NCBI RefSeq assembly: GCF_000305935.1
Contig: NC_018870.1
Span: 2,632,501 to 2,696,500, forward strand
Direction: 5' to 3'
Length of the DNA stretch: 64,000 nucleotides
Source of the DNA: Thermacetogenium phaeum DSM 12270
GTDB taxonomy: Bacteria; Bacillota; DSM-12270; Thermacetogeniales; Thermacetogeniaceae
Below the pieces are notes generated by a model. It was not told the origin of the DNA. It saw only the letters and a list, made by a program, of their open reading frames with translations, and made no database searches. Position 1 is the stretch's first letter. Each line of letters starts with the position of its first letter. Position numbers and translations under genes: made by a program. Of the stretch, positions 1-64,000 are shown one piece after another.

Positions 1-72
1 TTTAAACTCGAAGGTTTCTCTGCCCCCCGGGCCGGTTTTAGCGAACCCATCACCGTCCAGCTCGGCCGTCAT
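1..72 (-). CDS. N-terminal 24 codons of a protein running off the window, possibly LysS
   Basis: The frame stays open from an ATG at 72 to the window edge and starts [10 protein letters not shown]. The ATG overlaps the greA stop codon as TAATG, so the two genes are probably translationally coupled. Lysyl-tRNA synthetase (lysS) commonly follows greA in Clostridia, which makes it the best guess. The visible residues, however, are not a recognisable LysS motif. Identity therefore rests on context only. Confidence 0.4.
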   Translation of the reverse strand, partial: MTAELDGDGFAKTGPGGRETFEFK

Positions 73-548
73 TACTTGCGGACGTTCAAGATCTGGTATT
101 TCAGGGTTCCGGCAGGCACCTTAACCTCTACCACATCCCCAACCTTTTTCCCCAGGATTGCCCGTCCCACAGGGGATTCGTTAGAGATCTTATTGATCGC
201 GGGATCGGCCTCTGCGCTTCCCACGATCGTGTATTCAATCTCATCGCCATACTCCAGGTCCTTTAACAAAACCGTAGATCCCACGGCAACAGTGTCCTCC
301 GGTACGTCCTTGGTATCGATGACCCGGGCACGCCGCAATAACTTTTCCAGGGTAATAATCCTGCCTTCAATAAAGGCTTGTTCGTTTTTCGCCTCTTCAT
401 ACTCGGAGTTTTCGGAGATATCACCGAACTCTATTGCCGTGCGGATTCGTTCTGCAATTTCCCGGCGCTTGACGGACTTTAAGAGGTGAAGCTCATCTTC
501 CAGCCTCTTAATTCCATCTCCTGTTAGAAGCACCTCTTTTTCTGGCAA
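72..548 (-). CDS. greA: Transcription elongation factor GreA
   Basis: GreA rescues backtracked RNA polymerase by stimulating cleavage of the nascent transcript in the secondary channel. The 158-residue product has the usual family length. Residues about 1-75 form the antiparallel coiled coil, with the acidic tip in the [13 protein letters not shown] segment. The C-terminal FKBP-like domain carries [17 protein letters not shown]. The start is TTG, chosen because an AGGGAGAG ribosome site sits about 8 bases upstream and no better start exists. The stop overlaps the next start (TAATG), which is probably lysS. It lies downstream of a 312-base gap, so it may have its own promoter. Confidence 0.95.
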
Positions 549-860
549 TGCGATCTCTCCCTTGAGAAATAAAATTTAATTAAATCTTATGAGCCTCAGC
601 CTTATTTTATTCGGCCCCGGCTCCAGGGTAAGGATACCGTCCCATGGAGTTGGGTACTCCTCTCGCAACACCTAACGGCGCCCGCTCTTAAACCCGCCAT
701 AAAAAAGGAGACAATGACATCCTTTTCGAATGTCCTTGCCTGCCCCGCTTACCAATAGATCCCTAAAGAACAACAAGCCCAGCCGAAAGCTGGACGTTTG
801 ACGGCTCTTTTTGCTTCTTTTACTGTTGCTGTATTTTACCGCTATTATAGAAATGCTCCG
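549..860. other. Intergenic region between greA and the dehydrogenase gene
   Basis: No convincing gene is visible. On the minus strand around 776-800 a short hairpin (CCAGC, loop TTTCG, GCTGG) is followed by a T-rich stretch (TTGTTGTTCTTT). It could terminate transcripts of the upstream minus-strand trio. A greA promoter should lie here, but I could not pick -35/-10 boxes with confidence. Confidence 0.35.
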
Positions 861-1949
861 TTAATTTGTCAAGGGCTTGGGATGAAAGTTTTTGGAACAC
901 TTGCGGACCCTTTCCAGCTCCTCCGGAGTGAGGGCGCGCTCAAAGCTCCGCAGACCGGCAAGCCTGAAGCCGTGCTTGGCTCCCAGGCGGCTGATTTCCT
1001 CCACCTGAGCCACGGTGAGTTCCCGTCCCAGGGAATAATTTTCGCATCTCCCCTCCAGAGCCAGGATCATCGTCTCGGCCATGCAGGCGTATGAAGTCTT
1101 CGGGGGAAATCCGAAATTAAAATTGAATTCCACATCACCCGGAACCTCCACGACACCTCCCTCAATGACCAGAACATCAGGGCGCTCCGCAGCAACCCGC
1201 ACGGAAACATCTCGCGGCCGGGCAACATCACAGACAACCGCTCCCGGCTTCAGGTCCTCAGGCTCAATAACAGTGTCCACAGCGGAGGTAACCGTGATTA
1301 CCACATCAGCCCGGCGCAGGGCTGCTCTGGAATCGGTGGTCAGGCGGGCGGCCACCCCGGTTTCCTGAAGGATCTGATGGGCCAGGCGTTCCAGCCGCGA
1401 CCGGTTTCTGGCCACCAGCGTCAGCTGCCCGACCTCTTTGGCGAGAATTCTGGCGCAGACGCTCCCGATGGATCCGCTGGCTCCCAGCACAGCTGCCTCA
1501 GCCCGGGACAGTTCGATCCCCATCAATTCCGCAGCCTTGCGCGTGCCCTCCAGAGCCATGGCCACAGTGAAGCTGTTCCCCGAAGTAACGGCGATATTCA
1601 GATTCCTGGCCACGGTAATCCCGGCATCCCCTACCACAGAGGTCATTGCGCCCAGACCGACGATCTCCGCCCCCAGCCTTTCGGCAATTTTTCCTGCTTC
1701 AATGATGCGCCGGATGACGTATTCCGTAGGAAGCTCCAGCATCTGGCGGGAGGTCAATGGGCAGATGATAAACCATCCTTCGGTTTCCGCATAAGGGGAT
1801 CTCACCCCCCGGATCTGGGAGGCCTTATAGGCCGGAAAACGGCCGACAATCCATTCCGTCATCCGCTCCGGCAGGAGTTTGAATATTCGCAGCCTTTTGG
1901 TAATGTCCGTTATATCGATGGGGTGGATGATAAAGGCGAACCTGGTCAT
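861..1949 (-). CDS. Acyl-ACP-reductase-like NAD(P)-dependent dehydrogenase (COG5322 type)
   Basis: The 362-residue protein has a Rossmann nucleotide site GASGSIG at residues 156-162 and an upstream GLGAMTSVVGDAG segment. Its C-terminal part (SYACMAETM around Cys289, then NYSLGRELT and KHGF) follows the pattern of cyanobacterial long-chain acyl-ACP reductase (AAR), where the equivalent Cys forms the acyl-thioester. Homologues in Clostridia are often labelled shikimate dehydrogenase, but the C-terminal pattern fits AAR better. A plausible reaction is reduction of an acyl thioester to an aldehyde; the substrate is unknown. The ATG start overlaps the preceding gene by four bases (ATGA), so the two are likely coupled. 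Family placement is fairly sure; activity is inferred. Confidence 0.75.
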   Translation of the reverse strand: MTRFAFIIHPIDITDITKRLRIFKLLPERMTEWIVGRFPAYKASQIRGVRSPYAETEGWFIICPLTSRQMLELPTEYVIRRIIEAGKIAERLGAEIVGLGAMTSVVGDAGITVARNLNIAVTSGNSFTVAMALEGTRKAAELMGIELSRAEAAVLGASGSIGSVCARILAKEVGQLTLVARNRSRLERLAHQILQETGVAARLTTDSRAALRRADVVITVTSAVDTVIEPEDLKPGAVVCDVARPRDVSVRVAAERPDVLVIEGGVVEVPGDVEFNFNFGFPPKTSYACMAETMILALEGRCENYSLGRELTVAQVEEISRLGAKHGFRLAGLRSFERALTPEELERVRKCSKNFHPKPLTN

Positions 1950-2872
1950 AGAGACTGCTCCCCCTCCATATTGTTCAGGACCTCCAAGCGCGGTTTTAGC
2001 TGCAGCCGGTCGAGCAGCTCACCGTAGTCCTCAGGGGTCACCTCATCGGCCTTCTTCCCCAGAATACTGATGAGAACCCCTTCCATCACATTCGTCCCAA
2101 AGGAACGCCCTTGAAGCTCCGGGGTTGTAGTTATCAGCACGGCAACGCCGCGCTCCCGAAGCATCTCCAGATCGTCTTTGGTCACAGTGTTAGTGATGAT
2201 GATCTTCCCCGGCAGCTCCGGCGGCATATACTTTCTGATGAAATGAAAGTCACCGGCGATTATCTCATTTTCCCGGTAGTAGCTCTCATACTTCGTGGTC
2301 ACACTCTCCTGTTTTTCCCCCGTAGGGTACAAATACTTAAAAGGGAGCTGGCTGATTACGGGGAGCAGCATCCAGGCGAGCAACCTCAATGCAGCAAGAG
2401 AACGGATCGGGATAGGAATACCCATAGCAAAGATTAAATCCCCATAGGTGGTCCGGCACCCGGCTTCCCAGAGCGCCTCGGCAATCCCGAAGCGGTCAAC
2501 CCCGGAAACCACCAGGGCGCGCCTGCCGGCGAAAGTCCATCCCAGCTCATCTTGAAGATAGGTGATAACACGCCGCTCCAGGGTGTTCTTTAGTCCGCTC
2601 CCGTCCACAATGGGGGTGAGCCGGGCGGCAGAGGCAATTTTTTTCGCTTCCCTGATGGCGTAGCGCCGTCCTCCTGCTACGAGATAGAGATCGATCCCCC
2701 CCATTCCAAAGGCATCGACCTTTCCGTCCAGCTCGCGGATCATCTCGATGGCGCTGTTCATATCCCCATCCGTACCGATCCGCTCGATCAGGAACTTCTC
2801 TCCCAAGAATTCCGCTTCCACCCTGTGGTTGCGCTTGGAAGAACCAAGACTGATGCTGACAACATGCTTCAC
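1946..2872 (-). CDS. Uncharacterised protein of the clostridial 'quinate 5-dehydrogenase' family
   Basis: This 308-residue protein starts MKHVVSISLGSSKRNHRVE. It has glycine-rich segments (FGMGGIDLYLVAGGRRYAI, VVSGVDRFGIAEALWEAGC) that suggest nucleotide or phosphate binding. A hydrophobic stretch follows around IPIPIRSLAALRLLAWMLLP. The C-terminal half contains IIITNTVTKDDLEMLRERGV. Relatives next to AAR-like genes in Clostridia have been labelled quinate 5-dehydrogenase, but I see no feature proving that activity. The ATGA overlap with the AAR-like gene and the 57-base gap to the upstream regulator indicate one operon and a joint function. Function unknown. Confidence 0.6.
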   Translation of the reverse strand: MKHVVSISLGSSKRNHRVEAEFLGEKFLIERIGTDGDMNSAIEMIRELDGKVDAFGMGGIDLYLVAGGRRYAIREAKKIASAARLTPIVDGSGLKNTLERRVITYLQDELGWTFAGRRALVVSGVDRFGIAEALWEAGCRTTYGDLIFAMGIPIPIRSLAALRLLAWMLLPVISQLPFKYLYPTGEKQESVTTKYESYYRENEIIAGDFHFIRKYMPPELPGKIIITNTVTKDDLEMLRERGVAVLITTTPELQGRSFGTNVMEGVLISILGKKADEVTPEDYGELLDRLQLKPRLEVLNNMEGEQSL

Positions 2873-2929
2873 GACATCTCGCCCTCTCTTTTAATAAAAT
2901 AATCATGAGACCTACTTCCCGAGTTTTAG

Positions 2930-3460
2930 TCAATCCTTTTGTACCGACAGAATGAGATCCCGCAGGTGGCCGGGATCCACATATTTGTCCTCAGTAAGCG
3001 GCGACTCCCCCAGAACGATGCCGATGACCTCCTTGTCGAGAAGAGCTGCGCTCCAGTTGATGCGCTGCCGTGACCCGATCAGGATGACCACATCATAGGT
3101 TCTGATCTCGGCCACCAACCGCATGACTTCGTTAAACAGCTGAAGACCCGACTTTTCCTGAACAAAACGCCAGCGCTCGGCGTTGGTCATGATCAGGCTG
3201 AAGTCCACCCCTGTTTCCTTGAGCAGCGACAGGATTTCCTCTTTATTCTTAACGGGAAAACCAACGACGGCCAGGCGCGCCCCTTTTCGAACCGCACCCA
3301 GGGTTTCCAGGCGCGAAACAAAGCTCCTGTCCACTCCGAAGCGCACGGCCACCTCCTGCTGGGAAAGGCCTTCGCTGCGGAGGGACATAATCCGGGCAAC
3401 GGTACGGTTGAGCTTCTCCATGCTGATGAGCTTTTCTCCAATGCGATAAAATTCATTCAC
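2930..3460 (-). CDS. Helix-turn-helix transcriptional regulator
   Basis: Residues about 20-55 (ARIMSLRSEGLSQQEVAVRFG, then DRSFVSRLETLG) form an XRE/sigma-like helix-turn-helix. The remaining ~110 residues (LAVVGFPVKNKEEILSLLKE, VVILIGSRQRINWSAALLD) look like a small alpha/beta domain with no motif I can name. It has no AAA+ domain, so it is not a sigma-54 activator. The longest frame starts at GTG 3460. An ATG at 3421 preceded by GGAGAAAAG at good spacing is an equal or better start (163 residues). It heads the minus-strand trio and is divergent from the sigma-54-driven small gene, so it could control either or both. Confidence 0.75.
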   Translation of the reverse strand: MNEFYRIGEKLISMEKLNRTVARIMSLRSEGLSQQEVAVRFGVDRSFVSRLETLGAVRKGARLAVVGFPVKNKEEILSLLKETGVDFSLIMTNAERWRFVQEKSGLQLFNEVMRLVAEIRTYDVVILIGSRQRINWSAALLDKEVIGIVLGESPLTEDKYVDPGHLRDLILSVQKD

Positions 3461-3476
3461 AGCTCATACGCCTTTC

Positions 3477-3496
3477 TGTGCACATTTTTGTGTACA
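3477..3496. promoter_or_regulatory. Two TGTGYACA boxes, candidate operator
   Basis: TGTGCACA at 3477-3484 (a perfect palindrome) and TGTGTACA at 3489-3496 lie 12 bases apart, start to start. They sit 17 bases upstream of the HTH gene and about 70-90 bases upstream of the sigma-54 -24 element. They could be an autoregulatory operator or an upstream activator site. The repeat is seen; the role is inferred. Confidence 0.45.
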
Positions 3497-3565
3497 TTAT
3501 TCTAACAGAGCATCGACTTTCCCGCAAGCTGTTATTGCACCACTTCCTGGTGCGCCCGGATTAAC

Positions 3566-3580
3566 TGGCACGCAATTTGC
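3566..3580 (+). promoter_or_regulatory. Sigma-54 (-24/-12) promoter of the small protein gene
   Basis: TGGCAC at 3566-3571, a five-base spacer GCAAT, then TTGC at 3577-3580 match the sigma-54 consensus exactly, with GG and GC 12 bases apart. It lies 65 bases upstream of the ATG at 3646. A small inverted repeat (GCACC, 7 bases, GGTGC) at 3537-3553 lies just upstream. The same promoter type precedes the related gene at 51758. Confidence 0.85.
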
Positions 3581-3645
3581 TAGATCACTTTCGTAGAGAT
3601 TGTGAAAATCAGCACATTCCACAACCGAAGAAGGAGGTAGCAATA

Positions 3646-3882
3646 ATGGCAGTACACCTGCGTTTACCGAAAAAAAACATCCACCTCAAAATAGGAGGTC
3701 CCCGTGCTGAGCGGCAGAGCGATAAGAAGAAGCAATCCGCAAAACACTCCGTAGAGAAGGTTACCGCCACCGATACCGATGCCAACAGCAAAAAAGTCAA
3801 GCTCGAGTTTCCCTACGACGATCTTGAGCTGCTCTACCAGTACACTCTCAAAGAAATGGGAATCAAAGACCCCTTTGAATGA
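3646..3882 (+). CDS. Small sigma-54-controlled protein with EFPY/LLYxY motif (paralogue 1)
   Basis: A 78-residue protein. ATG at 3646 follows a strong ribosome site GAAGGAGGT. A longer frame to 3577 would begin inside the -12 promoter element and is rejected. Residues 1-52 are basic and low in complexity (MAVHLRLPKKN, then KKKQSAKHS). The C-terminus carries LEFPYDDLELLYQYTLKEMG. The second gene at 51758-51919 encodes a 53-residue protein with the same start (MAV) and the same C-terminal pattern EFPY-x-D-x(3)-LLY-x-Y-x(2)-K. No signal peptide, membrane helix or known domain is visible. The sigma-54 promoter suggests expression under a specific signal. Function unknown. Confidence 0.8.
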   Translation: MAVHLRLPKKNIHLKIGGPRAERQSDKKKQSAKHSVEKVTATDTDANSKKVKLEFPYDDLELLYQYTLKEMGIKDPFE

Positions 3883-4272
3883 TCGGCCTTCGAAACGCGC
3901 AAGACAGGCGCGCCAATTTTCCGGAATACCGTGCCGCAGTTTCGGAAGGTCTCCGGGAAGGCGGCAAACAACACCGATTACCATAAAGGCGCCCGCTCAA
4001 TCCGGGCCGATTTAATCGCAGTAACTTCATTCCCGCAAAAACCAAAAGGGCCCGGATTTTTCGGCCGGGATTTTGTGAAATATTGCACTAATCCTTCTTC
4101 TGCAGCACAGCGGAAAAGGCTCCCGGCTATTAAACCCGCGGTTTTTGTGGTGTGCCGGAAAATGGATAAAGGGGGTGCGAAAAAGAGCGAGGTAGCAGAG
4201 CTGAGCGTCTAAATAAAACGGTTACAGCAGGCCTGTCAACATTCACAAACATTGGGAAGGGAGGTCAACCCT
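3883..4272. other. Intergenic region upstream of the formate hydrogenlyase operon
   Basis: About 390 bases with no convincing gene. A hairpin near 4051-4068 (CCCGG, nine-base loop, CCGGG) followed by ATTTTG may end the small-gene transcript. I found no sigma-54 box here, unlike enterobacterial formate hydrogenlyase operons controlled by FhlA. The operon promoter was not identified. Confidence 0.4.
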
Positions 4273-6483
4273 ATGGAAAAAATCCTCACCGTCTGCCCGT
4301 ACTGCGGGACGGGCTGCGGCCTCCACCTGGTCGTAGAAAACGGCCGCGTCACCGGTGTGGAACCGGATAAACTGCATCCTGTCAATGAAGGAGAGCTCTG
4401 CCTTAAAGGATACTTCGGCTTCGAGCACATTCACTCCGGGGATCGGCTGACAACACCTCTCCTCAAAAAGGAGGGCCGGTTCGTCCCTGTTTCCTGGGAG
4501 GAGGCTCTGGATCTGGTGGCAGCCAGGCTCACCCGGATCAAAGAAGAATCCGGCCCGGATGCCTTCGCCCTTTTCGCCTCGGCTAGAGCTACCAATGAAG
4601 AAAATTACATTGCTCAGAAGTTCGCCCGGGCGGTAATGGGCACCAATAATGTGGACCACTGCGCCCGCCTCTGACACGCCCCTACAGTCGCCGGTCTGGC
4701 GATGACCCTGGGCGGAGGAGCAATGACCAACTCCATCCCCGAAATCGGGGCGGAATCAGACTGCATTTTCATCATCGGTTCTAATACGGCCGAGTGCCAC
4801 CCCCTCATCGCCCGCCAGGTAATTCGGGCCAGGGAACGGGGGGCCAGGCTTATCGTGGCCGATCCCCGCCGAACGGAGATGGCCAATAAGGCCGATGTCT
4901 GGCTGCAGGTGCCTCCGGGGTACAACATCCCCCTGCTCAACGGGATGATCAACATCATCATCGAGGAGAAACTGCACGACGGTGACTTTATCGCCAGCTG
5001 CACCGAGGGTTTTGAAGAGATGAAACAGGCGGCGGCGGAATGGACACCCAAACGCGTGGAAGAGGTGACCGGGATTCCGGCAGAGGATCTCCGAAAAGCC
5101 GCCCGCCTCTACGCGGGAGGAAAGGCGGCGGTGATCCTATACTGCATGGGGGTTACCCAGTTCAGCTTCGGGACCGGAACAGTTGTATCACTTTCCAATC
5201 TGGCGGCGATCACAGGCAATCTCGGAAGGCCGGGGACCGGGGTAGATCCCTTAAGGGGGCAGAACAATGTCCAGGGGGCGTGCGACATGGGATGCCTCCC
5301 CAACGTCTTTCCAGGCTATTTAAGCGTTACCGCTGCCGAGAACCGCGCCCGCTTTTCCAAAGAATGGGGTGTAGAACTCCCCTCAACCGTCGGCCTGAAA
5401 GTCTCCGAGGTGCCGGAAGCAATACTGGAAGGAAAGATCCGCGCCCTCTATATCTTCGGTGAAAACCCGGTGATGAGCGATCCGGACTGCGACCACTTCC
5501 GCAAGTCACTGGAACAGCTGGACTTTCTGATCGTCCAGGACATCTTCCTTTCAGAAACTGCCCGCCTGGCAGACGTGGTCTTCCCGGCTGCCTGCTGGGG
5601 GGAGAAGGACGGCACCTTCACAAGTACGGAGCGCCGGGTGCAGCTCGTACGCAAGGCAGTGGCGCCTCCGGGAGAAGCCAGGGAGGACTGGTGGGTCTTT
5701 AAGGAGCTTGCCGGGAAAATGGGATACCGCGGCCTCGACTACCTGCATCCCCGGGAAATCTGGGAGGAGGTCCGGAGAGTGGTACCGGAGAAATTCGGCG
5801 GCATCTGCTACCGGCGCCTGAACGAACAGAGGGGCATCCACTGGCCGTGCCCGTCGGAAGACCATCCGGGAACGCCCATCCTCTACAGTGGAGGCAAGTT
5901 CTCCACACCATCCGGCAAGGCGCAACTCCGCCCGGTAATTTTCGACCCGGTGCAGGTTCCAGAGGAAAAAACCAAAGCCTTCCCCGGCGCCCTCACAGGC
6001 AGCATCAAGGAACTGCCTGATGAGGATTACCCTTTTACGCTCACAACCGGGAGAAGGGTTTATCACTATCACACCGGGACTATGACCCGCCGGGCGGAGG
6101 TCCTGAACACCATAGGGACGGAGCAGCTCATCGAAGTCAATCCGGTGGACGCTGCCAGGATGGGGATCAAGGACGGTGACTTCGTGAGGATCGCTACAAG
6201 GCGCGGCTCCATAACCGCCAAGGCTTGGGTAACCGGCCGCGTCCCGGAAAAAACCCTCTTCACATCCTTCCACTTCTGGGAAGCCAATGTCAACGAACTG
6301 ACCAACACCGCCAGGGATCCCGTAGCCGGAATCCCGGAGTACAAGGTCTGTGCAGCGCGGTTGGAGCGGGTCACCCCTGCCGAGGCGGCCAGCTCCTATA
6401 AGGAGAAAATGGAAAAGTATCGGCTCGACCTGGTACAGAAAACGAAGGAGGAACTGGAGCGGAAAGGAGGAGAGCAAAGATGA
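4273..6483 (+). CDS. fdhF: Selenocysteine formate dehydrogenase H, catalytic subunit
   Basis: This molybdopterin (bis-MGD) enzyme oxidises formate to CO2 and feeds electrons to the hydrogenase encoded downstream. The 736-residue frame is continuous only if UGA at 4672-4674 is read as selenocysteine 134, in the active-site context RL-Sec-HAPTV. A SECIS hairpin follows directly. The N-terminal [4Fe-4S] ligands are Cys8, Cys11, Cys15 and Cys43. Length and layout match E. coli FdhF (715 residues). ATG 4273 was chosen for its GGGAGG ribosome site; a TTG at 4252 is in frame but lies upstream of that site. The stop overlaps the next start (ATGA). Mo or W use is not decidable from sequence. Translation requires selA, selB, selC and selD elsewhere in the genome. 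Confidence 0.95.
4672..4703 (+). promoter_or_regulatory. SECIS element for selenocysteine insertion
   Basis: Directly after UGA, GTCGCC (4687-4692) and GGCGAT (4698-4703) pair as five Watson-Crick pairs plus one G-U around the loop GGTCT (4693-4697). The GGUCU loop and its distance from UGA resemble the E. coli fdhF element recognised by SelB. This explains the in-frame UGA as recoding and not a disruption. Confidence 0.9.
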
Positions 6484-7046
6484 CCAACACCTTTGTGATT
6501 GCCGACCCCGACCGCTGCCTGGGCTGCTACACCTGCATGGCGGCCTGCTCGGTGAACCACCGAAAGGAGGGGCTGCAGGCCCAACCGCGGCTCTTCCTCA
6601 CCCACTCGGCGGTGGGGACTATGCCCGTCCAGTGCCATCACTGTGAAAACGCCCCCTGCTCTCTGGTCTGCCCGGTGCAGGCGATAACCATCGGCGATCA
6701 AGGGGTGCAGTTGAATGAGGGGCTTTGCATCGGGTGCAAGATGTGCGCTTACGTCTGCCCCTTTGGAGCGGTAACCGTGAACGGCACCAACCCACCGGCC
6801 CGGGAGGAACCCCTCTCCCTTAAGCCCTCCCTCCTCGATTGGGTTCCGGGGAAAAAACAGGTGGCCATCAAGTGCGACCTCTGCACCTTCAGCAGTGAGG
6901 GCCCTGCCTGCGTGCAGGCATGCCCTACCAAGGCCCTGCAGGTGGTGACCGGTGAGGACATGGAGGAGTGGAGCAAAATCCGACGCCTCCATGCGGTAGC
7001 CGACATGATGGCCTTAATCAAAGGAAGGGAGGTGCCTGAACGATGA
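6480..7046 (+). CDS. hycB: Formate hydrogenlyase iron-sulfur subunit HycB/HydN type
   Basis: A 188-residue cytoplasmic electron carrier linking the formate dehydrogenase to the hydrogenase arm. It has four cysteine groups for four [4Fe-4S] clusters: CLGCYTCMAAC, CHHCENAPCSLVC, CIGCKMCAYVC and CDLCTFSSEGPACVQAC. This is the HycB/DMSO-reductase-B fold pattern. ATG overlaps the fdhF stop by four bases, and its own stop overlaps hyfB in the same way, so translation is probably coupled throughout. Confidence 0.92.
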   Translation: MTNTFVIADPDRCLGCYTCMAACSVNHRKEGLQAQPRLFLTHSAVGTMPVQCHHCENAPCSLVCPVQAITIGDQGVQLNEGLCIGCKMCAYVCPFGAVTVNGTNPPAREEPLSLKPSLLDWVPGKKQVAIKCDLCTFSSEGPACVQACPTKALQVVTGEDMEEWSKIRRLHAVADMMALIKGREVPER

Positions 7047-9049
7047 ACGCCCGAGAGCTCCTGCTGCTCGCCGTCTTCCTCTACCTGGCGGGAGGTTTCC
7101 TCGCCCTCCTCTGCAATGGGTACGGCCGGGCGGCCATCAAGATCACTGGGGGAACGGCATCGCTGGCCTCGCTCGCCGGAATCGCCTCCGCAGTTTTTGC
7201 CCTGGGCGGTGACCGCTTTCAGGTCGTCGCCCCGGGCTGGTTCCCCTTTACCGCCTTCGTTCTGAATATGGACGCCCTGGCCGGGTTTTTCGTGCTGGTG
7301 ATTTCCCTGATCGGGACGGCGGCTTCCCTTTACTCCCTGTCCTATCTGGAGGAGTACGCAGACAGAAATCCCGGGGTTCTGGGGTTCCTCTACAACACCT
7401 TTATTGCATCCATGATTCTGGTGGTAACAGCGGGGGATGCCTTTTACTTCCTGATCTTCTGGGAGGTCATGACCCTCACCTCCTACTTCCTGGTGGTTTA
7501 CGAACACAATCAGGCTTCTCTCAAAGCCGGCTTCCTCTACTTCTTGGTCGCCCACGCCGGCACCTGCCTGATCATGGCCTCTTTCCTGCTCTTCTTTGCC
7601 GCAACCGGGAGCTTCAATTTTTCCGCCTTTCGGGGGTGCGACCTGACTCCGGTCCTGCGGTCGTGCATCTTCATCCTCGCATTCATCGGCTTCGCCGCCA
7701 AAGCGGGGGCAGTACCTCTCCACTTCTGGCTGCCAGGTGCCCACTCCGCGGCGCCGTCCAATGTTTCCGCACTGCTGTCCGGGGTCATGATCAAAACTGC
7801 CGTCTACGGGATCATTCGCGTCACGGTAGACCTTTTAGGCCCTGGGCCCATCTGGTGGGGGGTACTCATTCTGGCTTTGGGGGCAGTCTCGGCATTCCTG
7901 GGAATTGCCTATGCTCTGGCACAGCAGGACCTGAAAAAACTGCTGGCTTACAGCAGCGTCGAGAATATTGGAATCATCCTGATGGGTGTAGGACTGGGGA
8001 TCACCGGACTGGCCCTGGGAAAGCCTGTCCTGGCTCTCACCGGCCTGCTGGCCGGCCTCTACCACCTGATCAACCACGCATCCTTTAAAGGGCTCCTCTT
8101 CATGGGAGCAGGCTCTGTGCTCCGCAGCACTCATACCAGGGATCTGGAAAAGCTGGGAGGTCTGGCCCGCTTGATGCCTCTCACCGCCCTCCTCTTTTTG
8201 ACCGGAGCCATCTGCGTGTCCGCCCTCCCGCCTTTAAACGGCTTCGTCAGCGAGTGGTTTGTTTACCAGTCCCTCTTTAACCTGGGGCTCGAAGGCGGTT
8301 TTACAGGTAAACTGCTGGCACCCCTTTTCGCCGTTGTGCTGGCCATGACCGGAGCTCTCACCGCCATGTGCTTTGTCAAGGCCTACGGGATAGCCTTTGC
8401 CGGCCCGCCCAGGAGTGCAGAGGCTGAGCAGGCCAGAGAGGTCCCCTTCTCTATGATTGCCGGGAAGGGCGTGCTGGCAATCTCCTGCCTGATACTGGGC
8501 ATCGGAGCGCCCGCGGTAGCGCCACAGCTGGCGGCCGTAGCCGGAGAGTTCATCCCTGGCGGGCCCGTCGCCGTGAATGCCGGTCTGGCCGTTCATTCGG
8601 GCAGCGCCGTTCAGGGTCTGGTATCACCTCCCCTGATCGCTCTACTCCTGGTCGGTTCGCTCCTCCTGCCGCCGCTGCTGGCAGCCTTCGCCGGGGGCGG
8701 CGTACCGGCAGGGCGGAAGGACCCCTCACCCTGGGCCTGCGGATACGGCTACAGGGCGGAGATGTCCTGTACCTCGCGCTCCTTCGCCCAGCCCCTCCAG
8801 GTGATCTTCCAGCCGTTTTATCTGGCGCGCACGGTCTTGAAGGAGTCAGAAGGCGGCTATTTCCCGCTTCGCCTCACCTACAACGTCCAGCTCGACGACC
8901 TCTGGGAGCATTACCTGGGTCGCCCCTTGGTGAAATGCGTCCAGGGGATCAGCAGCGGCCTGCAGGCCCTGCAAATGGGGAACGTCCGCCTTTACTGTTG
9001 CTATATCATCCTGGTTCTGGTAATTCTTCTAACCGTGACCAGCATTTAA
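7043..9049 (+). CDS. hyfB: Hydrogenase-4 membrane subunit HyfB (antiporter-like, NuoL/M family)
   Basis: A 668-residue polytopic membrane protein homologous to HycC/HyfB and to the Mrp antiporter-like subunits of complex I. Many hydrophobic helices are visible. Characteristic segments include FWEVMTLTSYFLV, KAGAVPLHFWLPGAHSAAPSNVSALLSGVMIKTAVYGI (two halves of one conserved run) and AYSSVENIGII. The conserved Lys/Glu residues of the ion channel lie in these segments. It probably forms part of the proton- or sodium-translocating arm. Start ATG overlaps the hycB stop. Confidence 0.92.
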   Translation: MNARELLLLAVFLYLAGGFLALLCNGYGRAAIKITGGTASLASLAGIASAVFALGGDRFQVVAPGWFPFTAFVLNMDALAGFFVLVISLIGTAASLYSLSYLEEYADRNPGVLGFLYNTFIASMILVVTAGDAFYFLIFWEVMTLTSYFLVVYEHNQASLKAGFLYFLVAHAGTCLIMASFLLFFAATGSFNFSAFRGCDLTPVLRSCIFILAFIGFAAKAGAVPLHFWLPGAHSAAPSNVSALLSGVMIKTAVYGIIRVTVDLLGPGPIWWGVLILALGAVSAFLGIAYALAQQDLKKLLAYSSVENIGIILMGVGLGITGLALGKPVLALTGLLAGLYHLINHASFKGLLFMGAGSVLRSTHTRDLEKLGGLARLMPLTALLFLTGAICVSALPPLNGFVSEWFVYQSLFNLGLEGGFTGKLLAPLFAVVLAMTGALTAMCFVKAYGIAFAGPPRSAEAEQAREVPFSMIAGKGVLAISCLILGIGAPAVAPQLAAVAGEFIPGGPVAVNAGLAVHSGSAVQGLVSPPLIALLLVGSLLLPPLLAAFAGGGVPAGRKDPSPWACGYGYRAEMSCTSRSFAQPLQVIFQPFYLARTVLKESEGGYFPLRLTYNVQLDDLWEHYLGRPLVKCVQGISSGLQALQMGNVRLYCCYIILVLVILLTVTSI

Positions 9050-9062
9050 GGGGGTGAAGGCA

Positions 9063-10004
9063 GTGTTCGACGTCAATCTTTTTCTCCTGGGAATCCTGCA
9101 GGCGGTCTTTGTGGTCCTGGCGGCTCCCCTGCTGGCAGGCTTCGCCAGGGTGCTGCGGGCCAAAATGCATTCGCGGACGGGCCCTCCCATCCTGCAGTAC
9201 TACTACGACCTCTGGAAGCTGCTGAAAAGGCAGGATGTCAGTCCGGCCCCGGCGACCTGGGTTTACCGGTTGACACCCTACATAGTTTTTTCCTGTGCCT
9301 TTTTAATGGCGATGATCGTCCCCATGGTGACGCTCGAGGCTCCCTTGGGCTATGCCGGGGACCTCATCGTGGTCATCTACCTGCTGGCGGCAATCCGCTT
9401 CTTTACGGCCCTCTCCGGGATTGATTCCGGGAGCGGCTTTGCCGGAGTGGGTTCCATCAGGGAACTGGCCCTATCGGTTCTGGTGGAGCCGGCTCTGATC
9501 CTGGTGCTCCTGATCATGGCCCTTTTCGCTGGCTCCACAAACCTGGGATCTATCAGCCTGATGATCGCCCAGGGAGAAATCCCCTACACATCCCCGGCGG
9601 TCTGGCTGGGAATGGCAGCCCTGGCCGTGGTCTCCTTCGTCGAAATGGGAAAGCTCCCCTTCGATCTGGCGGAGGCAGAACAGGAGCTGCAGGAGGGGCC
9701 ACTCACCGAATACTCGGGGCGGCGCCTGGCCGTTCTGGAATGGGGCCTCTTTATGAAACAGGTCGCTGTCGCCTCCCTCTTCCTGGCCGTCTTCTTCCCC
9801 TTTGGGAGCGCGGCGAGCCTTTCCCCACCGGCGGTCATGGCCGGCCTGGCATTCTTCCTGATCAAGCTGGCGGTCTGCTATTTTCTCGCCGCCGTCGTCG
9901 AAAACTCCATGTGCCGGCTGACCATCTACAAGGCACCCGGAGCAACCTGGGTCGCCTTAGGAATAGCCCTTCTGTCCTTCGTCTTTTACCTGGTTGAGAT
10001 TTAG
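9063..10004 (+). CDS. hyfC: Hydrogenase-4 membrane subunit HyfC/HycD (NuoH-like)
   Basis: About 313 residues with multiple membrane helices. It matches the NuoH/HycD subunit that anchors the hydrogenase peripheral arm to the membrane. Marker segments are AKMHSRTGPPILQYYYDLWKL near the N-terminus and FVEMGKLPFDLAEAEQEL with ATLEYSG-type continuation (LTEYSGRRLA). A GTG at 9054 gives the longest frame, but GTG 9063 is preceded at ideal spacing by AGGGGGTGA and is preferred. It lies a few bases after hyfB and 12 bases before the hyfE start. Confidence 0.92.
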   Translation: MFDVNLFLLGILQAVFVVLAAPLLAGFARVLRAKMHSRTGPPILQYYYDLWKLLKRQDVSPAPATWVYRLTPYIVFSCAFLMAMIVPMVTLEAPLGYAGDLIVVIYLLAAIRFFTALSGIDSGSGFAGVGSIRELALSVLVEPALILVLLIMALFAGSTNLGSISLMIAQGEIPYTSPAVWLGMAALAVVSFVEMGKLPFDLAEAEQELQEGPLTEYSGRRLAVLEWGLFMKQVAVASLFLAVFFPFGSAASLSPPAVMAGLAFFLIKLAVCYFLAAVVENSMCRLTIYKAPGATWVALGIALLSFVFYLVEI

Positions 10005-10016
10005 GAGGTGAACCTG

Positions 10017-10667
10017 GTGACAGGAGTCGATATCGTCAACTCCCTGGCCGTGCTCTTGATTATAACGTCACTGCTGGTTGTAGAGAGCCGAAGCCCCCGC
10101 CTCTCGGCCCATCTCTACAGCCTGCAGTCTCTGGTGCTGGTGCTGATCTTTATCTCTCTGGCGGTATTCATGGAAGCCACCCCTCTCTACATCTGGTCGA
10201 TCACCGCCCTGCTCACCAAGGTGATTCTGGTGCCCTTAATCCTGGTACGGGCACTGCGCAGAGTGGGGGACGAAGGGGAACCGGGGACGATTTTGAGCCC
10301 GGCGGCCTCCGTCCTGACGGCGGCCATCTTCGTGGGGCTGGCCTTCATCATCGTGACCCCCTTTCACAACGAGGCCATTTTGAAGCTGAAACCCGCACTG
10401 GCCGTCTCCATCGCCCACTTCCTGCTGGGCCTGCTCTGCATCCTCACCAGGAGGAATGCGGTCAAGCAGATTCTGGGTTACTGCCTGATGGAAAACGGGT
10501 CCCATCTAACCCTGGCCTTCATGGCCTACAACGCCCCGGAAACGGTGGAGATCGGTATTCTGACAGACGCCATTTTTGCCGTTCTGATCATGTGCATCAT
10601 CACGAAAGGCCTCTTCCGGGTCACCGGCACCCTGGACACGGACAGGCTGACTTCACTCAAGGGATGA
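10017..10667 (+). CDS. hyfE: Hydrogenase-4 membrane subunit HyfE
   Basis: About 216 residues, strongly hydrophobic with roughly six helices. It is NuoK-like in part and matches HyfE (AILKLKPALAVSIAHFLLGL, ILGYCLMENGSHLTLAF). GTG 10017 follows AGGAGGTGA at good spacing and is preferred over GTG 10008, which overlaps that site. It is the extra small membrane subunit found in hydrogenase-4 but absent from hydrogenase-3. A 169-base gap follows before hyfF, unusual in an otherwise overlapping operon. Confidence 0.88.
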   Translation: MTGVDIVNSLAVLLIITSLLVVESRSPRLSAHLYSLQSLVLVLIFISLAVFMEATPLYIWSITALLTKVILVPLILVRALRRVGDEGEPGTILSPAASVLTAAIFVGLAFIIVTPFHNEAILKLKPALAVSIAHFLLGLLCILTRRNAVKQILGYCLMENGSHLTLAFMAYNAPETVEIGILTDAIFAVLIMCIITKGLFRVTGTLDTDRLTSLKG

Positions 10668-10836
10668 TTTAAACCGGGCTGTTGGTGACAAGAAGCACCG
10701 GCTGGCAAGTTCAACCGGTATCGTGAAAAATAAAGGTAAAAAGTTTTTAGACTGATGATTATCGGAACCGGCTCTTCGAGCCCTCGATAGCCAACGTTTG
10801 GCATCCCAGATCCATTAACAGGGTAGGTGAACAAAA

Positions 10837-12327
10837 ATGGATGAGAATATCCTGATCTGGCTTCTGGCATTCCCGCTCGCCCTCTCCCTGATCACCTTCC
10901 TCATCCGGGCCGTCGGGTGGCGGTCGCAGCGGGTACCGGAAGTTCTGCACCTGGGCGGGATCATCATCGTGCTGGCGCTGATCTTGAAAACGGCGTTCCT
11001 GATCTATTCCGGAGGAGAGCTCTCCGCACTCGCAGATCTGTTCTACGCCGACCGGCTCACCGCGGTCTTCCTGCTGGTGATCGGGGTGATGGGCTTCTTA
11101 AACGGGCTCTATTCCATCGGTTACCTGAGATACGACCTGGCCGGAGAGGAGTTGGGTGTTGACTCCTGCAGCACCTACTACGGATTTTTCCATCTCTTCC
11201 TCTTCACCATGCTTTTCACGGTCCTCTCCAACAACATCGCCCTGATGTGGGTGGGGATCGAGGCGACAACACTGGGTTCGGTCTTCCTGGTAGGCATCTA
11301 CGGGCGCAGGGAGTCCCTGGAGGCGGCCTGGAAGTACATCCTCATCTGCAGCGTGGGGATCGCCTTCGCTCTTTACGGAACAATCCTCATCTACGCCGGA
11401 TCCTTCAACCTCCTCCAGAACGCCCACAACTCCATGCTCTGGACGGAAGTGGTGAAGTCCGCCGGAATGCTCGACCCTCAGGTGGTCAAGCTGGCCTTCG
11501 TCTTCATCCTGATCGGTTTCGGCACCAAGGCAGGATTGTTCCCGATGCATACCTGGCTGCCCGATGCCCACAGTGAGGCTCCCAGCCCGGTGAGCTCCCT
11601 GCTCTCCGGGGTACTGTTAAAATGCGCCCTCTTTGCCATCATCAAATACTACATGATCGCCGCCAGGTGTCTGGGGCCGGACTTCCCCCGGTTGCTACTG
11701 CTGATTTTCGGCATCCTTTCGATAGCCTGCGCCGCCTTCCTGATCTTTGCGCAGCGGGATTTAAAGAGGATGTTCGCCTACAGCAGCATCGAAAACATCG
11801 GCATCATCGCCATCGGCCTGGGGATCGGCGGCCCTTTAGGGGTCTTCGCCGCACTCCTGCACACGATCAACCACAGCATTACCAAGTCCCTGCTCTTCTG
11901 CACCTCCGGGAACATCCTGATCAAATACGGCACCCGTGACCTTAAGGCAATCAAGGGGGTGTTCCGGGCGGCGCCCTTAACGGCATTTTTCCTGGGAAGC
12001 GGCGCCCTGGGGATCGCCGGCTGCCCTCCGCTCAACATCTTTATCAGCAAACTGCTGACCGTAAGCGCCGGCATCCAGGCAGGGTACCTCTGGCCGATGC
12101 TTCTGTGCCTGGCCCTGCTGGTGGTGGTCTTCGCCTCCTTTCTCCGCCTCATCGGAGAGACCCTGTTCGGGGAGCCCCCCGAGGGGATGGAGAAGGGGGA
12201 TGTCAACTGGATAACCCTGCTGCCCATAGCCCTCCTCTTCCTGCTGATGCTGGCCTTAGGGGTCCATACCCCGGAGCCGCTGGCGGAACTGCTGGAAGGA
12301 GCGGCATCCCTTGTTACGGGAATTTAA
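10837..12327 (+). CDS. hyfF: Hydrogenase-4 membrane subunit HyfF (antiporter-like)
   Basis: A 496-residue antiporter-like subunit with about 14 predicted helices. Conserved segments include WVGIEATTLGSVFLVGIY, GTKAGLFPMHTWLPDAHSEA and MFAYSSIENIGIIAIGLG. ATG follows GGGTAGGTGA. It is a second NuoL/M/N-like subunit beside HyfB, suggesting at least two ion-channel modules; a HyfD homologue is missing. The 169-base gap before it holds only a small hairpin (GGCTC, TTC, GAGCC near 10770-10785). Downstream the operon is broken by an IS element before hyfG. Confidence 0.9.
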   Translation: MDENILIWLLAFPLALSLITFLIRAVGWRSQRVPEVLHLGGIIIVLALILKTAFLIYSGGELSALADLFYADRLTAVFLLVIGVMGFLNGLYSIGYLRYDLAGEELGVDSCSTYYGFFHLFLFTMLFTVLSNNIALMWVGIEATTLGSVFLVGIYGRRESLEAAWKYILICSVGIAFALYGTILIYAGSFNLLQNAHNSMLWTEVVKSAGMLDPQVVKLAFVFILIGFGTKAGLFPMHTWLPDAHSEAPSPVSSLLSGVLLKCALFAIIKYYMIAARCLGPDFPRLLLLIFGILSIACAAFLIFAQRDLKRMFAYSSIENIGIIAIGLGIGGPLGVFAALLHTINHSITKSLLFCTSGNILIKYGTRDLKAIKGVFRAAPLTAFFLGSGALGIAGCPPLNIFISKLLTVSAGIQAGYLWPMLLCLALLVVVFASFLRLIGETLFGEPPEGMEKGDVNWITLLPIALLFLLMLALGVHTPEPLAELLEGAASLVTGI

Positions 12328-12348
12328 AGTGAAAGCCTTACGGTAATA

Positions 12349-12359
12349 TGTCAAGATCC
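12349..12359. repeat. Left subterminal inverted repeat of the IS element
   Basis: TGTCAAGATCC; the exact reverse complement is at 13991-14001. Confidence 0.75.
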
Positions 12360-12616
12360 AAGGACCAAAATTTCTAAGAAAATTTTCTAAAAAAGCGCAT
12401 ACCAAACTAAGCTTGTTTCCAGAGGTAAATGGAAAAAAGCAACATAAATGGATTATTGGTTAAGAGACAATAGTCAGGTGGGTGATATGAATGCTGCTCC
12501 ATGCACTGTAGCGTCTTATCCGTTGTGGTCTTTCGGGATAAACCCTACTGGACGGTCGATACTACGGTATTATGAAGCTGTTGCTATTAGCAGAAGAGCC
12601 ACCCGACAGACTAAAC
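12360..12616 (-). ncRNA. Candidate guide (seek/bridge) RNA region of the IS element
   Basis: This is the only long non-coding stretch inside the IS (257 bases) and lies downstream of the transposase stop. IS110-family recombinases are guided by an element-encoded RNA; in IS1111 members it comes from the region 3' of the transposase gene. Location alone supports this call. I did not derive a secondary structure or the target/donor loops. A plus-strand open frame (12448-12747) crosses it but overlaps the transposase and resembles nothing known. Confidence 0.5.
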
Positions 12617-13864
12617 CTAAACCACCTTTCTCTGCCCCTGGGGCACGTATAGTTGGTTGCTGCGTAGCAGAGCATCAACCACCCGCACGAGTTTACGTGC
12701 GGTCAGAACCAAAGCACGGCGATGGTGGTGAGTGGAACTCTCTTTAAACTTACGGGCATAGAACTCGGCAAACCTGGGGTCCCATTTACGCACGCTGTCG
12801 GCGGCCATTACAAAGTAATAGCGCAGGTACACATTGCCGGTTTTCGTAAGCGGCGTGTCATCGGCTTCAAACTCGCCTGACTGGTGTTTCCGCCAGGTGA
12901 GGCCGGCAAACTTGGCGACTGCCTTCTCGTTGTCGAACCGGTGGATGTCGCCGATCTCGGCGATTATTCCGGCGGTACAGACAGGCCCCATGCCCGGCAT
13001 CGACTGCAGAGTGTTCGGAAAGTGTGACAGTTCTTTCTCAATCGCCTTGTCAATACTCTTGACCTGCTGTTCCAGGGTACGGATGGTCTGCAAACTGGTG
13101 GCCAGGATCAGGTTCACCGGCTCCAGGAGGCTTCCGTGCAGCCTGTAAGCGCAGGCTGCGGCATGCTTTAAGGCCTTGGCCGTAGCTTCGGGGTTGGAGA
13201 AATGACTCTTTCCCTTCTCCATCAGGAAGTCAATTAACTCATCAAGCGGTCGTGCCGCAATCTCTTCCGGAGAAAGGAACTCGGTCAGGATCGCCTCCGA
13301 GGTGGCCCCGAAGATGTCGCTCAGCACCTTGTCCTGGCAGATGGTATTGAACTTCAGGAACAGGTTGGTCAGGAAGTAGTTCTTCTCCCGAGTGATGGTC
13401 TGGATCAGGTGGTAACGGAACCTGGTCAGCCGCTGGAGGGGCAGGTAGCGGAAGTCCACCTGGCAGCTCTCGGGCAGCCGTCCGAACCTGAGCCGGTCGG
13501 CGATCACCAGGCAGTCGAACCAGTCATCCTTTGGAATATCGACGTACTGTTTTCTGAAGTTGGCGATCACCTTGGGATTGAAGACGTACACCTGGGGGTG
13601 AAAGGAAGCCAGCAAAGGCTCACCGGCCAGGCGCATCTGCAGGTGCCAGCCATAGACAGAGGTGGACTCCATGCCGATCCGCAGGGAATCAACTTCGTTG
13701 GCGCCGCAGATCTCCACCAGGTACTTAACAAAGGACTCTGCACCCGGATCGTCGTTCTTGCAGCGAATGCGCTTGGCGATCTCCTCGCCCTCTGCGTCGA
13801 ACATCCGGGCCTTGAAATCTTTCATGCTGACATCGATACCGACAAACAGTTTCATCAGTTTCAC
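12617..13864 (-). CDS. IS110-family transposase (DEDD recombinase)
   Basis: A full-length 415-residue transposase. The N-terminal RuvC-like DEDD domain shows FVGIDVSMKDF (first Asp), GMESTSVYG (Glu) and DDWFDCLVIADRL (Asp pair). The C-terminal transposase-20 domain shows LQSMPGMGPVCTAGIIAEIG and KFAGLTWRKHQSG, with a conserved Ser expected to act in strand exchange. No frameshift or internal stop is visible, so the element could be active. ATG start at 13864 follows GGAGG in the upstream sequence. Transcription opposes the surrounding hydrogenase genes. Confidence 0.93.
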   Translation of the reverse strand: MKLMKLFVGIDVSMKDFKARMFDAEGEEIAKRIRCKNDDPGAESFVKYLVEICGANEVDSLRIGMESTSVYGWHLQMRLAGEPLLASFHPQVYVFNPKVIANFRKQYVDIPKDDWFDCLVIADRLRFGRLPESCQVDFRYLPLQRLTRFRYHLIQTITREKNYFLTNLFLKFNTICQDKVLSDIFGATSEAILTEFLSPEEIAARPLDELIDFLMEKGKSHFSNPEATAKALKHAAACAYRLHGSLLEPVNLILATSLQTIRTLEQQVKSIDKAIEKELSHFPNTLQSMPGMGPVCTAGIIAEIGDIHRFDNEKAVAKFAGLTWRKHQSGEFEADDTPLTKTGNVYLRYYFVMAADSVRKWDPRFAEFYARKFKESSTHHHRRALVLTARKLVRVVDALLRSNQLYVPQGQRKVV

Positions 13865-13990
13865 CCCCTCCCAGGGAGGAATTGTGCAAGATTATGCGGG
13901 GTCCCAGGCACCATAACCGGTCAACAGCCTCGCCGGAAACAACGCTTTCCTGTCAGGACCTTGTTCTATCCAACCTGCTACCATTGGACA

Positions 13991-14001
13991 GGATCTTGAC
14001 A
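13991..14001. repeat. Right subterminal inverted repeat of the IS element
   Basis: GGATCTTGACA, reverse complement of 12349-12359. It abuts the palindrome AAGTTGCGCAACTT at 14001-14014, a possible insertion target. Confidence 0.75.
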
Positions 14002-14246
14002 AGTTGCGCAACTTACGTGTCAGGGGTACAGGTTATGGGCTGGGGGTCAGGCTTTCTAAGAGGTCGGACCTCAAGGAGACAACACCTACCCAGAACATAA
14101 TCTCACGACTACATTTTGCCTGGAACACCGCCAAAAGTGAATACCCAATTTCCAGTTGTCAAGGAGCATTTTTGATCCAAGCCGGGCTTCTTTTAAGGGC
14201 TGGATCAATTGGTGTTACAAAAACTATCTTACGAGGAGGCTGTTCA

Positions 14247-15983
14247 ATGAATCCTCAAACCGAGCCTGTGAAGAGCAACGGGAAAAAAGAAGAGGTCGAA
14301 TCCCTGCGCAGCGGCTTCGGCCAAGCAATATTAGATGAAACCTGGCAGACCCCCGACCAGGTCACCCTGACCGTGGACCTGGACTACCTGCCGCAGGTGG
14401 TGGCCGCTGCTTACTACCGGCTGGGGGGCTGGCTGTCCTCCGTCATCGGGAATGACGAACGCCGGCTCAACGGAGCATTCGCCCTCTATTATGTTCTGTC
14501 CATGGAGCACGAGCGGCCCGAAGAAAACTTCTGGCTGACCATCAAGGCACTCGTCCCACCGGAGAAACTGGAGTTTCCTTCGGTAACCCCGCTGGTCCCT
14601 GCAGCGGCCTGGTACGAGCGGGACGTTCGCGACCTTCTGGGGATCCACCCTGTGAACCACCCGGACCCGCGCCGGCTGGTGCTCCCTGACGACTGGCCGG
14701 ACGGCCTCCATCCCCTGAGAAAGGATGCGATGGACTACCGCTTCCGCCCCGAGGCGGCCACGGACGAGGAAACCTACGAGTTCGTAAATGTGGAAGGTGA
14801 GGGGATTATGGAGGTCCCCCTCGGCCCCCTTCACGTAACCTCCGACGAACCCGGCCACTTCCGCCTCTTTGTGGACGGAGAAACCATCGTCGACGCCGAC
14901 TACCGGCTCTTCTACTGTCACCGCGGCCTGGAAAAGCTGGCGGAAAACCGCATGGATTACGATCAGGTTCACTTCCTGGCGGAGCGCATCTGCGGAATCT
15001 GCGGCTACGCCCACTCCATCGCCTACACCACGGCGGTGGAAAGGGCCATCGGGCTGGAGGTGCCCGAGCGTGCCCGCTACCTGAGGACGATCCTTTTGGA
15101 GGTGGAGAGGCTCCACAGCCACCTTCTGAACCTGGGGCTGGCCTGCCACTTCACCGGTTTCGACAGCGGCTTCATGCAGTTCTTCCGGGTGCGGGAAAAG
15201 GCCATGAGAATAGCCGAGATCCTCAGCGGAGCCCGGAAAACCTACGGAGTGAATCTGATCGGGGGTGTCCGCCGGGATATTCTCAAGGAGGAAAGAGACC
15301 AGGTGGTCGACCTGCTGGCAGAGTGCCGCCGGGAAACGGATGACCTGATCGCCATCCTGCTGAACACACCCAACCTGCGCAAGAGGACGGTGGGAGTCGG
15401 GGTACTGGATCGAAAGGTCGCCCGGGACTTCAGCCCGGTCGGCCCCAACGTCCGGGGTTCCGGTTTTCAACGGGACACCAGGAGCGATCACCCCTACCTG
15501 GCCTACGACAGCATCCCGTGGGAGGTCGTCACCGCGGAGGGATGTGATGTATTCTCCCGCGTCCTGGTCAGGGCGAAGGAGGTCTACGAGACCTTCAACA
15601 TCATTCAACACTGCCTGCAGGAGCTGCCGGGCGGCCCGGTGCTTGTCGAGGGGTTCACCTACAAGCCACACCGTTATGCCCTCGGCTATGTCGAGGCACC
15701 CCGCGGAGAGGACATCCACTGGGTGATGACCTGTGATAACCAGAAGCTCTACAGGTGGCGGCCGCGGGCATCAAGCTACAACAACTGGCCGGCGATCCGC
15801 TTCATGCTGCGGGGGAACGCGATCTCCGACGCCCCCCTCATCATAGCCTCCATCGACCCCTGCTACTCCTGCACCGAGAGGGTAACGGTGGTGGACATCA
15901 AGAAAAAAAAGGCCAAAGACATTTCTTATAAGGAACTGGAGCGGTACTGCATCGAGAAAAAGGACTCTCCTCTTAAGGGATAG
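14247..15983 (+). CDS. hyfG: [NiFe] hydrogenase large subunit HyfG/HycE (group 4)
   Basis: A 578-residue fusion of a NuoC-like N-terminal domain (about 1-170, including WYERDVRDLLGIHPVNHPDP) and a NuoD-like catalytic domain. Ni-Fe ligands are in RICGICG (Cys249, Cys252) and DPCYSCTER (Cys539, Cys542). Residues 546-578 after Arg545 form a C-terminal tail that HycI-type proteases remove after nickel insertion. ATG 14247 follows GAGGAGG; the open frame reaches back to 14004 but that part belongs to the IS junction. About 240 bases between the IS end and this start hold no gene, only palindromes (GAGGTCGGACCTC; GATCC...GGATC near 14176-14208). Confidence 0.95.
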   Translation: MNPQTEPVKSNGKKEEVESLRSGFGQAILDETWQTPDQVTLTVDLDYLPQVVAAAYYRLGGWLSSVIGNDERRLNGAFALYYVLSMEHERPEENFWLTIKALVPPEKLEFPSVTPLVPAAAWYERDVRDLLGIHPVNHPDPRRLVLPDDWPDGLHPLRKDAMDYRFRPEAATDEETYEFVNVEGEGIMEVPLGPLHVTSDEPGHFRLFVDGETIVDADYRLFYCHRGLEKLAENRMDYDQVHFLAERICGICGYAHSIAYTTAVERAIGLEVPERARYLRTILLEVERLHSHLLNLGLACHFTGFDSGFMQFFRVREKAMRIAEILSGARKTYGVNLIGGVRRDILKEERDQVVDLLAECRRETDDLIAILLNTPNLRKRTVGVGVLDRKVARDFSPVGPNVRGSGFQRDTRSDHPYLAYDSIPWEVVTAEGCDVFSRVLVRAKEVYETFNIIQHCLQELPGGPVLVEGFTYKPHRYALGYVEAPRGEDIHWVMTCDNQKLYRWRPRASSYNNWPAIRFMLRGNAISDAPLIIASIDPCYSCTERVTVVDIKKKKAKDISYKELERYCIEKKDSPLKG

Positions 15984-16049
15984 AGTTTTTGGGAACCGGC
16001 AGCAGAGAGCCGGTAGGCAAGAAGGGTTCTATCGAAAGGAGGGCTATCC

Positions 16050-16601
16050 ATGATCAAGCTTCTGAGAAAGGTGCTCCAGGTAGGGGAGGCCACGGAGAAG
16101 TACCCCTTCACCCCGGCAACGGTCTCCCCGGGGATGCGCGGCAAGCCGGAATATCACTTTCAGTCCTGCATCTCCTGCGGCGCCTGCGCCGGAGCCTGCC
16201 CCGCCAACGCCATCACCCTGGAAAGCGACCCGGACCTGGGCACCAGGAGGTGGGCGATCTTTTACGGCCGCTGCATTTTCTGCGGTCGCTGCGAAGAGGT
16301 CTGTCCAACCGGGGCCATCACCCTCTCCCAGGATTTCGAACTGGCTGCCGTGAACAGGGATGATCTGATCACGACGGCGGAGTTCCGGTTGACCAAGTGC
16401 CGGGCATGCGGACGCTTCTTTGCCCCGGCAAGGGAATTGACCTACCTCTTAACGTCCTTGATGGAAAACGGCCTGCCCCTGGAAGAAGCGGAAGAAAAAC
16501 GCCGCCTTCTGCGAACCTGCCCGGAGTGCAGGAGGAAAATCAGCATCTGTAACTTAAGGAAAGCCACGACAGGCCTCACCGGAAAGGGGGTGACGAGATG
16601 A
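16050..16601 (+). CDS. hyfH: Hydrogenase-4 iron-sulfur subunit HyfH/HycF
   Basis: A 183-residue NuoI-like subunit that passes electrons within the peripheral arm. It has two [4Fe-4S] motifs, CISCGACAGACP and CIFCGRCEEVCP. A C-terminal four-Cys site typical of HycF/HyfH (CRACGRFF and CPECRRK) may bind zinc. ATG follows GAAAGGAGG. The 66-base gap after hyfG contains an ACCGGC/GCCGGT hairpin. Its stop overlaps the hyfI start (ATGA). Confidence 0.93.
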   Translation: MIKLLRKVLQVGEATEKYPFTPATVSPGMRGKPEYHFQSCISCGACAGACPANAITLESDPDLGTRRWAIFYGRCIFCGRCEEVCPTGAITLSQDFELAAVNRDDLITTAEFRLTKCRACGRFFAPARELTYLLTSLMENGLPLEEAEEKRRLLRTCPECRRKISICNLRKATTGLTGKGVTR

Positions 16602-17368
16602 ACACGGCAGAACAAACCGGAGCAGCCCAGCAGGAGCAGATAGAGGCCCTCAAAGCGAAACTCCTGCATGACATCAGGCGCTCGGTCTACGTCTACCGCA
16701 TCGACTGCGGGGGATGCAACGGGTGCGAGATCGAGATCTTCGCCTCTCTTACCCCTCTCTTTGACGTGGAGAGGTTCGGAATCAAAGTCGTCCCCTCCCC
16801 CAGACATGCCGATGTTCTCGTCTACACCGGCCCCATGACCAGGGCTATGCGCCTGCCGGCCTTAAGGGCCTACAGGGCCGCCCCGGACCCCAAAATCGTG
16901 GTGGCCTACGGGGCCTGTGGCTGCAGCGGGGGGATCTTCCACGACTCCTATGCCGTTTGGGGGGGAGCGGAGAACCTCTTCCCGGTGGATCTCTATATAC
17001 CGGGCTGCCCCCCAAGCCCCTATGCGACCATCTACGGCTTTGCCACCGTTTTGGGGTTGCTGGAGCAGAAAATCAGGGGGCAGCAGCACAGGGAATCGGA
17101 AGAAGAAAAGGGGGTCGAGTTAACCGTTCCTGCCGGGATCAACCCGAACTTGCGCAAAGAAATCGAACGCACCGCCCGGCGCCTCTGCGGCTACTGGCAG
17201 GGGAAAAGAATCGCCGCCGACTACTTCAAACTGCTGGCGGAATCCCCGGATGACGTTCTCGATTACCGGCTGGAGGGGTACCTGAGCAGAAAAGGGGATC
17301 CGCGTCTGACAGAAGTCTACAGAGCCATTCACCGGATCTACAGGGAGTGGGTGAACAGCCGTGCCTGA
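16598..17368 (+). CDS. hyfI: [NiFe] hydrogenase small subunit HyfI/HycG (NuoB-like)
   Basis: A 256-residue small subunit with the proximal [4Fe-4S] site. Key segments are DCGGCNGCEIEI (Cys37, Cys40, Cys43), GACGCSGGIFHDSY and PGCPPSPYATIYG. It sits next to the Ni-Fe site of HyfG and links it to the HyfH clusters. It lacks a twin-arginine signal, so it is cytoplasmic as in group 4 enzymes. The start overlaps hyfH and its end overlaps hycH by eight bases. The ~80-residue C-terminal extension (RRLCGYWQGKRIAADYFKLL) is longer than in NuoB and resembles HycG. Confidence 0.93.
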   Translation: MNTAEQTGAAQQEQIEALKAKLLHDIRRSVYVYRIDCGGCNGCEIEIFASLTPLFDVERFGIKVVPSPRHADVLVYTGPMTRAMRLPALRAYRAAPDPKIVVAYGACGCSGGIFHDSYAVWGGAENLFPVDLYIPGCPPSPYATIYGFATVLGLLEQKIRGQQHRESEEEKGVELTVPAGINPNLRKEIERTARRLCGYWQGKRIAADYFKLLAESPDDVLDYRLEGYLSRKGDPRLTEVYRAIHRIYREWVNSRA

Positions 17369-17759
17369 AACAGTCGAATTCTATCGGCTCAACCGGAAGT
17401 TCGTCGACAGCGGGGAAGCATCCCCCAGCTCGGAAAACCTGATCTACCATTCCCTGGCTCTGGGACATCACATCGGTGTGCTCGACTGCTTCCAAAAGGC
17501 GCTGGTGATGCCGGAAAAAAGCTTCAGCCGCCTTACCGCCGGCCTTCCCCGGAGCGAAGGCCGGCGCAAGCTGGAGGGCATTCTGAAATGGAGGGAGATC
17601 GAAATCAGATCAGAGCAGGCAGGACCACTCCTCAGGGAAGTGGAACAGGTCGTCCCCACACTGCCACCTGAGGATAAAAAGGGAGCGCAGGAGTTCTGCG
17701 ACCTGCTGCGCCTGATGGAAAAGGAACCGACGATCTACCTGGTGGTGAGGTTGACGTGA
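17361..17759 (+). CDS. hycH: Formate hydrogenlyase maturation protein HycH
   Basis: A 132-residue protein, close in length to E. coli HycH. Conserved segments are LNRKFVDSGEASP, YHSLALGHHIGVLDCFQKAL and the C-terminal EPTIYLVVRL. HycH is needed for maturation of the hydrogenase-3 large subunit, although its precise step is not settled. It overlaps hyfI upstream and hycI downstream (GTGA), placing it in the maturation tail of the operon. Confidence 0.88.
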   Translation: MPETVEFYRLNRKFVDSGEASPSSENLIYHSLALGHHIGVLDCFQKALVMPEKSFSRLTAGLPRSEGRRKLEGILKWREIEIRSEQAGPLLREVEQVVPTLPPEDKKGAQEFCDLLRLMEKEPTIYLVVRLT

Positions 17760-18205
17760 AAAAGCTGGTGCTTACCGTTGGCAACGAACTGATGGGCGAT
17801 GACGCCGCCGGCCCGCTGCTGGCAAAGCTTCTTGAGAAAAACCCGTTGAGCAACTGGGAGGTCATCGACGGAGGAACAACTCCGGAAAACTACCTTTACC
17901 GGATAAGGGAGATGCGGCCCGACCTGGTGCTGGTTGTGGACGCCGCAGACATGAACCTCCCTCCTGGGAGCATCCGTCTCATTCCTCCGGAGGCCATCGG
18001 GGAACACCTGCTGATGACCACCCACAACCTCCCCCTGACCTACCTGATCAGGGCGCTGAGGGAGTTCGTTCCCCAGGTCTACCTGCTGGGAATCCAGCCC
18101 CGGGATGTGCTGTTCGGGCTCCCCGCCTTCATCGGGGTAAAAAAGGCAGTCGCCACCGTCTACGAAAAGCTGAAGCAGGGCGATCTGAATTTCGACACCC
18201 TCTAA
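17756..18205 (+). CDS. hycI: Hydrogenase large-subunit maturation endopeptidase HycI
   Basis: A 149-residue nickel-sensing protease that trims the C-terminal tail of HyfG. It shows the family signature VGNELMGDDAAGPLLAK, with metal-ligand Asp in GDD, plus VLVVDAADM and MTTHNLPLTYLI carrying the second Asp and His ligands. GTG start overlaps the hycH stop (GTGA). It is the last gene of the operon, followed by a strong terminator. The presence of a 33-residue HyfG tail and this protease are mutually consistent. Confidence 0.93.
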   Translation: MKKLVLTVGNELMGDDAAGPLLAKLLEKNPLSNWEVIDGGTTPENYLYRIREMRPDLVLVVDAADMNLPPGSIRLIPPEAIGEHLLMTTHNLPLTYLIRALREFVPQVYLLGIQPRDVLFGLPAFIGVKKAVATVYEKLKQGDLNFDTL

Positions 18206-18220
18206 ATCCCCATTCATATA

Positions 18221-18263
18221 GCGGCGGTTCCCCCCCCCGTTAACTGGAACCGCCGCCTTTTTT
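18221..18263 (+). terminator. Rho-independent terminator of the formate hydrogenlyase operon
   Basis: GCGGCGGTTCC and GGAACCGCCGC pair as an 11-base stem around a short C-rich loop and are followed by a T6 run. It closes the operon 15 bases after hycI. Confidence 0.93.
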
Positions 18264-18335
18264 ATTCACAAGATTTCCTGAAGGATCGCGGCGCCACCGG
18301 TCGGCTGCCGCTCTTGAAGAGAAATGCCGCAGGTT

Positions 18336-18622
18336 TTTACATGATAGACCACCATGCCGCCAACGGCGGCACCAACAGAGGAACGAAAAAAGGGTTTATC
18401 CTTGTCCCGCAGCGACCTGACGGAGGTTGTTACTCGCCCTTGACGAAGGAGCAGCAAACGGCAGCCGAATCGAGACAGGATGTCGAGATAGGCGACTCTG
18501 CGGCAGGGCCGTCATAGGAGCCGGTCGGCCGCTTATCTATTGACGGGATTTAGTTTAGGGCGAGTTAAACGGAGTCCGGGAGCAAGCGTAAAGGATGACA
18601 CGTAATTTTCAGGGTAGTCTGC
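18336..18622 (+). repeat. Dispersed repeat, copy A
   Basis: About 285 bases that recur, inverted, at 59232-59513. Roughly 100 bases (about 18408-18508) are identical, and the flanks differ by substitutions and small indels. Inside are a GCCGCC-AAC-GGCGGC hairpin and a TCGA-bounded palindrome. One frame is shared by both copies (RPDGGCYSPLTKEQQTAAES, then RQDVEIGDSAAG, ending PS-stop) but lacks a convincing start, and I do not recognise it. It occupies the gap between the hycI terminator and the phosphatase gene. It may be a decayed mobile element or a non-autonomous one. Confidence 0.8.
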
Positions 18623-18685
18623 TCTTACAAATACATACGCTCCGGTTTTACATTGGTGCTACCGGACTCATGGTTCGGAAGTGTT

Positions 18686-19321
18686 TCAAAAATCCGGCGC
18701 ATCCATTCCCTGATGAAGTGGGTTAATATGGCAGGTGTCGTTGAGGCGACAGATGACGTAACGGTCGGGATGAAACTCGATGATGTTGACGGCGCAGGTG
18801 TCCTGCTTGATCTCCCAGAAGTGGGAGTTGTCCAGACCGAGGAAGGCCAGCAGCAGGATCTTGTTGATGACGCGGTGGCTGACGGCCACCACGTTCTGCC
18901 CCCTGTGGCGGGCGGCGATCTCCTCTAAAGCGGCCACCGCCCGCCGGCGGGCGTCATCCAGGCTCTCTCCACCTTCGAAGCGGACGGCGTGGGGCCGGGA
19001 TACCCACTGCCAGTAAACATCCGGGTAGCACTCCCTGACCTCCTGATGGCTGAGGCCCTGCCAGCTCCCGTAATCCAGGTCGTTCAGTCCTTCAACGATG
19101 ACGACCGGCAGCCCGTGCGGCCCGGCGATGATGCGCGCCGTCTCCCGCGCCCTGGAGAGGGGGCCGGCATAAACCGCTGCCAGCTGCACACCGGCCAGCG
19201 CCCGCGCCGTCAGCCGGGCCTGCTCGATCCCGCGCTCGCTTAATTCCACATCAATCCGACCCCGAAAAACCTCTTCCCGGTTCCACTTCGTTTCCCCATG
19301 CCGCACCAGGAACAGCCTCAT
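18686..19321 (-). CDS. Histidine phosphatase family protein (phosphoglycerate mutase/CobC-like)
   Basis: A 211-residue cytosolic protein of the histidine phosphatase superfamily. The catalytic phosphohistidine is in LVRHGETKWN (residues 5-14). The second His lies in VVAVSHRVINK, and phosphate-binding Arg residues in GPLSRARETA. It could be a phosphoglycerate mutase-like or alpha-ribazole phosphatase-like enzyme; the sequence alone does not decide. ATG 19321 follows GGAGG. No cobalamin genes are nearby, so a CobC role lacks contextual support. Confidence 0.85.
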   Translation of the reverse strand: MRLFLVRHGETKWNREEVFRGRIDVELSERGIEQARLTARALAGVQLAAVYAGPLSRARETARIIAGPHGLPVVIVEGLNDLDYGSWQGLSHQEVRECYPDVYWQWVSRPHAVRFEGGESLDDARRRAVAALEEIAARHRGQNVVAVSHRVINKILLLAFLGLDNSHFWEIKQDTCAVNIIEFHPDRYVICRLNDTCHINPLHQGMDAPDF

Positions 19322-19724
19322 GTCAAGACCTCCAGTCGTAAAGAGTATGGATATGCAGAATCCTCCAATTTGAGTGTATAGCAGCTGAAACGATCTGGCA
19401 ATACCTGCTACCTGAACGGCCGGATCCGGGAAGAGTACCTCTCACCTCTTGCACCACAATAACACCGATATTATTAATGTCAGCGGAATTGCCGCTTACA
19501 TGCCGAAACATCACCCGAAAGGCAGGGCAGCGGCTGTGGTGTATGAGCAGGCTAGCCCGATCCTTGCTGGCAATTTTTTGCTATGATAGCATGTTATCAG
19601 GATGAGCAGTATCCCTTCCAGGATGTGGATAACGTAGTCACTTTCCCGCCTCTTCCCGGCCTGGCGATCGACCTGGAAACCCTATTGTAAAGCCCTGGCC
19701 GGGTAAAGCACTTCCTTTCATTCA
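19322..19724. other. Intergenic region with decayed coding sequence
   Basis: About 400 bases without an intact gene. The only coding-like trace is the short Uma2-like tail at 19601-19690. A TATGATAGCATG stretch near 19582 could be promoter-like, but nothing obvious is downstream on that strand. Confidence 0.35.
19601..19690 (+). pseudogene. Possible C-terminal remnant of a Uma2-family protein
   Basis: A 29-codon open stretch ending in TAA reads DVDNVVTFPPLPGLAIDLETLL at its end (given here as one 22-residue tail, split DVDNVVTFPP / LPGLAIDLETLL). The pattern FP-x-LPGL-x-IDLE-x-L is typical of the ends of Uma2 (DUF820) endonuclease-like proteins. No upstream Uma2 core is visible, so it would be a fragment. 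Identification rests on a short motif. Confidence 0.3.
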
Positions 19725-20696
19725 CTAAAGTTCAGCGATGAGGTCGCCCATCCGGGAAATGTCATAGGTGCCCATCCCCTCCACCTCCCTGCGGAAATCC
19801 GGAGAATGGAGGATGGACAGAATCGCCCGGGCGAAGGGCTTATTCAGGTCCTCCCGGCGGATCACCAGGTCGTAGCGCTCCTTCTGCAGGGGGATAAAGT
19901 CGATCCCCTTCACCTGCCCGGCCACCGCCTCGGCACCGAGTCCCACATCGGCCTCTCCACGGGCGACACAGCTGGCCACCGCCAGATGGGTCATTTCCAC
20001 CCGCTCGTAGCCCCGCACCAGGTGCCGGTCGAGGCCCAGCCTGCGCAGCTTTTCATCCAGCAGGACGCGGCAGCCGGAACCGGGCTCCCGATTGACAAAC
20101 CGGATACCGGGTTTGACCAGGTCGGTCCAGCCGGTGATCCCCAGGGGGTTCCCCCCGGCCACATAAAACCCAGCGGTGCGGTAAACCAGGTTGTAGACGA
20201 CAACCGGTTGGCCGGGGAGAATGCGCCTGATGTAAGGAATATTGTATTCGTCCGTGTCACCGTCCCAGAGGTGGCAGGTGGCCACATTCGCCCTGCGGTG
20301 ATAAAGGGCGAACAGGCCGTTGCTGCTCCCGCTGTGGTTGCGCAGGCAGCTGCACCCTGGGAGCACCCTCTCCAGGTGCCTTTCCAGAATGTCCAGGACG
20401 GCATCCTGGCCGCAGATGATTACCGGCTCACGGGACGGGGCCAGGGGAGAGGGTGCTCCCGCGGCGGCCGGTCCCCCGCCGGTTGGCGGCGCTACCCCGG
20501 GAGCAGGCTGTACCCCTGAGAAATCATCCCGCGCCCTCCATTTAAAGGCCTCCAGGTCGGAGGCCTCTACCCGTACCTTACGCCCCACCCGGTAAGCTTT
20601 CAGTTCTCCCCGCTTGATCAGTTCGTAGACGGTATAGCGGGAGATCTTGAGGAGTTCGGCCACCTCTCTGGGGGTATAGGAAATATCACCCGGCAT
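19725..20696 (-). CDS. HTH regulator with periplasmic-binding-protein-like sensor domain, probable molybdate/tungstate regulator
   Basis: About 323 residues. The N-terminus (YTPREVAELLKISRYTVYEL, then IKRGELKAYRVGRKVRV) is an excisionase/BldC-type helix-turn-helix. A proline/alanine-rich linker follows at about 75-95. The rest is a PBP-like domain (PF12727 type: NIPYIRRILPGQPVVVYNL, RFVNREPGSGCRVLLDEKL, ASCVARGEADVGLG). Such proteins often sit next to Mod/Tup transporters and are thought to sense oxyanions. It is divergent from the riboswitch and modABC. The longest frame starts at GTG 20714 without a ribosome site; ATG 20696 behind GGGG is preferred. Ligand is inferred from context. Confidence 0.85.
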   Translation of the reverse strand: MPGDISYTPREVAELLKISRYTVYELIKRGELKAYRVGRKVRVEASDLEAFKWRARDDFSGVQPAPGVAPPTGGGPAAAGAPSPLAPSREPVIICGQDAVLDILERHLERVLPGCSCLRNHSGSSNGLFALYHRRANVATCHLWDGDTDEYNIPYIRRILPGQPVVVYNLVYRTAGFYVAGGNPLGITGWTDLVKPGIRFVNREPGSGCRVLLDEKLRRLGLDRHLVRGYERVEMTHLAVASCVARGEADVGLGAEAVAGQVKGIDFIPLQKERYDLVIRREDLNKPFARAILSILHSPDFRREVEGMGTYDISRMGDLIAEL

Positions 20697-20780
20697 TTTC
20701 GTTACCCCGTTCACGTTTATTTTATGATTGATTTTAATTATACCAAATATTATAATAACATCTAATAATAGTTATATTAG

Positions 20781-20810
20781 TTTATGTTTGTTTGCGTTTG
20801 TTTATGTTTG
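20781..20810 (+). promoter_or_regulatory. Three tandem decamers, candidate operator
   Basis: TTTATGTTTG, TTTGCGTTTG and TTTATGTTTG follow one another without gaps at 10-base periodicity, within the AT-rich region upstream of the HTH-PBP regulator gene. BldC-type helix-turn-helix proteins can bind direct repeats head to tail, so this may be the regulator's own operator and also act on the mod leader. The repeat is plain; binding is inferred. Confidence 0.55.
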
Positions 20811-20953
20811 GTGGAGATGTTGTTCCCCAGCTTCCTCCCCCGCAGCCGACCGGCCGTCGAGCCGGAATGCAGGAACCACTTCGCGGTGGCAGTGGGGAAC
20901 GATGACAAGGGATGGAAATTATAAGTCAGGGCCGTCCCCTGTGACTCATTCAG

Positions 20954-21047
20954 ACACTCCGAGCCGGACCGCCTAAACCGGCGGGCATGGCGGCCGGCCG
21001 CCAGGGTGTAGCTGGAAACGGCTGCGCCTCCCGTTTGGAAAGGAGTG
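20954..21047 (+). ncRNA. Moco (molybdenum/tungsten cofactor) riboswitch
   Basis: The sequence runs ACACTCCGAGCC ... GCCAGGG ... GCGCCTCCCG-TTT-GGAAAGGAGTG. It closely follows the Moco RNA of E. coli moaA, including CACTC-x2-AGCC at the start, CCAGGG in the middle and GCCTCCCG...GGAAAGG at the end. CACTCC pairs with GGAGTG as the closing stem. The 3' strand (GGAAAGGAG) is itself a ribosome-site sequence, suggesting translational control. It lies upstream of modABC, although about 460 bases separate it from modA. Confidence 0.92.
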
Positions 21048-21510
21048 AAGAACAATGCAGCATGTCTTTCTCTGACCAGCACGGTACTGCTGTCGTCGGA
21101 GCAGGCTCTTGCCCCGACAGCGCGGCTGGTCTTCTATTTTACCCTTGTCATGAATCCAGGAGATGCCGGCCACTCCAACCAGGGCATCCAGCAACAACAA
21201 AATTGCCACTGCCGGAGGAGGTCATTTCGCGGACGAGCTCAGGCCGCAGCCAGCCGGTTATGTGAAACCAGATATCACCGATACCCCCCGGATGCCTGTA
21301 ACAGGAAGCCGTTCAAGCATCGTGGTCCATTCCCGGTACCAGGCCACCCTGCCGGTGATCGCCTTCATCCCTTCCTTTGCCTGGGGGCACTACCCCCGGC
21401 TCTCGGTGAGCTGCTCACCGTTCTGGTGGCCGAAATTACGGGAAATGGAGAAAGTGGCGTTTATTATAAGGCTAGCGTAACAAATAAAATAACAAAGGAG
21501 CGTGAACTTT
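21048..21510 (+). other. Unexplained stretch between the Moco riboswitch and modA
   Basis: An ATG at 21055 sits at good distance from the riboswitch's GGAG but its frame stops after six codons. The same frame reopens at 21163-21480 (105 codons, no recognised domain). Overlapping open frames in other phases also match nothing I know. A stable GCTGTCG...CGACAGC hairpin lies near 21088-21124, without a T run. The likely reading is a decayed riboswitch-controlled gene. Confidence 0.4.
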
Positions 21511-22332
21511 ATGAAAGCTCATTTTTTGAAAAAGCTGGCTGCAGAAGCGCTGTTGGCGCTGCTGGTGGTATTGGCGGCAACGGGATGTGGCCACCAGAGC
21601 GGCACCGGCAAGCCGAGCACCGGGGTGCCGCAGAAGCAGAAAGAAGTTATCGTCTCGGCAGCCATCAGCCTGAAGGACGCTCTGGAGCAAATCAAAAAGA
21701 ATTACACCGAGAAATACCCGGAGGTGAAGCTGACCTGCAACCTGGGCTCCTCCGGCAGCCTGCAGAAACAGATCGAGCAGGGAGCCCCGGCCGACCTGTT
21801 CATTTCCGCCGGAGCCAGCCAGATGGACCAGCTGGCCGCCAAAGGGCTGATCGATACCGCCAGCAGGATTACCCTCTTGGGCAACGAGCTGGTACTGATA
21901 ACTCCCCAAAACGGCCCTGAGATCAGGGATTTCAGTGATCTGGCCGGCCCGGCGGTAAAGAAGATCGCCCTCGGACTTCCGGATACAGTACCGGCCGGCA
22001 AGTACAGCCAGGAAACCCTGGTCAACCTGAAGCTGTGGGACCGATTGCAGCCCAAACTGGTCATGGCCAACAATGTGCGCCAGGTGCTCACCTATGTGGA
22101 AACCGGGGATGTGGACGCCGGCTTCGTCTACCGCTCCGATGTCCTGGCGGGTAAAAACATCCGTGTTGCTCTGACAGTACCGGACAACCTGCACAAACCC
22201 ATCGTCTACCCGGCGGCGGTGCTGAAAAATGCCCGCCAGAAGGATGAGGCCAGGAAGTTCTTAAACTACCTCGCCTCACCGGAGGGGATGCAGGTCTTCG
22301 AAGAGTACGGCTTCAAGTCGGGAAAGAAGTAA
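21511..22332 (+). CDS. modA: Molybdate ABC transporter substrate-binding lipoprotein ModA
   Basis: A 273-residue extracytoplasmic binding protein for molybdate (possibly tungstate). Residues 1-28 are a lipoprotein signal ending in LAATGC. The mature protein has the ModA pattern VSAAISLKDALEQI, NLGSSGSLQKQIEQGAPADL and DVDAGFVYRSD. ATG 21511 is 10 bases after AAAGGAG; a GTG at 21502 is too close to that site. It starts the modABC cluster and lies downstream of the Moco riboswitch. Its likely role is metal supply for the selenocysteine formate dehydrogenase. Confidence 0.93.
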   Translation: MKAHFLKKLAAEALLALLVVLAATGCGHQSGTGKPSTGVPQKQKEVIVSAAISLKDALEQIKKNYTEKYPEVKLTCNLGSSGSLQKQIEQGAPADLFISAGASQMDQLAAKGLIDTASRITLLGNELVLITPQNGPEIRDFSDLAGPAVKKIALGLPDTVPAGKYSQETLVNLKLWDRLQPKLVMANNVRQVLTYVETGDVDAGFVYRSDVLAGKNIRVALTVPDNLHKPIVYPAAVLKNARQKDEARKFLNYLASPEGMQVFEEYGFKSGKK

Positions 22333-22372
22333 GGAACATACGCTGGTTGTTGCCGCCGGGGGAGGTTTGAAC

Positions 22373-23077
22373 ATGCTTGATGAAAAAATCCTGATACCAG
22401 CACTTTTATCCCTCAGGGTTGCCGTGCTGGCAGTGGTGCTGGCCTTCATCGCCGGGGTACCCGTGGCCAGGTTGATGGCCGGCCGGGACTTTCCCGGCAA
22501 GGAGGTGGTTGAGGCAGTCCTCACCCTCCCCCTGGTACTCCCACCTACAGTGGTGGGGTTCGGTCTCCTCTTCCTCTTCGGCAAGCACGGCCCCCTGGGC
22601 CTGCTACTGGAAAAGTTATGGGGAGTATCGGTGGTCTTCAACTGGTGGGGGGCGGTGGTGGCATCTACAGTGGTGGCCTTCCCCCTCCTCTACCAGACTG
22701 TCCGGGCGTCCTTCCAGTCGGTGGACCGGAACCTGGAAAACGCCGCCCGCACCCTGGGGGCCGGGGAATGGCGGGTCTTCTGGACCATCAGCCTACCCCT
22801 GGCCTGGCCGGGGCTGGTGGCAGGGACGGTGATGGCCTTCGCCCGAGCCCTGGGGGAATTCGGGGCAACCTTAATGATCGCCGGCAACATCCCCGGCCGG
22901 ACCCAGACGGTGCCCCTGGCCATCTACGCCGCCACCGAGTCCGGAGAAAACCGCATCGCCCTGGTCCTGGTGGGGATCATGACCCTCCTCAGTTTCGTCT
23001 TTATCCTGGGGGTCAACCTCTGGAGCAGGCACAGGTTAAAGCGCTGGACCATAAAAGAGAAACTGCCCCGGAGCTGA
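22373..23077 (+). CDS. modB: Molybdate ABC transporter permease ModB
   Basis: A 234-residue inner-membrane permease with about five or six helices. The EAA loop, which contacts the ATPase, reads ENAARTLGAGEWRVFWTISL. Other family markers are LPLVLPPTVVGFGLL near the N-terminus and ARALGEFGATLMIAGNIPG. ATG 22373 follows GGGGGAGG at seven bases. It lies 40 bases after modA and 140 bases before modC. Confidence 0.94.
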   Translation: MLDEKILIPALLSLRVAVLAVVLAFIAGVPVARLMAGRDFPGKEVVEAVLTLPLVLPPTVVGFGLLFLFGKHGPLGLLLEKLWGVSVVFNWWGAVVASTVVAFPLLYQTVRASFQSVDRNLENAARTLGAGEWRVFWTISLPLAWPGLVAGTVMAFARALGEFGATLMIAGNIPGRTQTVPLAIYAATESGENRIALVLVGIMTLLSFVFILGVNLWSRHRLKRWTIKEKLPRS

Positions 23078-23217
23078 GCCATCCCCGGCTGGGATATACC
23101 GCTCGGAACAGCCGAAGCAAGCCGTTTTCCTGCCCGGACAAGGTCAGAAACAGGTTCTGATAATCCTGTTCAGACCAGTCAAAAAAGCTTATTTCCCAAG
23201 GAATAGGGTGACTGCTT

Positions 23218-23901
23218 ATGGAAAATCTCTTGACCGTAACCATTGACAAGCAACTCCCCTCCTTCCGCCTCCGGTTGAATCTCCGGGTCCTGAATGAGTT
23301 TCTGGTGGTGGTTGGGCCCTCTGGGGCCGGAAAAACCACTTTTCTGCAGTGTCTCTCGGGGCTGCAGAGGCCGGAGCGGGGAGAGATCGTATTGAATGGT
23401 CGGGTGCTCTTTTCGAGCGCCAACAGGATCAATCTTCCTCCCAGGCTCCGCCAGGTAGGATACGTCTTCCAGGATTACGCCCTGTTCCCCCACCTGACCG
23501 TGGAGCAGAACGCCGCCTACGGTATGAAAAAGCGGCGGAACGGTCTGGAGGTACAGGAGATGCTGGAAATGCTGCAGATCAGCCATCTGGCCAAGCGCTA
23601 CCCGGGACAGATCTCAGGCGGCGAACAGCAGCGTACCGCCCTGGCCCGGGCGCTCCTGGCCGACCCGAAACTCCTGCTCCTGGATGAGCCCCTCTCCGCC
23701 CTGGATCACGAAACCAGGATCAAGCTGCGGGGAGAGCTAAAGACCCTGCAGCGGCGCTGGGACATCCCCTTCATTCTGGTCACCCACGACCCGGAAGAGG
23801 CAGCCGTCCTGGGGGACCGGGTGGTGCGTCTGGAAAGGGGAGAGGTGGTTTGGATCTCCACCACCAGGAAACGCCCTGACTGTACAATCAGGCATGGATA
23901 G
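23218..23901 (+). CDS. modC: Molybdate ABC transporter ATP-binding protein ModC (short form)
   Basis: A 227-residue ABC ATPase. Walker A is GPSGAGKTT, the signature is ISGGEQQRTALARAL, and Walker B is LLLLDEPLSALD, followed by the switch histidine in LVTHDPEEA. It ends soon after the ATPase core and lacks the C-terminal TOBE/molybdate-sensing domain of E. coli ModC (about 350 residues). Regulation through that domain is therefore absent. A tnpB remnant starts just downstream, so loss of the 3' end by insertion is possible, though short ModC forms occur naturally. Confidence 0.9.
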   Translation: MENLLTVTIDKQLPSFRLRLNLRVLNEFLVVVGPSGAGKTTFLQCLSGLQRPERGEIVLNGRVLFSSANRINLPPRLRQVGYVFQDYALFPHLTVEQNAAYGMKKRRNGLEVQEMLEMLQISHLAKRYPGQISGGEQQRTALARALLADPKLLLLDEPLSALDHETRIKLRGELKTLQRRWDIPFILVTHDPEEAAVLGDRVVRLERGEVVWISTTRKRPDCTIRHG

Positions 23902-23969
23902 AAAAAATCCGCCCACGCTGAATTATTCTTCAGGGACCTCCTCCTAAAGGAGGTGGGCTTCCTCTTTCA

Positions 23970-24240
23970 TTAAGAAAAGCTTACGCGGAGGTAGGGGTTG
24001 CTCCCCAGTATCCGCACAGCGGCCTCCCTCTCCGGAGGCTTGAGCTCGGGCGGGTCCAGCCCTGCGGCCTGATTGGGGCTCAGGCCAAGCCCTTTCCTCA
24101 GAATGACAAGTGCGGCGTTTACGTCCCTGTCGCCTTTCCATCCGCACTCGCACTCAATTACCCAGGGGAATTCGTTCCCCTCTACTTTATCGTGAAATAC
24201 AGCATAATTACTCTCAAATCTGCTCCGGCTGGTTCCCGTC
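23970..24240 (-). pseudogene. tnpB: 3' remnant of an IS200/IS605-type tnpB gene
   Basis: The frame ending at TAA 23970-23972 reads ECECGWKGDRDVNAALVIL followed by RKGLGLSPNQAAGLDPPELK. The CxxC...DRD-x-NAA pattern is the end of TnpB, with the last RuvC Asp. Upstream the frame degenerates: the first CxxC of the zinc ribbon is missing and no N-terminal part exists. Downstream (minus strand), GCCCACCTCCTTTAGGAGG and an ACCTCCT/AGGAGGT hairpin at about 23935-23954 resemble an IS605 right end and omega-RNA scaffold. It is a decayed element. A separate 30-codon minus-strand stretch at about 24205-24345 ends GMALVRDGIFNDGNQPEQI and is unassigned. Confidence 0.75.
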
Positions 24241-24488
24241 GTTGAAGATGCCGTCCCGGACGAGTGCCATGCCCGCTTCAGGCCAGCTCCAGGCGAATAT
24301 AAGCATCACGAAATCAACCCCGAAGGGAAAGGCGTGCGATGGAATTCCCTTGTTCCGGGTCTTTTTTCTGCGGCGGTGGATGCGGAAGGCTGACCTTTCC
24401 CTGCCCGGAGCAAACCGGCCGCCTTTCGCATAAGGAGAACCTCCACATCACACAATAAGATTACACAATAAGATGAGGAGGTCAGCCA
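24241..24488. other. Region between the tnpB remnant and the SDR gene
   Basis: No intact gene. A 13-base unit (ACACAATAAGATT) is tandemly duplicated at about 24450-24474 just before the ribosome site of the dehydrogenase. The SDR promoter is probably here but was not resolved. Confidence 0.35.
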
Positions 24489-25238
24489 ATGCCGGTACTA
24501 AAAGACAAGGTAGCCATAGTTACGGGAGGCAGCTCCGGGATCGGAAGGAGCATCGCCCTTCTATTCGCAGAAGAGGGTGCGCGCCTGGTCGTGGCGGACA
24601 TCCGGGAGAACCCCCGGGAGGGGGGCAAACCCACCCATCTGGAAATCCAGGACAAGGGTGGGCAGGCCATCTTCCAGCCGACAGATGTCAGTAAAATCGA
24701 CGACCTGAAAAAGATGGTGGACAAGACCGTTGCCACCTACCAGCGCCTGGACATCCTGGTGAACAACGCCGGGATCTTCATGATGAAACCCATCACCGAG
24801 GTGACGGAGGAAGAGTACGACAGAATGATGGCCATCAACGTCAAGGGAACCTACTTCGCCGCCAAGTTTGCGGCCGAAGAGATGCTGAAGCGCGGCATTA
24901 AGGGGACGGTCATCAATCTCTCCAGTATCGCCGGGATCAACGGGTTTGCAGAGGCCACAACCTACTGCACATCGAAGGGAGCGGTCACCAACCTGACAAG
25001 AGCGCTGGCAGCGGAACTGGGGTCGAAGGGGATCAGGGTCAATGCCATCAACCCCGGAGTGATCGCCACTCAGATGACCCAGGTCGATGTCCCCGTCGTT
25101 GGTAAGTTCGAAGTGCCCTTAAAGCGGGACGGAAAAACCGAAGAGATCGCCGCCTGTGCCCTCTTTCTGGCCAGCGATGCCGCCTCTTATGTCACCGGAA
25201 TCAACCTGGTCGCCGACGGCGGCTACACGGCTGTCTGA
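24489..25238 (+). CDS. Short-chain dehydrogenase/reductase (FabG-like)
   Basis: A 249-residue classical SDR. The cofactor site is TGGSSGIG (residues 12-19). NNAG and the catalytic Ser (NLSSIAG) and YCTSK (Tyr/Lys) are all present. The C-terminus YVTGINLVADGGYTAV is typical of 3-oxoacyl-ACP reductase and glucose dehydrogenase-like members. ADIRE after the second strand suggests NAD preference. ATG follows GAGGAGG. It is a single-gene unit between mobile-element debris and malQ; the substrate is unknown. Confidence 0.88.
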   Translation: MPVLKDKVAIVTGGSSGIGRSIALLFAEEGARLVVADIRENPREGGKPTHLEIQDKGGQAIFQPTDVSKIDDLKKMVDKTVATYQRLDILVNNAGIFMMKPITEVTEEEYDRMMAINVKGTYFAAKFAAEEMLKRGIKGTVINLSSIAGINGFAEATTYCTSKGAVTNLTRALAAELGSKGIRVNAINPGVIATQMTQVDVPVVGKFEVPLKRDGKTEEIAACALFLASDAASYVTGINLVADGGYTAV

Positions 25239-25242
25239 TCAA

Positions 25243-25266
25243 AGGCCACCGTCTCCGGTGGCCTTG
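25243..25266 (+). terminator. Hairpin after the SDR gene
   Basis: AAGGCCACC and GGTGGCCTT form a nine-base stem with loop GTCTCC. It has no T run, so it may be a weak terminator or a 3' stabiliser. Confidence 0.45.
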
Positions 25267-25328
25267 CCCATTCCTTAAGACAGCTCTTCTTCCCTCTGCT
25301 ATAAGCTTTTTTCGTGCCGTACCTCTTG

Positions 25329-25391
25329 CCGCCGCCGGGAGGTCTTCAACCGCTCCCTCTCCCGAAGACCGGCCTGGCAGCGGCTTTTTTA
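25329..25391 (+). terminator. Probable rho-independent terminator downstream of the SDR gene
   Basis: A compound hairpin with GCCGC/GCGGC outside and GGTCTTC/GAAGACC inside is followed by TTTTTT at 25385-25390. It lies between the convergent SDR and malQ genes. Confidence 0.55.
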
Positions 25392-25462
25392 GAAGACACC
25401 AGGTTATCGTCAAACATATAACGAGGCTTGTTCTTCAAATCATGCACAGAGTTATCTCCCCC

Positions 25463-27505
25463 TTAACGTCCGCCTCCTTCCCTGATCCGGTGAAGCTCCC
25501 GCAACACCGAAGTCACCGCTTCCATCCCCATAACTTCTTCAAGCGCGTACTGCGCCTTCCGCCTCCAGTTGGGATAACCCTGCAGGCCGGGAACGTTCTG
25601 TGGATTCTTTTCCAGCCAGAGATCTTCGAGATTGACCAGGAGGATGCGGGCAGAGCTGGCTGCCAGGTATTTCAGGCAGGCCCGGAGTGCCCGCTCCGTT
25701 TCACCACCCTGCTTCTCCATCCAACCGCCCCGCCACAGGAAGTCCGTCAAGTTCTGACGCCTCTCCGGACTGCTGCCCTCCCAGAAGGCGGCAAAGGGAA
25801 CCATATCATGGGTATTCAGGCAGGCCAGGGCTGCGGCCGGCACTTCCCCGGGAGCTCCTTGACCGTTCAGCTGGAAAGGAAGAACATACATGCGGTAGAC
25901 CCGGTGCCGCCCCATGGCGGCGCGCACCTCATCGGAGACGGTGCCCAGGTCCTCACCCACCAGGACGGTCCCATGCCTGCAGGTCTCCAGGGCGAGGATG
26001 GCGTAAAATTCCTCGGCCCGGTAGCGGACGTAAACCCCCTCTTTGGCCGGAAGCCCCTTGGGGATCCAGAAAAGCCGATGCAGGGCCATGACATGGTCCA
26101 GGCGAAGGAACCCGGCATACCGGAGATGATGGCGCAGGCAGGAGATGAAATAGCGGTACCCCTGTTCCCTGATCCCCTCCGGGTGTAGAGGGGGGAATCC
26201 CCAGTTCTGGCCTTCCGGAAGAAAGTCGTCCGGCGGGGCGCCGACATCGGCGTCTACGGCAAAGGCCTCCCGCTCCCGCCAGACATCATAGCCGAGCCTG
26301 TGGACTCCCAGGGGAAAATCCAGGTAAATCCCCATCCCTGCCTTCCGTGCCCGGCGCACCACCTCCCCCAACTGCTGCTTGGCCAGCCACTGGACGTAGA
26401 GGTGATACTGCGAGGCAGCGGGGTCATAGTCGCCATCCTGAAGCTGCCCCTCCCGCAACCGCAGCGGCCATTCCGGCCAACCGCATTTCCGGCGCTCCAC
26501 CACAGCCCGAAAACGGGCGTAATCAGAGGCCTCCGGGCAGGCTTTCGTCCAGCCCTCCAGTTCGGCCCGCCTCCCGGTGCTTCCCGAGAAGAGGAAGCGC
26601 GCCAGGTGCTCCAGGATCCGCCGCTTCAAAGCCATCCCGCGGCGATAGTCCACCAGGGGGCCCTCCCGCAAACACCTCAATTCCTCTTGAAATCCCGGGG
26701 AAGAGAGAAGCTCCCGGGCCGCCGGGCTCTGCTCCAGCTCAGGAACCCTGGTCACATCCAGGTAGAACTCGTTCCAAAACAGGCGGCTCACCGGGGCATA
26801 GGGGCTGGGATCGAAGGGCTGCGTAAGGAAGACGGGCAACAGGGGAAGGGTGCCGACGAGCCTTCCTCCCAGCCCCCGCACCCAGCCGGCCAGGGCCTCC
26901 AGATCGCTGAAATCACCGGCACCCCAGTTCCGGCCGGAACGCAGGGCGTAAAGGGGGAGAAACACCCCCCAGACCTTTCCTCCGTCCGCTGCCAGATCGA
27001 ACACCTGAGGGGGAGCGGCGATGACCAGTGTTTCGCTGCGGTCAGATGAAAAGGAGAGGGCAAACCGGTGGTAACCCGGGGGGAGATGCGGCAGCAGTAC
27101 CTGCCTGGTCGTATAAGGCACCCCTTCTACCGCCGCCCGAGAGATCATGGGCAGGTCCGCCGGCCGGCAGCTCCAGCTCTCCCGCTCCCCGTTTTCCAGC
27201 TCCAGTTCGCAAAGGGCCGGGGCTTCGGCCTCATCCTCCCGCAGCCTCAGCATCAGGGCCGGGGGTTCCCCTGCCAGGGCCACGGCCACCGGTTCCAGAC
27301 GGCGGCGCCACCTCCCCTCCCGGCGCTCCTTGAGGGCAGCGGGCACATCCTGCAGGCTTTCCAGGGGGGCTCCCAGACAGCGGAGCACCGCCAGCAGTGA
27401 GTGCGGTTCGGCTTTCCGAAGCCGGCCCGCGGTATCGTAATAAGCGATCTCCACCCCGTACTCACGGGCGAGCTGTTCCAGCAGAGACTCCGATCCTCCC
27501 GCCAA
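25463..27505 (-). CDS. malQ: 4-alpha-glucanotransferase (amylomaltase, GH77)
   Basis: About 680 residues. It transfers maltooligosaccharide units between glucans in glycogen/maltodextrin turnover. GH77 markers: SPYAPVSRLFWNEFYLDV, the nucleophile segment GFLRLDHVMALHRLFWIP, the acid/base Glu in LVGEDLGTV, and LNTHDM. The N-terminal ~170 residues are an extra region as in the long E. coli form. GTG 27523 overlaps the treT stop, but TTG 27505 has GGAGGTG five bases upstream and is preferred. It forms a two-gene unit with treT. Confidence 0.92.
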   Translation of the reverse strand: MAGGSESLLEQLAREYGVEIAYYDTAGRLRKAEPHSLLAVLRCLGAPLESLQDVPAALKERREGRWRRRLEPVAVALAGEPPALMLRLREDEAEAPALCELELENGERESWSCRPADLPMISRAAVEGVPYTTRQVLLPHLPPGYHRFALSFSSDRSETLVIAAPPQVFDLAADGGKVWGVFLPLYALRSGRNWGAGDFSDLEALAGWVRGLGGRLVGTLPLLPVFLTQPFDPSPYAPVSRLFWNEFYLDVTRVPELEQSPAARELLSSPGFQEELRCLREGPLVDYRRGMALKRRILEHLARFLFSGSTGRRAELEGWTKACPEASDYARFRAVVERRKCGWPEWPLRLREGQLQDGDYDPAASQYHLYVQWLAKQQLGEVVRRARKAGMGIYLDFPLGVHRLGYDVWREREAFAVDADVGAPPDDFLPEGQNWGFPPLHPEGIREQGYRYFISCLRHHLRYAGFLRLDHVMALHRLFWIPKGLPAKEGVYVRYRAEEFYAILALETCRHGTVLVGEDLGTVSDEVRAAMGRHRVYRMYVLPFQLNGQGAPGEVPAAALACLNTHDMVPFAAFWEGSSPERRQNLTDFLWRGGWMEKQGGETERALRACLKYLAASSARILLVNLEDLWLEKNPQNVPGLQGYPNWRRKAQYALEEVMGMEAVTSVLRELHRIREGGGR

Positions 27506-27519
27506 CGATGCACCTCCGC

Positions 27520-28788
27520 TCACCGCTGCTTAATGGCCTCCTCCTGCCCGTGGAGGCTGTCGAACAACCTAAGATAGTTGAGGATATTGGTGGTAATCAG
27601 AAAGTTCTGGCGCACCTTCTCCCTTCCCGCTTCGCCCATCTCCGCGGCCAGGGTGGCGTTCCGCAAGAGGGTCAACACCCTGTCGGCACACTCTTCCACC
27701 GTTTCCACCAGGTAGCCGTTGATGCCGTCGTCGATCTGGTGCCTGATTCCCCCGATATTCCCCCCCACCACCGGAACCCTCTTCCAAAGCGCCTCCGAAA
27801 CCGTCAGCCCGAATCCCTCCCTGATCGACTTCTGGATGACCACACTGGAGGCGCTTTGAAAGGCATTCACTTCCAGGCCGCTGACCCCGTTGACGTTGGT
27901 CACCACCTTGATGTCGTAATCCTCCCCCGCTTTCCTCAAAGTTCTGTACAGGTAATCCCAGCCCTCCGGATCGTCCGTAGCCATGGAACCCACCAGGGCC
28001 AGCTGAACACTGGGGAAATCCTTTTTAACGATGCGGTAGACATCGATCACCCCTAAGGGGTCCTTCCAGGGATCGAACCGGGATATCTGCGTTATCAGCG
28101 GCCGGCCGACATCCACTCCGAACCGGCTGACGATCTCCTCGACTTTCTCCTTCTCCAGGGCTCTGTTCTTCGGACTGAGAGGGTCGATGGAAGGCGTAAA
28201 AATGGTAAGTCCGGGCAGGCTCTCATTCTCTTTGACGAAGTCGCTCATGGTGAAGATGCAGGCGTCATAATCCTTGATGTACTGGTAGATAAAATCCCAG
28301 CACTCCGGATCCGGGGTAGAGGTATCGATATGGCAGCGCCAGATCCATTTCGCCCGGCCTCCGTCGTTCCGGTGGCGGATCAGTGCGGCCGGCTGGGGGT
28401 CATGAATGACGACGAAATCATAGTCCCAGTCCTTAATAGCGGCAGCGTTCTGCTCGTTGTACCTGAGGTAAAGGGCCCTGGCCTCGGGTGTCAGGGTTTC
28501 CCCCTGCCCCTGCAGGCAGTTGTGGATGATCTTCGTCACCGTGAAGAACTCATTAGACCCCTCCAGCACCCACCAGTCAATCTCCAGCCCCAGATCCCTG
28601 ACCAGGGGTACCAGGGAATGGAGGATCTCGGCCACACCCCCGCCGTAAGAAGTGGCGTTGACCATGGCAATCCTCTTGCCGCTCAATCTTTTGGCATAGT
28701 ACTCCAGCTGCAGCCCGGTTTCGATATCCATCAGCTCCCGGTAATCCTCATATCTCTTCGGTCCCGTTTTCACCAGCTGCACGGCCAT
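27520..28788 (-). CDS. treT: Trehalose synthase, glycosyltransferring type (TreT, GT4)
   Basis: A 422-residue GT-B glycosyltransferase related to archaeal TreT, which makes trehalose reversibly from NDP-glucose and glucose. Markers: NATSYGGGVAEILHSLVPL (start of the first domain), DWWVLEGSNEFF, IWRCHIDTSTPDP, QISRFDPWKDPLGVID and the GT4 donor motif REGFGLTVSEALWKRVPV. ATG 28788 is directly after GGAGG; GTG 28782 (six bases from the site) may be the real start. It overlaps malQ and is divergent from treZ across 78 bases. Confidence 0.88.
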   Translation of the reverse strand: MAVQLVKTGPKRYEDYRELMDIETGLQLEYYAKRLSGKRIAMVNATSYGGGVAEILHSLVPLVRDLGLEIDWWVLEGSNEFFTVTKIIHNCLQGQGETLTPEARALYLRYNEQNAAAIKDWDYDFVVIHDPQPAALIRHRNDGGRAKWIWRCHIDTSTPDPECWDFIYQYIKDYDACIFTMSDFVKENESLPGLTIFTPSIDPLSPKNRALEKEKVEEIVSRFGVDVGRPLITQISRFDPWKDPLGVIDVYRIVKKDFPSVQLALVGSMATDDPEGWDYLYRTLRKAGEDYDIKVVTNVNGVSGLEVNAFQSASSVVIQKSIREGFGLTVSEALWKRVPVVGGNIGGIRHQIDDGINGYLVETVEECADRVLTLLRNATLAAEMGEAGREKVRQNFLITTNILNYLRLFDSLHGQEEAIKQR

Positions 28789-28866
28789 CCTCCTTATGAT
28801 TTTTATAGATGCGGTTATACTAAATCCCTGAATACGATAATCTGTTTAAGGAAGGTCATTAATAGC

Positions 28867-30648
28867 ATGCTCAAAATGGGTGCCAGTATAATCAACGGCG
28901 GGGTCTCTTTCAGGGTGTTCGCCTACAACAGAAAAAGGGTCGCTTTGGTCGTCCACAGAAACGGCCGGGAAGAGGTCTTCCCCATGACGGAGGAAGAACC
29001 GCACCTCTACAGCACGGTGCTGGAAGGAGCGGGCCCGGGACTGCTGTACAAGTTCCGGCTGGATGACGAGGGGGACTTCCCCGACCCCTATTCTCACTAC
29101 CAGCCGGAAGGGGTGCACGGCTTCTCCCAGGTGATCGACCACAACTCCTACAGGTGGCAGGACGAAAACTGGAGGGGAAGAAACCTGGAGGAGCTGGTCA
29201 TCATGGAGATCCACGTGGGCACCTTTTCCCAGGAGGGGACTTTCAAGGGGGTGCTCGAACGACTCGACTATCTCCGGGAGCTGGGCGTCAATGCCATCGA
29301 ACTGATGCCCGTCGTCCAGACCCCGGGGAGATGGAACTGGGGGTACGATGGGGCCAACCTCTTCAGCGTAAACAACAACTACGGAACCCCCGACGACCTC
29401 AAGCAGCTGATCGACTCCTGCCACCGGGAGCAGATCGCCGTCATCCTGGATGTGGTCTACAACCACTTCGGACCCGAGGGGAATTACATCCCCGTCTACG
29501 GCCCCTATCTTACAGATAAATACCAAACCCCCTGGGGACCGGCGGTCAACTACGACGACCGCTACAGCAGGTACACCAGAAAAATGGTCCTGGACAACAT
29601 CCGCTACTGGCTGGAGGATTATCACATCGACGGGCTGCGACTGGATGCCGTTCATGCCATCAAGGACAGCAGCCCCATCCACATCCTCCAGGAGATCGCC
29701 CTCACCGTCAGAAATCTGAGCCTCAAGCAAAACCGCCGCAAGTTCGTCATCGCCGAAAGTGACGCCAACGACTCTCGCCTGATCAACCCGCTGGACAGGG
29801 GGGGATACGGCATGGACGCCCAGTGGATGGACGACTTCCACCACTGCATTCACACGGTGCTGACCGGAGAGCACCAGGGCTACTACATCGACTACGGATG
29901 GCCGGAATACCTGGAAAAGGTCTTCAAGAACTACCTCTACACCGGACAGTACTCCCGCTACTGGGGGAAAAAGCGGGGGACGGACGGCTCCCGGAATCCG
30001 GGGAGGCAGTTTGTGGTGGCCATTCAAAACCACGACCAGGTGGGCAACAGAGGCTGGGGGGAACGGCTGGCAGCACTGGTGGACTTCCCTTATCTCAAGG
30101 CCGCCGCCGGCCTGCTGTTTTTCGCCCCCTATGTACCGCTGATCTTTATGGGAGAGGAATACGGGGAGAAGAACCCCTTCCTCTTCTTCACAGACTACCA
30201 GGACCCCGAGCTGAAGAGGAACATTTCCCTGGGGAGAAAGGAAGAATTCAAGAAATTCGGGTGGCAGGAGATCCCCGATCCCCAGGACCCGGCCACCTTT
30301 TACCGGTCGCGGCTCACCCCCCGGCGGCTGTGGCGGGAGGAAAACCGCCGGCTGTTCCGCTATTACCGGGATCTGATCGCCCTCCGGCTCTCCCACCCCG
30401 TCCTCAAAGAGCCGGACAAACGCAACCTGGAGATCAAAGTGGACGGCGTCAGCCGTCTGGTGGTGATCGCCAGGTGGAGGGAGGGGGTCAGGCTCACCGG
30501 GCTGTTCAACCTGGGAGAGAGGGTCATCCCCATCGAGGGTTTTCAAGGAAGAGAGATCTTCAATTCGGAGTGGAGGGCCTACGGTGGGGAAGATGATGGA
30601 GAGAGCAGGTCTCTGAAGAAAGGGCAGGTGGCGATCCTGGAAAACTAG
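28867..30648 (+). CDS. treZ: Malto-oligosyltrehalose trehalohydrolase
   Basis: A 593-residue GH13 enzyme that releases trehalose from maltooligosyltrehalose. An N-terminal CBM48-like domain (GASIINGGVSFRVFAYN) is followed by the catalytic barrel. Markers: MPVVQTPGRWNWGYDGANLF, DVVYNHFGPEGNYI, the nucleophile in HIDGLRLDAVHAI, the acid/base in VIAESDANDSRL, and QNHDQVGNRGWGERL. ATG 28867 was chosen because the family begins shortly before MGAS; the open frame extends to 28330 antisense to treT and is not credible. Its usual partner TreY is not in the window. It ends four bases into the convergent GH57 gene. Confidence 0.93.
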   Translation: MLKMGASIINGGVSFRVFAYNRKRVALVVHRNGREEVFPMTEEEPHLYSTVLEGAGPGLLYKFRLDDEGDFPDPYSHYQPEGVHGFSQVIDHNSYRWQDENWRGRNLEELVIMEIHVGTFSQEGTFKGVLERLDYLRELGVNAIELMPVVQTPGRWNWGYDGANLFSVNNNYGTPDDLKQLIDSCHREQIAVILDVVYNHFGPEGNYIPVYGPYLTDKYQTPWGPAVNYDDRYSRYTRKMVLDNIRYWLEDYHIDGLRLDAVHAIKDSSPIHILQEIALTVRNLSLKQNRRKFVIAESDANDSRLINPLDRGGYGMDAQWMDDFHHCIHTVLTGEHQGYYIDYGWPEYLEKVFKNYLYTGQYSRYWGKKRGTDGSRNPGRQFVVAIQNHDQVGNRGWGERLAALVDFPYLKAAAGLLFFAPYVPLIFMGEEYGEKNPFLFFTDYQDPELKRNISLGRKEEFKKFGWQEIPDPQDPATFYRSRLTPRRLWREENRRLFRYYRDLIALRLSHPVLKEPDKRNLEIKVDGVSRLVVIARWREGVRLTGLFNLGERVIPIEGFQGREIFNSEWRAYGGEDDGESRSLKKGQVAILEN

Positions 30649-32558
30649 CCGATCCTCACCTCTTCAGCCTGGAAGTATTCTTCCACATCCCTCCTGTCCA
30701 TGGAGTCGATCCTGGCGATCATCCCCGGAAACAGCGGTGGGTAGAGGTCGTACAGGTAGTGATACATCTTCTCCACCAGGAATTCGGCGTTTCCGCTTTC
30801 CCCCCACACCCTCTGAATGCAGTCGGTAGCCATGTAAACCGCCAGGGAGTATTCCTGCAGGAGTATTAAGAACCGTTGGAGGTCTCGTGGTGCCCTCCGG
30901 TGAATCAAGAACAACTCCCTTGCTTTGTCCAGAGCCATCTTCTTCCATTTCTCAACTTCCGGGAACAGCTTGAAGGCAGCGGACGAGTCGACACCCCGCT
31001 CCCGGGACAGCTCCTCCAAACCGTAACGCAGATAGGCCACCCTGTTGTCGATGAAGACGCGCAGGGTCTCACAGAGCCCCACAAAATTACGGGGGTCGAT
31101 CTCCTTTAAATCCCGGCTCTGCAGTGCAGGGGTCTGCTCCACCAGCCGGCGCAGAAGGACGGAACAGAGCAGATATCCCTTGAGGCAGGGTCGCTTCTGT
31201 CTCCCTTCCGTCGGCCGCCAGCCCCAGTTGCAGGCTCTCTTCATCAATCTCAGATAGAGAACAGCCTGGGAGTCCGGGCTTTCCCGGGCCAGGTCGTAAC
31301 CCGTCTCCCCGAGGCGCTCCACACTGACCGGAACATTGGTGGTGATGGCGAAGTTTTCCAGAAGGGTGTCGAAGATACCGCAATAATACTTTCCGTTCTC
31401 CCAGAAAATCAGGGGGTGGTCGTAGAGCCCCGTCTTGCGGATGTCGTAGCGGCCGGTGCCGGTTACTCCCAGAGGGGGATAATGGCCGTCCGCCCTGAGC
31501 ACCGGCCTGACCTCCGGCGTCCAGCAGATCTGATGAAATTTGACTTCAGGGAGCTGGTCCAGCCCCTCGGGCAGGACTATCTCATTCAGGTACTGATCCG
31601 GGGTCACGAAGTGCACCCGGCAGTCCCGCTGCTCCTGCAGCAGCTTTTTCCAGGCATGCTCCATGATCTGCAGGGCCAGATCCCCGAAGTCCATCAACTC
31701 CAGATCCTGAATATACACCAGCACTCCCCGGTCAGGGGCATTCTCCAGTTCCCGGCGCAGGACGCCGAGATAAAGCTCAACACCTTCCTCGAAGCCGATG
31801 GGGAAACCCTCCTGCTCCCCCCACAGATACTCGTTGGCGAACACCGGGTAATCCCCCAGTATGTAACCCTGGCTTTTCAGCTCATCCCTCTTCATCCTGG
31901 TAATGGGGCGCCAGATCTCCTGGGAGATGGGGAAGTTGCGGGGGAGGGCAATGATCTTTTTGCGACCAGCCCTGATCAGGAAGGGTCTGTAAGTATAGTC
32001 CCCCTCACCTATCACTTCAAAAGGAACCTTATCCTCCCTCAGATGGGGGAAGATCACATAGTCGATATTCGCCTCTGCAATGGCCTCCATTTTGTCATAG
32101 CTTAAGGATGCTTCGGTAGGGAAAAGGCCGTTGTAACGGGGATAGGGAACACCCATATGGTTGTGCAGGTACTCCCGGTTCCAGACGATCTCCTGGGTGA
32201 TCTCTTCAGGGCGCAGGAGGGAAACATGGGTGTGATGGGCATGCCCGTAGATGGGGCAGAACCTTCCCCTCCGGTAATCACTTTTCAGCCTCTCAAAGGT
32301 CTCGGGTATTATCTGCTTAATCTGGACCAGGAGTTCGTTGGTAAATTCTACACAGAGCGGCGCCTCCAGGGCATCGCCGAACCGGCTGCAGAGGGCGTAG
32401 ATATCCCTCCCCTCCTCCCGTCTTTTCTTGATATAATTGACATCCAGGAGAGATACCTTCATCGGGTTGCCCTCTTCCAGGTAGGAGAGCAGGGTCTCCG
32501 GAAGGTCCCAGAGCAGTTCGTGGGCGTGGAAGACGAGAATCACGTAGACATCTTTCAT
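30645..32558 (-). CDS. Glycoside hydrolase family 57 protein
   Basis: A 637-residue protein with a GH57 N-terminal barrel. It starts VYVILVFHAHELLWDLPETL, a variant of the HQP-type first motif. It has GHAHHTHVSLLRPEE, and the nucleophile-type Glu is in NGLFPTEASLSYDKME. A later Asp is probably in VLVYIQDLELMDFGD. GH57 members act on alpha-glucans (amylase, branching enzyme, 4-alpha-glucanotransferase); the exact activity is not evident. The long helical C-terminus fits the family. ATG follows AGGAGGTC. It lies downstream of the GH13 gene on the same strand (15-base gap), so the two probably form an operon. Confidence 0.8.
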   Translation of the reverse strand: MKDVYVILVFHAHELLWDLPETLLSYLEEGNPMKVSLLDVNYIKKRREEGRDIYALCSRFGDALEAPLCVEFTNELLVQIKQIIPETFERLKSDYRRGRFCPIYGHAHHTHVSLLRPEEITQEIVWNREYLHNHMGVPYPRYNGLFPTEASLSYDKMEAIAEANIDYVIFPHLREDKVPFEVIGEGDYTYRPFLIRAGRKKIIALPRNFPISQEIWRPITRMKRDELKSQGYILGDYPVFANEYLWGEQEGFPIGFEEGVELYLGVLRRELENAPDRGVLVYIQDLELMDFGDLALQIMEHAWKKLLQEQRDCRVHFVTPDQYLNEIVLPEGLDQLPEVKFHQICWTPEVRPVLRADGHYPPLGVTGTGRYDIRKTGLYDHPLIFWENGKYYCGIFDTLLENFAITTNVPVSVERLGETGYDLARESPDSQAVLYLRLMKRACNWGWRPTEGRQKRPCLKGYLLCSVLLRRLVEQTPALQSRDLKEIDPRNFVGLCETLRVFIDNRVAYLRYGLEELSRERGVDSSAAFKLFPEVEKWKKMALDKARELFLIHRRAPRDLQRFLILLQEYSLAVYMATDCIQRVWGESGNAEFLVEKMYHYLYDLYPPLFPGMIARIDSMDRRDVEEYFQAEEVRIG

Positions 32559-32573
32559 GACCGGACCTCCTGT

Positions 32574-34814
32574 TTAGTGTAATTGCTCCGGAACGTACTT
32601 GTAGATGAAACCGCTGTAAGGGGGAAGGACGAATTCCGGAAGGATCCCCCTATCAAGGAGAATGCTGTCCGGATCCTGCGGGTCTTTGGTTCCTTCCGGC
32701 GGCAGGTCGTTGACATTTTCGATATCCGCCAGTTTCACCCACCGCCCCGGTGTATGGAAGTCCACCTCCACGGGAACCTCGTGAGCTTCGAAGTTCAGCA
32801 TCACCAGCATCCGCTCGTGGGGCGCCCTGTTGTCAAGAACTCTCCAGCCGATCACCCGCTTGCCCTTACCTCTCCTTTCTTCCAGCCAGGGGCCGAGGAC
32901 CCAGGCAAAGGTTCCCTCCTCAACGGGGTTATACCCGCTCAGTTTCAGCCCCCGATACCGCTTGCGAAGATGGATGAGCCCTCTCGTCCAGTTATAGAAG
33001 CGGTTGGTGGCCTCCGAATACTTGACCCACTCCACCTTGATCCTGTTCCTTTCCCTTTCGATACCGAACTCCTGTCCCATGTAGATCATGGGCTGCCCCA
33101 GGGAAACCATCGTCGCCATCAAACCGAGGCGGGCCTTGCGGTCCTTAAGCACGGGATCCGTTATGCCGTTGGTGGTCACCTCAAACTGCACGCTGTTCTC
33201 ATCGTGGCTCTCACAAAAGTTGATGGCGTTGTTGGTGTGGGCGGCATAGCTCTCCTTGCTGAAATAGAAAGGAACACCCAGGTTCTCCACGCCGTTCCCC
33301 ACCCCCTCGAAAACCCCCTCCCGCAGCAGGGCCTTGATCTTGTCGTGGAAGATATTCGACCACTGGGCATACCCGTTGTAACCCTCCAGGTTGATGTCCT
33401 GCTCGTTGGGCAGGTTTTCGGCGATCAGGATGGCATCCGGCTTGAACCCCGAATCCTTAATCTCGTGCGCCAGCCGGTGCAGCAGCTTATGGTTCAGGAA
33501 ATAGCTGTGGGTGGCGTCGAAACGAAAGCCGTCGATGTGGTACTCCTTGATCAGCATCTTGCAGGCATCGATGAGCATGTTGTCCACCTCATCCCTCCCC
33601 GTCGCCACCCTGTTCCCCCACATGGTCTTCCCCTCGAAGTAGAATCCCCCGTCACCGGAGCCGTCGTCGATCAGGTCCCACAAAGGGTTGAAGTCGTTGG
33701 AGGTGTGGTTGTAAACCTGATCGGTGATCACCGCCAGCCCATGCCGGTGGGCCTCGTTAACCATCTCCCGGAAGTCGTCGGGGGTGCCGAAATCCTTTTC
33801 AACAGCCATAAAGGTGCACGGTTCGTAACCCAAACCGCGCTTCATGGGCACCTCGGCGGTGGGCATCAGGGCCAGTGCGGTTACCCCCAGCTTTTCAAAA
33901 TAGCCTTCCCTGATGCGGGCGGTTACCCCCTTGAAGGTACCCTGGATCTCCTCGGGTATATCCGGGTCGTTATCGGTAAAGCCGTAGATATTCAGCTCGT
34001 AGAGAATCAGATCGCTGACATCGGGGGTCTTCCAGTCCTGGTCGGTCCAGCGAAACTTTGTTGGATCGACCACCACGGAGTTCCGGTACTTATAGTCATC
34101 ACTGTAGAGCCTGGTATAGGGATCGGGAACATAGCGCTCCACATCCGTGCACCCGCCCTGGACGTAGAACTTGTATTCAATGGGAAATTCCAGCACCGGT
34201 GGGTTGATCCGCGCCAGCCAGACGTTGGGCTGGTAGTAGAAGCCGCGGTAAAGACCCATCTCGATAAACTGCTCCTCTTTGGGATAGGGGTGGCCGGGGC
34301 ACTGCCACTCGTTAAAGTTCCCCACCAGATAGACCCTGGCCGCACGGGGGTGAAAGAAGCCGAAAAGGATCGAGCCGTCTTTGAGGATGTTCGCTCCCAG
34401 CATGGAGGGTATCCCCAGGCCGGAAACATCGGTGGTGGGAAAGTAATAATTTTCTTCAGGGATCAGGTGTTTGATGCTGCGGTAGTAATCCTTGACGTTA
34501 CCCTGGGGTTCCGCCGGACGAACATTGTAGACGTTGTGCCTGTTGGCCATCGTCCAGATCTCGTCCCCCAGACTCCTGTGAAAGGTCCTGCCGAACTGCT
34601 GCCGTTCCCAGCGCACCTTTTTTCCCCGGCCGTCTTTAAAGATAAAGCGGAAATCGCTGCGGTTATAATACAGGTCGTAATAGACTCCGAAGTCATCCCT
34701 GCCGCTGGGCATAATTTCCTTCTCCAGGGTGGCCCCGTCGCTCACCCAGACCCACAGCACCGGCTCCAGAAAACCGTTCTTGTTGTCGTAATGAATCCTG
34801 ACCTTATACCTCAT
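32574..34814 (-). CDS. GH13 alpha-glucan enzyme with N-terminal starch-binding-like domains (branching enzyme/pullulanase-like)
   Basis: About 746 residues. Residues 1-100 (VRIHYDNKNGFLEPVLWVWV) look like a carbohydrate-binding module. A CBM48-type domain follows (FFHPRAARVYLVGNFNEW, the GlgB-like signature). The catalytic barrel shows DQVYNHTSND, the nucleophile in HIDGFRFDATHSY, the acid/base in ILIAENLPNE, and ESHDENS. It may be a branching enzyme or a debranching amylase; specificity is uncertain. ATG 34814 (MRYKVRIHYD) was chosen over 34871, which adds an atypical hydrophobic stretch without a ribosome site. No secretion signal remains, so it acts inside the cell. Confidence 0.8.
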   Translation of the reverse strand: MRYKVRIHYDNKNGFLEPVLWVWVSDGATLEKEIMPSGRDDFGVYYDLYYNRSDFRFIFKDGRGKKVRWERQQFGRTFHRSLGDEIWTMANRHNVYNVRPAEPQGNVKDYYRSIKHLIPEENYYFPTTDVSGLGIPSMLGANILKDGSILFGFFHPRAARVYLVGNFNEWQCPGHPYPKEEQFIEMGLYRGFYYQPNVWLARINPPVLEFPIEYKFYVQGGCTDVERYVPDPYTRLYSDDYKYRNSVVVDPTKFRWTDQDWKTPDVSDLILYELNIYGFTDNDPDIPEEIQGTFKGVTARIREGYFEKLGVTALALMPTAEVPMKRGLGYEPCTFMAVEKDFGTPDDFREMVNEAHRHGLAVITDQVYNHTSNDFNPLWDLIDDGSGDGGFYFEGKTMWGNRVATGRDEVDNMLIDACKMLIKEYHIDGFRFDATHSYFLNHKLLHRLAHEIKDSGFKPDAILIAENLPNEQDINLEGYNGYAQWSNIFHDKIKALLREGVFEGVGNGVENLGVPFYFSKESYAAHTNNAINFCESHDENSVQFEVTTNGITDPVLKDRKARLGLMATMVSLGQPMIYMGQEFGIERERNRIKVEWVKYSEATNRFYNWTRGLIHLRKRYRGLKLSGYNPVEEGTFAWVLGPWLEERRGKGKRVIGWRVLDNRAPHERMLVMLNFEAHEVPVEVDFHTPGRWVKLADIENVNDLPPEGTKDPQDPDSILLDRGILPEFVLPPYSGFIYKYVPEQLH

Positions 34815-35035
34815 CTCTACCGACCTTTTTTTCCTTATTGTTTGCAACAGTACAGGTATTATGCAGATCACAAACCGGTTAACAAACGCCCACTGGCATC
34901 CGAGAGGCCGGCCCTTCAGGCGGTGCGGGTCTCACCGGAGCAACCACCATCCACCGAACGACCATCTTCGCCGGAACCAGGAGCAGTTGCCGGAAGGAGG
35001 AGGGGAACCGCCGGCAGGCAGTGGACACCATCCCT

Positions 35036-35851
35036 TTAGCCGCGGCAGGTGCGGACCGCCTCCTTCAACTCCCGCACCAGGCCGGATACCCTATCCAGCA
35101 GCAGCGGCGGCTGCGTCGCATACTTCTCCACAAGGTGGACGATGGCGCTCCCCACGATCACCGCATCCGCCAGCCGGGCCATCAGGGCCGCCTGCCGGGG
35201 ACCGGAAACTCCGAAGCCAATGCCCAGCGGCAGCCGGCAACACCTCCGCACCCTCTCTATGAACTGCACGATGCCGGGCGGTACCTCTTCCCGCATTCCG
35301 GTCACACCGGTCAGAGAGACGCAGTAGATAAACCCTCCGGCCACCCGGTCGGCCTCTTCCAGCCGCCTTTCGGTGGTCGTAGGGGCCACCAGGGGAACCA
35401 GGTGCAGCCCCGATCTGCCCAACTCATCGAGCAGCGGACGGCTCTCCTCCAGGGGCAGGTCGGGGACGATGAAGCCGTCCACACCCGCCGCCCCTGCCTC
35501 GGCAGCGATCCGCTTCAGCCCGTACTGGAGCACCGGGTTGTAATAGGTCATCAGAAGCAGGGGGATCTCCGTCCGCCGGCGCAGCTCCCGCACCATCATC
35601 AATATCCCCTCCAGGTTGGTGCCGCCGTTCAGGGAGCGCTGTGATGCCCGCTGGATTACCGGCCCGTCGGCCAGGGGATCGGAAAAGGGCACACCCAGCT
35701 CCACCATGTCCGCACCCGCCTCCTCCATGGCCAGCACCAGCCTGGATGTTGTTTCCAGGTCGGGGTCCCCTGCCGTAATAAAGGTGATCAGGCCCTTTTC
35801 ACCGCTCCGGCGCAGCCGCCGCAGCCGGGCATCGATGCGGTTCTCCTGCAT
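35036..35851 (-). CDS. trpA: Tryptophan synthase alpha subunit
   Basis: A 271-residue TIM barrel that cleaves indole-3-glycerol phosphate to indole. Catalytic Glu and Asp are in MVELGVPFSDPLADGPVIQ and GVDGFIVPDLPLEES. Phosphate-binding segments GIGFGVSGP and DAVIVGSAIV are present. ATG 35851 follows GGGAGGG. The longer frame to 35926 overlaps trpB and is not needed. It is the last gene of the trp operon and lies 16 bases after trpB. Confidence 0.96.
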   Translation of the reverse strand: MQENRIDARLRRLRRSGEKGLITFITAGDPDLETTSRLVLAMEEAGADMVELGVPFSDPLADGPVIQRASQRSLNGGTNLEGILMMVRELRRRTEIPLLLMTYYNPVLQYGLKRIAAEAGAAGVDGFIVPDLPLEESRPLLDELGRSGLHLVPLVAPTTTERRLEEADRVAGGFIYCVSLTGVTGMREEVPPGIVQFIERVRRCCRLPLGIGFGVSGPRQAALMARLADAVIVGSAIVHLVEKYATQPPLLLDRVSGLVRELKEAVRTCRG

Positions 35852-35867
35852 ATCTTGTCCCTCCCCC

Positions 35868-37115
35868 CTATACCCTGTCGGTAAAGCCCTCTCCCGAACA
35901 CCTTGAGATGACATTCTCCCTTCCACTCCCCTCGACCCTCAAGAACTTTGCAACTTCCGGCACATCCTTGTCCCCCCGCCCCGACAGGTTGACCACGATC
36001 ACCTTTTCCCGCTCCAGGGTAGGTGCCATTTTTACGGCCTGGGCTACGGCATGGGCGCTCTCCAGTGCGGGAATGATTCCCTCGGTCCGGGAAAGCAGCT
36101 GAAAGGCATCCAGGGCCTCCCGGTCGGTTACCGTCGTATACCGTGCCCGCCCGCTTTCCTTTAAGAAGCTGTGCTCCGGCCCCACCCCCGGGTAGTCCAG
36201 CCCGGCGGCGATAGAGTAGGCCTCCAGCACCTGCCCGTACTCGTCCTGAAGCAGATAGCTCAGCGCCCCGTGCAGAACCCCCGGGCGCCCGGCGCTAAGG
36301 GTGGCCGCATGCTTACCCGTATCCAGGCCGCGCCCCGCCGCCTCCACCCCGATCAGCTGCACCTGATCGTCCAGGAAGGGGTAAAAAAGGCCCATGGCAT
36401 TGCTCCCGCCGCCCACACAGGCCACCAGGAAATCGGGGAGCCTGCCCTCCGCGGCCAGCACCTGCTCCTTAACCTCCCTCCCGATAACCGACTGGAAGTT
36501 CCTGACCATCACCGGATAGGGATGCGGCCCCCCAACCGAACCCAGCAGGTAATAGGTGTTCTCCACATTGGTCACCCAGTCGCGAATGGCCTCATTCATG
36601 GCGTCCTTTAAGGTGCGGCTCCCAGCGGTCACCGGCACCACCACCGCGCCCAGCAGCCGCATGCGGTAAACGTTCAGCTCCTGGCGTTTGATGTCCTCGG
36701 CTCCCATGTAGACGGCACACTCCAGCCCGAACATGGCCGCGGCGGTCGCCGTAGCAACCCCGTGCTGGCCGGCGCCCGTTTCGGCGATCACCCGCTTTTT
36801 TCCCATCCGCCGGGCCAGGAGAATCTGCCCCATGGTGTTATTGATCTTGTGCGCCCCTGTGTGGTTGAGATCCTCCCGCTTGAGGTAGATCTTCGCTCCC
36901 CCTAAGTAGCGAGTCAGCCTCTCCGCAAAGTAGAGCGGGGTCGGCCTGCCCACATAATCCTTCAGGTAGTAATTCAGTTCCTCCTGAAAGGAGGGGTCGC
37001 TGCGCGCCTCCTCATAAGCCAGTGTCAGTTCCTCCAGGGCGGGCATCAGCGTCTCCGGGACAAACTGCCCGCCGAATATGCCAAAATGCCCCTTACAATC
37101 CGGGAATTCCATCAT
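35868..37115 (-). CDS. trpB: Tryptophan synthase beta subunit
   Basis: A 415-residue PLP enzyme that condenses indole with serine. The PLP lysine lies in [15 protein letters not shown]. The phosphate-binding loop is [15 protein letters not shown], and [16 protein letters not shown] holds the carboxylate-binding region. It is TrpB1 type (partner of TrpA). The start overlaps the trpF 3' end by 23 bases. The C-terminal tail after VEGSGRENV is slightly extended. Confidence 0.96.
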
Positions 37116-37719
37116 CAGCCCTCCTTACTGCAGCCATCAGCGCTCTCATCTTCTCCGGGTCCTTCTTGCCCTCCGTTTCCACACCGCTGCTCACATCGAC
37201 GGCAAAGGGGTGCACCGTTCTGATTGCCTCCTCCACGTTGGCGGGAGATAGCCCTCCCGCCAGAACGATCCTCCCCAATCCCCCGGCCTCCCGGGCCAGC
37301 TGCCAGTTAAAGCTCACCCCGGTGCCCCCCCTTCTCCCCGGCACGAAGGCGTCCAGGAGACAGGCGGAGACGCGGTACCGTGTAATTTCCTCGATAAAGG
37401 AACGGTCCCGCACCCGGAAGGCCTTGATCACCGGCCAGCGCCAGCCCCGGCAGTACTCCGGGCCTTCCTCTCCGTGAAACTGCAGGGCGTCCAGACCGCA
37501 GTATGCGGCCAACCTGAAAACATCATCCCTTCTGGCGTTAACGAAAACCCCCACCTTGCAGACAAAAGGAGGCAGTTTCTGCACGATGCGGCGCACCTGA
37601 ACAGGGTCCACCCGCCGAGGGCTCTCGGCAAAGACAAAGCCTAAGGCATGTGCCCCGCAATCAACCGCTGCCAGGGCTTCCTCAAGGGTGGTGATGCCGC
37701 AGATCTTCACCCTAACCAT
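37093..37719 (-). CDS. trpF: Phosphoribosylanthranilate isomerase
   Basis: A 208-residue TIM barrel that performs the Amadori rearrangement of phosphoribosylanthranilate. The catalytic Cys is in [12 protein letters not shown] and the catalytic Asp in the ACLLDAF segment. [20 protein letters not shown] is the C-terminal phosphate site. It sits between trpC and trpB in the usual order, 15 bases after trpC. Confidence 0.95.
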
Positions 37720-37734
37720 CCCCTCACCCCCCCT

Positions 37735-38553
37735 TCATCCTCTCCGGCCGGCGGGATCGACGGCATCCTCATCTTCATCACCCATCAACTCTGCCACCGC
37801 CGCTCCGATATCGCGGGAGCGCATCAGGGTCTCCCCCACCAGCAGTGCATCAACACCCGCTCGCGCCAGCCTCATTACATCCCTTCGGTTGCGGATACCG
37901 CTCTCGCTTATGGCCACCGTTCCCTCAGGCACCAGCGGCAGCAACCTGAGGGTGACTCCCAGATCCGTTTGAAAGGTGCGGAGGTCGCGGTTGTTGATCC
38001 CCACCAAAGCAGCCCCTGTTTCCAGCGCCCGGAAAAGCTCCTCCGGGGTGTGCACCTCCACCAGGGCGGTCAGCCCCAGCTCACCGGCCAGGCCGAGAAA
38101 ATCGACCAGCCGTGCCTGCTCCAGAAGGGCGGCGATCAGCAGCACGGCATCCGCCCCCAGGAGGCGGGACTGGTAGAGCTGATAGTGATCGATGATGAAG
38201 TCCTTGCGCAGCAGGGGAAGTCGGGTCACCCGTCTTACCTCCCGCAGGTGCTTAGGATGGCCGCCGAAAAACCCCTCATCGGTGAGAACGGAGATGGCCT
38301 GCACCCCCGCTTTTTCGTAGGCGCAGGCGATCTCCGGCGGGTTGAAATCCGGCCGCAGCAGCCCGCGCGAGGGGGAGGCCCGCTTGATCTCGGCGATCAA
38401 ATTGACCGTCGCCCCTTTCCGCCGTACCGCCCCCAAAAAGTCGCGGACGGGCGGAGCCGCAGCAACCCGCCTCCTCAATTCCCTGAGGGGAAGGAGACTC
38501 CGAAAGAAGGCCACCTCCTCCCGTTTGGCATCCACAATGCGTTTCAGAATCAT
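37735..38553 (-). CDS. trpC: Indole-3-glycerol phosphate synthase
   Basis: A 272-residue TIM barrel that closes the indole ring with loss of CO2. Markers are LIAEIKRASPSRGLLRPDF (catalytic Lys), VLLRKDFIID-type segment (PLLRKDFIID), VGINNRDLRTF and AISESGIRNRRDV. ATG 38553 starts 27 bases after trpGD. The acidic C-terminal tail (GDEDEDAVDP) is not part of the fold. Confidence 0.96.
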   Translation of the reverse strand: MILKRIVDAKREEVAFFRSLLPLRELRRRVAAAPPVRDFLGAVRRKGATVNLIAEIKRASPSRGLLRPDFNPPEIACAYEKAGVQAISVLTDEGFFGGHPKHLREVRRVTRLPLLRKDFIIDHYQLYQSRLLGADAVLLIAALLEQARLVDFLGLAGELGLTALVEVHTPEELFRALETGAALVGINNRDLRTFQTDLGVTLRLLPLVPEGTVAISESGIRNRRDVMRLARAGVDALLVGETLMRSRDIGAAVAELMGDEDEDAVDPAGRRG

Positions 38554-38580
38554 GGCAACCTCCCGAACCGGATTTTTCGT

Positions 38581-40215
38581 CTATGCACACCTCTCCGTAA
38601 AAGCCAGCAGTTCCTCGAGCTTGCGCAGGGCGGTGCCGGAATCGATGACCTCCGTAGCCAGGCGCAATCCTTCCTGCAGGTCTTTCGCCTTTCCTCCCAC
38701 CACCAAGGCGGCGGCAGCATTCATTAAGACCACATCCCGGCAGGGGCCCGGCCGGCCGGTCAGCACATCCTTCGTAATCCGGGCGTTGTCCTCCGCCGTC
38801 CCGCCGCAGATATCCGCCAGCTTCCCCCGCCGCAGCCCGAGGTCCTCCGGGGTCAAGTAATAAGTTTTGATCTCACCCCCAACCAGTTCGCTCACCCTGG
38901 TTCTCCCGGTGTTAGTAATCTCGTCCAGACCGTCCTCGCCGTGCACAACCATCGCCCTCTCCACCCCCAGGCTGCGCAGGACCCGGGCGATGACATCAGT
39001 CAGTTCGGGTTCGTAAACTCCTACCAGCTGAACCTGCGCCCCCGCAGGGTTGGTCAGAGGCCCCAGGAGGTTGAACACGGTGCGGATCCCGATCTCCCTC
39101 CTGGGTCCGCTGGCATACTTCATAGCCTCATGAAAAACAGGAGCAAACAGGAAGCAGATCCCCACTTCCTCCAGACAGCGCTCCACCTGCTCCGGCGCCA
39201 GGGCGACCTTCACCCCCAGAGCCTCCAGCACATCGGCACTCCCGCACTTGCTGGAGACCGAGCGATTCCCGTGTTTGGCCACGGGAAGGCCAGCCCCCGC
39301 CACCACGAAAGCCGTGGTCGTGGAGATATTGAAGGTAAACCTGCAGTCCCCCCCGGTGCCGACAATGTCCATAAGCCGGCTTTTCGCCCTGATCTTTTTC
39401 GCTTTGGCCCGCATCGCCCGGGCAAAGCCGGTGATCTCCTCCACCGTCTCCCCCTTCAACCGCAGGGCGGTGATCAGGGCGGCGATCTGTGCCGGAGTCG
39501 CCTCCCCGTTCATGATCAGGGTCATCGCCTCCTCCGCTTCCCCCTCTCCCAGGTGGTACCTGCTGACCACCTTGTCGATCAACTGTTGCAGTTTCATACC
39601 TCTCCCTCCTCTTTTTGTTATCAACAAAGGCTGACCGGAATGGAAGCATCTGGCCAGCACGAGAAAATTATTCAGGAGGTCCTTCCCCGCTTCTGTCAGG
39701 AACGCCTCCGGGTGAAACTGCACCCCCTCAACCAGGTGCTCCCGGTGGCGGATCCCCATCACCTCGCCATCCCCGGTCCAGGCCGTCACCTCCAGACTTT
39801 CGGGAATCACCTCCCGGTCGACGATCAGGGAGTGGTAACGGCAGACGGTTAAGGGGTTTTTCAGACCTGTGAAGACGCTCCTGCCGTCGTGCCAGACCGC
39901 GGAGGTCTTTCCGTGCATCAGGCGGGCGGCCGGAACTATCCTCCCCCCAAAAACCTCGGCAATGGCCTGATGCCCCAGGCAGACCCCCAAAATGGGTATC
40001 CGCCCGGCAAACTGCCTGATCACCTCCTTGGTAATCCCCGCCCGGGAGGGGGTTCCCGGCCCCGGGGAGATGACAATGGCAGAAGGGTTCATCGCCTGGA
40101 TACGAGCGGGAGTAATCCCGTCATTGCGGTAAACCCGCACCTGCTCCCCCAACTCTCCGAGATACTGCACAAGGTTGTAGGTAAAGGAATCGTAGTTGTC
40201 GATCACCAGAATCAC
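38581..40215 (-). CDS. trpGD: Fused anthranilate synthase glutamine amidotransferase / anthranilate phosphoribosyltransferase
   Basis: A 544-residue bifunctional protein. Residues about 1-195 form TrpG (start [20 protein letters not shown]; nucleophile in GVCLGHQAI; His/Glu in GVQFHPEAF). Residues about 205-544 form TrpD (PRPP site [47 protein letters not shown]). GTG 40215 is chosen because GGAGGGAAGG precedes it and it overlaps the trpE stop (GTGA). The frame open to 40344 would lie inside trpE. Fusion of trpG with trpD is known in several bacteria. The ribosome-site-like sequence near the junction (GGGAGAGGT before ATGAAACTGC) could allow separate TrpD synthesis. Confidence 0.95.
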
Positions 40216-41708
40216 AACCTTCCCTCCTTTCCGGCAAGTTCCAATACATGGAGAAGCGCTCCGGCCTTGTTCACACATTCCCGGTACTCCTGTTCCGGGT
40301 TGGAATCGGCGACGATCCCCGCTCCGGACTGCACGTACGCCCACCCGTCCTTGATCGCGATCGTCCTGATGGCAATACAGGTATCCAGGTTCCCGTTGAA
40401 ACTGAAATAGCCCACCGCGCCGGCGTAAGGCCCCCTCCTGGTTGGTTCCAGCTCCTCGATGATCTCCATCGCCCGCACCTTCGGGGCTCCGGAAACCGTT
40501 CCGGCGGGGAAGCAGGCTATCAGGGCGTCCCGGGCCGCCCGACCTGCGGCGAGCTTCCCCCTCACCTCGGAAACCAGGTGCATCACATGCGAGTAGCGCT
40601 CGTTCTCCATAAACCTGGTAACCGCCACCGAACCGTACTCACAGACCCGTCCGAGGTCGTTTCTTCCGAGATCCACCAGCATTACGTGCTCCGCCCGCTC
40701 TTTAGGATCCCCCTCAAGCTCCCGGGCCAGGGCCTCATCGGCAGCCGCGTCTTCCCCCCGCGGGCGGGTGCCGGCGATGGGATGGGTCTCGACAATGCCG
40801 TTCTCACACCTGACGAGCATCTCCGGTGAAGAGCCGACAAGTATCAGGTCGCCGCACTTCAGGTAAAACATGTAAGGGGAGGGGTTGAGATTCCGCAGCA
40901 TCCGGTAGGCGAGAAAAGGATCATCCCCGGCGGGGCGCCTGAAGCGCAGAGACAGGACCACCTGGAAGATGTCACCTTTCCTGATGTACTCCTTCGCCCG
41001 ACGCACCTTTTCCAGGAATTCCTGGCGGGTGATGTTGGCCTGTTCATCGTCGAAATTCACCCCGCAAGGGGGCCGGCCGTCCGAAGGGCGGTCCGGGAGC
41101 TCTTTAGTAGGCAGGGGAATCCCGATCCTCTCTACGACCCTCTCGATGATAGCAACAGACTCTTCATAGGCAGCGGCAGGGTCCTCCCCGCAGGGAAGGA
41201 AAGAGGCTATCATCAGGGAACGCCTGACGTGGTCGTAGATGAGCACGGTTTTTGCCAGCAGGAAAAAACAGTCGGGAAACTTCAGGTCGTCCACGGCCTG
41301 CTCCGGCAGGCGTTCGAAATGGCGCACCAGATCATACCCCAGATAACCGACGGCTCCCCCGAAAAAACGCGGCTTACCGGGCAGGGGGGGAACCTTCAGG
41401 CCCTCCAGCAACTCCCCCAACCTTTGCAGGGGTTCCCCCCTCTCCTCCGACCCGTCATTATCCCGAATAATCTCTATCCGGTCACCCTTCGCCCGGAGAA
41501 TAAGGAAGGGGTCATAACCGATAAAGGAATAGCGGGCGACCTGCTCACCACCGGTAACGCTCTCCAAAAGGTAGGCATAGTCCCCCGTCACCACCTTTTG
41601 GAAAAGGGAAACAGGGGTTTCCAGGTCGAGAGGCAGTTCCTCCCAGACCGGCACCATCCCGTAGCTGGCCGCCAGCTGCAGGTATTCATCCCTCCCGGGA
41701 AAAACCAT
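40212..41708 (-). CDS. trpE: Anthranilate synthase component I
   Basis: About 498 residues. It makes anthranilate from chorismate with ammonia from TrpG. The tryptophan-binding [18 protein letters not shown] motif (LLES...RYS) is intact, so feedback inhibition by Trp is expected. Catalytic segments: [30 protein letters not shown]-type ([17 protein letters not shown]) and [19 protein letters not shown] 41708 follows GGAGAGGAG. The longer frame to 41753 begins just after the attenuator terminator and lacks a ribosome site. Expression is probably under the TRAP-type leader directly upstream. Confidence 0.95.
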
Positions 41709-41756
41709 CAGGATCACTCCTCTCCTACAACAAAGAATCTTTTCCGAGAACAAACA

Positions 41757-41923
41757 AACCGCCGCTCAAATGAGCGCCGGCCATTTTTTCATCAAAGAAA
41801 TAAACCCCGGGCTCATCTCAGCTCAACTGCACTCCGCTCAACTCCGGTGCCCGACGGCACCCCGTCACGGCGTGTAATTTATCCGCCCCGCCGTGTTTCT
41901 CCACCCCACCTCAGGCTCATCTC
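41757..41923 (-). promoter_or_regulatory. TRAP-type tryptophan attenuator of the trp operon
   Basis: In the minus-strand RNA, GAG triplets start every five bases at plus-coordinates 41842, 41837, 41832, (CAG at 41827), 41822, 41817 and 41812: seven units separated by two bases. Four more GAGs lie upstream (41921, 41916, 41910, 41899), giving 11 units in all. This matches the (G/U)AG-N2 binding site of the 11-subunit TRAP protein. The last repeats (GATGAGC) can pair with GCTCATTT of the following hairpin at about 41759-41780, which ends in TTTGTTTG. The layout fits antiterminator versus terminator. The repeats start about 20 bases after the aroF stop. Confidence 0.82.
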
Positions 41924-41944
41924 ACCCCAGAGAGGTTTTTCCGG

Positions 41945-42763
41945 TCAGGCAACCCTCCCCACCGCCGCCGCGATCGGCTGCAACTCCGCCATCAAGCGGT
42001 CGAAGCTGTCTGGTGAAAGGGACTGGACCCCATCGCAGAGGGCATTTTCGGGCTCGGGATGCACCTCCAGGATCAGGCCATCCGCACCGGCGGCAACCGC
42101 AGCCCGGGACATGGGTACAACCAGGCGGCGGTCCCCGGTGGCATGGCTGGGGTCGACGATCACCGGGAGGTGGCTCAACTCCTGGACGAGGGGAACGGCG
42201 CTGAGATCGAGGGTATTGCGGGTGGCCCTTTCAAAGGTGCGGATCCCCCGTTCACAGAGCACCACGTTCCCGTTTCCTTCGGCGACAATGTATTCGGCTG
42301 CCATCAGCCATTCCTCCACCGTAGCGGAAAGGCCGCGCTTTAAAAGAACCGGCTTCCCGGAGCGCCCCACCGCCCGCAGCAGACTGAAGTTCTGCATGTT
42401 TCTCGCTCCTATCTGGAGCATATCCACATAATCCAGGGCCAGTTCCAGACTGGCTTCATCGATCACCTCGGTGACCGTAGCCAGCCCGGTTGCCGCCGAA
42501 GCCTCCGCCAGGAGTTTTAAACCTTCCCTGCCCAAGCCCTGAAAACTGTACGGTGAACTCCTGGGCTTAAAAGCACCTCCCCGCAACATACAGGCTCCAG
42601 CCCGGCACACCCTAACTGCCACGGCAAGCAGCTGCTCCCTGCTCTCCACGGCACAGGGACCGGCGATAACCACAACCCTCTCACCGCCGAAGACGGCATC
42701 CCTTACTCTGACCAGGGTTTTTTCCGTTTTGGCCTCACGGCTCACCAGTCGATAAGATTTCAT
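41945..42763 (-). CDS. aroF: 3-deoxy-7-phosphoheptulonate (DAHP) synthase without regulatory domain
   Basis: A 272-residue type I-beta DAHP synthase that condenses PEP and erythrose 4-phosphate. Markers: [45 protein letters not shown] and [12 protein letters not shown]. The catalytic domain starts almost at once ([12 protein letters not shown]), so the N-terminal ferredoxin/ACT-like domain of the paralogue at 57249 is missing. ATG 42763 fits the domain boundary; a frame to 42814 adds 17 residues and is a possible alternative. A six-codon frame MKRWWL overlaps the start (ATGA). Control is predicted to be transcriptional through the upstream TRAP-type leader. Confidence 0.92.
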
Positions 42764-42878
42764 AGCCACCACCGCTTCATGCCGAACGAAATCCGAGGCG
42801 CACCCTCCTCGCATACCAACGGCTAACGCTCCCGGGAAGGCGAGATCAAAGTTATACCGCTCCTACCCTCAATTGAAA

Positions 42879-42979
42879 CAAAAAAACCAGCACTCAAATG
42901 AGCGCCGGTTGGTTTCAGAAAACAAACGCCACCAGCCTCATCTCAGCTCAACTCTGCTCTGCTCGACTCCTCACAACTC
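42879..42979 (-). promoter_or_regulatory. TRAP-type tryptophan attenuator upstream of aroF
   Basis: On the minus strand, GAG triplets occur at plus-coordinates 42967, 42962, 42957, 42952, 42947, 42942 and 42937: seven in exact five-base register, with another in register at 42977. The terminator hairpin 42886-42909 (ACCGGCGCTC, loop ATTT, GAGTGCTGGT) is followed by T7. The end of the repeat array (GATGAG) can pair with CTCATTT in the terminator as antiterminator. TRAP bound to the GAG array would therefore favour termination in high tryptophan. Confidence 0.85.
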
Positions 42980-43097
42980 ATCTGTTAACTTTTATAACTT
43001 ATGCAGTTTTTTACCCATCTATGCTTATCCGGCCGGCCCAACCGGGGACCGGATCTCCTGCACTGTTGCGGGTAATCCTCTCCTGGTTAAACGTAAG

Positions 43098-43125
43098 TAT
43101 ATATAAGGAACAGGACGGTTGTCAA
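43098..43125 (-). promoter_or_regulatory. Promoter for aroF-trp operon
   Basis: On the minus strand TTGACA (43120-43125), a 16-base spacer and TATATA (43098-43103) form a strong housekeeping promoter. It would start a leader of about 330 bases that includes the GAG array and terminator before aroF. Confidence 0.75.
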
Positions 43126-43260
43126 GACCAGGAAAAGATAATAACGCCGGCGGGGATGATTCTCGCAGACAGTTGGACCCTTAGCCACAGGATTTTTGAC
43201 ATCACCGGCCCGGAGAGAGAATAATTTCCGGAGTTTACAAAGAACAGGGGAAACACATGA

Positions 43261-43863
43261 CTATCTGCGCCTCTTCCAGATGTACCAGGCCACCAGCAGA
43301 ACGACCCCGGCCAGCAGAATCAGGTCGAAGCGGTGGAACCAGGTACGCACCAGTTCCCAGTTTTCCCCCAGCAGGTAGCCGCAGTAAGTGAGGGCAAGCG
43401 ACCAGATGAGCGATCCCATGAAGGTGTAGATCAGAAAAGGGAGCATTTTCATGCGCGCCGCCCCAGCGGGAAGGGAGATAAAGGTGCGGATCCCCGGGAG
43501 CAGGCGGGAGAAAAAGACGGCTGCATCCCCGTAACGGAGAAACCAGCTTTCCGCCCTGTTCAGCCGCGCCGGGGTCAGGCCGCAGTACTTGCCGTAGCGG
43601 AAGAGAAACGGCCGTCCGCCCCAGAGACCGATGTAGTAAGAGAGCACCGAACCGGCGGTGCCACCTGTGGCCCCGGCCAGGGCGGCGGGAAAGAAATGCA
43701 GCTCCCCGGTAGAGACGAGGTAGCCTCCGAAGGGGAGGATAATCTCGCTGGGGATGGGCACATTGCAGCTTTCAACAGCCATCAAAATCCCTATCCCCCA
43801 GTAACCGAGAGAAGCGATAAAACCGGTCACTTTTAACGCCAGTTCCAAAAATAAGTCTGCCAT
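43261..43863 (-). CDS. DedA family membrane protein
   Basis: A 200-residue inner-membrane protein of the DedA/SNARE-associated family, linked to lipid flipping and membrane homeostasis. Markers: ESCNVPIPSEIILPFGGYLV near the N-terminus and FFSRLLPGIRTFISLPAGAA with the family's conserved Arg and Gly residues. About five hydrophobic helices are visible and the C-terminus is basic (IWKRRR). ATG 43863 follows GGAG. It is a single gene between aroF and a phosphoesterase. Confidence 0.9.
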   Translation of the reverse strand: MADLFLELALKVTGFIASLGYWGIGILMAVESCNVPIPSEIILPFGGYLVSTGELHFFPAALAGATGGTAGSVLSYYIGLWGGRPFLFRYGKYCGLTPARLNRAESWFLRYGDAAVFFSRLLPGIRTFISLPAGAARMKMLPFLIYTFMGSLIWSLALTYCGYLLGENWELVRTWFHRFDLILLAGVVLLVAWYIWKRRR

Positions 43864-43969
43864 CAGTGGTGAACTCCTCTTATTATGATGGTTATCAATA
43901 CCGGCGAAGCGGCAGGGATATCCGCTATTAGCGTCTTCCGGTTTCCTTCACTGCAAATGTTACCCCCTC

Positions 43970-44863
43970 TCACTTCAGTGTGATTACTACCACCTCAGGT
44001 CGGTTGAACAGCCTCAATGGTATAACAGAGCTCCCCAAACCCCGGCTCACCAGCATTACCGCATCTCCCCGCTTGTAGATCCCCGCCTGGTACTCCGGGA
44101 AAAGGGTTCTATCGGGAGAGAAGATCCCCCCCAAAAAGGGCAATCTGACAATACCGCCGTGGACATGCCCTGCCAAAACAATATCCGCGCCCCATCGGGC
44201 ATACTCAGCAAAATACTTGGGATTATGCGCCAGAAGAAGATCGATCCCCTCTCCGGACGGCCTGCCCAGTTCAGCAACCAAAAAATCCGCCTTCAGATCT
44301 GAACCTTCCCAATAAGCTGTATCACTGCCCGTATAGTGGTAAAGCATTGATGTCAAACCATAAAGGTGAAGAGAGCCGTCCTCCTTCTTGATTTCCGCTC
44401 TCTCGTTGTCCAGAACAATACCTCCGGCTTCCCGAATCTGTTTTATAAATTCACGGAAAACCTCCGTATCCTGCCGTTGATCGCGAACCCTGACAGCCTG
44501 CTCGTGATTACCCAGGGAAAAGTAGACGGGGTATCGGCCGTTGATTCCTTTGAGCAGATTGAGAAAGGAACTCCCATCATCTCCGATAGAGTCGATCATA
44601 TCTCCCGTGGCGACGATAATGTCGGGGTTTTCCCGTTCGATTATCTTCAGCAGCCTTCGGTTGCCACTGCCGAACTCTTTTCCGTGAAGATCACTCAGAT
44701 GGAGGATTTTAAATCCTACGAATGACCGGGGAAGACCGCCGATCTCCACATCATACCGGCTGACCCCGATCAGTTCGTTATCAATAAAGCATAATAACGT
44801 TATAATAAGTATTATTACACCTGAAACAAGCAGTCTCCCAGGTCTGTTCTTCCTCTTTCCCAA
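43970..44863 (-). CDS. Membrane-anchored calcineurin-like metallophosphoesterase
   Basis: A 297-residue protein with one N-terminal membrane helix (about 10-28) and an extracytoplasmic metallophosphoesterase domain. Two-metal ligands are in ILHLSDLHGKEFG, VATGDMID, SLGNHEQAV and VLAGHVHGGIVRLPF. It resembles the YkuE/YaeI group. The substrate is unknown (lipid-linked or nucleotide phosphoesters are possible). The start is TTG 44863, preceded by GAGGG at eight bases. Confidence 0.85.
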   Translation of the reverse strand: MGKRKNRPGRLLVSGVIILIITLLCFIDNELIGVSRYDVEIGGLPRSFVGFKILHLSDLHGKEFGSGNRRLLKIIERENPDIIVATGDMIDSIGDDGSSFLNLLKGINGRYPVYFSLGNHEQAVRVRDQRQDTEVFREFIKQIREAGGIVLDNERAEIKKEDGSLHLYGLTSMLYHYTGSDTAYWEGSDLKADFLVAELGRPSGEGIDLLLAHNPKYFAEYARWGADIVLAGHVHGGIVRLPFLGGIFSPDRTLFPEYQAGIYKRGDAVMLVSRGLGSSVIPLRLFNRPEVVVITLK

Positions 44864-44932
44864 GGAAGGAACCCTCTTTCCCCTCCGGAGAAGTCGGCCA
44901 AAGGGTCGTGCACGGCCAAAATGCAGCGAGCA

Positions 44933-45922
44933 TCAGGGGGAGGAGAACTCCCATAAATACTCATCCAGCAGGCTCTGCACTTCCTCTGCCGTTTTGCAGC
45001 CATTGATCCGGTCCCTCTTTTTGGCGGCGCCGGGCAGGCCCTTCAAGTAGCAGGCCAGCTGCTTCCTCATCTGGAGCACCGCCACCCCGGAGCCCTTCAG
45101 CCTTACCGCCAGGTCGAAGTGCCGGCGCGCCATCCGCAGGCGCTCCGCTGCAGTCGGCTCCGGCAAAAGCTCCCCAGTCCGCAAATAATGCACCGTGCGC
45201 CGAAAAATCCAGGGGTTCCCCAGGGCACCGCGCCCGATCATGACGGCGTCACACCCCGTTTCCTCCATCATGCTCCCGGCATCCTGCGGAGTAAAGACAT
45301 CCCCGTTGGCGATGACCGGGATCCGCACCGCCTTTTTCACCAGGCGGATGATCCCCCGATCCGCCTTCCCGGAATAAAACTGGTCGCGCGTGCGCCCGTG
45401 CACGGCCACTGCGGCGGCGCCGTTCTCCTCGGCCAACACTGCCAGCTCCACCGCCGTCATCTCACCGGCAGCCCATCCCTTGCGCATCTTGACGGTAACC
45501 GGAACGGGAACCGCTTCGCTGACCGCCCGGATGATGGCGGCCGCCCGGGGAAGGTCCCGCATCAGGGCACTTCCCTCCCCGTTCTTGACGATCTTGGGGG
45601 TAGGGCAGCCCATGTTGATATCCACCAGGGCAGCCCCGCGCTCCACCACCACTCTGGCCGCCCGGGCCATCCTTTCCGGATCTGACCCGAAGATCTGAAC
45701 GCCAACCGGGTACTCCTCACCGCTCAGGTCGAAGAGGGAGGCGGTTTTTTGGTTGCCGTAGAGGATGGCCTCACTGCTCACCATCTCGGTATAGGTGAAG
45801 CCGCATCCGCACTCGTGGGCCAGCATCCGGAAGGGCTTATCGGTGAACCCGGCCATGGGCGCCAGAAATACCGGATTGGGCAGGGCAAGATCCTCGATTC
45901 TCACTTCAGCGGTTGCGCTCAT
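44933..45922 (-). CDS. dusB: tRNA-dihydrouridine synthase DusB
   Basis: About 329 residues. This FMN enzyme reduces uridines in tRNA. Markers: [37 protein letters not shown], the catalytic Cys in [27 protein letters not shown] and [13 protein letters not shown] with [18 protein letters not shown] 45922 ([12 protein letters not shown]) is inside the end of coaX and fits the family; the frame to 45985 is spurious. In many Firmicutes dusB is followed by greA-lysS; here greA lies about 44 kb away on the same strand. Confidence 0.94.
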
Positions 45923-46670
45923 AGATGATCTTAAGCCCCCAGAGGGTGAGATAGGGGTCCACATGATCGACGCACTCGGTTCCACTGCAGATCAGCTCCG
46001 CCAGGCCGCCGGTGGCCACAACAACGGCCTCCTCCCCGATCTCGGCCTTCATCCGCCGGACGATCCCCTCCACCTGCCCGATGAAGCCATAGTAAAACCC
46101 CGCCTGCATGCTGGCAACGGTATTCTTCCCGATCACCTGGGCCGGTCTGGAGAGCTCGATGCGGGGCAGTTTGGCGGCCTTGGCAAAGAGCGCCTCCATG
46201 GAAACCCCGATCCCCGGTGCAATGGCTCCTCCCAGGTAGTCCCCATTCCTGGAAACGGCGCAGAAGGTGGTAGCCGTACCGAAATCGACGATCACGGCCG
46301 GAACGCCGTAGCGGTGCACCACCGCCACTGCGTTGACGATCCGGTCTGCACCCACCTCACGGGGGTTTTCATAGCGAATGGGCATCCCCGTCTTCACACC
46401 CGGCCCCACCACAAGGGGTTCCTTGCCGAAGTACTTACGGCACATCTCGCACAGGGCGGGGGTCAAAGGGGGCACCACCGAGGACATCACCAGGGAATCA
46501 ACGTCCTGAAACCGCAGACCCCGGAAATCGAAGAGGTTTTTGACCAACATCCCCAGGTCATCGGCGGTGCGCCGGGGGTCTGTCCCGATCCGCCAGCTGG
46601 TGAGCAGCTCTTCACCGTCGAAAATTCCCAGCACAACATTGGTATTGCCGACATCGAATACAAGGATCAT
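45906..46670 (-). CDS. coaX: Type III pantothenate kinase
   Basis: A 254-residue kinase that phosphorylates pantothenate, the first step to CoA, without CoA feedback inhibition. Markers: [15 protein letters not shown] (phosphate 1), [31 protein letters not shown] (phosphate 2) and [11 protein letters not shown] (adenosine). ATG overlaps the birA stop (ATGA). It complements the panB-panC-panD genes in the same window. Confidence 0.95.
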
Positions 46671-47659
46671 GGTTCACCCTCCTCCCGGCAGAGAACTACC
46701 TCCCCGGAATTACAGCTGATAAGATCCCCCCCCGGAAGCCGGAGAAGCAGGCTGCCGTCCTCCGCCACCCCCGCGGCCTCCCCGGAGAACTCCTTCCCTC
46801 CTACGGAAATCCGCACCCTCCGCCCCAGGGTAACCTGATATCCGAGCCAGCGCTCCCGGGAAGGAGCAAAGCCATCTCGACAGTATTCCTGATAGTCATC
46901 CTCCAGAATCTCCAGGAGGCGTTGCAGCAAGGGTAGGCGCAGGACCTTCTCCCCCAGGATCATGCGGAGAGAGGTGGCCGTATCCTGCAACTCCGGGGGA
47001 AAGTCATCCCGCTCCTGGTTCACATTGATGCCGATCCCCAGCACGAGATAGTTGACCTGTTCGGCAGCGGCCTCCATCTCCACCAGAATACCGCACAATT
47101 TCTTTCCCTCATAGAGCAAATCATTGGGCCACTTGATGCCCACCCGGAGTCCAGTGTGCTCGTGAATCGCCCGGGCGACGGAGGCCCCCGTCACCAGGGT
47201 GACCTCCGGAACACGGTAAGGGACAAGAGAGGGGCGTAAAACAAGAGAAAAGAGAAGGGCCTTCCCCGGCGGTGCCAGCCAGGGCCGGCGCCACCTCCCC
47301 CTGCCGGCGGTCTGCTCCTCGGCCACCACCAGCGTCCCCTCCGGATAGCCCTTGCGGGCCAGCTCCAGGGCCACCTGGTTGGTGGAACCGACCCTCTGAA
47401 AGTGAAGGACCTCTTTCCCGAAGAAGCGGGTATTAAGACCGCGCCGGACCTCCCGGGGGTAGAGGATGTCGGGTGGCCCCAGATAGCGGTAGCCGGACCT
47501 GGTGGTTCCGTCGATCCGGTAACCCAGCTCTCGCAGCTTGCTTACCTGTTTCCAAACGGCCGTCCTGCTGACACCCAGTTTCCTGCTCAACTCCTCCCCG
47601 GAGACATAGTTCCCCATTTCCTTCTCGAATACAGTCAAGAGCTTTTCCCTTAAGATCAT
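46667..47659 (-). CDS. birA: Bifunctional biotin operon repressor / biotin-protein ligase
   Basis: A 330-residue class II BirA. Residues about 1-65 form a winged helix ([20 protein letters not shown]). The ligase domain has the biotinyl-AMP loop [11 protein letters not shown] and the catalytic Lys segment [19 protein letters not shown]. The C-terminal SH3-like part includes [15 protein letters not shown]. It attaches biotin to carboxylase carrier proteins and represses biotin genes. Overlaps nadC upstream and coaX downstream by four bases each. Confidence 0.95.
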
Positions 47660-48516
47660 CGTTTTCCCTGAGCCCCTTTGATCTCACCGATGTCCATGCT
47701 GATGTCCAGAGCCGCCGCGGAGTGAGTGATGGCGCCTACAGAGATCAGGTCGACCCCTGTCTCCGCCACCTCCCGTACGGCGTCCGCGGATATGCCGCCC
47801 GACGCCTCTAGGGGCACCCGCCCCGCCGTGATCCGCACGGCCTCCCGCATCAGGTCGAGGGGCATGTTGTCCAGCATGATTACATCCGCCCCGGCCTCTA
47901 GGGCCTCCTTTAGCTGCTCCAGGCTCTCCACTTCTACCTCGATCTTGACGGTATGAGGCACCGAGGACCGCGCCCGCCGGATGGCCTCCGTGATCCCCCC
48001 GGCGATCTTGATGTGGTTGTCCTTGATGAGAACACCGCCATCCAGCCCGAAGCGGTGGTTGTACCCCCCGCCGACCCGCACCGCGTATTTTTCCAGGAGG
48101 CGCAGCCCCGGAGTGGTCTTCCTGGTGTCTATTAATCGCGCTTTCGTGCCCTCCAGCATTTTCACCAGGCGCTCCGTAGCAGTTGCGATCCCGGAGAGGC
48201 GCTGCAGGAAATTCAGGGCCACCCGCTCTCCGGTCAGCAGGGCTCGCCCGGCCCCCTTGATGCGGGCGATGACGGCCCCGGGGAACAGCTGGCTCCCGTC
48301 AGGGAGTTCCTGAGCGACCTCCACATTCGGGTCGAGGAGCTGGAACACCCGGAGGGCAACCGGCGTCCCCGCCAGAACCCCCTCCGCCTTGCTGTGGATG
48401 ACCCCCTCCGCCCAGGCGCCCTCCGGCACCAGAGCAGCAGTGGTCAGATCCCCTTTGCCCACATCCTCCATCAGAGCCCGGCGCACCACATCATCGATCA
48501 TCCATAAAGGAAGCAC
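47656..48516 (-). CDS. nadC: Nicotinate-nucleotide pyrophosphorylase (carboxylating)
   Basis: About 286 residues. It converts quinolinate and PRPP to nicotinate mononucleotide. Markers: MEDVGKGDLTTAALVPEG, ERVALNFLQRLSGIAT, DTRKTTPGLRLLEKYAVRVGG (split: DTRKTTPGLR / LLEKYAVRVGG), VLIKDNHI and VDLISVGAITHSA. GTG 48516 behind AAAGGTGG is preferred; the open frame reaches 48666 without support. It is the third gene of nadABC and overlaps birA. Confidence 0.94.
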   Translation of the reverse strand: MLPLWMIDDVVRRALMEDVGKGDLTTAALVPEGAWAEGVIHSKAEGVLAGTPVALRVFQLLDPNVEVAQELPDGSQLFPGAVIARIKGAGRALLTGERVALNFLQRLSGIATATERLVKMLEGTKARLIDTRKTTPGLRLLEKYAVRVGGGYNHRFGLDGGVLIKDNHIKIAGGITEAIRRARSSVPHTVKIEVEVESLEQLKEALEAGADVIMLDNMPLDLMREAVRITAGRVPLEASGGISADAVREVAETGVDLISVGAITHSAAALDISMDIGEIKGAQGKR

Positions 48517-48683
48517 TTTTATCCACCTTTCCCTTGCCGTCCGAATTACGGCCGGGTTTTTTAGACGGCCGCATTGACCAGAGCCGAATCCGCCGGGTAA
48601 AACTAGTAACGAGAGGAGAATCCTGCTCCCGCCGGCAGCTGTTTTACAGAATGCCTTCAACAACACAGCTTAAAACGCAAAAA

Positions 48684-50237
48684 TTATCTCTGAAAAACAA
48701 TATGGCGCAGCCAGCAGCGGTCATCCCTCAACGGAAAATCGTCCCGGAAGTGGCCGCCGCGGCTTTCCTTCCTCATCAAGGCCGCCCTGGCCGTCAGCCA
48801 GGCCAGGGTCATCAGGTTTTCCCCTTCGACCCCCCGGCGGGAGGCAGGGCGCTCAGGATACTGCCGCCTGAGTTCTTCCAGCTCCGCTAAAGCAGCGGCA
48901 ATGCCCTCCCCCGTCCTGATGATCCCCACCTTCTCCCACATCAGAGAGCGCACCCGCCCGGTAACCTCTTCCCAGGGAACGCTCCAGTCCGGCGTTCTCT
49001 CCCCGATCGCCAGATCCGGCATCTTAGGCTCCCCGGGGTTTTTCTCGATAAACCTTCGGGCGTGCTCCACCGCCCGGGCGCCGAAAACCAGCCCTTCCAG
49101 CAGGGAATTGCTGGCCAGGCGGTTGGCTCCATGCACACCACTGCAGGACACCTCCCCGCAGGCATAAAGCCCGGGAATAGAGGTTTCGCCGTTCCTGCCG
49201 GTTGCGATACCACCCATGATGTAATGGGCAGCCGGGGCTACAGGAATACGGCCTTCTCCGGGGTCGAGACCGTACTGACAACAGGTGTGCCAGATATTGG
49301 GAAAACGCCTCCGCACTTTCTCAGGATCGAGGTGGGAAAAGTCGAGGTAGACATGATCGGCCCCGGTTTTGCGCATCTCGGTGACAATCGCCCGGGAGAC
49401 CACATCCCGCGGCGCCAGCTCGGCCATCTCATGGTAGCCGGGCATGAAGCGCTCTCCGCGGACGTTCCGCAGGTAAGCGCCCTCCCCGCGGACGGCTTCG
49501 GAAATCAAAAAGCGGGGCACACCCGGGAGGGCCAGGGCGGTTGGATGGAACTGAACGAATTCCAGATCCACCAGAGCGGCCCCGGCCCGATAGGCGGCAG
49601 CCATCCCGTCCCCGGTAGCCACCGCGGGGTTTGTGGTGTTCCGGTACAGCTGCCCGGCCCCTCCTGTCGCCACGATGACGACTCTTCCCCTGCAGACGGA
49701 AAACTCCCCCGAGAGGCTGTCCATCACCAGAGCGCCCAGGCACCTACCGGTGCGCGGCTCACGCAGGAGATCCACCAGAAAACAGCCCTCTCGCAGGGTG
49801 ATCCTACTGTCACGGCGGCACTCCCGGAGAAGCGTCCTGGCAATCTCACCCCCGGTGGTGTCGCCGGCATGAAGAATTCTCCTCTTGCGGTGAGCCCCCT
49901 CCTGCCCCAGAGCCCACTCACTCCCTTTGCGGTCGAAGCGCGCTCCCATATCCACCAGCTCCATGACCCTGGCCGGGCCCTCGGTTACCAGGATCTCCAC
50001 GGCCCTGGGGTCGCAGAGGCCGGCCCCGGATTCCAGGGTGTCTTCCAGGTGCAGATAGGGCGAATCCTCATCATCGATGGCAGCGGCGATCCCACCCTGG
50101 GCCTCTCCGGTGTTGCTATCTTCGGCGCGATCCTTTGTCACGACCAGAACCGACCCATATTCTTTTGCTTTATAAGCGGCGAAAAGGCCGGCGATCCCGC
50201 TCCCGATCACCAAAAAATCGGCTTCCCCGGAAGGCAA
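48684..50237 (-). CDS. nadB: L-aspartate oxidase
   Basis: A 517-residue FAD enzyme that oxidises aspartate to iminoaspartate for NAD synthesis. FAD site: DFLVIGSGIAGLFAAYKAKE near the start. Other markers: NTGEAQGGIAAAI, VEFVQFHPTAL-type (LEFVQFHPTALAL), and APAAHYIMGGIATGRNGETS with CGEVSCSGVHGANRLASNSL. In anaerobes fumarate is a likely electron acceptor. The start is TTG 50237, with GGAAGGGG upstream. The 167 bases before nadC hold no gene. Confidence 0.95.
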   Translation of the reverse strand: MPSGEADFLVIGSGIAGLFAAYKAKEYGSVLVVTKDRAEDSNTGEAQGGIAAAIDDEDSPYLHLEDTLESGAGLCDPRAVEILVTEGPARVMELVDMGARFDRKGSEWALGQEGAHRKRRILHAGDTTGGEIARTLLRECRRDSRITLREGCFLVDLLREPRTGRCLGALVMDSLSGEFSVCRGRVVIVATGGAGQLYRNTTNPAVATGDGMAAAYRAGAALVDLEFVQFHPTALALPGVPRFLISEAVRGEGAYLRNVRGERFMPGYHEMAELAPRDVVSRAIVTEMRKTGADHVYLDFSHLDPEKVRRRFPNIWHTCCQYGLDPGEGRIPVAPAAHYIMGGIATGRNGETSIPGLYACGEVSCSGVHGANRLASNSLLEGLVFGARAVEHARRFIEKNPGEPKMPDLAIGERTPDWSVPWEEVTGRVRSLMWEKVGIIRTGEGIAAALAELEELRRQYPERPASRRGVEGENLMTLAWLTARAALMRKESRGGHFRDDFPLRDDRCWLRHIVFQR

Positions 50238-50380
50238 GAAATTTCATCCCCTTCCAGTCCAATAATCGAACGGCTCCTTCCAGCCGTTGCCGTCCGCCCG
50301 TTTCCGGCAAAGCAGCCCGCTCCCGACGGCGGCCTCTTCCTTCCGATCTCCGGTGCCCGGTTCTCTATAAAAGAACCGGC

Positions 50381-51310
50381 TCAGGAGATCTCCAGCATCC
50401 GCTCCAGGGCGCGCCGCGCCCTTTCCGCCACCCCGGGGTCGACCTCAACTTGAGGCTCCATCATCTCAAGAGCGGTTTTCACCTTCTCCAGCGTCGTCAG
50501 CTTCATGTCTCGACAGACAAGGGAAGAGGCGGCAGGATAGAGTGCCTTGTCGGGACAGGCCTTCCGCAGGGGGTAGATCATTCCCTCCTCAGTTCCCACA
50601 ATAAAAGCTTTGTGGGGAGACTCCTGGGCGAACCTGAGCATGCCTCCGGTACCGCCTACATAGTCGGCCAGGTCGATCACATCTGGACGGCACTCCGGGT
50701 GCACCATCACCAGGGCCTCCGGGTGGGCAGCCCGGGCAAGACGGATGTCCTCCGCGGTCAATTGATGGTGCACATTACAGCAGCCGTCCCACAAAAACAG
50801 CTTCCTTCCGGTCTGCCGGGACACATATTTCCCCAGGTTGCCGTCCGGGACAAAGAGCACCGGCCTGTCCGCGGGAAGGGAGTTGACGACTTTGACGGCA
50901 TTTGAGGAAGTACAGACGATGTCGCTCTCGGCCTTCACCGCAGCGGAAGAATTCACATAAGTGACGACGATACAGCCCGGGATTTTTTCCTTCCTCAATC
51001 GCACCTCCTCCGCCGCAGCCGTGTCGGCCAGAGGACAGCCCGCCCCTGCTTCGGGGAGCAGGACGGTTTTCTCCGGCGAGAGAATTTTGGCGCTTTCAGC
51101 CATAAAATAAACACCGCAAAGGACGATGACCTCAGCAGCAACCCCTGCAGCCTGCCGGGCCAGCTGCAGGGAATCCCCTACAAAATCGGCGATCTCCTGC
51201 ACCTCGGGGCGCTGGTAATAGTGCGCCAGGATCACCGCCTTCCGCCTTTCCTTCCATTCCCTGATTTCCTCGCGGATTGCCACCATATCCCCCGTTCCCG
51301 CTGACATCAT
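50381..51310 (-). CDS. nadA: Quinolinate synthase
   Basis: A 309-residue [4Fe-4S] enzyme that condenses iminoaspartate with DHAP. Cluster ligands are expected in VLCGVYFMAE, MVHPECRPDV and SLVCRDMKL. Other markers: VILAHYYQRPEVQEIADFVG and VNSSAAVKAESDIVCTSSNA. ATG 51310 follows AAGGAGAGG. It heads nadA-nadB-nadC-birA-coaX-dusB. A hairpin AAGCCGG-CAAA-CCGGCTT lies just upstream of the ribosome site. Confidence 0.95.
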   Translation of the reverse strand: MMSAGTGDMVAIREEIREWKERRKAVILAHYYQRPEVQEIADFVGDSLQLARQAAGVAAEVIVLCGVYFMAESAKILSPEKTVLLPEAGAGCPLADTAAAEEVRLRKEKIPGCIVVTYVNSSAAVKAESDIVCTSSNAVKVVNSLPADRPVLFVPDGNLGKYVSRQTGRKLFLWDGCCNVHHQLTAEDIRLARAAHPEALVMVHPECRPDVIDLADYVGGTGGMLRFAQESPHKAFIVGTEEGMIYPLRKACPDKALYPAASSLVCRDMKLTTLEKVKTALEMMEPQVEVDPGVAERARRALERMLEIS

Positions 51311-51371
51311 CCAAACCTCTCCTTAATTCAAGCCGGTTTGCCGGCTTTGCATCGATTTCCTTTCCTCAATA

Positions 51372-51400
51372 ATCTTACGGAATATGACAGGGAGCGTCAA
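51372..51400 (-). promoter_or_regulatory. nadA: Promoter of the nadA operon
   Basis: Minus strand TTGACG (51395-51400), 17-base spacer, TAAGAT (51372-51377). It lies about 60 bases upstream of nadA. Confidence 0.7.
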
Positions 51401-51678
51401 GCAAGAAAGAGAAGAGAGTGCGGGAACGTGAAGAAAGTAACGAAAGTCGTCAAGAACGTAACGAAATTTCGGCACCGGTGACGTAACTGCGGAAAAGATA
51501 CTTCAGGAGAACCGCAGACTGCGAGGCATTCAACGAGGCAGGAGCCCCCCGGACAACCGGTTGGACTCCCCCAATGGCGCACGCCCCTTTTGACGCAGCC
51601 TTTGCGGTCACACCGGCCGCAATAAAAGCCCGGGAAATACGCGCGCTGAAAGACAGGCCACAGCCGGGTAAGACCAAC
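51401..51678. other. Upstream region of the second sigma-54 small gene
   Basis: No gene is visible. GTAACGAAA occurs at 51437-51445 and 51458-51466, 21 bases apart (two helical turns), with a looser third copy near 51483. They lie over 200 bases upstream of the sigma-54 box, a plausible distance for an enhancer-binding activator. Confidence 0.4.
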
Positions 51679-51693
51679 TGGCACACTTCTTGC
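51679..51693 (+). promoter_or_regulatory. Sigma-54 (-24/-12) promoter of the second small protein gene
   Basis: TGGCAC (51679-51684), spacer ACTTC, TTGC (51690-51693): exact -24/-12 geometry. It is nearly identical to the promoter at 3566-3580, including the preceding AAC. Confidence 0.85.
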
Positions 51694-51757
51694 TATAACA
51701 TATTGGTGAAAAGAATCACACGCAGCTGAAGGCTGCAGAAGAAGGAGGTTGAAGAAA

Positions 51758-51919
51758 ATGGCAGTCGTGCTGAAGGGTATTGAAGAGAAGGTAAGAGAAA
51801 AGAGGACCTTGAAGCTGGTTCCCACCACCAAGACCACCAATGAGAGACCTTACGAATTTCCCTATGCCGATATGTACCTCCTCTACGACTACATCCAAAA
51901 AACATTCCAGGAAAACTGA
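51758..51919 (+). CDS. Small sigma-54-controlled protein with EFPY/LLYxY motif (paralogue 2)
   Basis: A 53-residue protein. ATG 51758 follows GAAGGAGGT. It starts MAVVLKGIEEKVREK and contains ERPYEFPYADMYLLYDYIQK near the C-terminus. Shared with the 78-residue protein at 3646: MAV start, a basic N-terminal half and EFPY-x-D-x(3)-LLY-x-Y-x(2)-K. Both genes stand alone behind a sigma-54 promoter. A terminator follows at 51965. No known domain is recognised. A 14-codon frame (51921-51965, MKEVGTMIFSNSYG) begins just after the stop, with weak support. Confidence 0.8.
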   Translation: MAVVLKGIEEKVREKRTLKLVPTTKTTNERPYEFPYADMYLLYDYIQKTFQEN

Positions 51920-51964
51920 CATGAAAGAGGTCGGAACAATGATATTCAGCAACAGTTACGGATA

Positions 51965-51998
51965 ACCGCCGGCAATCGGTTGGCCGGCGGTTTTTTTG
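51965..51998 (+). terminator. Rho-independent terminator of the small gene
   Basis: ACCGCCGGC and GCCGGCGGT pair perfectly, and TTTTTTT follows. Confidence 0.92.
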
Positions 51999-52079
51999 TG
52001 CCCTCCTGCTCACAGACTGCCTGCTTCCCGCATAGCATAATACCAGATTTTACCGCAAGAGAAAGGACGGCCGCTGTCT

Positions 52080-52748
52080 ATGGAAAACGCAGGACTGGAT
52101 TCGGCATATGTACCGCCGGGCGGGCACAGGCTGCCCCCCCTCCCCTACCCTTACTACGCCCTGGAACCCGTCATCAGCAGGAGGACGCTCCAAATCCACC
52201 ACGACCGGCATCACCTCGCCTATGTGGAGGGGTTAAATAAAGCAGAACGGAAGCTGGTTGAGGCGCGGCGGACGGGTGATTTCAGTCTGGTAAAGCACTG
52301 GGAGCGGGAGATCGCCTTTAACGGATCGGGCCACATTCTGCACAGCATCTACTGGACGGTGATGGCTCCAGGGGGAAGGGGAGCCCCCGGTTATTACACC
52401 CGCAGGGAGATTGAAAGATACTTCGGGAGTTTTTCCTCATTTCAGGGGCAGTTCAGCGAAGCGGCGATTCAGGTGGAGGCTTCGGGATGGGGGATCCTGG
52501 CCTGGGTGCCTTCCTGGGGGAGACTGGAGATCTTAACTGCGGAAAAGCATCAGAACCTCACCCAATGGGGGGCGATCCCGGTGCTCGTCGTCGATACCTG
52601 GGAGCATGCCTACTACCTGGATTACCAGAACCGGCGGAGGGACTATGTGCGATCCTGGTGGAGCCTGGTTAACTGGGAGGAAGTAGAAAGGCGCCTGCGG
52701 CTGGCCATGGGGGCAAAGGTGCCCCTGGAGATCAAAGCCGTCTGGTAA
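52080..52748 (+). CDS. Iron/manganese superoxide dismutase
   Basis: A 222-residue cytosolic enzyme that removes superoxide. Metal ligands are the first His in LQIHHDRHHLAYVEGLN, the His in SGHILHSIYW, and Asp/His in VVDTWEHAYYLDYQN. The helical N-terminal and mixed C-terminal domains are intact. Fe versus Mn cannot be decided from sequence by eye. ATG 52080 has only a weak ribosome site (AAAGGA). It stands alone between a terminator and a convergent phosphatase gene. Its presence fits oxygen defence in an anaerobe. Confidence 0.92.
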   Translation: MENAGLDSAYVPPGGHRLPPLPYPYYALEPVISRRTLQIHHDRHHLAYVEGLNKAERKLVEARRTGDFSLVKHWEREIAFNGSGHILHSIYWTVMAPGGRGAPGYYTRREIERYFGSFSSFQGQFSEAAIQVEASGWGILAWVPSWGRLEILTAEKHQNLTQWGAIPVLVVDTWEHAYYLDYQNRRRDYVRSWWSLVNWEEVERRLRLAMGAKVPLEIKAVW

Positions 52749-52849
52749 TCACCGCTATGCTCCGGCGCCAAACCTCACATCCCTTTCGCAGTTGTTTCTT
52801 TCACCGATGATCGGGAACCGGCGGGCATTCTTTAAAACGCCGTTCCCGA

Positions 52850-53266
52850 TCAACCGCCCCCCCGGCCCAGCCACCGCAAAATATAATCCACAGCCTTCCC
52901 GGTGCGGTCCCTCCCAGCACTGCAGTGCACAAGGACCGGTTTGGGCAGCTCTTCAAAGGCCCGCCGGGCTTTTTCCAGGGCCTTCTCCGTGATCACCCCG
53001 CCTGCTTCGGGATCGCGCATCAGAACATGCGCCACGGCGAAACCGCTCCGGCGGTAATACTCCAAGAGGCCTCCGGGAAGTCCGGGATACAACCGCAGAT
53101 GCAGGTCATCGAGGAGGCAGAGGATGGAGCGAATCCCCATCTCCCGCAGGCTTGAAAGCCACCCGTCCACCTCCTCCCGGGGGACCTCCGAATAAGGTCC
53201 GAGGTGTCGCCCCGGCCGGGCGGATCTGGCCAGGACTCCGGGAATCACCCATCGCGGTTCATACAC
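52850..53266 (-). CDS. Tyrosine/dual-specificity phosphatase-like protein
   Basis: About 138 residues with the Cys-phosphatase loop VHCSAGRDRTG (CX5R: Cys then Arg). A preceding general-acid Asp may lie in MRDPEAGG. The start is chosen at GTG 53266, seven bases from GGAGGT; TTG 53272 is too close to that site. The fold resembles bacterial DSP/PTP proteins. Substrate unknown. It converges with the superoxide dismutase gene. Confidence 0.82.
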   Translation of the reverse strand: MYEPRWVIPGVLARSARPGRHLGPYSEVPREEVDGWLSSLREMGIRSILCLLDDLHLRLYPGLPGGLLEYYRRSGFAVAHVLMRDPEAGGVITEKALEKARRAFEELPKPVLVHCSAGRDRTGKAVDYILRWLGRGGG

Positions 53267-54057
53267 CGACAAACACCTCCCGGCGGGGGTTTAACGAGAA
53301 GATGACGCAACGCCCCTGCCATTTCCTTCCCTAAATTCTACAGGATGAGCCGAAACAAAAACAAGGGTTTTCTGCAGACCTTAGACCGCAACCGTTTTTT
53401 CATTACGCAAAGGGCAGCCCAGGCAGGGAAGAAATGCCTCACAATCTTTCTTCGAGAATTTTCGGCCGAGTATTTTTCTCTTTTGTCAAGTACCCACTGG
53501 TGGGCAGATCATGGGGGCAATTCACGATCTTGTTGCTGATCCTCCTTATCAAAGGAAGACGTCTTCTTGGGGGAGCTGTCTTTCTTGTCGCACAAGGGGT
53601 TCGCAAATTGAATTGGCGATTGGCGAAAAAATGTGAAAGCTTTTTTCCTTGTTGCCTCCGGGAAATAGGGAAAACGGTACTAAAAGAATTCAAAGGGCAG
53701 GCGGAGCCAAAAGCTCCGCCGTTTGTCGTGATCTTCTTAGCAAAGGGGAGCAGTCGGTAAGTAGACCGCGATGATGACCGTAAAAACAAAAAATTTACAC
53801 TCAATTTAAGTTTACCAGGAAAAACGGACAAGTCAAGGAAAAACCCTAATCACGGTATTTTGCAGCTTTTAGGAAAGTTCTTTGCCTTCTTCCCGAGGGT
53901 TGGTTAGTGAGGGTTGTTTTTTGCAAAAGCGAATGGTTTTGTCTTTTTATCTAGAATCGTTTAGAATCTACTAGGAATTTTTTACATCCGAGGTTTTCAA
54001 GGTTCTCAGGGTTACACAAATTCACACAAAACACTGAGGAGGGGATGTGAGCGAGCA
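53267..54057. other. Long AT-richer region upstream of hppA
   Basis: About 790 bases with no recognised gene. A frame at 53434-53760 (108 codons) has no family resemblance. A perfect hairpin GGCGGAGC-CAAAA-GCTCCGCC is at about 53699-53719, followed by GTTTGTCG. TAGAATCGTT and TAGAATCTAC lie in tandem near 53952-53973. The base composition is visibly lower in GC than the flanks and continues into hppA. Confidence 0.4.
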
Positions 54058-56481
54058 ATGAAGTGGCGATGGCTGATCACTCTTTTTTTGGCAGGATTGT
54101 TCAACATCTTGTTGCTCCCTGCCAAGGCGGGGGCAAGTGAGGCTAATATCGTGCTCCCCGAACTTGCTCCTGAGCAGAGCACCCTATTGATGGTCGGAAT
54201 CCTTGTTTGCTTGCTAGGGATGATTTTCGGGCTTTACCAATTCCAAAAAGTCCGGCGGTATCCGGCACACCGTTCGATGTTAGACGTTGCGGAAACCATC
54301 TACGAAACCTGCAAAACTTATCTCATCCAACAAGGGAAGTTTTTGGTCCTGTTATTCGCTTTTATTGCGGTGTGTATCATCTTCTACTTCGGCTTTCTCC
54401 AGCGCATGGGCCTAGGGAGCATGCTGATCATCCTCGGTTGGACCATCATCGGTATTCTCGGTTCTTACGGCGTGGCGTGGTATGGGATTAGAATGAACAA
54501 TTTGGCCAACAGCCGCGCAGCTTTTGCTGGGCTCGAAAGGCGTCCGGTCAAAGTTATGGGTATCTGCTTGGACGCCGGGATGAGTATTGGCGTGCTCTTG
54601 GTATCCGTGGAACTAATCATGATGCTTATTATCCTCCTCTTTGTCCCCCGGGAACTGGCCGGACCAAGTTTTATTGGTTTTGCCATCGGGGAATCTCTGG
54701 GAGCTAGTGCTCTGCGGATCGCTGGAGGGATCTTTACCAAGATCGCCGATATTGGTTCCGACCTGATGAAGATCGTCTTCAGGATCAAGGAAGACGACCC
54801 CCGCAATCCTGGGGTCATTGCGGACTGCACGGCCGACAACGCCGGAGACAGCATTGGGCCTACAGCCGACGGCTTCGAGACCTACGGAGTAACCGGAGTG
54901 GCTCTCATTACCTTTATTGTGCTTGCGGTTGTTTCTGAACTGCAGACAACCTTGCTTACCTGGATCTTCGTGATGCGCATCCTGATGATCATCACCTCAG
55001 CGGTCTCTTTCTTCATCATCAAGGGAGTAACCCAGTACCGCTACGGCAACCGCGATCATCTCGATTTCGAGCAATCCCTAACCAATCTGGTTTGGCTAAC
55101 TTCCCTCCTTTCCATTGCTGTAACTTACGGTGTCAGCTACGTGATACTGGGGCCGAACTCGGGAATTCCAAAAGATCTCCAGCACCTGTGGTACATCTTG
55201 GCGACAATCATCAGCTGTGGAACCTTGGGTGCAGCTTTAATTCCCGAAGTTACCAAGATCTTTACCAGCCCCAAGTCAGGACACGTCCAGGAGGTCGTAA
55301 AGACATCTCGGGAAGGAGGAGCTTCCCTGAACATCTTGTCAGGGGTTGTGGCGGGTAACTTTAGTGGCTTCTGGATGGGGATGGTTTTCATCCTGCTCAT
55401 GTTCATTGCCTACTTGGCGAGTACCTTTGGCCTTGCTGAAATCATGGCTTATCCGTCGATTTTTGCATTTGGCCTTGTAGCCTTTGGAATGCTTGGAATG
55501 GGGCCGGTAACTATTGCTGTCGACAGTTACGGCCCAGTAACCGACAACGCTCAATCCATCTATGAACTTTCCCTTATTGAAACCATTCCGAATATCGACG
55601 AGGAAATTGAAAAGGACTTCGGGTTTAAGCCAGATTTTGACAAAGCTAAGTACTACCTGGAAGCGAATGATAGTAGCGGCAACACCTTCAAGGCTACCGC
55701 GAAGCCAGTTCTCATTGGAACCGCAGTTGTTGGAGCGACGACGATGATCTTTTCTCTGATCCTGGTCATCAAAAATGTCCTTGGGGTGGATCCAGCAACG
55801 CTCCTCACAATCCTTAACCCCTACACCATCCTTGGTTTTGTCTGTGGGGGAGCCGTAATTTACTGGTTTTCAGGGGCTTCCGTCCAAGCGGTTACAACCG
55901 GTGCCCATAAAGCGGTGGCTTACATCAAACGGCACATCAACTTGGATCCCAACGCCAACCAAAGGGCAGCCACCGAGAATTCCAAGGAAGTTGTCCGCAT
56001 CTGTACACAGTACGCACAGGCGGGGATGCTGAACATCTTCGTTGCCTTGTTCTCCTTCGCCTTGGCCTTTGCCTGTCTTTCGGCTCCCATGACGACGCCG
56101 GCAGCTGTTGCCCTTTTCGTTTCCTATCTGATTTCCATCGCCTTTTTTGGCCTCTTCCAGGCTGTTTTCATGGCCAATGCTGGCGGCTGCTGGGACAATG
56201 CCAAGAAGGTGGTGGAAGTTGACCTCCAGGAAAAGGGCTCTGAGCTTCATGCTGCTACTGTCGTCGGCGATACTGTTGGCGATCCCTTCAAGGATACCTC
56301 TTCGGTATCCCTCAATCCGATCATCAAGTTCACGACGCTCTTCGGCCTTCTTGCCATGGAAATTGCCATTGCCGAAGGTTTTAGGGATGTAGCACCTTAT
56401 GTTGGTCTCGTCTTTCTTGCAATTGCCATCTTCTTCGTATGGCGAACGTTCTACCGGATGACCATTCCCGCCAGGGAGTAA
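54058..56481 (+). CDS. hppA: Membrane-bound ion-translocating pyrophosphatase
   Basis: An 807-residue polytopic membrane protein that couples PPi hydrolysis to H+ (or Na+) pumping. Substrate-site motifs: GGIFTKIADIGSDLMKIVF, KEDDPRNPGVIADCTADNAG and, near the C-terminus, VGDTVGDPFKDTSSVSLNP. The motif GNTFKA carries Lys where K+-dependent enzymes have Ala (GNTTAA), which suggests a K+-independent pump. Several substitutions (ADCTADNAGDSIG for the common ADNVGDNVGDCAG) mark a divergent clade. The N-terminus resembles a signal sequence (LLLPAKAGASEA). ATG 54058 follows GAGGAGGGG at a long distance. AT-richer codon use suggests transfer. Confidence 0.92.
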   Translation: MKWRWLITLFLAGLFNILLLPAKAGASEANIVLPELAPEQSTLLMVGILVCLLGMIFGLYQFQKVRRYPAHRSMLDVAETIYETCKTYLIQQGKFLVLLFAFIAVCIIFYFGFLQRMGLGSMLIILGWTIIGILGSYGVAWYGIRMNNLANSRAAFAGLERRPVKVMGICLDAGMSIGVLLVSVELIMMLIILLFVPRELAGPSFIGFAIGESLGASALRIAGGIFTKIADIGSDLMKIVFRIKEDDPRNPGVIADCTADNAGDSIGPTADGFETYGVTGVALITFIVLAVVSELQTTLLTWIFVMRILMIITSAVSFFIIKGVTQYRYGNRDHLDFEQSLTNLVWLTSLLSIAVTYGVSYVILGPNSGIPKDLQHLWYILATIISCGTLGAALIPEVTKIFTSPKSGHVQEVVKTSREGGASLNILSGVVAGNFSGFWMGMVFILLMFIAYLASTFGLAEIMAYPSIFAFGLVAFGMLGMGPVTIAVDSYGPVTDNAQSIYELSLIETIPNIDEEIEKDFGFKPDFDKAKYYLEANDSSGNTFKATAKPVLIGTAVVGATTMIFSLILVIKNVLGVDPATLLTILNPYTILGFVCGGAVIYWFSGASVQAVTTGAHKAVAYIKRHINLDPNANQRAATENSKEVVRICTQYAQAGMLNIFVALFSFALAFACLSAPMTTPAAVALFVSYLISIAFFGLFQAVFMANAGGCWDNAKKVVEVDLQEKGSELHAATVVGDTVGDPFKDTSSVSLNPIIKFTTLFGLLAMEIAIAEGFRDVAPYVGLVFLAIAIFFVWRTFYRMTIPARE

Positions 56482-56545
56482 GAGGGAGGAATCCGAGCCA
56501 CCCCTAAAATATCACAGTCCGGTGACAAAAAGGAAATTTTTGCTC

Positions 56546-56574
56546 TTGCATTTTCTTTTAGGAGCGGCTATACT
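56546..56574 (+). promoter_or_regulatory. Promoter of the aroF2-pheA T-box transcript
   Basis: TTGCAT (56546-56551), 17-base spacer, TATACT (56569-56574). It starts transcription just upstream of T-box stem I. Confidence 0.75.
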
Positions 56575-56589
56575 GTACAAAAATACCTC

Positions 56590-56885
56590 AAAACCCGTGA
56601 AGGGGAAAAGTACGCAGGACACCGGTTCCCAGAGAGGGAGTGTCACCGGCTGCAAGCACTCCCGGATCAAGACCTGCCGAAGTTCGCCCCGGAGGTGTCG
56701 GCTGAAACCGCCGTTCGGCGGCAAGTAGGCTTGACCGTCGGCTCCCGACGTTACACGGGAGGGGGTATCGGAAGACACTTCCCGTACTCTTAAACAAAGG
56801 GGGTTCCGTTCCGACAACGGGCCACCTAGGGTGGTAACGCGGAAAGCAAAGGCTTCTCGTCTCTAGGGCGAGAGGCCTTTTTATT
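56590..56885 (+). ncRNA. T-box leader, phenylalanine specifier
   Basis: Stem I is closed by GGGG (56602-56605) and CCCC (56687-56690), with GCAGG/CCTGC above. The internal loop has AAGTA on the 5' side and GAAG-TTC on the 3' side, putting the specifier UUC (Phe) at 56683-56685 in the usual GAA-N-codon arrangement. The distal part has AGAGAGGGAG and GGCTGCAAG. The antiterminator T-box AGGGTGGTAACGCGG is at 56828-56842. The terminator (AGGCTTCTCG ... GCGAGAGGCCT, T5) ends near 56883. It senses uncharged tRNA-Phe and controls aroF2-pheA. Confidence 0.9.
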
Positions 56886-57016
56886 CAGCTCCGGAACGGC
56901 CCTCCCGGAGGGGTCTTTCCCGTACCCTTAGACAAGAGGGCCTGATCGGCCAAGAAGGGTGGTACCGCGGAAGCCCGCTGCTTTCGTCCCTGGGGGAAAA
57001 GCAGCGGGCTTTGTTT
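56886..57016 (+). ncRNA. Second T-box antiterminator/terminator module without stem I
   Basis: A second T-box sequence AGGGTGGTACCGCGG (56956-56970) is followed by a strong terminator, AGCCCGCTGCTTT ... AAAGCAGCGGGCT plus TTTGTTT. The preceding CCCGTACCCTTAGACAAGAGGG repeats the stem III region of the first unit (given here as CCCGTACCC and TTAGACAAGAGGG). Only about 75 bases separate the units, so a second stem I is impossible. This is a duplicated decision module in series. Confidence 0.85.
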
Positions 57017-57248
57017 ATCTAAAGAGTCTCAATTTGAGTGAGGGCGGAAAACCTGAAGTCACCCCGGCGGCCACGAGTCGGTGACCGGCAATCGGTCGCC
57101 GGTCTCGTTGGAGACGTCTTGCCATTCCTTTCCATTCCAGACCAATCGCTTATCACCGGCAACTGGCAAGGCGAAGGCATTGCCGAGCCCGAAAGCGGGC
57201 ACAGGGAGGAACCGTCCGTTAACTTTCAGGATAAGGAGGCATAAAAAA

Positions 57249-58262
57249 ATGGTCATCGTGATGAATCTTTCAGCAACAGCGGAGGAAATCAGGGAGGTAC
57301 AGCAGAGGTTGGAACAGGCCGGGTTCCAGGCCCACTTCATCCGCGGCGTCAAACGCCTGGTAATCGGAGCCGTTGGGAACAGGAGCGCCATCGATTCGCT
57401 GGCCCTCGAAGCCATGCCCGGAGTAGAAAGGGTCATACCGATCATGAAACCGTATAAGCTGGTCAGCCGCGAGGCCAAGGGGAAGAGCAGCGTAGTCCGG
57501 GTAGGAAATGCCACCTTTGGAGCAAACAGGCTGGCGGTGATCGCCGGTCCCTGCGCCGTAGAAAGCGAGGAACAGCTGCTGGAGGCCGCCCGGCGGGTGC
57601 GCGCGGCGGGTGCCTGCATGCTGCGTGGGGGCGCCTTCAAACCGCGCACCTCTCTCTACAGCTTCCAGGGGCTGGGAGTCGAGGGGCTGAAGCTGCTGGC
57701 CGCGGCTTCCTCGGTCACCGGTCTTCCCACCGTAACCGAGGTTGTTGACGAAGCCAGCCTGGAGCTGGCAGTGGAATATGTGGATATGCTCCAGGTGGGA
57801 GCCAGAAACATGCAGAACTTCAGCCTGCTCCGGGCGGTGGGGCGCTCCGGCAAGCCGGTCCTGTTAAAACGCGGCTTTTCCGCCACCATCGACGAATGGC
57901 TGATGGCCGCCGAGTACATTGTCGCCGAAGGAAACGAGAACGTGGTGCTCTGTGAACGGGGAATCCGCACCTTTGAAAAGGCCACCCGCAATACCCTGGA
58001 CTTGAGCGCCGTCCCGCTGGTCAAGAGGTTGAGCCACCTCCCGGTGGTTGTCGACCCCAGCCACGCCACCGGGAACCGGCACCTGGTGACTCCCATGTCC
58101 CTGGCGGCAGTGGCAGCGGAAGCAGACGGCCTGCTCATCGAAGTCCACCCGCAGCCCTCCCAGGCGTTGTGCGACGGCCCGCAGTCCCTTTCCCCCGACG
58201 AGTTCGACATCCTGATGGGGCAACTGCAGCGGATCGCTACTGCGGTAGGGCGCAGCGCCTGA
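57249..58262 (+). CDS. aroF: DAHP synthase with N-terminal regulatory domain
   Basis: A 337-residue type I-beta DAHP synthase. Residues about 1-72 form a ferredoxin/ACT-like regulatory domain (MVIVMNLSATAEEIREVQQR, then VERVIPIMKPYKLVSREAK). This domain mediates aromatic feedback in Thermotoga-type enzymes. The catalytic domain ([49 protein letters not shown]) is very similar to the 272-residue paralogue at 41945. ATG 57249 follows ATAAGGAGG; the frame to 57081 is leader. It is followed 14 bases later by pheA under the Phe T-box. Confidence 0.94.
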   Translation: MVIVMNLSATAEEIREVQQRLEQAGFQAHFIRGVKRLVIGAVGNRSAIDSLALEAMPGVERVIPIMKPYKLVSREAKGKSSVVRVGNATFGANRLAVIAGPCAVESEEQLLEAARRVRAAGACMLRGGAFKPRTSLYSFQGLGVEGLKLLAAASSVTGLPTVTEVVDEASLELAVEYVDMLQVGARNMQNFSLLRAVGRSGKPVLLKRGFSATIDEWLMAAEYIVAEGNENVVLCERGIRTFEKATRNTLDLSAVPLVKRLSHLPVVVDPSHATGNRHLVTPMSLAAVAAEADGLLIEVHPQPSQALCDGPQSLSPDEFDILMGQLQRIATAVGRSA

Positions 58263-58276
58263 AAGGAGGGAAGGCA

Positions 58277-59110
58277 GTGAAACGAATCGGATACCTGGGG
58301 CCGCCGGGCACCTTCTCCGAGGAGGCCGCCCGCCGCCACCGGGGCAACGGGGAAGGAGAACTGGTGGCCTGCGCTTCTCTGGAAGAGGTCTTCGCCCGGC
58401 TGGAAACGGGGTTGCTCGAGGAAGGGGTGGTGCCGGTGGAGAATTCCAGTGAGGGAGCAGTCAGTGTGGTTCTCGACATGCTGGCAGCACACCCTGAGCT
58501 GACCGTACGCGGTGAGGTTGTGATGCAGGTCGTCCACAGCCTGCTGGTGCCGCCGGGAGTAAAACTGGAGATGGTGGAGAAGGTTCTCTCCCACCCCCAG
58601 GCCTTCGCCCAGTGCCGCACCTTTCTCCGCCAAAAACTGGCGGGGGTGGAACTCCAGGAATGCGCCAGCACGGCGGCGGCAGCGGCGCTGGCAGCACGGT
58701 GCAGGCGCCCCTGGGCCGCCCTCGCCCCCCTCTCCGCCGCCTCTCGCTACAATCTGCAGGTACTGATCCCCGCAGCCAACGACTGCCCACACAATAAGAC
58801 GCGGTTTTGGGCGCTCGGAAGGAAAAGGGTTCTCTCCCCGGTACCCCCCTGCAAGACGTCCCTGATCTTCGGGGTCCGGCACCGGCCCGGCGCCCTCTAC
58901 AGGGTACTGCGGGAGTTCGCCATCCGGGAAATCAACCTCACCCGCATCGAATCTCGCCCATCGAAGAAGGGGTTGGGTGATTATATTTTCTTCCTGGATT
59001 TTGAAGGGGCCGCCGGCGACCCGGTGGTGAAGGAGATGCTCGACGTCCTGACAGAAGAACACACCACCACGCTGAGAGTTCTGGGGTCGTACCATGTAGA
59101 GCAGGAATAA
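58277..59110 (+). CDS. pheA: Prephenate dehydratase
   Basis: A 277-residue enzyme that converts prephenate to phenylpyruvate. The catalytic PDT domain starts RIGYLGPPGTFSEEAARRH and ends with the TRF motif (NKTRFWALG). The C-terminal ACT domain has RPGALYRVLREF and the ESRPSKK motif that bind Phe for feedback inhibition. GTG 58277 follows AAAGGAGGG. No chorismate mutase domain is fused. It is co-transcribed with the second DAHP synthase. No clear terminator follows. Confidence 0.95.
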   Translation: MKRIGYLGPPGTFSEEAARRHRGNGEGELVACASLEEVFARLETGLLEEGVVPVENSSEGAVSVVLDMLAAHPELTVRGEVVMQVVHSLLVPPGVKLEMVEKVLSHPQAFAQCRTFLRQKLAGVELQECASTAAAAALAARCRRPWAALAPLSAASRYNLQVLIPAANDCPHNKTRFWALGRKRVLSPVPPCKTSLIFGVRHRPGALYRVLREFAIREINLTRIESRPSKKGLGDYIFFLDFEGAAGDPVVKEMLDVLTEEHTTTLRVLGSYHVEQE

Positions 59111-59231
59111 TAAGACGCCTGTTTGCGAACGGCTTCCCGGCGTCCGGAGGCTCTCCTCTTAGGCGGCCTCTTGACGGTAGCTCCCGGTCCCTTCGGCTGG
59201 AACCCTGCACCATCCACCCTTAACAAAAAAC

Positions 59232-59513
59232 CGGCTGCCCTGAAAATACGCTTCAGTTTATCCTTGCGCTTGCTCCCGGACTCCGGTTTAACTCGCCCTA
59301 AGACTTGTCGCAGACGGCAGCCGACCGGCTTCTATGACGGCATCCCTGCCGCAGAGTCGCCTATCTCGACATCCTGTCTCGATTCGGCTGCCGTTTGCTG
59401 CTCCTTCGTCAAGGGCGAGTAACAACCTCCGTCAGGTCGCTGCGCTGGCAAGGATAAATCCTTTTTTCGTTCCTCTGTTGGTGCCGCCGCTGGCGGTATG
59501 GGTGGTCTAAGAC
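59232..59513 (-). repeat. Dispersed repeat, copy B (inverted relative to copy A)
   Basis: The reverse complement matches 18336-18622 along about 280 bases, with a ~100-base identical core. It fills the gap between pheA and the panD terminator. Like copy A it lies next to an operon terminator. The shared frame here reads RPDGGCYSPLTKEQQTAAES and ends AAGMPS-stop. No terminal inverted repeats or target duplications were recognised. Confidence 0.8.
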
Positions 59514-59563
59514 AAAAATAGCGGGAGAAGAGCCGGCCTGCGCCGGGCTCATTCCCCCGCAGT
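59514..59563 (-). terminator. Rho-independent terminator of the pan operon
   Basis: On the minus strand an outer GCGGG/CCCGC and inner GAGCC-C-GGC / GCC-G-GCTC stem is followed by TATTTTTG. It lies about 50 bases after the panD stop. Confidence 0.8.
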
Positions 59564-59611
59564 GCTCAATCACTTGCATTTCAGACCTCTGGCCGGCGCC
59601 GCCTCTATCTA

Positions 59612-59986
59612 TCAACAGCCCGGAGCCGTCGCTCCCTTCCCGGTGATTCTGTTTTTCTCATCCACGAAGACCACACGGGGCTCGTAATGACGGGCCTCAT
59701 TCTCTTCCATATGAATATAGGAGAGGATGATCAGGATGTCCCCCGGCTGTCCGAGGCGGGCCGCCGCCCCGTTCAGACAGATCTTACCGGACCCCCGCTC
59801 CCCCTCGATGACATAGGTTTCAAAACGGGCGCCGTTGTTGTTGTTGACAACCTGCACCTTTTCATAGGGAAGAATGTCCGCCGCCTCCATTAAATCCCGA
59901 TCGATGGTGATGCTCCCCATGTAGTTCAGATCGGCCTCCGTCAGGACCGCCCGGTGGATCTTCGATTTCAACATGGTGCGGTACAC
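59612..59986 (-). CDS. panD: Aspartate 1-decarboxylase proenzyme
   Basis: A 124-residue protein that makes beta-alanine. It self-cleaves at Gly24-Ser25 in [14 protein letters not shown] to form the pyruvoyl cofactor. [14 protein letters not shown] and [20 protein letters not shown] are family segments. GTG 59986 has GGAGGTGA five bases upstream. It overlaps the end of panC by 19 bases and ends the pan operon. Confidence 0.95.
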
Positions 59987-60837
59987 GGTCTCACCTCCAG
60001 GTCGATGTTGTCGATGAGCCTGGTCTTTCCCACGTAGACCGCCGCCGCCAGCAGCACCCGGCCCTTCAGCTCCCCTAGTTCTGCCAGATCCTCGCCTCCC
60101 ACAACCTCCACATAGTCTACCCGGATGCCGGGTGAGGACTCGAGCACCCGCAGGATCTCCTGCCGCACCCGCCGGGGATCGGTCTCCCCTTTGAGGATCA
60201 TCTCCTTACCGGCGGACAGGGCGCGGGGGAGGGCCAGAGCCTGTTTCCTTTCCTCCGGGGAGAGATAGGTGTTGCGGGAACTCAAGGCCAGGCCGTCGGC
60301 CTCCCGGATGATGGGGCAGGTGACGATCCGAACGGGAATATTGAGGTCGGCGACCATCTTTTTGATGATAACGGCCTGCTGGGCATCCTTCTGCCCGAAA
60401 TAGGCGCGGTCCGGCTGCGTTATGAGGAAGAGCTTCAGGACGACGGTGGTGACCCCGCGGAAATGCCCGGGACGCGACCTACCGCACATTTTCTCGGCGA
60501 TATCACCCTTGACCTCCACAAAGGTGCTGTATCCTTCCGGGTACATCTCTGCACCGGAGGGAGCAAAGACGTAGTCCACACCTGCAGCCTCCGCCAGCCT
60601 GTTATCCCGCTCCGGGTCCCGGGGATAGGTGGCGAAATCCTCTTTTGGGCCGAACTGAAGGGGGTTCACAAAATTGCTCATCACCACGATGTCGTTCTCT
60701 CCCCTGGCAGCCCTGATCAGGCTCAGGTGCCCCTCGTGAAGATAGCCCATAGTGGGCACGAGTCCAATGCTCTTCCCGGACCGCTTCAGATGCAGGCAGA
60801 GCTCCTGCATCGCGGCAACCCTTGTGATGACTTCCAT
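59968..60837 (-). CDS. panC: Pantothenate synthetase
   Basis: A 289-residue ligase that joins pantoate and beta-alanine using ATP. Markers: [52 protein letters not shown] and [15 protein letters not shown] (KMSKS-like). ATG 60837 lies 49 bases after panB. The protein is complete. Confidence 0.96.
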
Positions 60838-60886
60838 CAGATAAAAACACCGTCCTTAATCGTGGAGTTTACGGGCAATTCTTAAA

Positions 60887-61684
60887 TCAATAACAGTGTT
60901 CAGGCCCGGGGAATACCCCCTCTGCCACCTCTTTTTTGAAGGTGGCCAGGGCGTCCATGATGATGTCGTGCAGGTTGGCGTACTGCTTCACAAACTTCGG
61001 CACCTTCTTGCCGGTGACGCCCAGCATGTCGTGAAGCACCATCACCTGCCCGTCACAGTAGGGCCCGGCTCCACAGGACAGCGTCGGGATTCTCAGGCGG
61101 GCGGTAACCTCCTTCCCCAGTTCCGCCGGAATGCACTCCAGAACCAGGGAGGAGATCCCCGCTTCCTCCAGGATCAAGGCGTCCTCGATCAGCCGCTGCG
61201 CCGCTTCTTCGGTTCTTCCTTGCACGCGGTGGCCGCCGAATACGTGGACCGACTGTGGGGTCAGGCCCAGGTGGCCCATCACCGGGATTCCCGCCTCCAC
61301 CAGTGCGCGGACGACCTCTGCGTGCTCCCGGCCTCCTTCCAGCTTAACGCAGTGCGCCCCTGCTTCCTTGAGATAGCGACCGGCATTCAGCACGGCATCG
61401 GCAACCGTCGTCTGGTAAGAGAGAAAGGGCATATCGCCGACGACCATCGCCCGTTTGGCACCGCGGGCAACCGCCTTGGTGTGGTGCAGGCTCTCCTCCA
61501 TGGTGACCGGCAGCGTGTTCTCGTAACCGAGCACCACGTTCCCCAGGGAATCCCCAACCAGCAGGATATCGATGCCGGCTTCGTCGAGGAGCCGGGCCGA
61601 CGGATAATCGTAAGCCGTCAGCAGGGTGATCTTCTCCCCCCGCTCCTTCATCTCAAGCAGTGTTGCCGTCGTGACGCGCGACAT
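60887..61684 (-). CDS. panB: 3-methyl-2-oxobutanoate hydroxymethyltransferase
   Basis: A 265-residue TIM barrel that makes ketopantoate from alpha-ketoisovalerate and methylene-THF. Markers: LLTAYDYPSARLLDEAGIDI, LVGDSLGNVVLGYENTLPV with the metal-binding Asp, VVGDMPFLSY, and VKLEGGREH with GHLGLTPQSVH. ATG 61684 is 14 bases after the upstream reductase gene. Confidence 0.96.
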   Translation of the reverse strand: MSRVTTATLLEMKERGEKITLLTAYDYPSARLLDEAGIDILLVGDSLGNVVLGYENTLPVTMEESLHHTKAVARGAKRAMVVGDMPFLSYQTTVADAVLNAGRYLKEAGAHCVKLEGGREHAEVVRALVEAGIPVMGHLGLTPQSVHVFGGHRVQGRTEEAAQRLIEDALILEEAGISSLVLECIPAELGKEVTARLRIPTLSCGAGPYCDGQVMVLHDMLGVTGKKVPKFVKQYANLHDIIMDALATFKKEVAEGVFPGPEHCY

Positions 61685-61698
61685 AATCAGCCCTCCAG

Positions 61699-62568
61699 TT
61701 AAGATTGTTGGAGAAGCGAGCGCAACCCGGCCGCCCGCTCCTCATCTATTGTTCCCTTCTTCAAGGCAACCTCTACCGTAACCAGGCCAAGGGTTTTGTA
61801 AACGTCTAAAAGCTGTGGCAGGCCTTCCAGGGCTGCCAGGTGCTTTGCCACCGTTCCGAGATCCCCCCGCGATATGGGGCCCGTCAGGGCGCCGGGGATT
61901 CCGAGTTTCTTGACATTCTCAAAAGTCCCCTCCACCAGCGGAAAAAACGCCGGCAGCCCCACCTCACCCGGAACACCGGCAGCTTCGAGAAGCTGCGCGG
62001 CCACATCTAGGAGCCCCACCAGGTAGTTGCAGGCCGTACAGGCTGCGGCGTGGTAGAGCACCTTGGACTCCGATTTGAGGATGAAGTGCTTCCCTTTCAG
62101 TTTCTCCACCATCTCCCGGGCGAAACCGTACCCCCGTTCGTCCCCCTCGATGCTGAAATAGCTGCCGGGGAGGAGGGCGACGGCCTGATCCACAGAGGCA
62201 AAGGACTGGATGGGATGCACCGAAAGGGTTACCGCCCCCCTCTCCGCCGCCGGCGCCAGCACCTGAGAGGAATGGGCACCGCTCATGTGGAGGAGGATCT
62301 GCCCGGGATGGATGGCCCCTTTTTCGGCAAGCTCCGCCGCCACGGAGGCAATGGCGTCATCGGAGGTGGTGAGAAAGAGCACCTGCGACCTGCTGGCCAG
62401 CTCCTCCTTAGGGAAAACCGGAACTCCCAGCCGCTGCGCCAGCCTGTCCGCGGACTCCCGCGACCTGCTGGCCACCCCGACTACTTCGTATCCCGCCTGC
62501 TGGAGCAGAACGGCAAAGGCAGAACCCACCTTACCGGCCCCGATGAAGCCCAGCTTCAAAGGCAACAC
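61699..62568 (-). CDS. Rossmann-fold DUF2520 protein, probable ketopantoate reductase
   Basis: A 289-residue protein. The N-terminal NADP site is LGFIGAGKVGSAFAVLLQQAG. The C-terminal helical DUF2520 domain contains KVLYHAAACTACNYLVGLLD and PLVEGTFENVKKLG. It is directly upstream of panB. No classical PanE is seen in the operon, so reduction of ketopantoate to pantoate is the obvious missing step (compare PanG of Francisella). Activity is inferred from context. The start is uncertain: GTG 62568 overlaps GGAGGGGG; TTG 62559 is at better spacing. Confidence 0.75.
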   Translation of the reverse strand: MLPLKLGFIGAGKVGSAFAVLLQQAGYEVVGVASRSRESADRLAQRLGVPVFPKEELASRSQVLFLTTSDDAIASVAAELAEKGAIHPGQILLHMSGAHSSQVLAPAAERGAVTLSVHPIQSFASVDQAVALLPGSYFSIEGDERGYGFAREMVEKLKGKHFILKSESKVLYHAAACTACNYLVGLLDVAAQLLEAAGVPGEVGLPAFFPLVEGTFENVKKLGIPGALTGPISRGDLGTVAKHLAALEGLPQLLDVYKTLGLVTVEVALKKGTIDEERAAGLRSLLQQS

Positions 62569-62663
62569 CCCCTCCTAAAGCCGGCAACAGCATCGTTTTC
62601 GGCGCCGGAACCGATGCCGCCGGACTGAGGATCGACAACCTGCAACCATCGCTTCTGAGCAGA

Positions 62664-62698
62664 CACAAAAAACAAAAGCCTTCTGAGATCCAGAAGGC
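62664..62698 (-). terminator. Terminator or attenuator upstream of the pan operon
   Basis: On the minus strand GCCTTCTG and CAGAAGGC pair (loop GATCT-like) and TTTTGTTTTTTG follows. It lies about 95 bases before the reductase-panBCD operon and 165 bases after folK. It may terminate fol transcripts or attenuate a pan leader. Confidence 0.85.
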
Positions 62699-62855
62699 AG
62701 TCGGCCATTCACGTTGTTATTCTTTTACCTTCCGTCTCATCCCCAAGAGGTACAAGCGGCTGGTTGTGTAAAGTTCCTCTCAACTTCTCAGGCGGATCCT
62801 CCGGTATGGTGCTCCGTCCCATCCGCATACCGCCGTTTTTATCGTTTTTATTATA
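62699..62855 (-). promoter_or_regulatory. Promoter and possible structured leader of the pan operon
   Basis: A perfect -10 box TATAAT (minus strand, 62850-62855) with a weak -35 (TTGTGC, 18-base spacer) sits just after folK. The ~140-base RNA from there to the terminator contains hairpins (GGTATG...CATACC; GTACCTC...GGAAGGTA-type). It matches no riboswitch I can name. Pan leaders are known as conserved RNA elements in some Firmicutes, but I cannot confirm that here. Confidence 0.45.
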
Positions 62856-62864
62856 ACACGAGGC

Positions 62865-63365
62865 CTATCCCCGGCACAACCGGATTTCCCCTCCCTCGCC
62901 CTTTTCCTGAAGCTCTTCTGCGTGCTCCCTGGTAGTCCGCCCGTCCGGATGGATAAGGTCGGGGGCGATCTCCTGCAGCGGCACCAGCACAAAGCTGCGT
63001 TCGTACATCCTGGGATGAGGAATGATCAGCTCCGGGGTTTTCAGAACCAGATCCCCAAAAAGAAGGACGTCCAGGTCGATCACCCGGGGCCCCCAGCGGA
63101 TCAGGCGCTTCCTCCCCAGCCTGTTTTCGATCCCCTGAAGCACATGGAGCAGCTCAAGGGGCGCCAGGGTCGTCGCCACCTCCACCACCTGATTGAGGAA
63201 CCACCCCTGGTCGCGGTAGCCGACAGGTTCGGTTTCGTAAAGGGAGGAACGGCGTAGAAGCCTGATTTTCGGGTGTGCTGCAAGCTCCCGACAGGCCGCT
63301 TCCAGGTAAGCGCTCCGGTTCCCCAGGTTGGAGCCCAGGCTTAAGAATACCCGCCTTTCAGCCAC
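62865..63365 (-). CDS. folK: 2-amino-4-hydroxy-6-hydroxymethyldihydropteridine pyrophosphokinase
   Basis: About 166 residues. It pyrophosphorylates the pterin for folate synthesis. Markers: VFLSLGSNLGNRSAYLEAA, LYETEPVGYRDQGWFLNQVV, RLIRWGPRVIDLDVLLFGDL (R-x-x-x-x-GPR-x-IDLD) and IPHPRMYERSFVLVPLQEIA. GTG 63365 has GGAGGTGA five bases upstream; the frame to 63401 lies in folB. Overlaps folB by a few bases. Confidence 0.95.
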   Translation of the reverse strand: MAERRVFLSLGSNLGNRSAYLEAACRELAAHPKIRLLRRSSLYETEPVGYRDQGWFLNQVVEVATTLAPLELLHVLQGIENRLGRKRLIRWGPRVIDLDVLLFGDLVLKTPELIIPHPRMYERSFVLVPLQEIAPDLIHPDGRTTREHAEELQEKGEGGEIRLCRG

Positions 63366-63744
63366 ACCCCTCACCTCCCCTGCTGATCTCCACCGCCACA
63401 TAGGAGAAGGTGCCCTTCAAAGGGGCGTGCGGTTTCTTCACCCGCACCAGCACTTCGGCAACGGGATACTCTGCCAGCACCGCCTCGGCAATCCGCTCCG
63501 CCAGGGCCTCGATGAGGGAGAAAGGCTCTCCGGTGACGATCTTCTTGACAGCTTCAAAAACCCTGTTGTAGTCAACTGCCTTGGCGAGGTCATCGCTTTC
63601 CCCCGCCTCCTTTAGGTCGCAGGAGATCTCCAGGTCAATGATGAAAGGCTGGCCTAGCTCCCGCTCTGCAGGGAGAACCCCGTGGTAGCCGTAAAACTCC
63701 ATTCCATTGATAATAATGCGGTCACAGCTCTTCTTCCCGCTCAT
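63358..63744 (-). CDS. folB: Dihydroneopterin aldolase
   Basis: A 128-residue enzyme that cleaves dihydroneopterin to the hydroxymethyl pterin used by FolK. Markers: INGMEFYGYHGVLPAERELG, AVDYNRVFEAVKKI, SLIEALAERIAEAVL with the catalytic Glu, and VRVKKPHAPLKGTFSYV with the Lys. ATG 63744 lies 72 bases after folP. Confidence 0.95.
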   Translation of the reverse strand: MSGKKSCDRIIINGMEFYGYHGVLPAERELGQPFIIDLEISCDLKEAGESDDLAKAVDYNRVFEAVKKIVTGEPFSLIEALAERIAEAVLAEYPVAEVLVRVKKPHAPLKGTFSYVAVEISRGGEGCG

Positions 63745-63816
63745 TGATCACAAAAACCCCCTAGAACAATGATTTACCGAAACCCGCGGAATGAAGCAAA
63801 CCACCGGTTACCAATC

Positions 63817-64000
63817 CTAACGGCTGTTCATAATGGCATCGGTCATGCGCGCCGCCCGCACGGATTCTTTCACATCATGGACACGGATGATGTCAGCCGC
63901 TCCTTGCGCTATTCCCCAAACCACGGTGGCGATGCTCCCCTCCAGGCGCTGGTCGACGGGGAGGTTCAGGGTATTGCCTATCACCGATTTGCGGGAAGTG
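63817..64000 (-). CDS. folP: Dihydropteroate synthase, C-terminal part
   Basis: The last 61 codons of a protein entering from beyond the window. They read TSRKSVIGNTLNLPVDQRLE and later GIAQGAADIIRVHDVKESVR, stop TAG at 63817. The SRKS-x-IG phosphate/sulfonamide site and the RVHDV motif are typical of FolP ends. It is followed by folB and folK, completing a folate cluster. Confidence 0.92.
   Translation of the reverse strand, partial: TSRKSVIGNTLNLPVDQRLEGSIATVVWGIAQGAADIIRVHDVKESVRAARMTDAIMNSR

Follow-up and report, generated by a model that had tools for sequence, protein, structure and literature searches.

The window analysed here, a stretch of 64,000 nucleotides from Thermacetogenium phaeum DSM 12270, carries two very small genes on its plus strand; P1 (3646..3882), encoding a protein of 78 amino acids, and P2 (51758..51919), encoding one of 53 amino acids. 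P1 was assigned to a common protein family by homologue searches, alignment and codon analysis, and P2 by homologue searches and the presence of the motif. The ribosome site of both genes, GAAGAAGGAGGT, is identical, and the frames, start codons, shared ribosome site and sigma-54 elements given in the initial annotation were all confirmed at their positions. The C-terminal cores of P1 (LEFPYDDLELLYQYTLKEMGIKDPFE) and P2 (YEFPYADMYLLYDYIQK) were found to be identical at 10 of 16 residues (E = 2e-5, BLASTP, single pairwise comparison). The C-terminal motif previously ascribed to the two proteins is real, but its x(3) spacing was off by one; the spelling EFPY-x-D-x(3)-LLY returned no match in a motif search, the actual pattern being EFPY-x-D-x(2)-LLY-x-Y-x(2)-K. 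Similarly, the basic character claimed for the N-terminal half holds for the copies of this genome but not family-wide, as several relatives are acidic there. Three paralogues are present in the genome and not two, the third, P3, being located at C1:831.2-831.4 kb on the minus strand. Members of the P1/P2/P3 type carry an EFPY-[DAY]-[DE] ... Y-x-Y core on the C-terminal side of a frame of 50-90 amino acids. A confident helix was predicted in two AlphaFold runs for residues 58-71 of P1 and 36-52 of P2, with the remainder disordered, suggesting that proteins of this type consist of a largely disordered tail and one conserved Tyr-rich helix (FPYDDLxLLYxY).

Perfect sigma-54 (-24/-12) promoters were found ahead of both genes, TGGCACGCAATTTGCT for P1 (3566..3581, plus strand), relatives having a -24/-12 element at the same place, and TGGCACACTTCTTGCT for P2 (51679..51694, plus strand). 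The pattern TGGCAY-N5-TTGCW occurs exactly twice in the 64 kb, at 3566 and 51679, compared with 0.07 expected occurrences, and two sites were seen in none of 100 shuffles. The whole genome (single contig, 2,939,057 bases) contains 27 sigma-54 sites versus 2 for the reversed pattern. When the homologues were inspected for the same arrangement, as had been proposed, a -24/-12 element was present ahead of every family copy except the truncated L073, being perfect in most and carrying one or two mismatches in the others; the GG-N10-GC signature of sigma-54 units lies at a similar distance ahead of the family genes. The earlier claim that each gene has its own sigma-54 promoter is thus supported at the sequence level, and the enhancer-type element common to most copies and the candidate activator, both described below, take it further. 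Since the copies span eight genera and several unrelated neighbourhoods, the association with sigma-54 is a property of the family and not of one locus. Other sigma-54 sites of the genome (G000) precede genes named by eye as those for serine hydroxymethyltransferase, alanine dehydrogenase, aldehyde dehydrogenase, a histidine ammonia-lyase-like protein and a corrinoid protein, which look like genes of amino-acid and C1 metabolism. No paper on sigma-54 in T. phaeum or on the P1, P2 and P3 loci was found in the literature.

Searches with either protein or with the alignment were run over the 20 genomes belonging to the same bacterial family (f1, apparently Thermacetogeniaceae), and 16 of these proved to have between one and four copies, counts that are not independent because many of the genomes are related MAGs. 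Outside f1, no convincing match was obtained among 398 genomes sampled across the phylum, and in a scan of 84,980 species (one genome each) the matches were confined to the same lineage, as far as the records carry names; the named relatives include Thermacetogenium sp. and Syntrophaceticus schinkii. The clostridial genomes at large, initially suggested as the search range, were therefore too wide a frame, the family being found only in Thermacetogeniaceae-type genomes. Sequence searches of Pfam, NCBIfam, PHROGs and PDB gave no family (best E 0.016, single members only), and with these chance-level matches a known protein family was rejected, as was a phage origin, the viral contigs having yielded no relative. 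The F, P and Y of FPY and Tyr64 are invariant in the family alignment, and E54, D58, D59 and Y66 nearly so. Two groups were resolved with moderate support in the tree, a 78-residue type, mostly ending in GI-x2-PF, and a 53-residue type starting with MAV-x-LK; the P1 orthologues form one supported branch. Near orthologues gave dN/dS values of 0.10-0.32 for P3 and 0.12-0.5 for P1, the sequences being short and dS saturated in distant pairs. Judged by this excess of synonymous change, the family is under purifying selection. A lack of homologues outside this genome and a lack of coding constraint, either of which had been named as speaking against a new family, were both looked for, and neither was found; many homologues within one bacterial family, no database family and dN/dS below 1 instead support P1, P2 and P3 as a previously undescribed small-protein family, restricted, as these searches indicate, to one family of syntrophic acetate-oxidising bacteria. 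Two irregular copies occur in genome G018, one frame-shifted in a run of A (L086 2019-2153) and one truncated at the N-terminus (L073, about 6124-6222); these could be assembly errors or decaying copies.

The family genes lie in distinct neighbourhoods. P1 is followed by fdhA (4273..6483, plus strand), a candidate regulon member outside the small-protein family and part of a formate hydrogenlyase operon which corresponds in gene content and order to the published Tph_c26250-26370 (PMC6436200). The in-frame TGA of fdhA is codon 134 (DHCARL-U-HAPTVAG), and its product is likely a selenocysteine formate dehydrogenase; the folded stretch behind the TGA is weakly stable (z -1.4). A transposase-like gene (IS110-type by eye) lies within the operon on the minus strand, at 12617-13864. 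Divergent from P1, positions 861-3460 of the window hold a three-gene series encoding an HTH protein (2930..3460, minus strand), a 308-residue protein without family match and an acyl-ACP-reductase-like protein, and this series, including the HTH gene beside P1, is kept in genera g1, g6, g7 and g8. A conserved GTGCACA-TTTT-GTGTACA-like sequence separates it from P1. P2 is flanked by nadA and a superoxide dismutase gene. P3 adjoins a LigD-type polymerase gene (L069 7221-7400 and 7864-8781), a pairing kept in g1, g5, g6 and g7. Four genera (g2, g6, g7 and g8) keep the family yet are without formate hydrogenlyase, the small subunit of that complex being absent; a formate-hydrogenlyase-specific factor was therefore ruled out as the family-wide function.

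Comparison of the upstream sequences revealed a second element carried by most copies, in which palindromes of the form T-x-CCG-N6-CGG-x-A are repeated in tandem every 19-20 bp. In the 53-residue type the element is located upstream of the promoter; in the 78-residue type it follows the stop codon at a distance of about 30-110 bases. In the window, it is represented by two candidate enhancers (UAS), TGCCGCAGTTTCGGAAGGTCTCCGGGAAGGCGGCA (3932..3966), downstream of the P1 stop codon, and TAACGAAATTTCGGCACCGGTGACGTAACTGCGGAA (51459..51494), upstream of P2. These are the best and second-best tandem sites of the window, with scores of 27.7 and 25.0, respectively, both higher than the best of 30 shuffled windows (24.1). 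The tandem score was derived from the family loci, so that scores within the family are partly circular; the window ranking and the genome scan are fairer tests, and the whole-genome scan with a fixed pattern is the stronger one. Over 19 whole genomes, the fixed pattern gave 11 matches, of which 9 adjoin family genes, and the reversed-pattern control gave 2. Of the two remaining matches, one, in G012, precedes a 4Fe4S/AOR operon that itself has a sigma-54 site, and the other, in G019, separates a response regulator gene from a hydrogenase-type operon. The strict pattern has no match in the window's own genome, and no clear tandem site was found at some copies, e.g., L099, L101 and L091. Looser patterns (TGCCG-N6-CGGCA with one mismatch; CCG-N6-CGG pairs) occurred above or near control levels and were too common to inform. 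Sigma-54 sites with single or tandem elements also lie ahead of Fe-ADH and a LarE-like gene in G012. Additionally, a MoaD-like gene in G003 (L236 1804-2225), divergent from the kinase gene introduced below, has a sigma-54 site to itself, and a tandem-type element follows its stop codon.

A candidate for the regulator acting on these elements is a GAF/PAS histidine kinase with an NtrC-type response regulator. In G001, a family gene lies directly ahead of this pair, and seven genomes have a family gene on the same contig as the kinase, no more than about 22 kb away. Every one of the 16 genomes with the family has the kinase, versus one of the four without it (G003; Fisher 0.0035), the three kinase-less genomes being incomplete; G029, also without a family member, has a weaker relative of the kinase. 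Hidden family members beside the kinase were sought in G003, G002, G010 and G014, and none was found; the sigma-54 gene beside the kinase in G003 encodes a MoaD-like protein. The kinase/regulator operon has a sigma-54-type site in 10 of 10 genomes checked, several being TGGTAT variants, and tandem sites ahead of it are evident in g1, g3 and g5 but not in g6 and g7. In g5 and in G014, the fdhA gene of formate hydrogenlyase is divergent from this operon and has its own -24/-12 element. In the window genome, the pair is located at about 842.8-846.1 kb, 11.5 kb from P3, and is flanked by a ThiF/MoeB-like gene and by a 4Fe4S/AOR/MoaD/NuoEF-like/Fe-ADH/formate-THF ligase series. The AOR/ADH series corresponds in gene content and order to Tph_c08210-08270, and the formate hydrogenlyase and AOR/ADH clusters were both induced by ethanol/ethanolamine in published proteomes (PMC6436200), with the hydrogenlyase also being detected on H2/CO2 (PMC6895022). 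The article texts searched make no mention of the P1, P2 and P3 micro-proteins.

A further layer of control is suggested by sites resembling the operator of the redox repressor Rex. These were scored against the Rex consensus, which is of the TTGTGA-N6-TCACAA type. The site TTGTGAAAATCAGCACAT (3600..3617), matching 11 of 12 consensus positions, lies just downstream of the predicted start point of P1 and is kept in the P1 orthologues of g6, g7 and g8; a site scan located another, TTGTGAAATATTGCACTA (4073..4090), ahead of the formate hydrogenlyase operon, and a third, TGGTGAAAAGAATCACAC (51704..51721), near P2, matches at 10 of 12. Most g1, g6, g7 and g8 copies have a palindrome of this type (9-12 of 12) in a constant position immediately after the -12 element; the g2, g3 and g5 copies have none. 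The window genome has one rex gene. The placement of these palindromes is no more than suggestive of a redox gating of the family promoters by Rex.

The shared tandem elements, the co-occurrence and linkage of the kinase and the Rex-like operators make the family look like micro-proteins of one alcohol/aldehyde/formate-H2 redox regulon. The overall explanation, to which a probability of about one half was assigned, is that P1 and P2 are lineage-restricted micro-proteins in a redox-energy regulon of syntrophic acetate oxidisers. Each family gene would be a single-gene sigma-54 unit, which is well supported by sequence. Pattern and linkage lead to the prediction that the NtrC-type response regulator of the kinase binds the tandem CCG-N6-CGG sites, which lie upstream of genes of the P2/P3 type and behind those of the P1 type. 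The family genes would in this way be switched on together with the kinase/regulator operon, the AOR operon, alcohol dehydrogenase and, in genomes that have it, formate hydrogenlyase. The AOR promoter of the window genome, which has no clear -24/-12 site, counts against this regulon reading. Rex would block the promoter start, a step that is moderately supported and does not extend to all genera; with such a block, full output is proposed to require both the kinase signal and a high NADH/NAD+ ratio. The conserved Tyr-rich helix would then dock on a shared partner, and the protein would act on the regulator, or on the pterin-dependent oxidoreductases under its control (AOR and formate dehydrogenases), as an adaptor or feedback modulator. 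An adaptor or modulator function within the regulon is favoured because docking peptides are built in this way, with a conserved Tyr-rich helix attached to a variable tail; an accessory role for the pterin enzymes would be nearly as likely. The adaptor or signalling role suggested in the initial annotation would be compatible with the disordered tail, the conserved helix and the regulatory-gene neighbourhood.

In the first form of the docking step, the proteins would attach to the kinase or to the NtrC-type regulator, damping or tuning its output in the style of HycA on FhlA in E. coli, with several paralogues providing several inputs. Co-regulation with and linkage to the kinase/regulator pair, including the arrangement in G001, and the presence of the kinase in every genome with the family point in this direction; no similarity to a known anti-activator was found, and the kinase occurs without the family in G003 (and as a weaker relative in G029), so that this form is put forward tentatively. 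Likewise of modest weight is the possibility that the proteins take part in the assembly or docking of the tungsten/molybdenum-pterin oxidoreductases AOR and formate dehydrogenase, or serve as a small subunit of these enzymes. It is consistent with P1 adjoining the formate dehydrogenase/hydrogenlyase operon, P3 adjoining a NuoEF-linked formate dehydrogenase, the g5 copies adjoining hydrogenlyase genes and the ThiF/MoeB- and MoaD-like genes at the regulator locus, whereas the four genera without formate hydrogenlyase and the position of P2 between nadA and the superoxide dismutase gene argue against it.

Control of the proteins by another sigma-54 activator, with an incidental linkage to the kinase/regulator pair, is unlikely, since the tandem sites are shared with the pair's own operon in several genera and the pair co-occurs with and is linked to the family. 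Nevertheless, the genome encodes 11 strong sigma-54 activator domains, which leaves 10 further strong candidates, the binding site of the regulator is a prediction, and in g6 and g7 the pair has no evident tandem sites in front of it. The frames are very short, their N-terminal parts poorly conserved and their models mostly disordered, as would be expected if they were by-products of sigma-54 transcripts (leader peptides or regulatory RNAs) and not functional proteins; the synonymous excess, the frame and C-terminal core kept across eight genera, the good ribosome sites and the two subfamilies in the tree make this highly improbable.

Returning to the regulon, a wider version of it, in which paralogous docking adaptors tie the sigma-54 two-component system and Rex to reversible alcohol/aldehyde/formate-H2 electron flow, one subfamily being activated from an enhancer downstream of the gene, is offered as a speculation that is rather doubtful as a whole. 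The choice of syntrophic acetate oxidisers between making and oxidising acetate, and the tuning of their electron flow near the thermodynamic limit, are poorly understood. The proposed circuit is compact and testable, with a single kinase/regulator pair and its one candidate binding site, a single redox repressor and a few shared targets, including a conserved but unannotated protein family. Because genes this small are easily lost from annotation and proteomics, the consistent promoters of this family make it a useful place to start.

Several known systems resemble parts of this arrangement. Rex regulons share the TTGTGA-N6-TCACAA-type sites found at the family genes and the single rex gene of the genome; the site described here differs in lying directly behind a sigma-54 promoter and in being absent from part of the family. 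The AtoS/AtoC and NtrB/NtrC pairs have the same kinase/regulator domain plan, and the best NCBIfam matches were AtoS and NtrC/AtoC, all below cut-off, but the neighbourhood and presumed signal of the present pair are not the same. In E. coli, formate hydrogenlyase is sigma-54-activated through FhlA, and a small co-regulated protein, HycA, adjoins the operon. The likeness to this system is a functional analogy only; the family described here matches nothing in Pfam or NCBIfam and occurs in genera without hydrogenlyase as well, and its candidate regulator is predicted to be a phosphorylated response regulator, unlike FhlA, whose site type is cited in PMC6615313. AorR of Clostridium, a sigma-54 activator over aldehyde oxidoreductase genes, controls aor-moaD through sites of the type TGT-N10-12-ACA (PMC6615313), and a text search of that paper gave no mention of such micro-proteins. 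The conserved site found at the present loci is the CCG-N6-CGG tandem, and its candidate regulator is a two-component kinase with an NtrC-type regulator. Since AorR uses TGT-N10-12-ACA sites, the circuit described here appears to be distinct from that of AorR, though related in theme.
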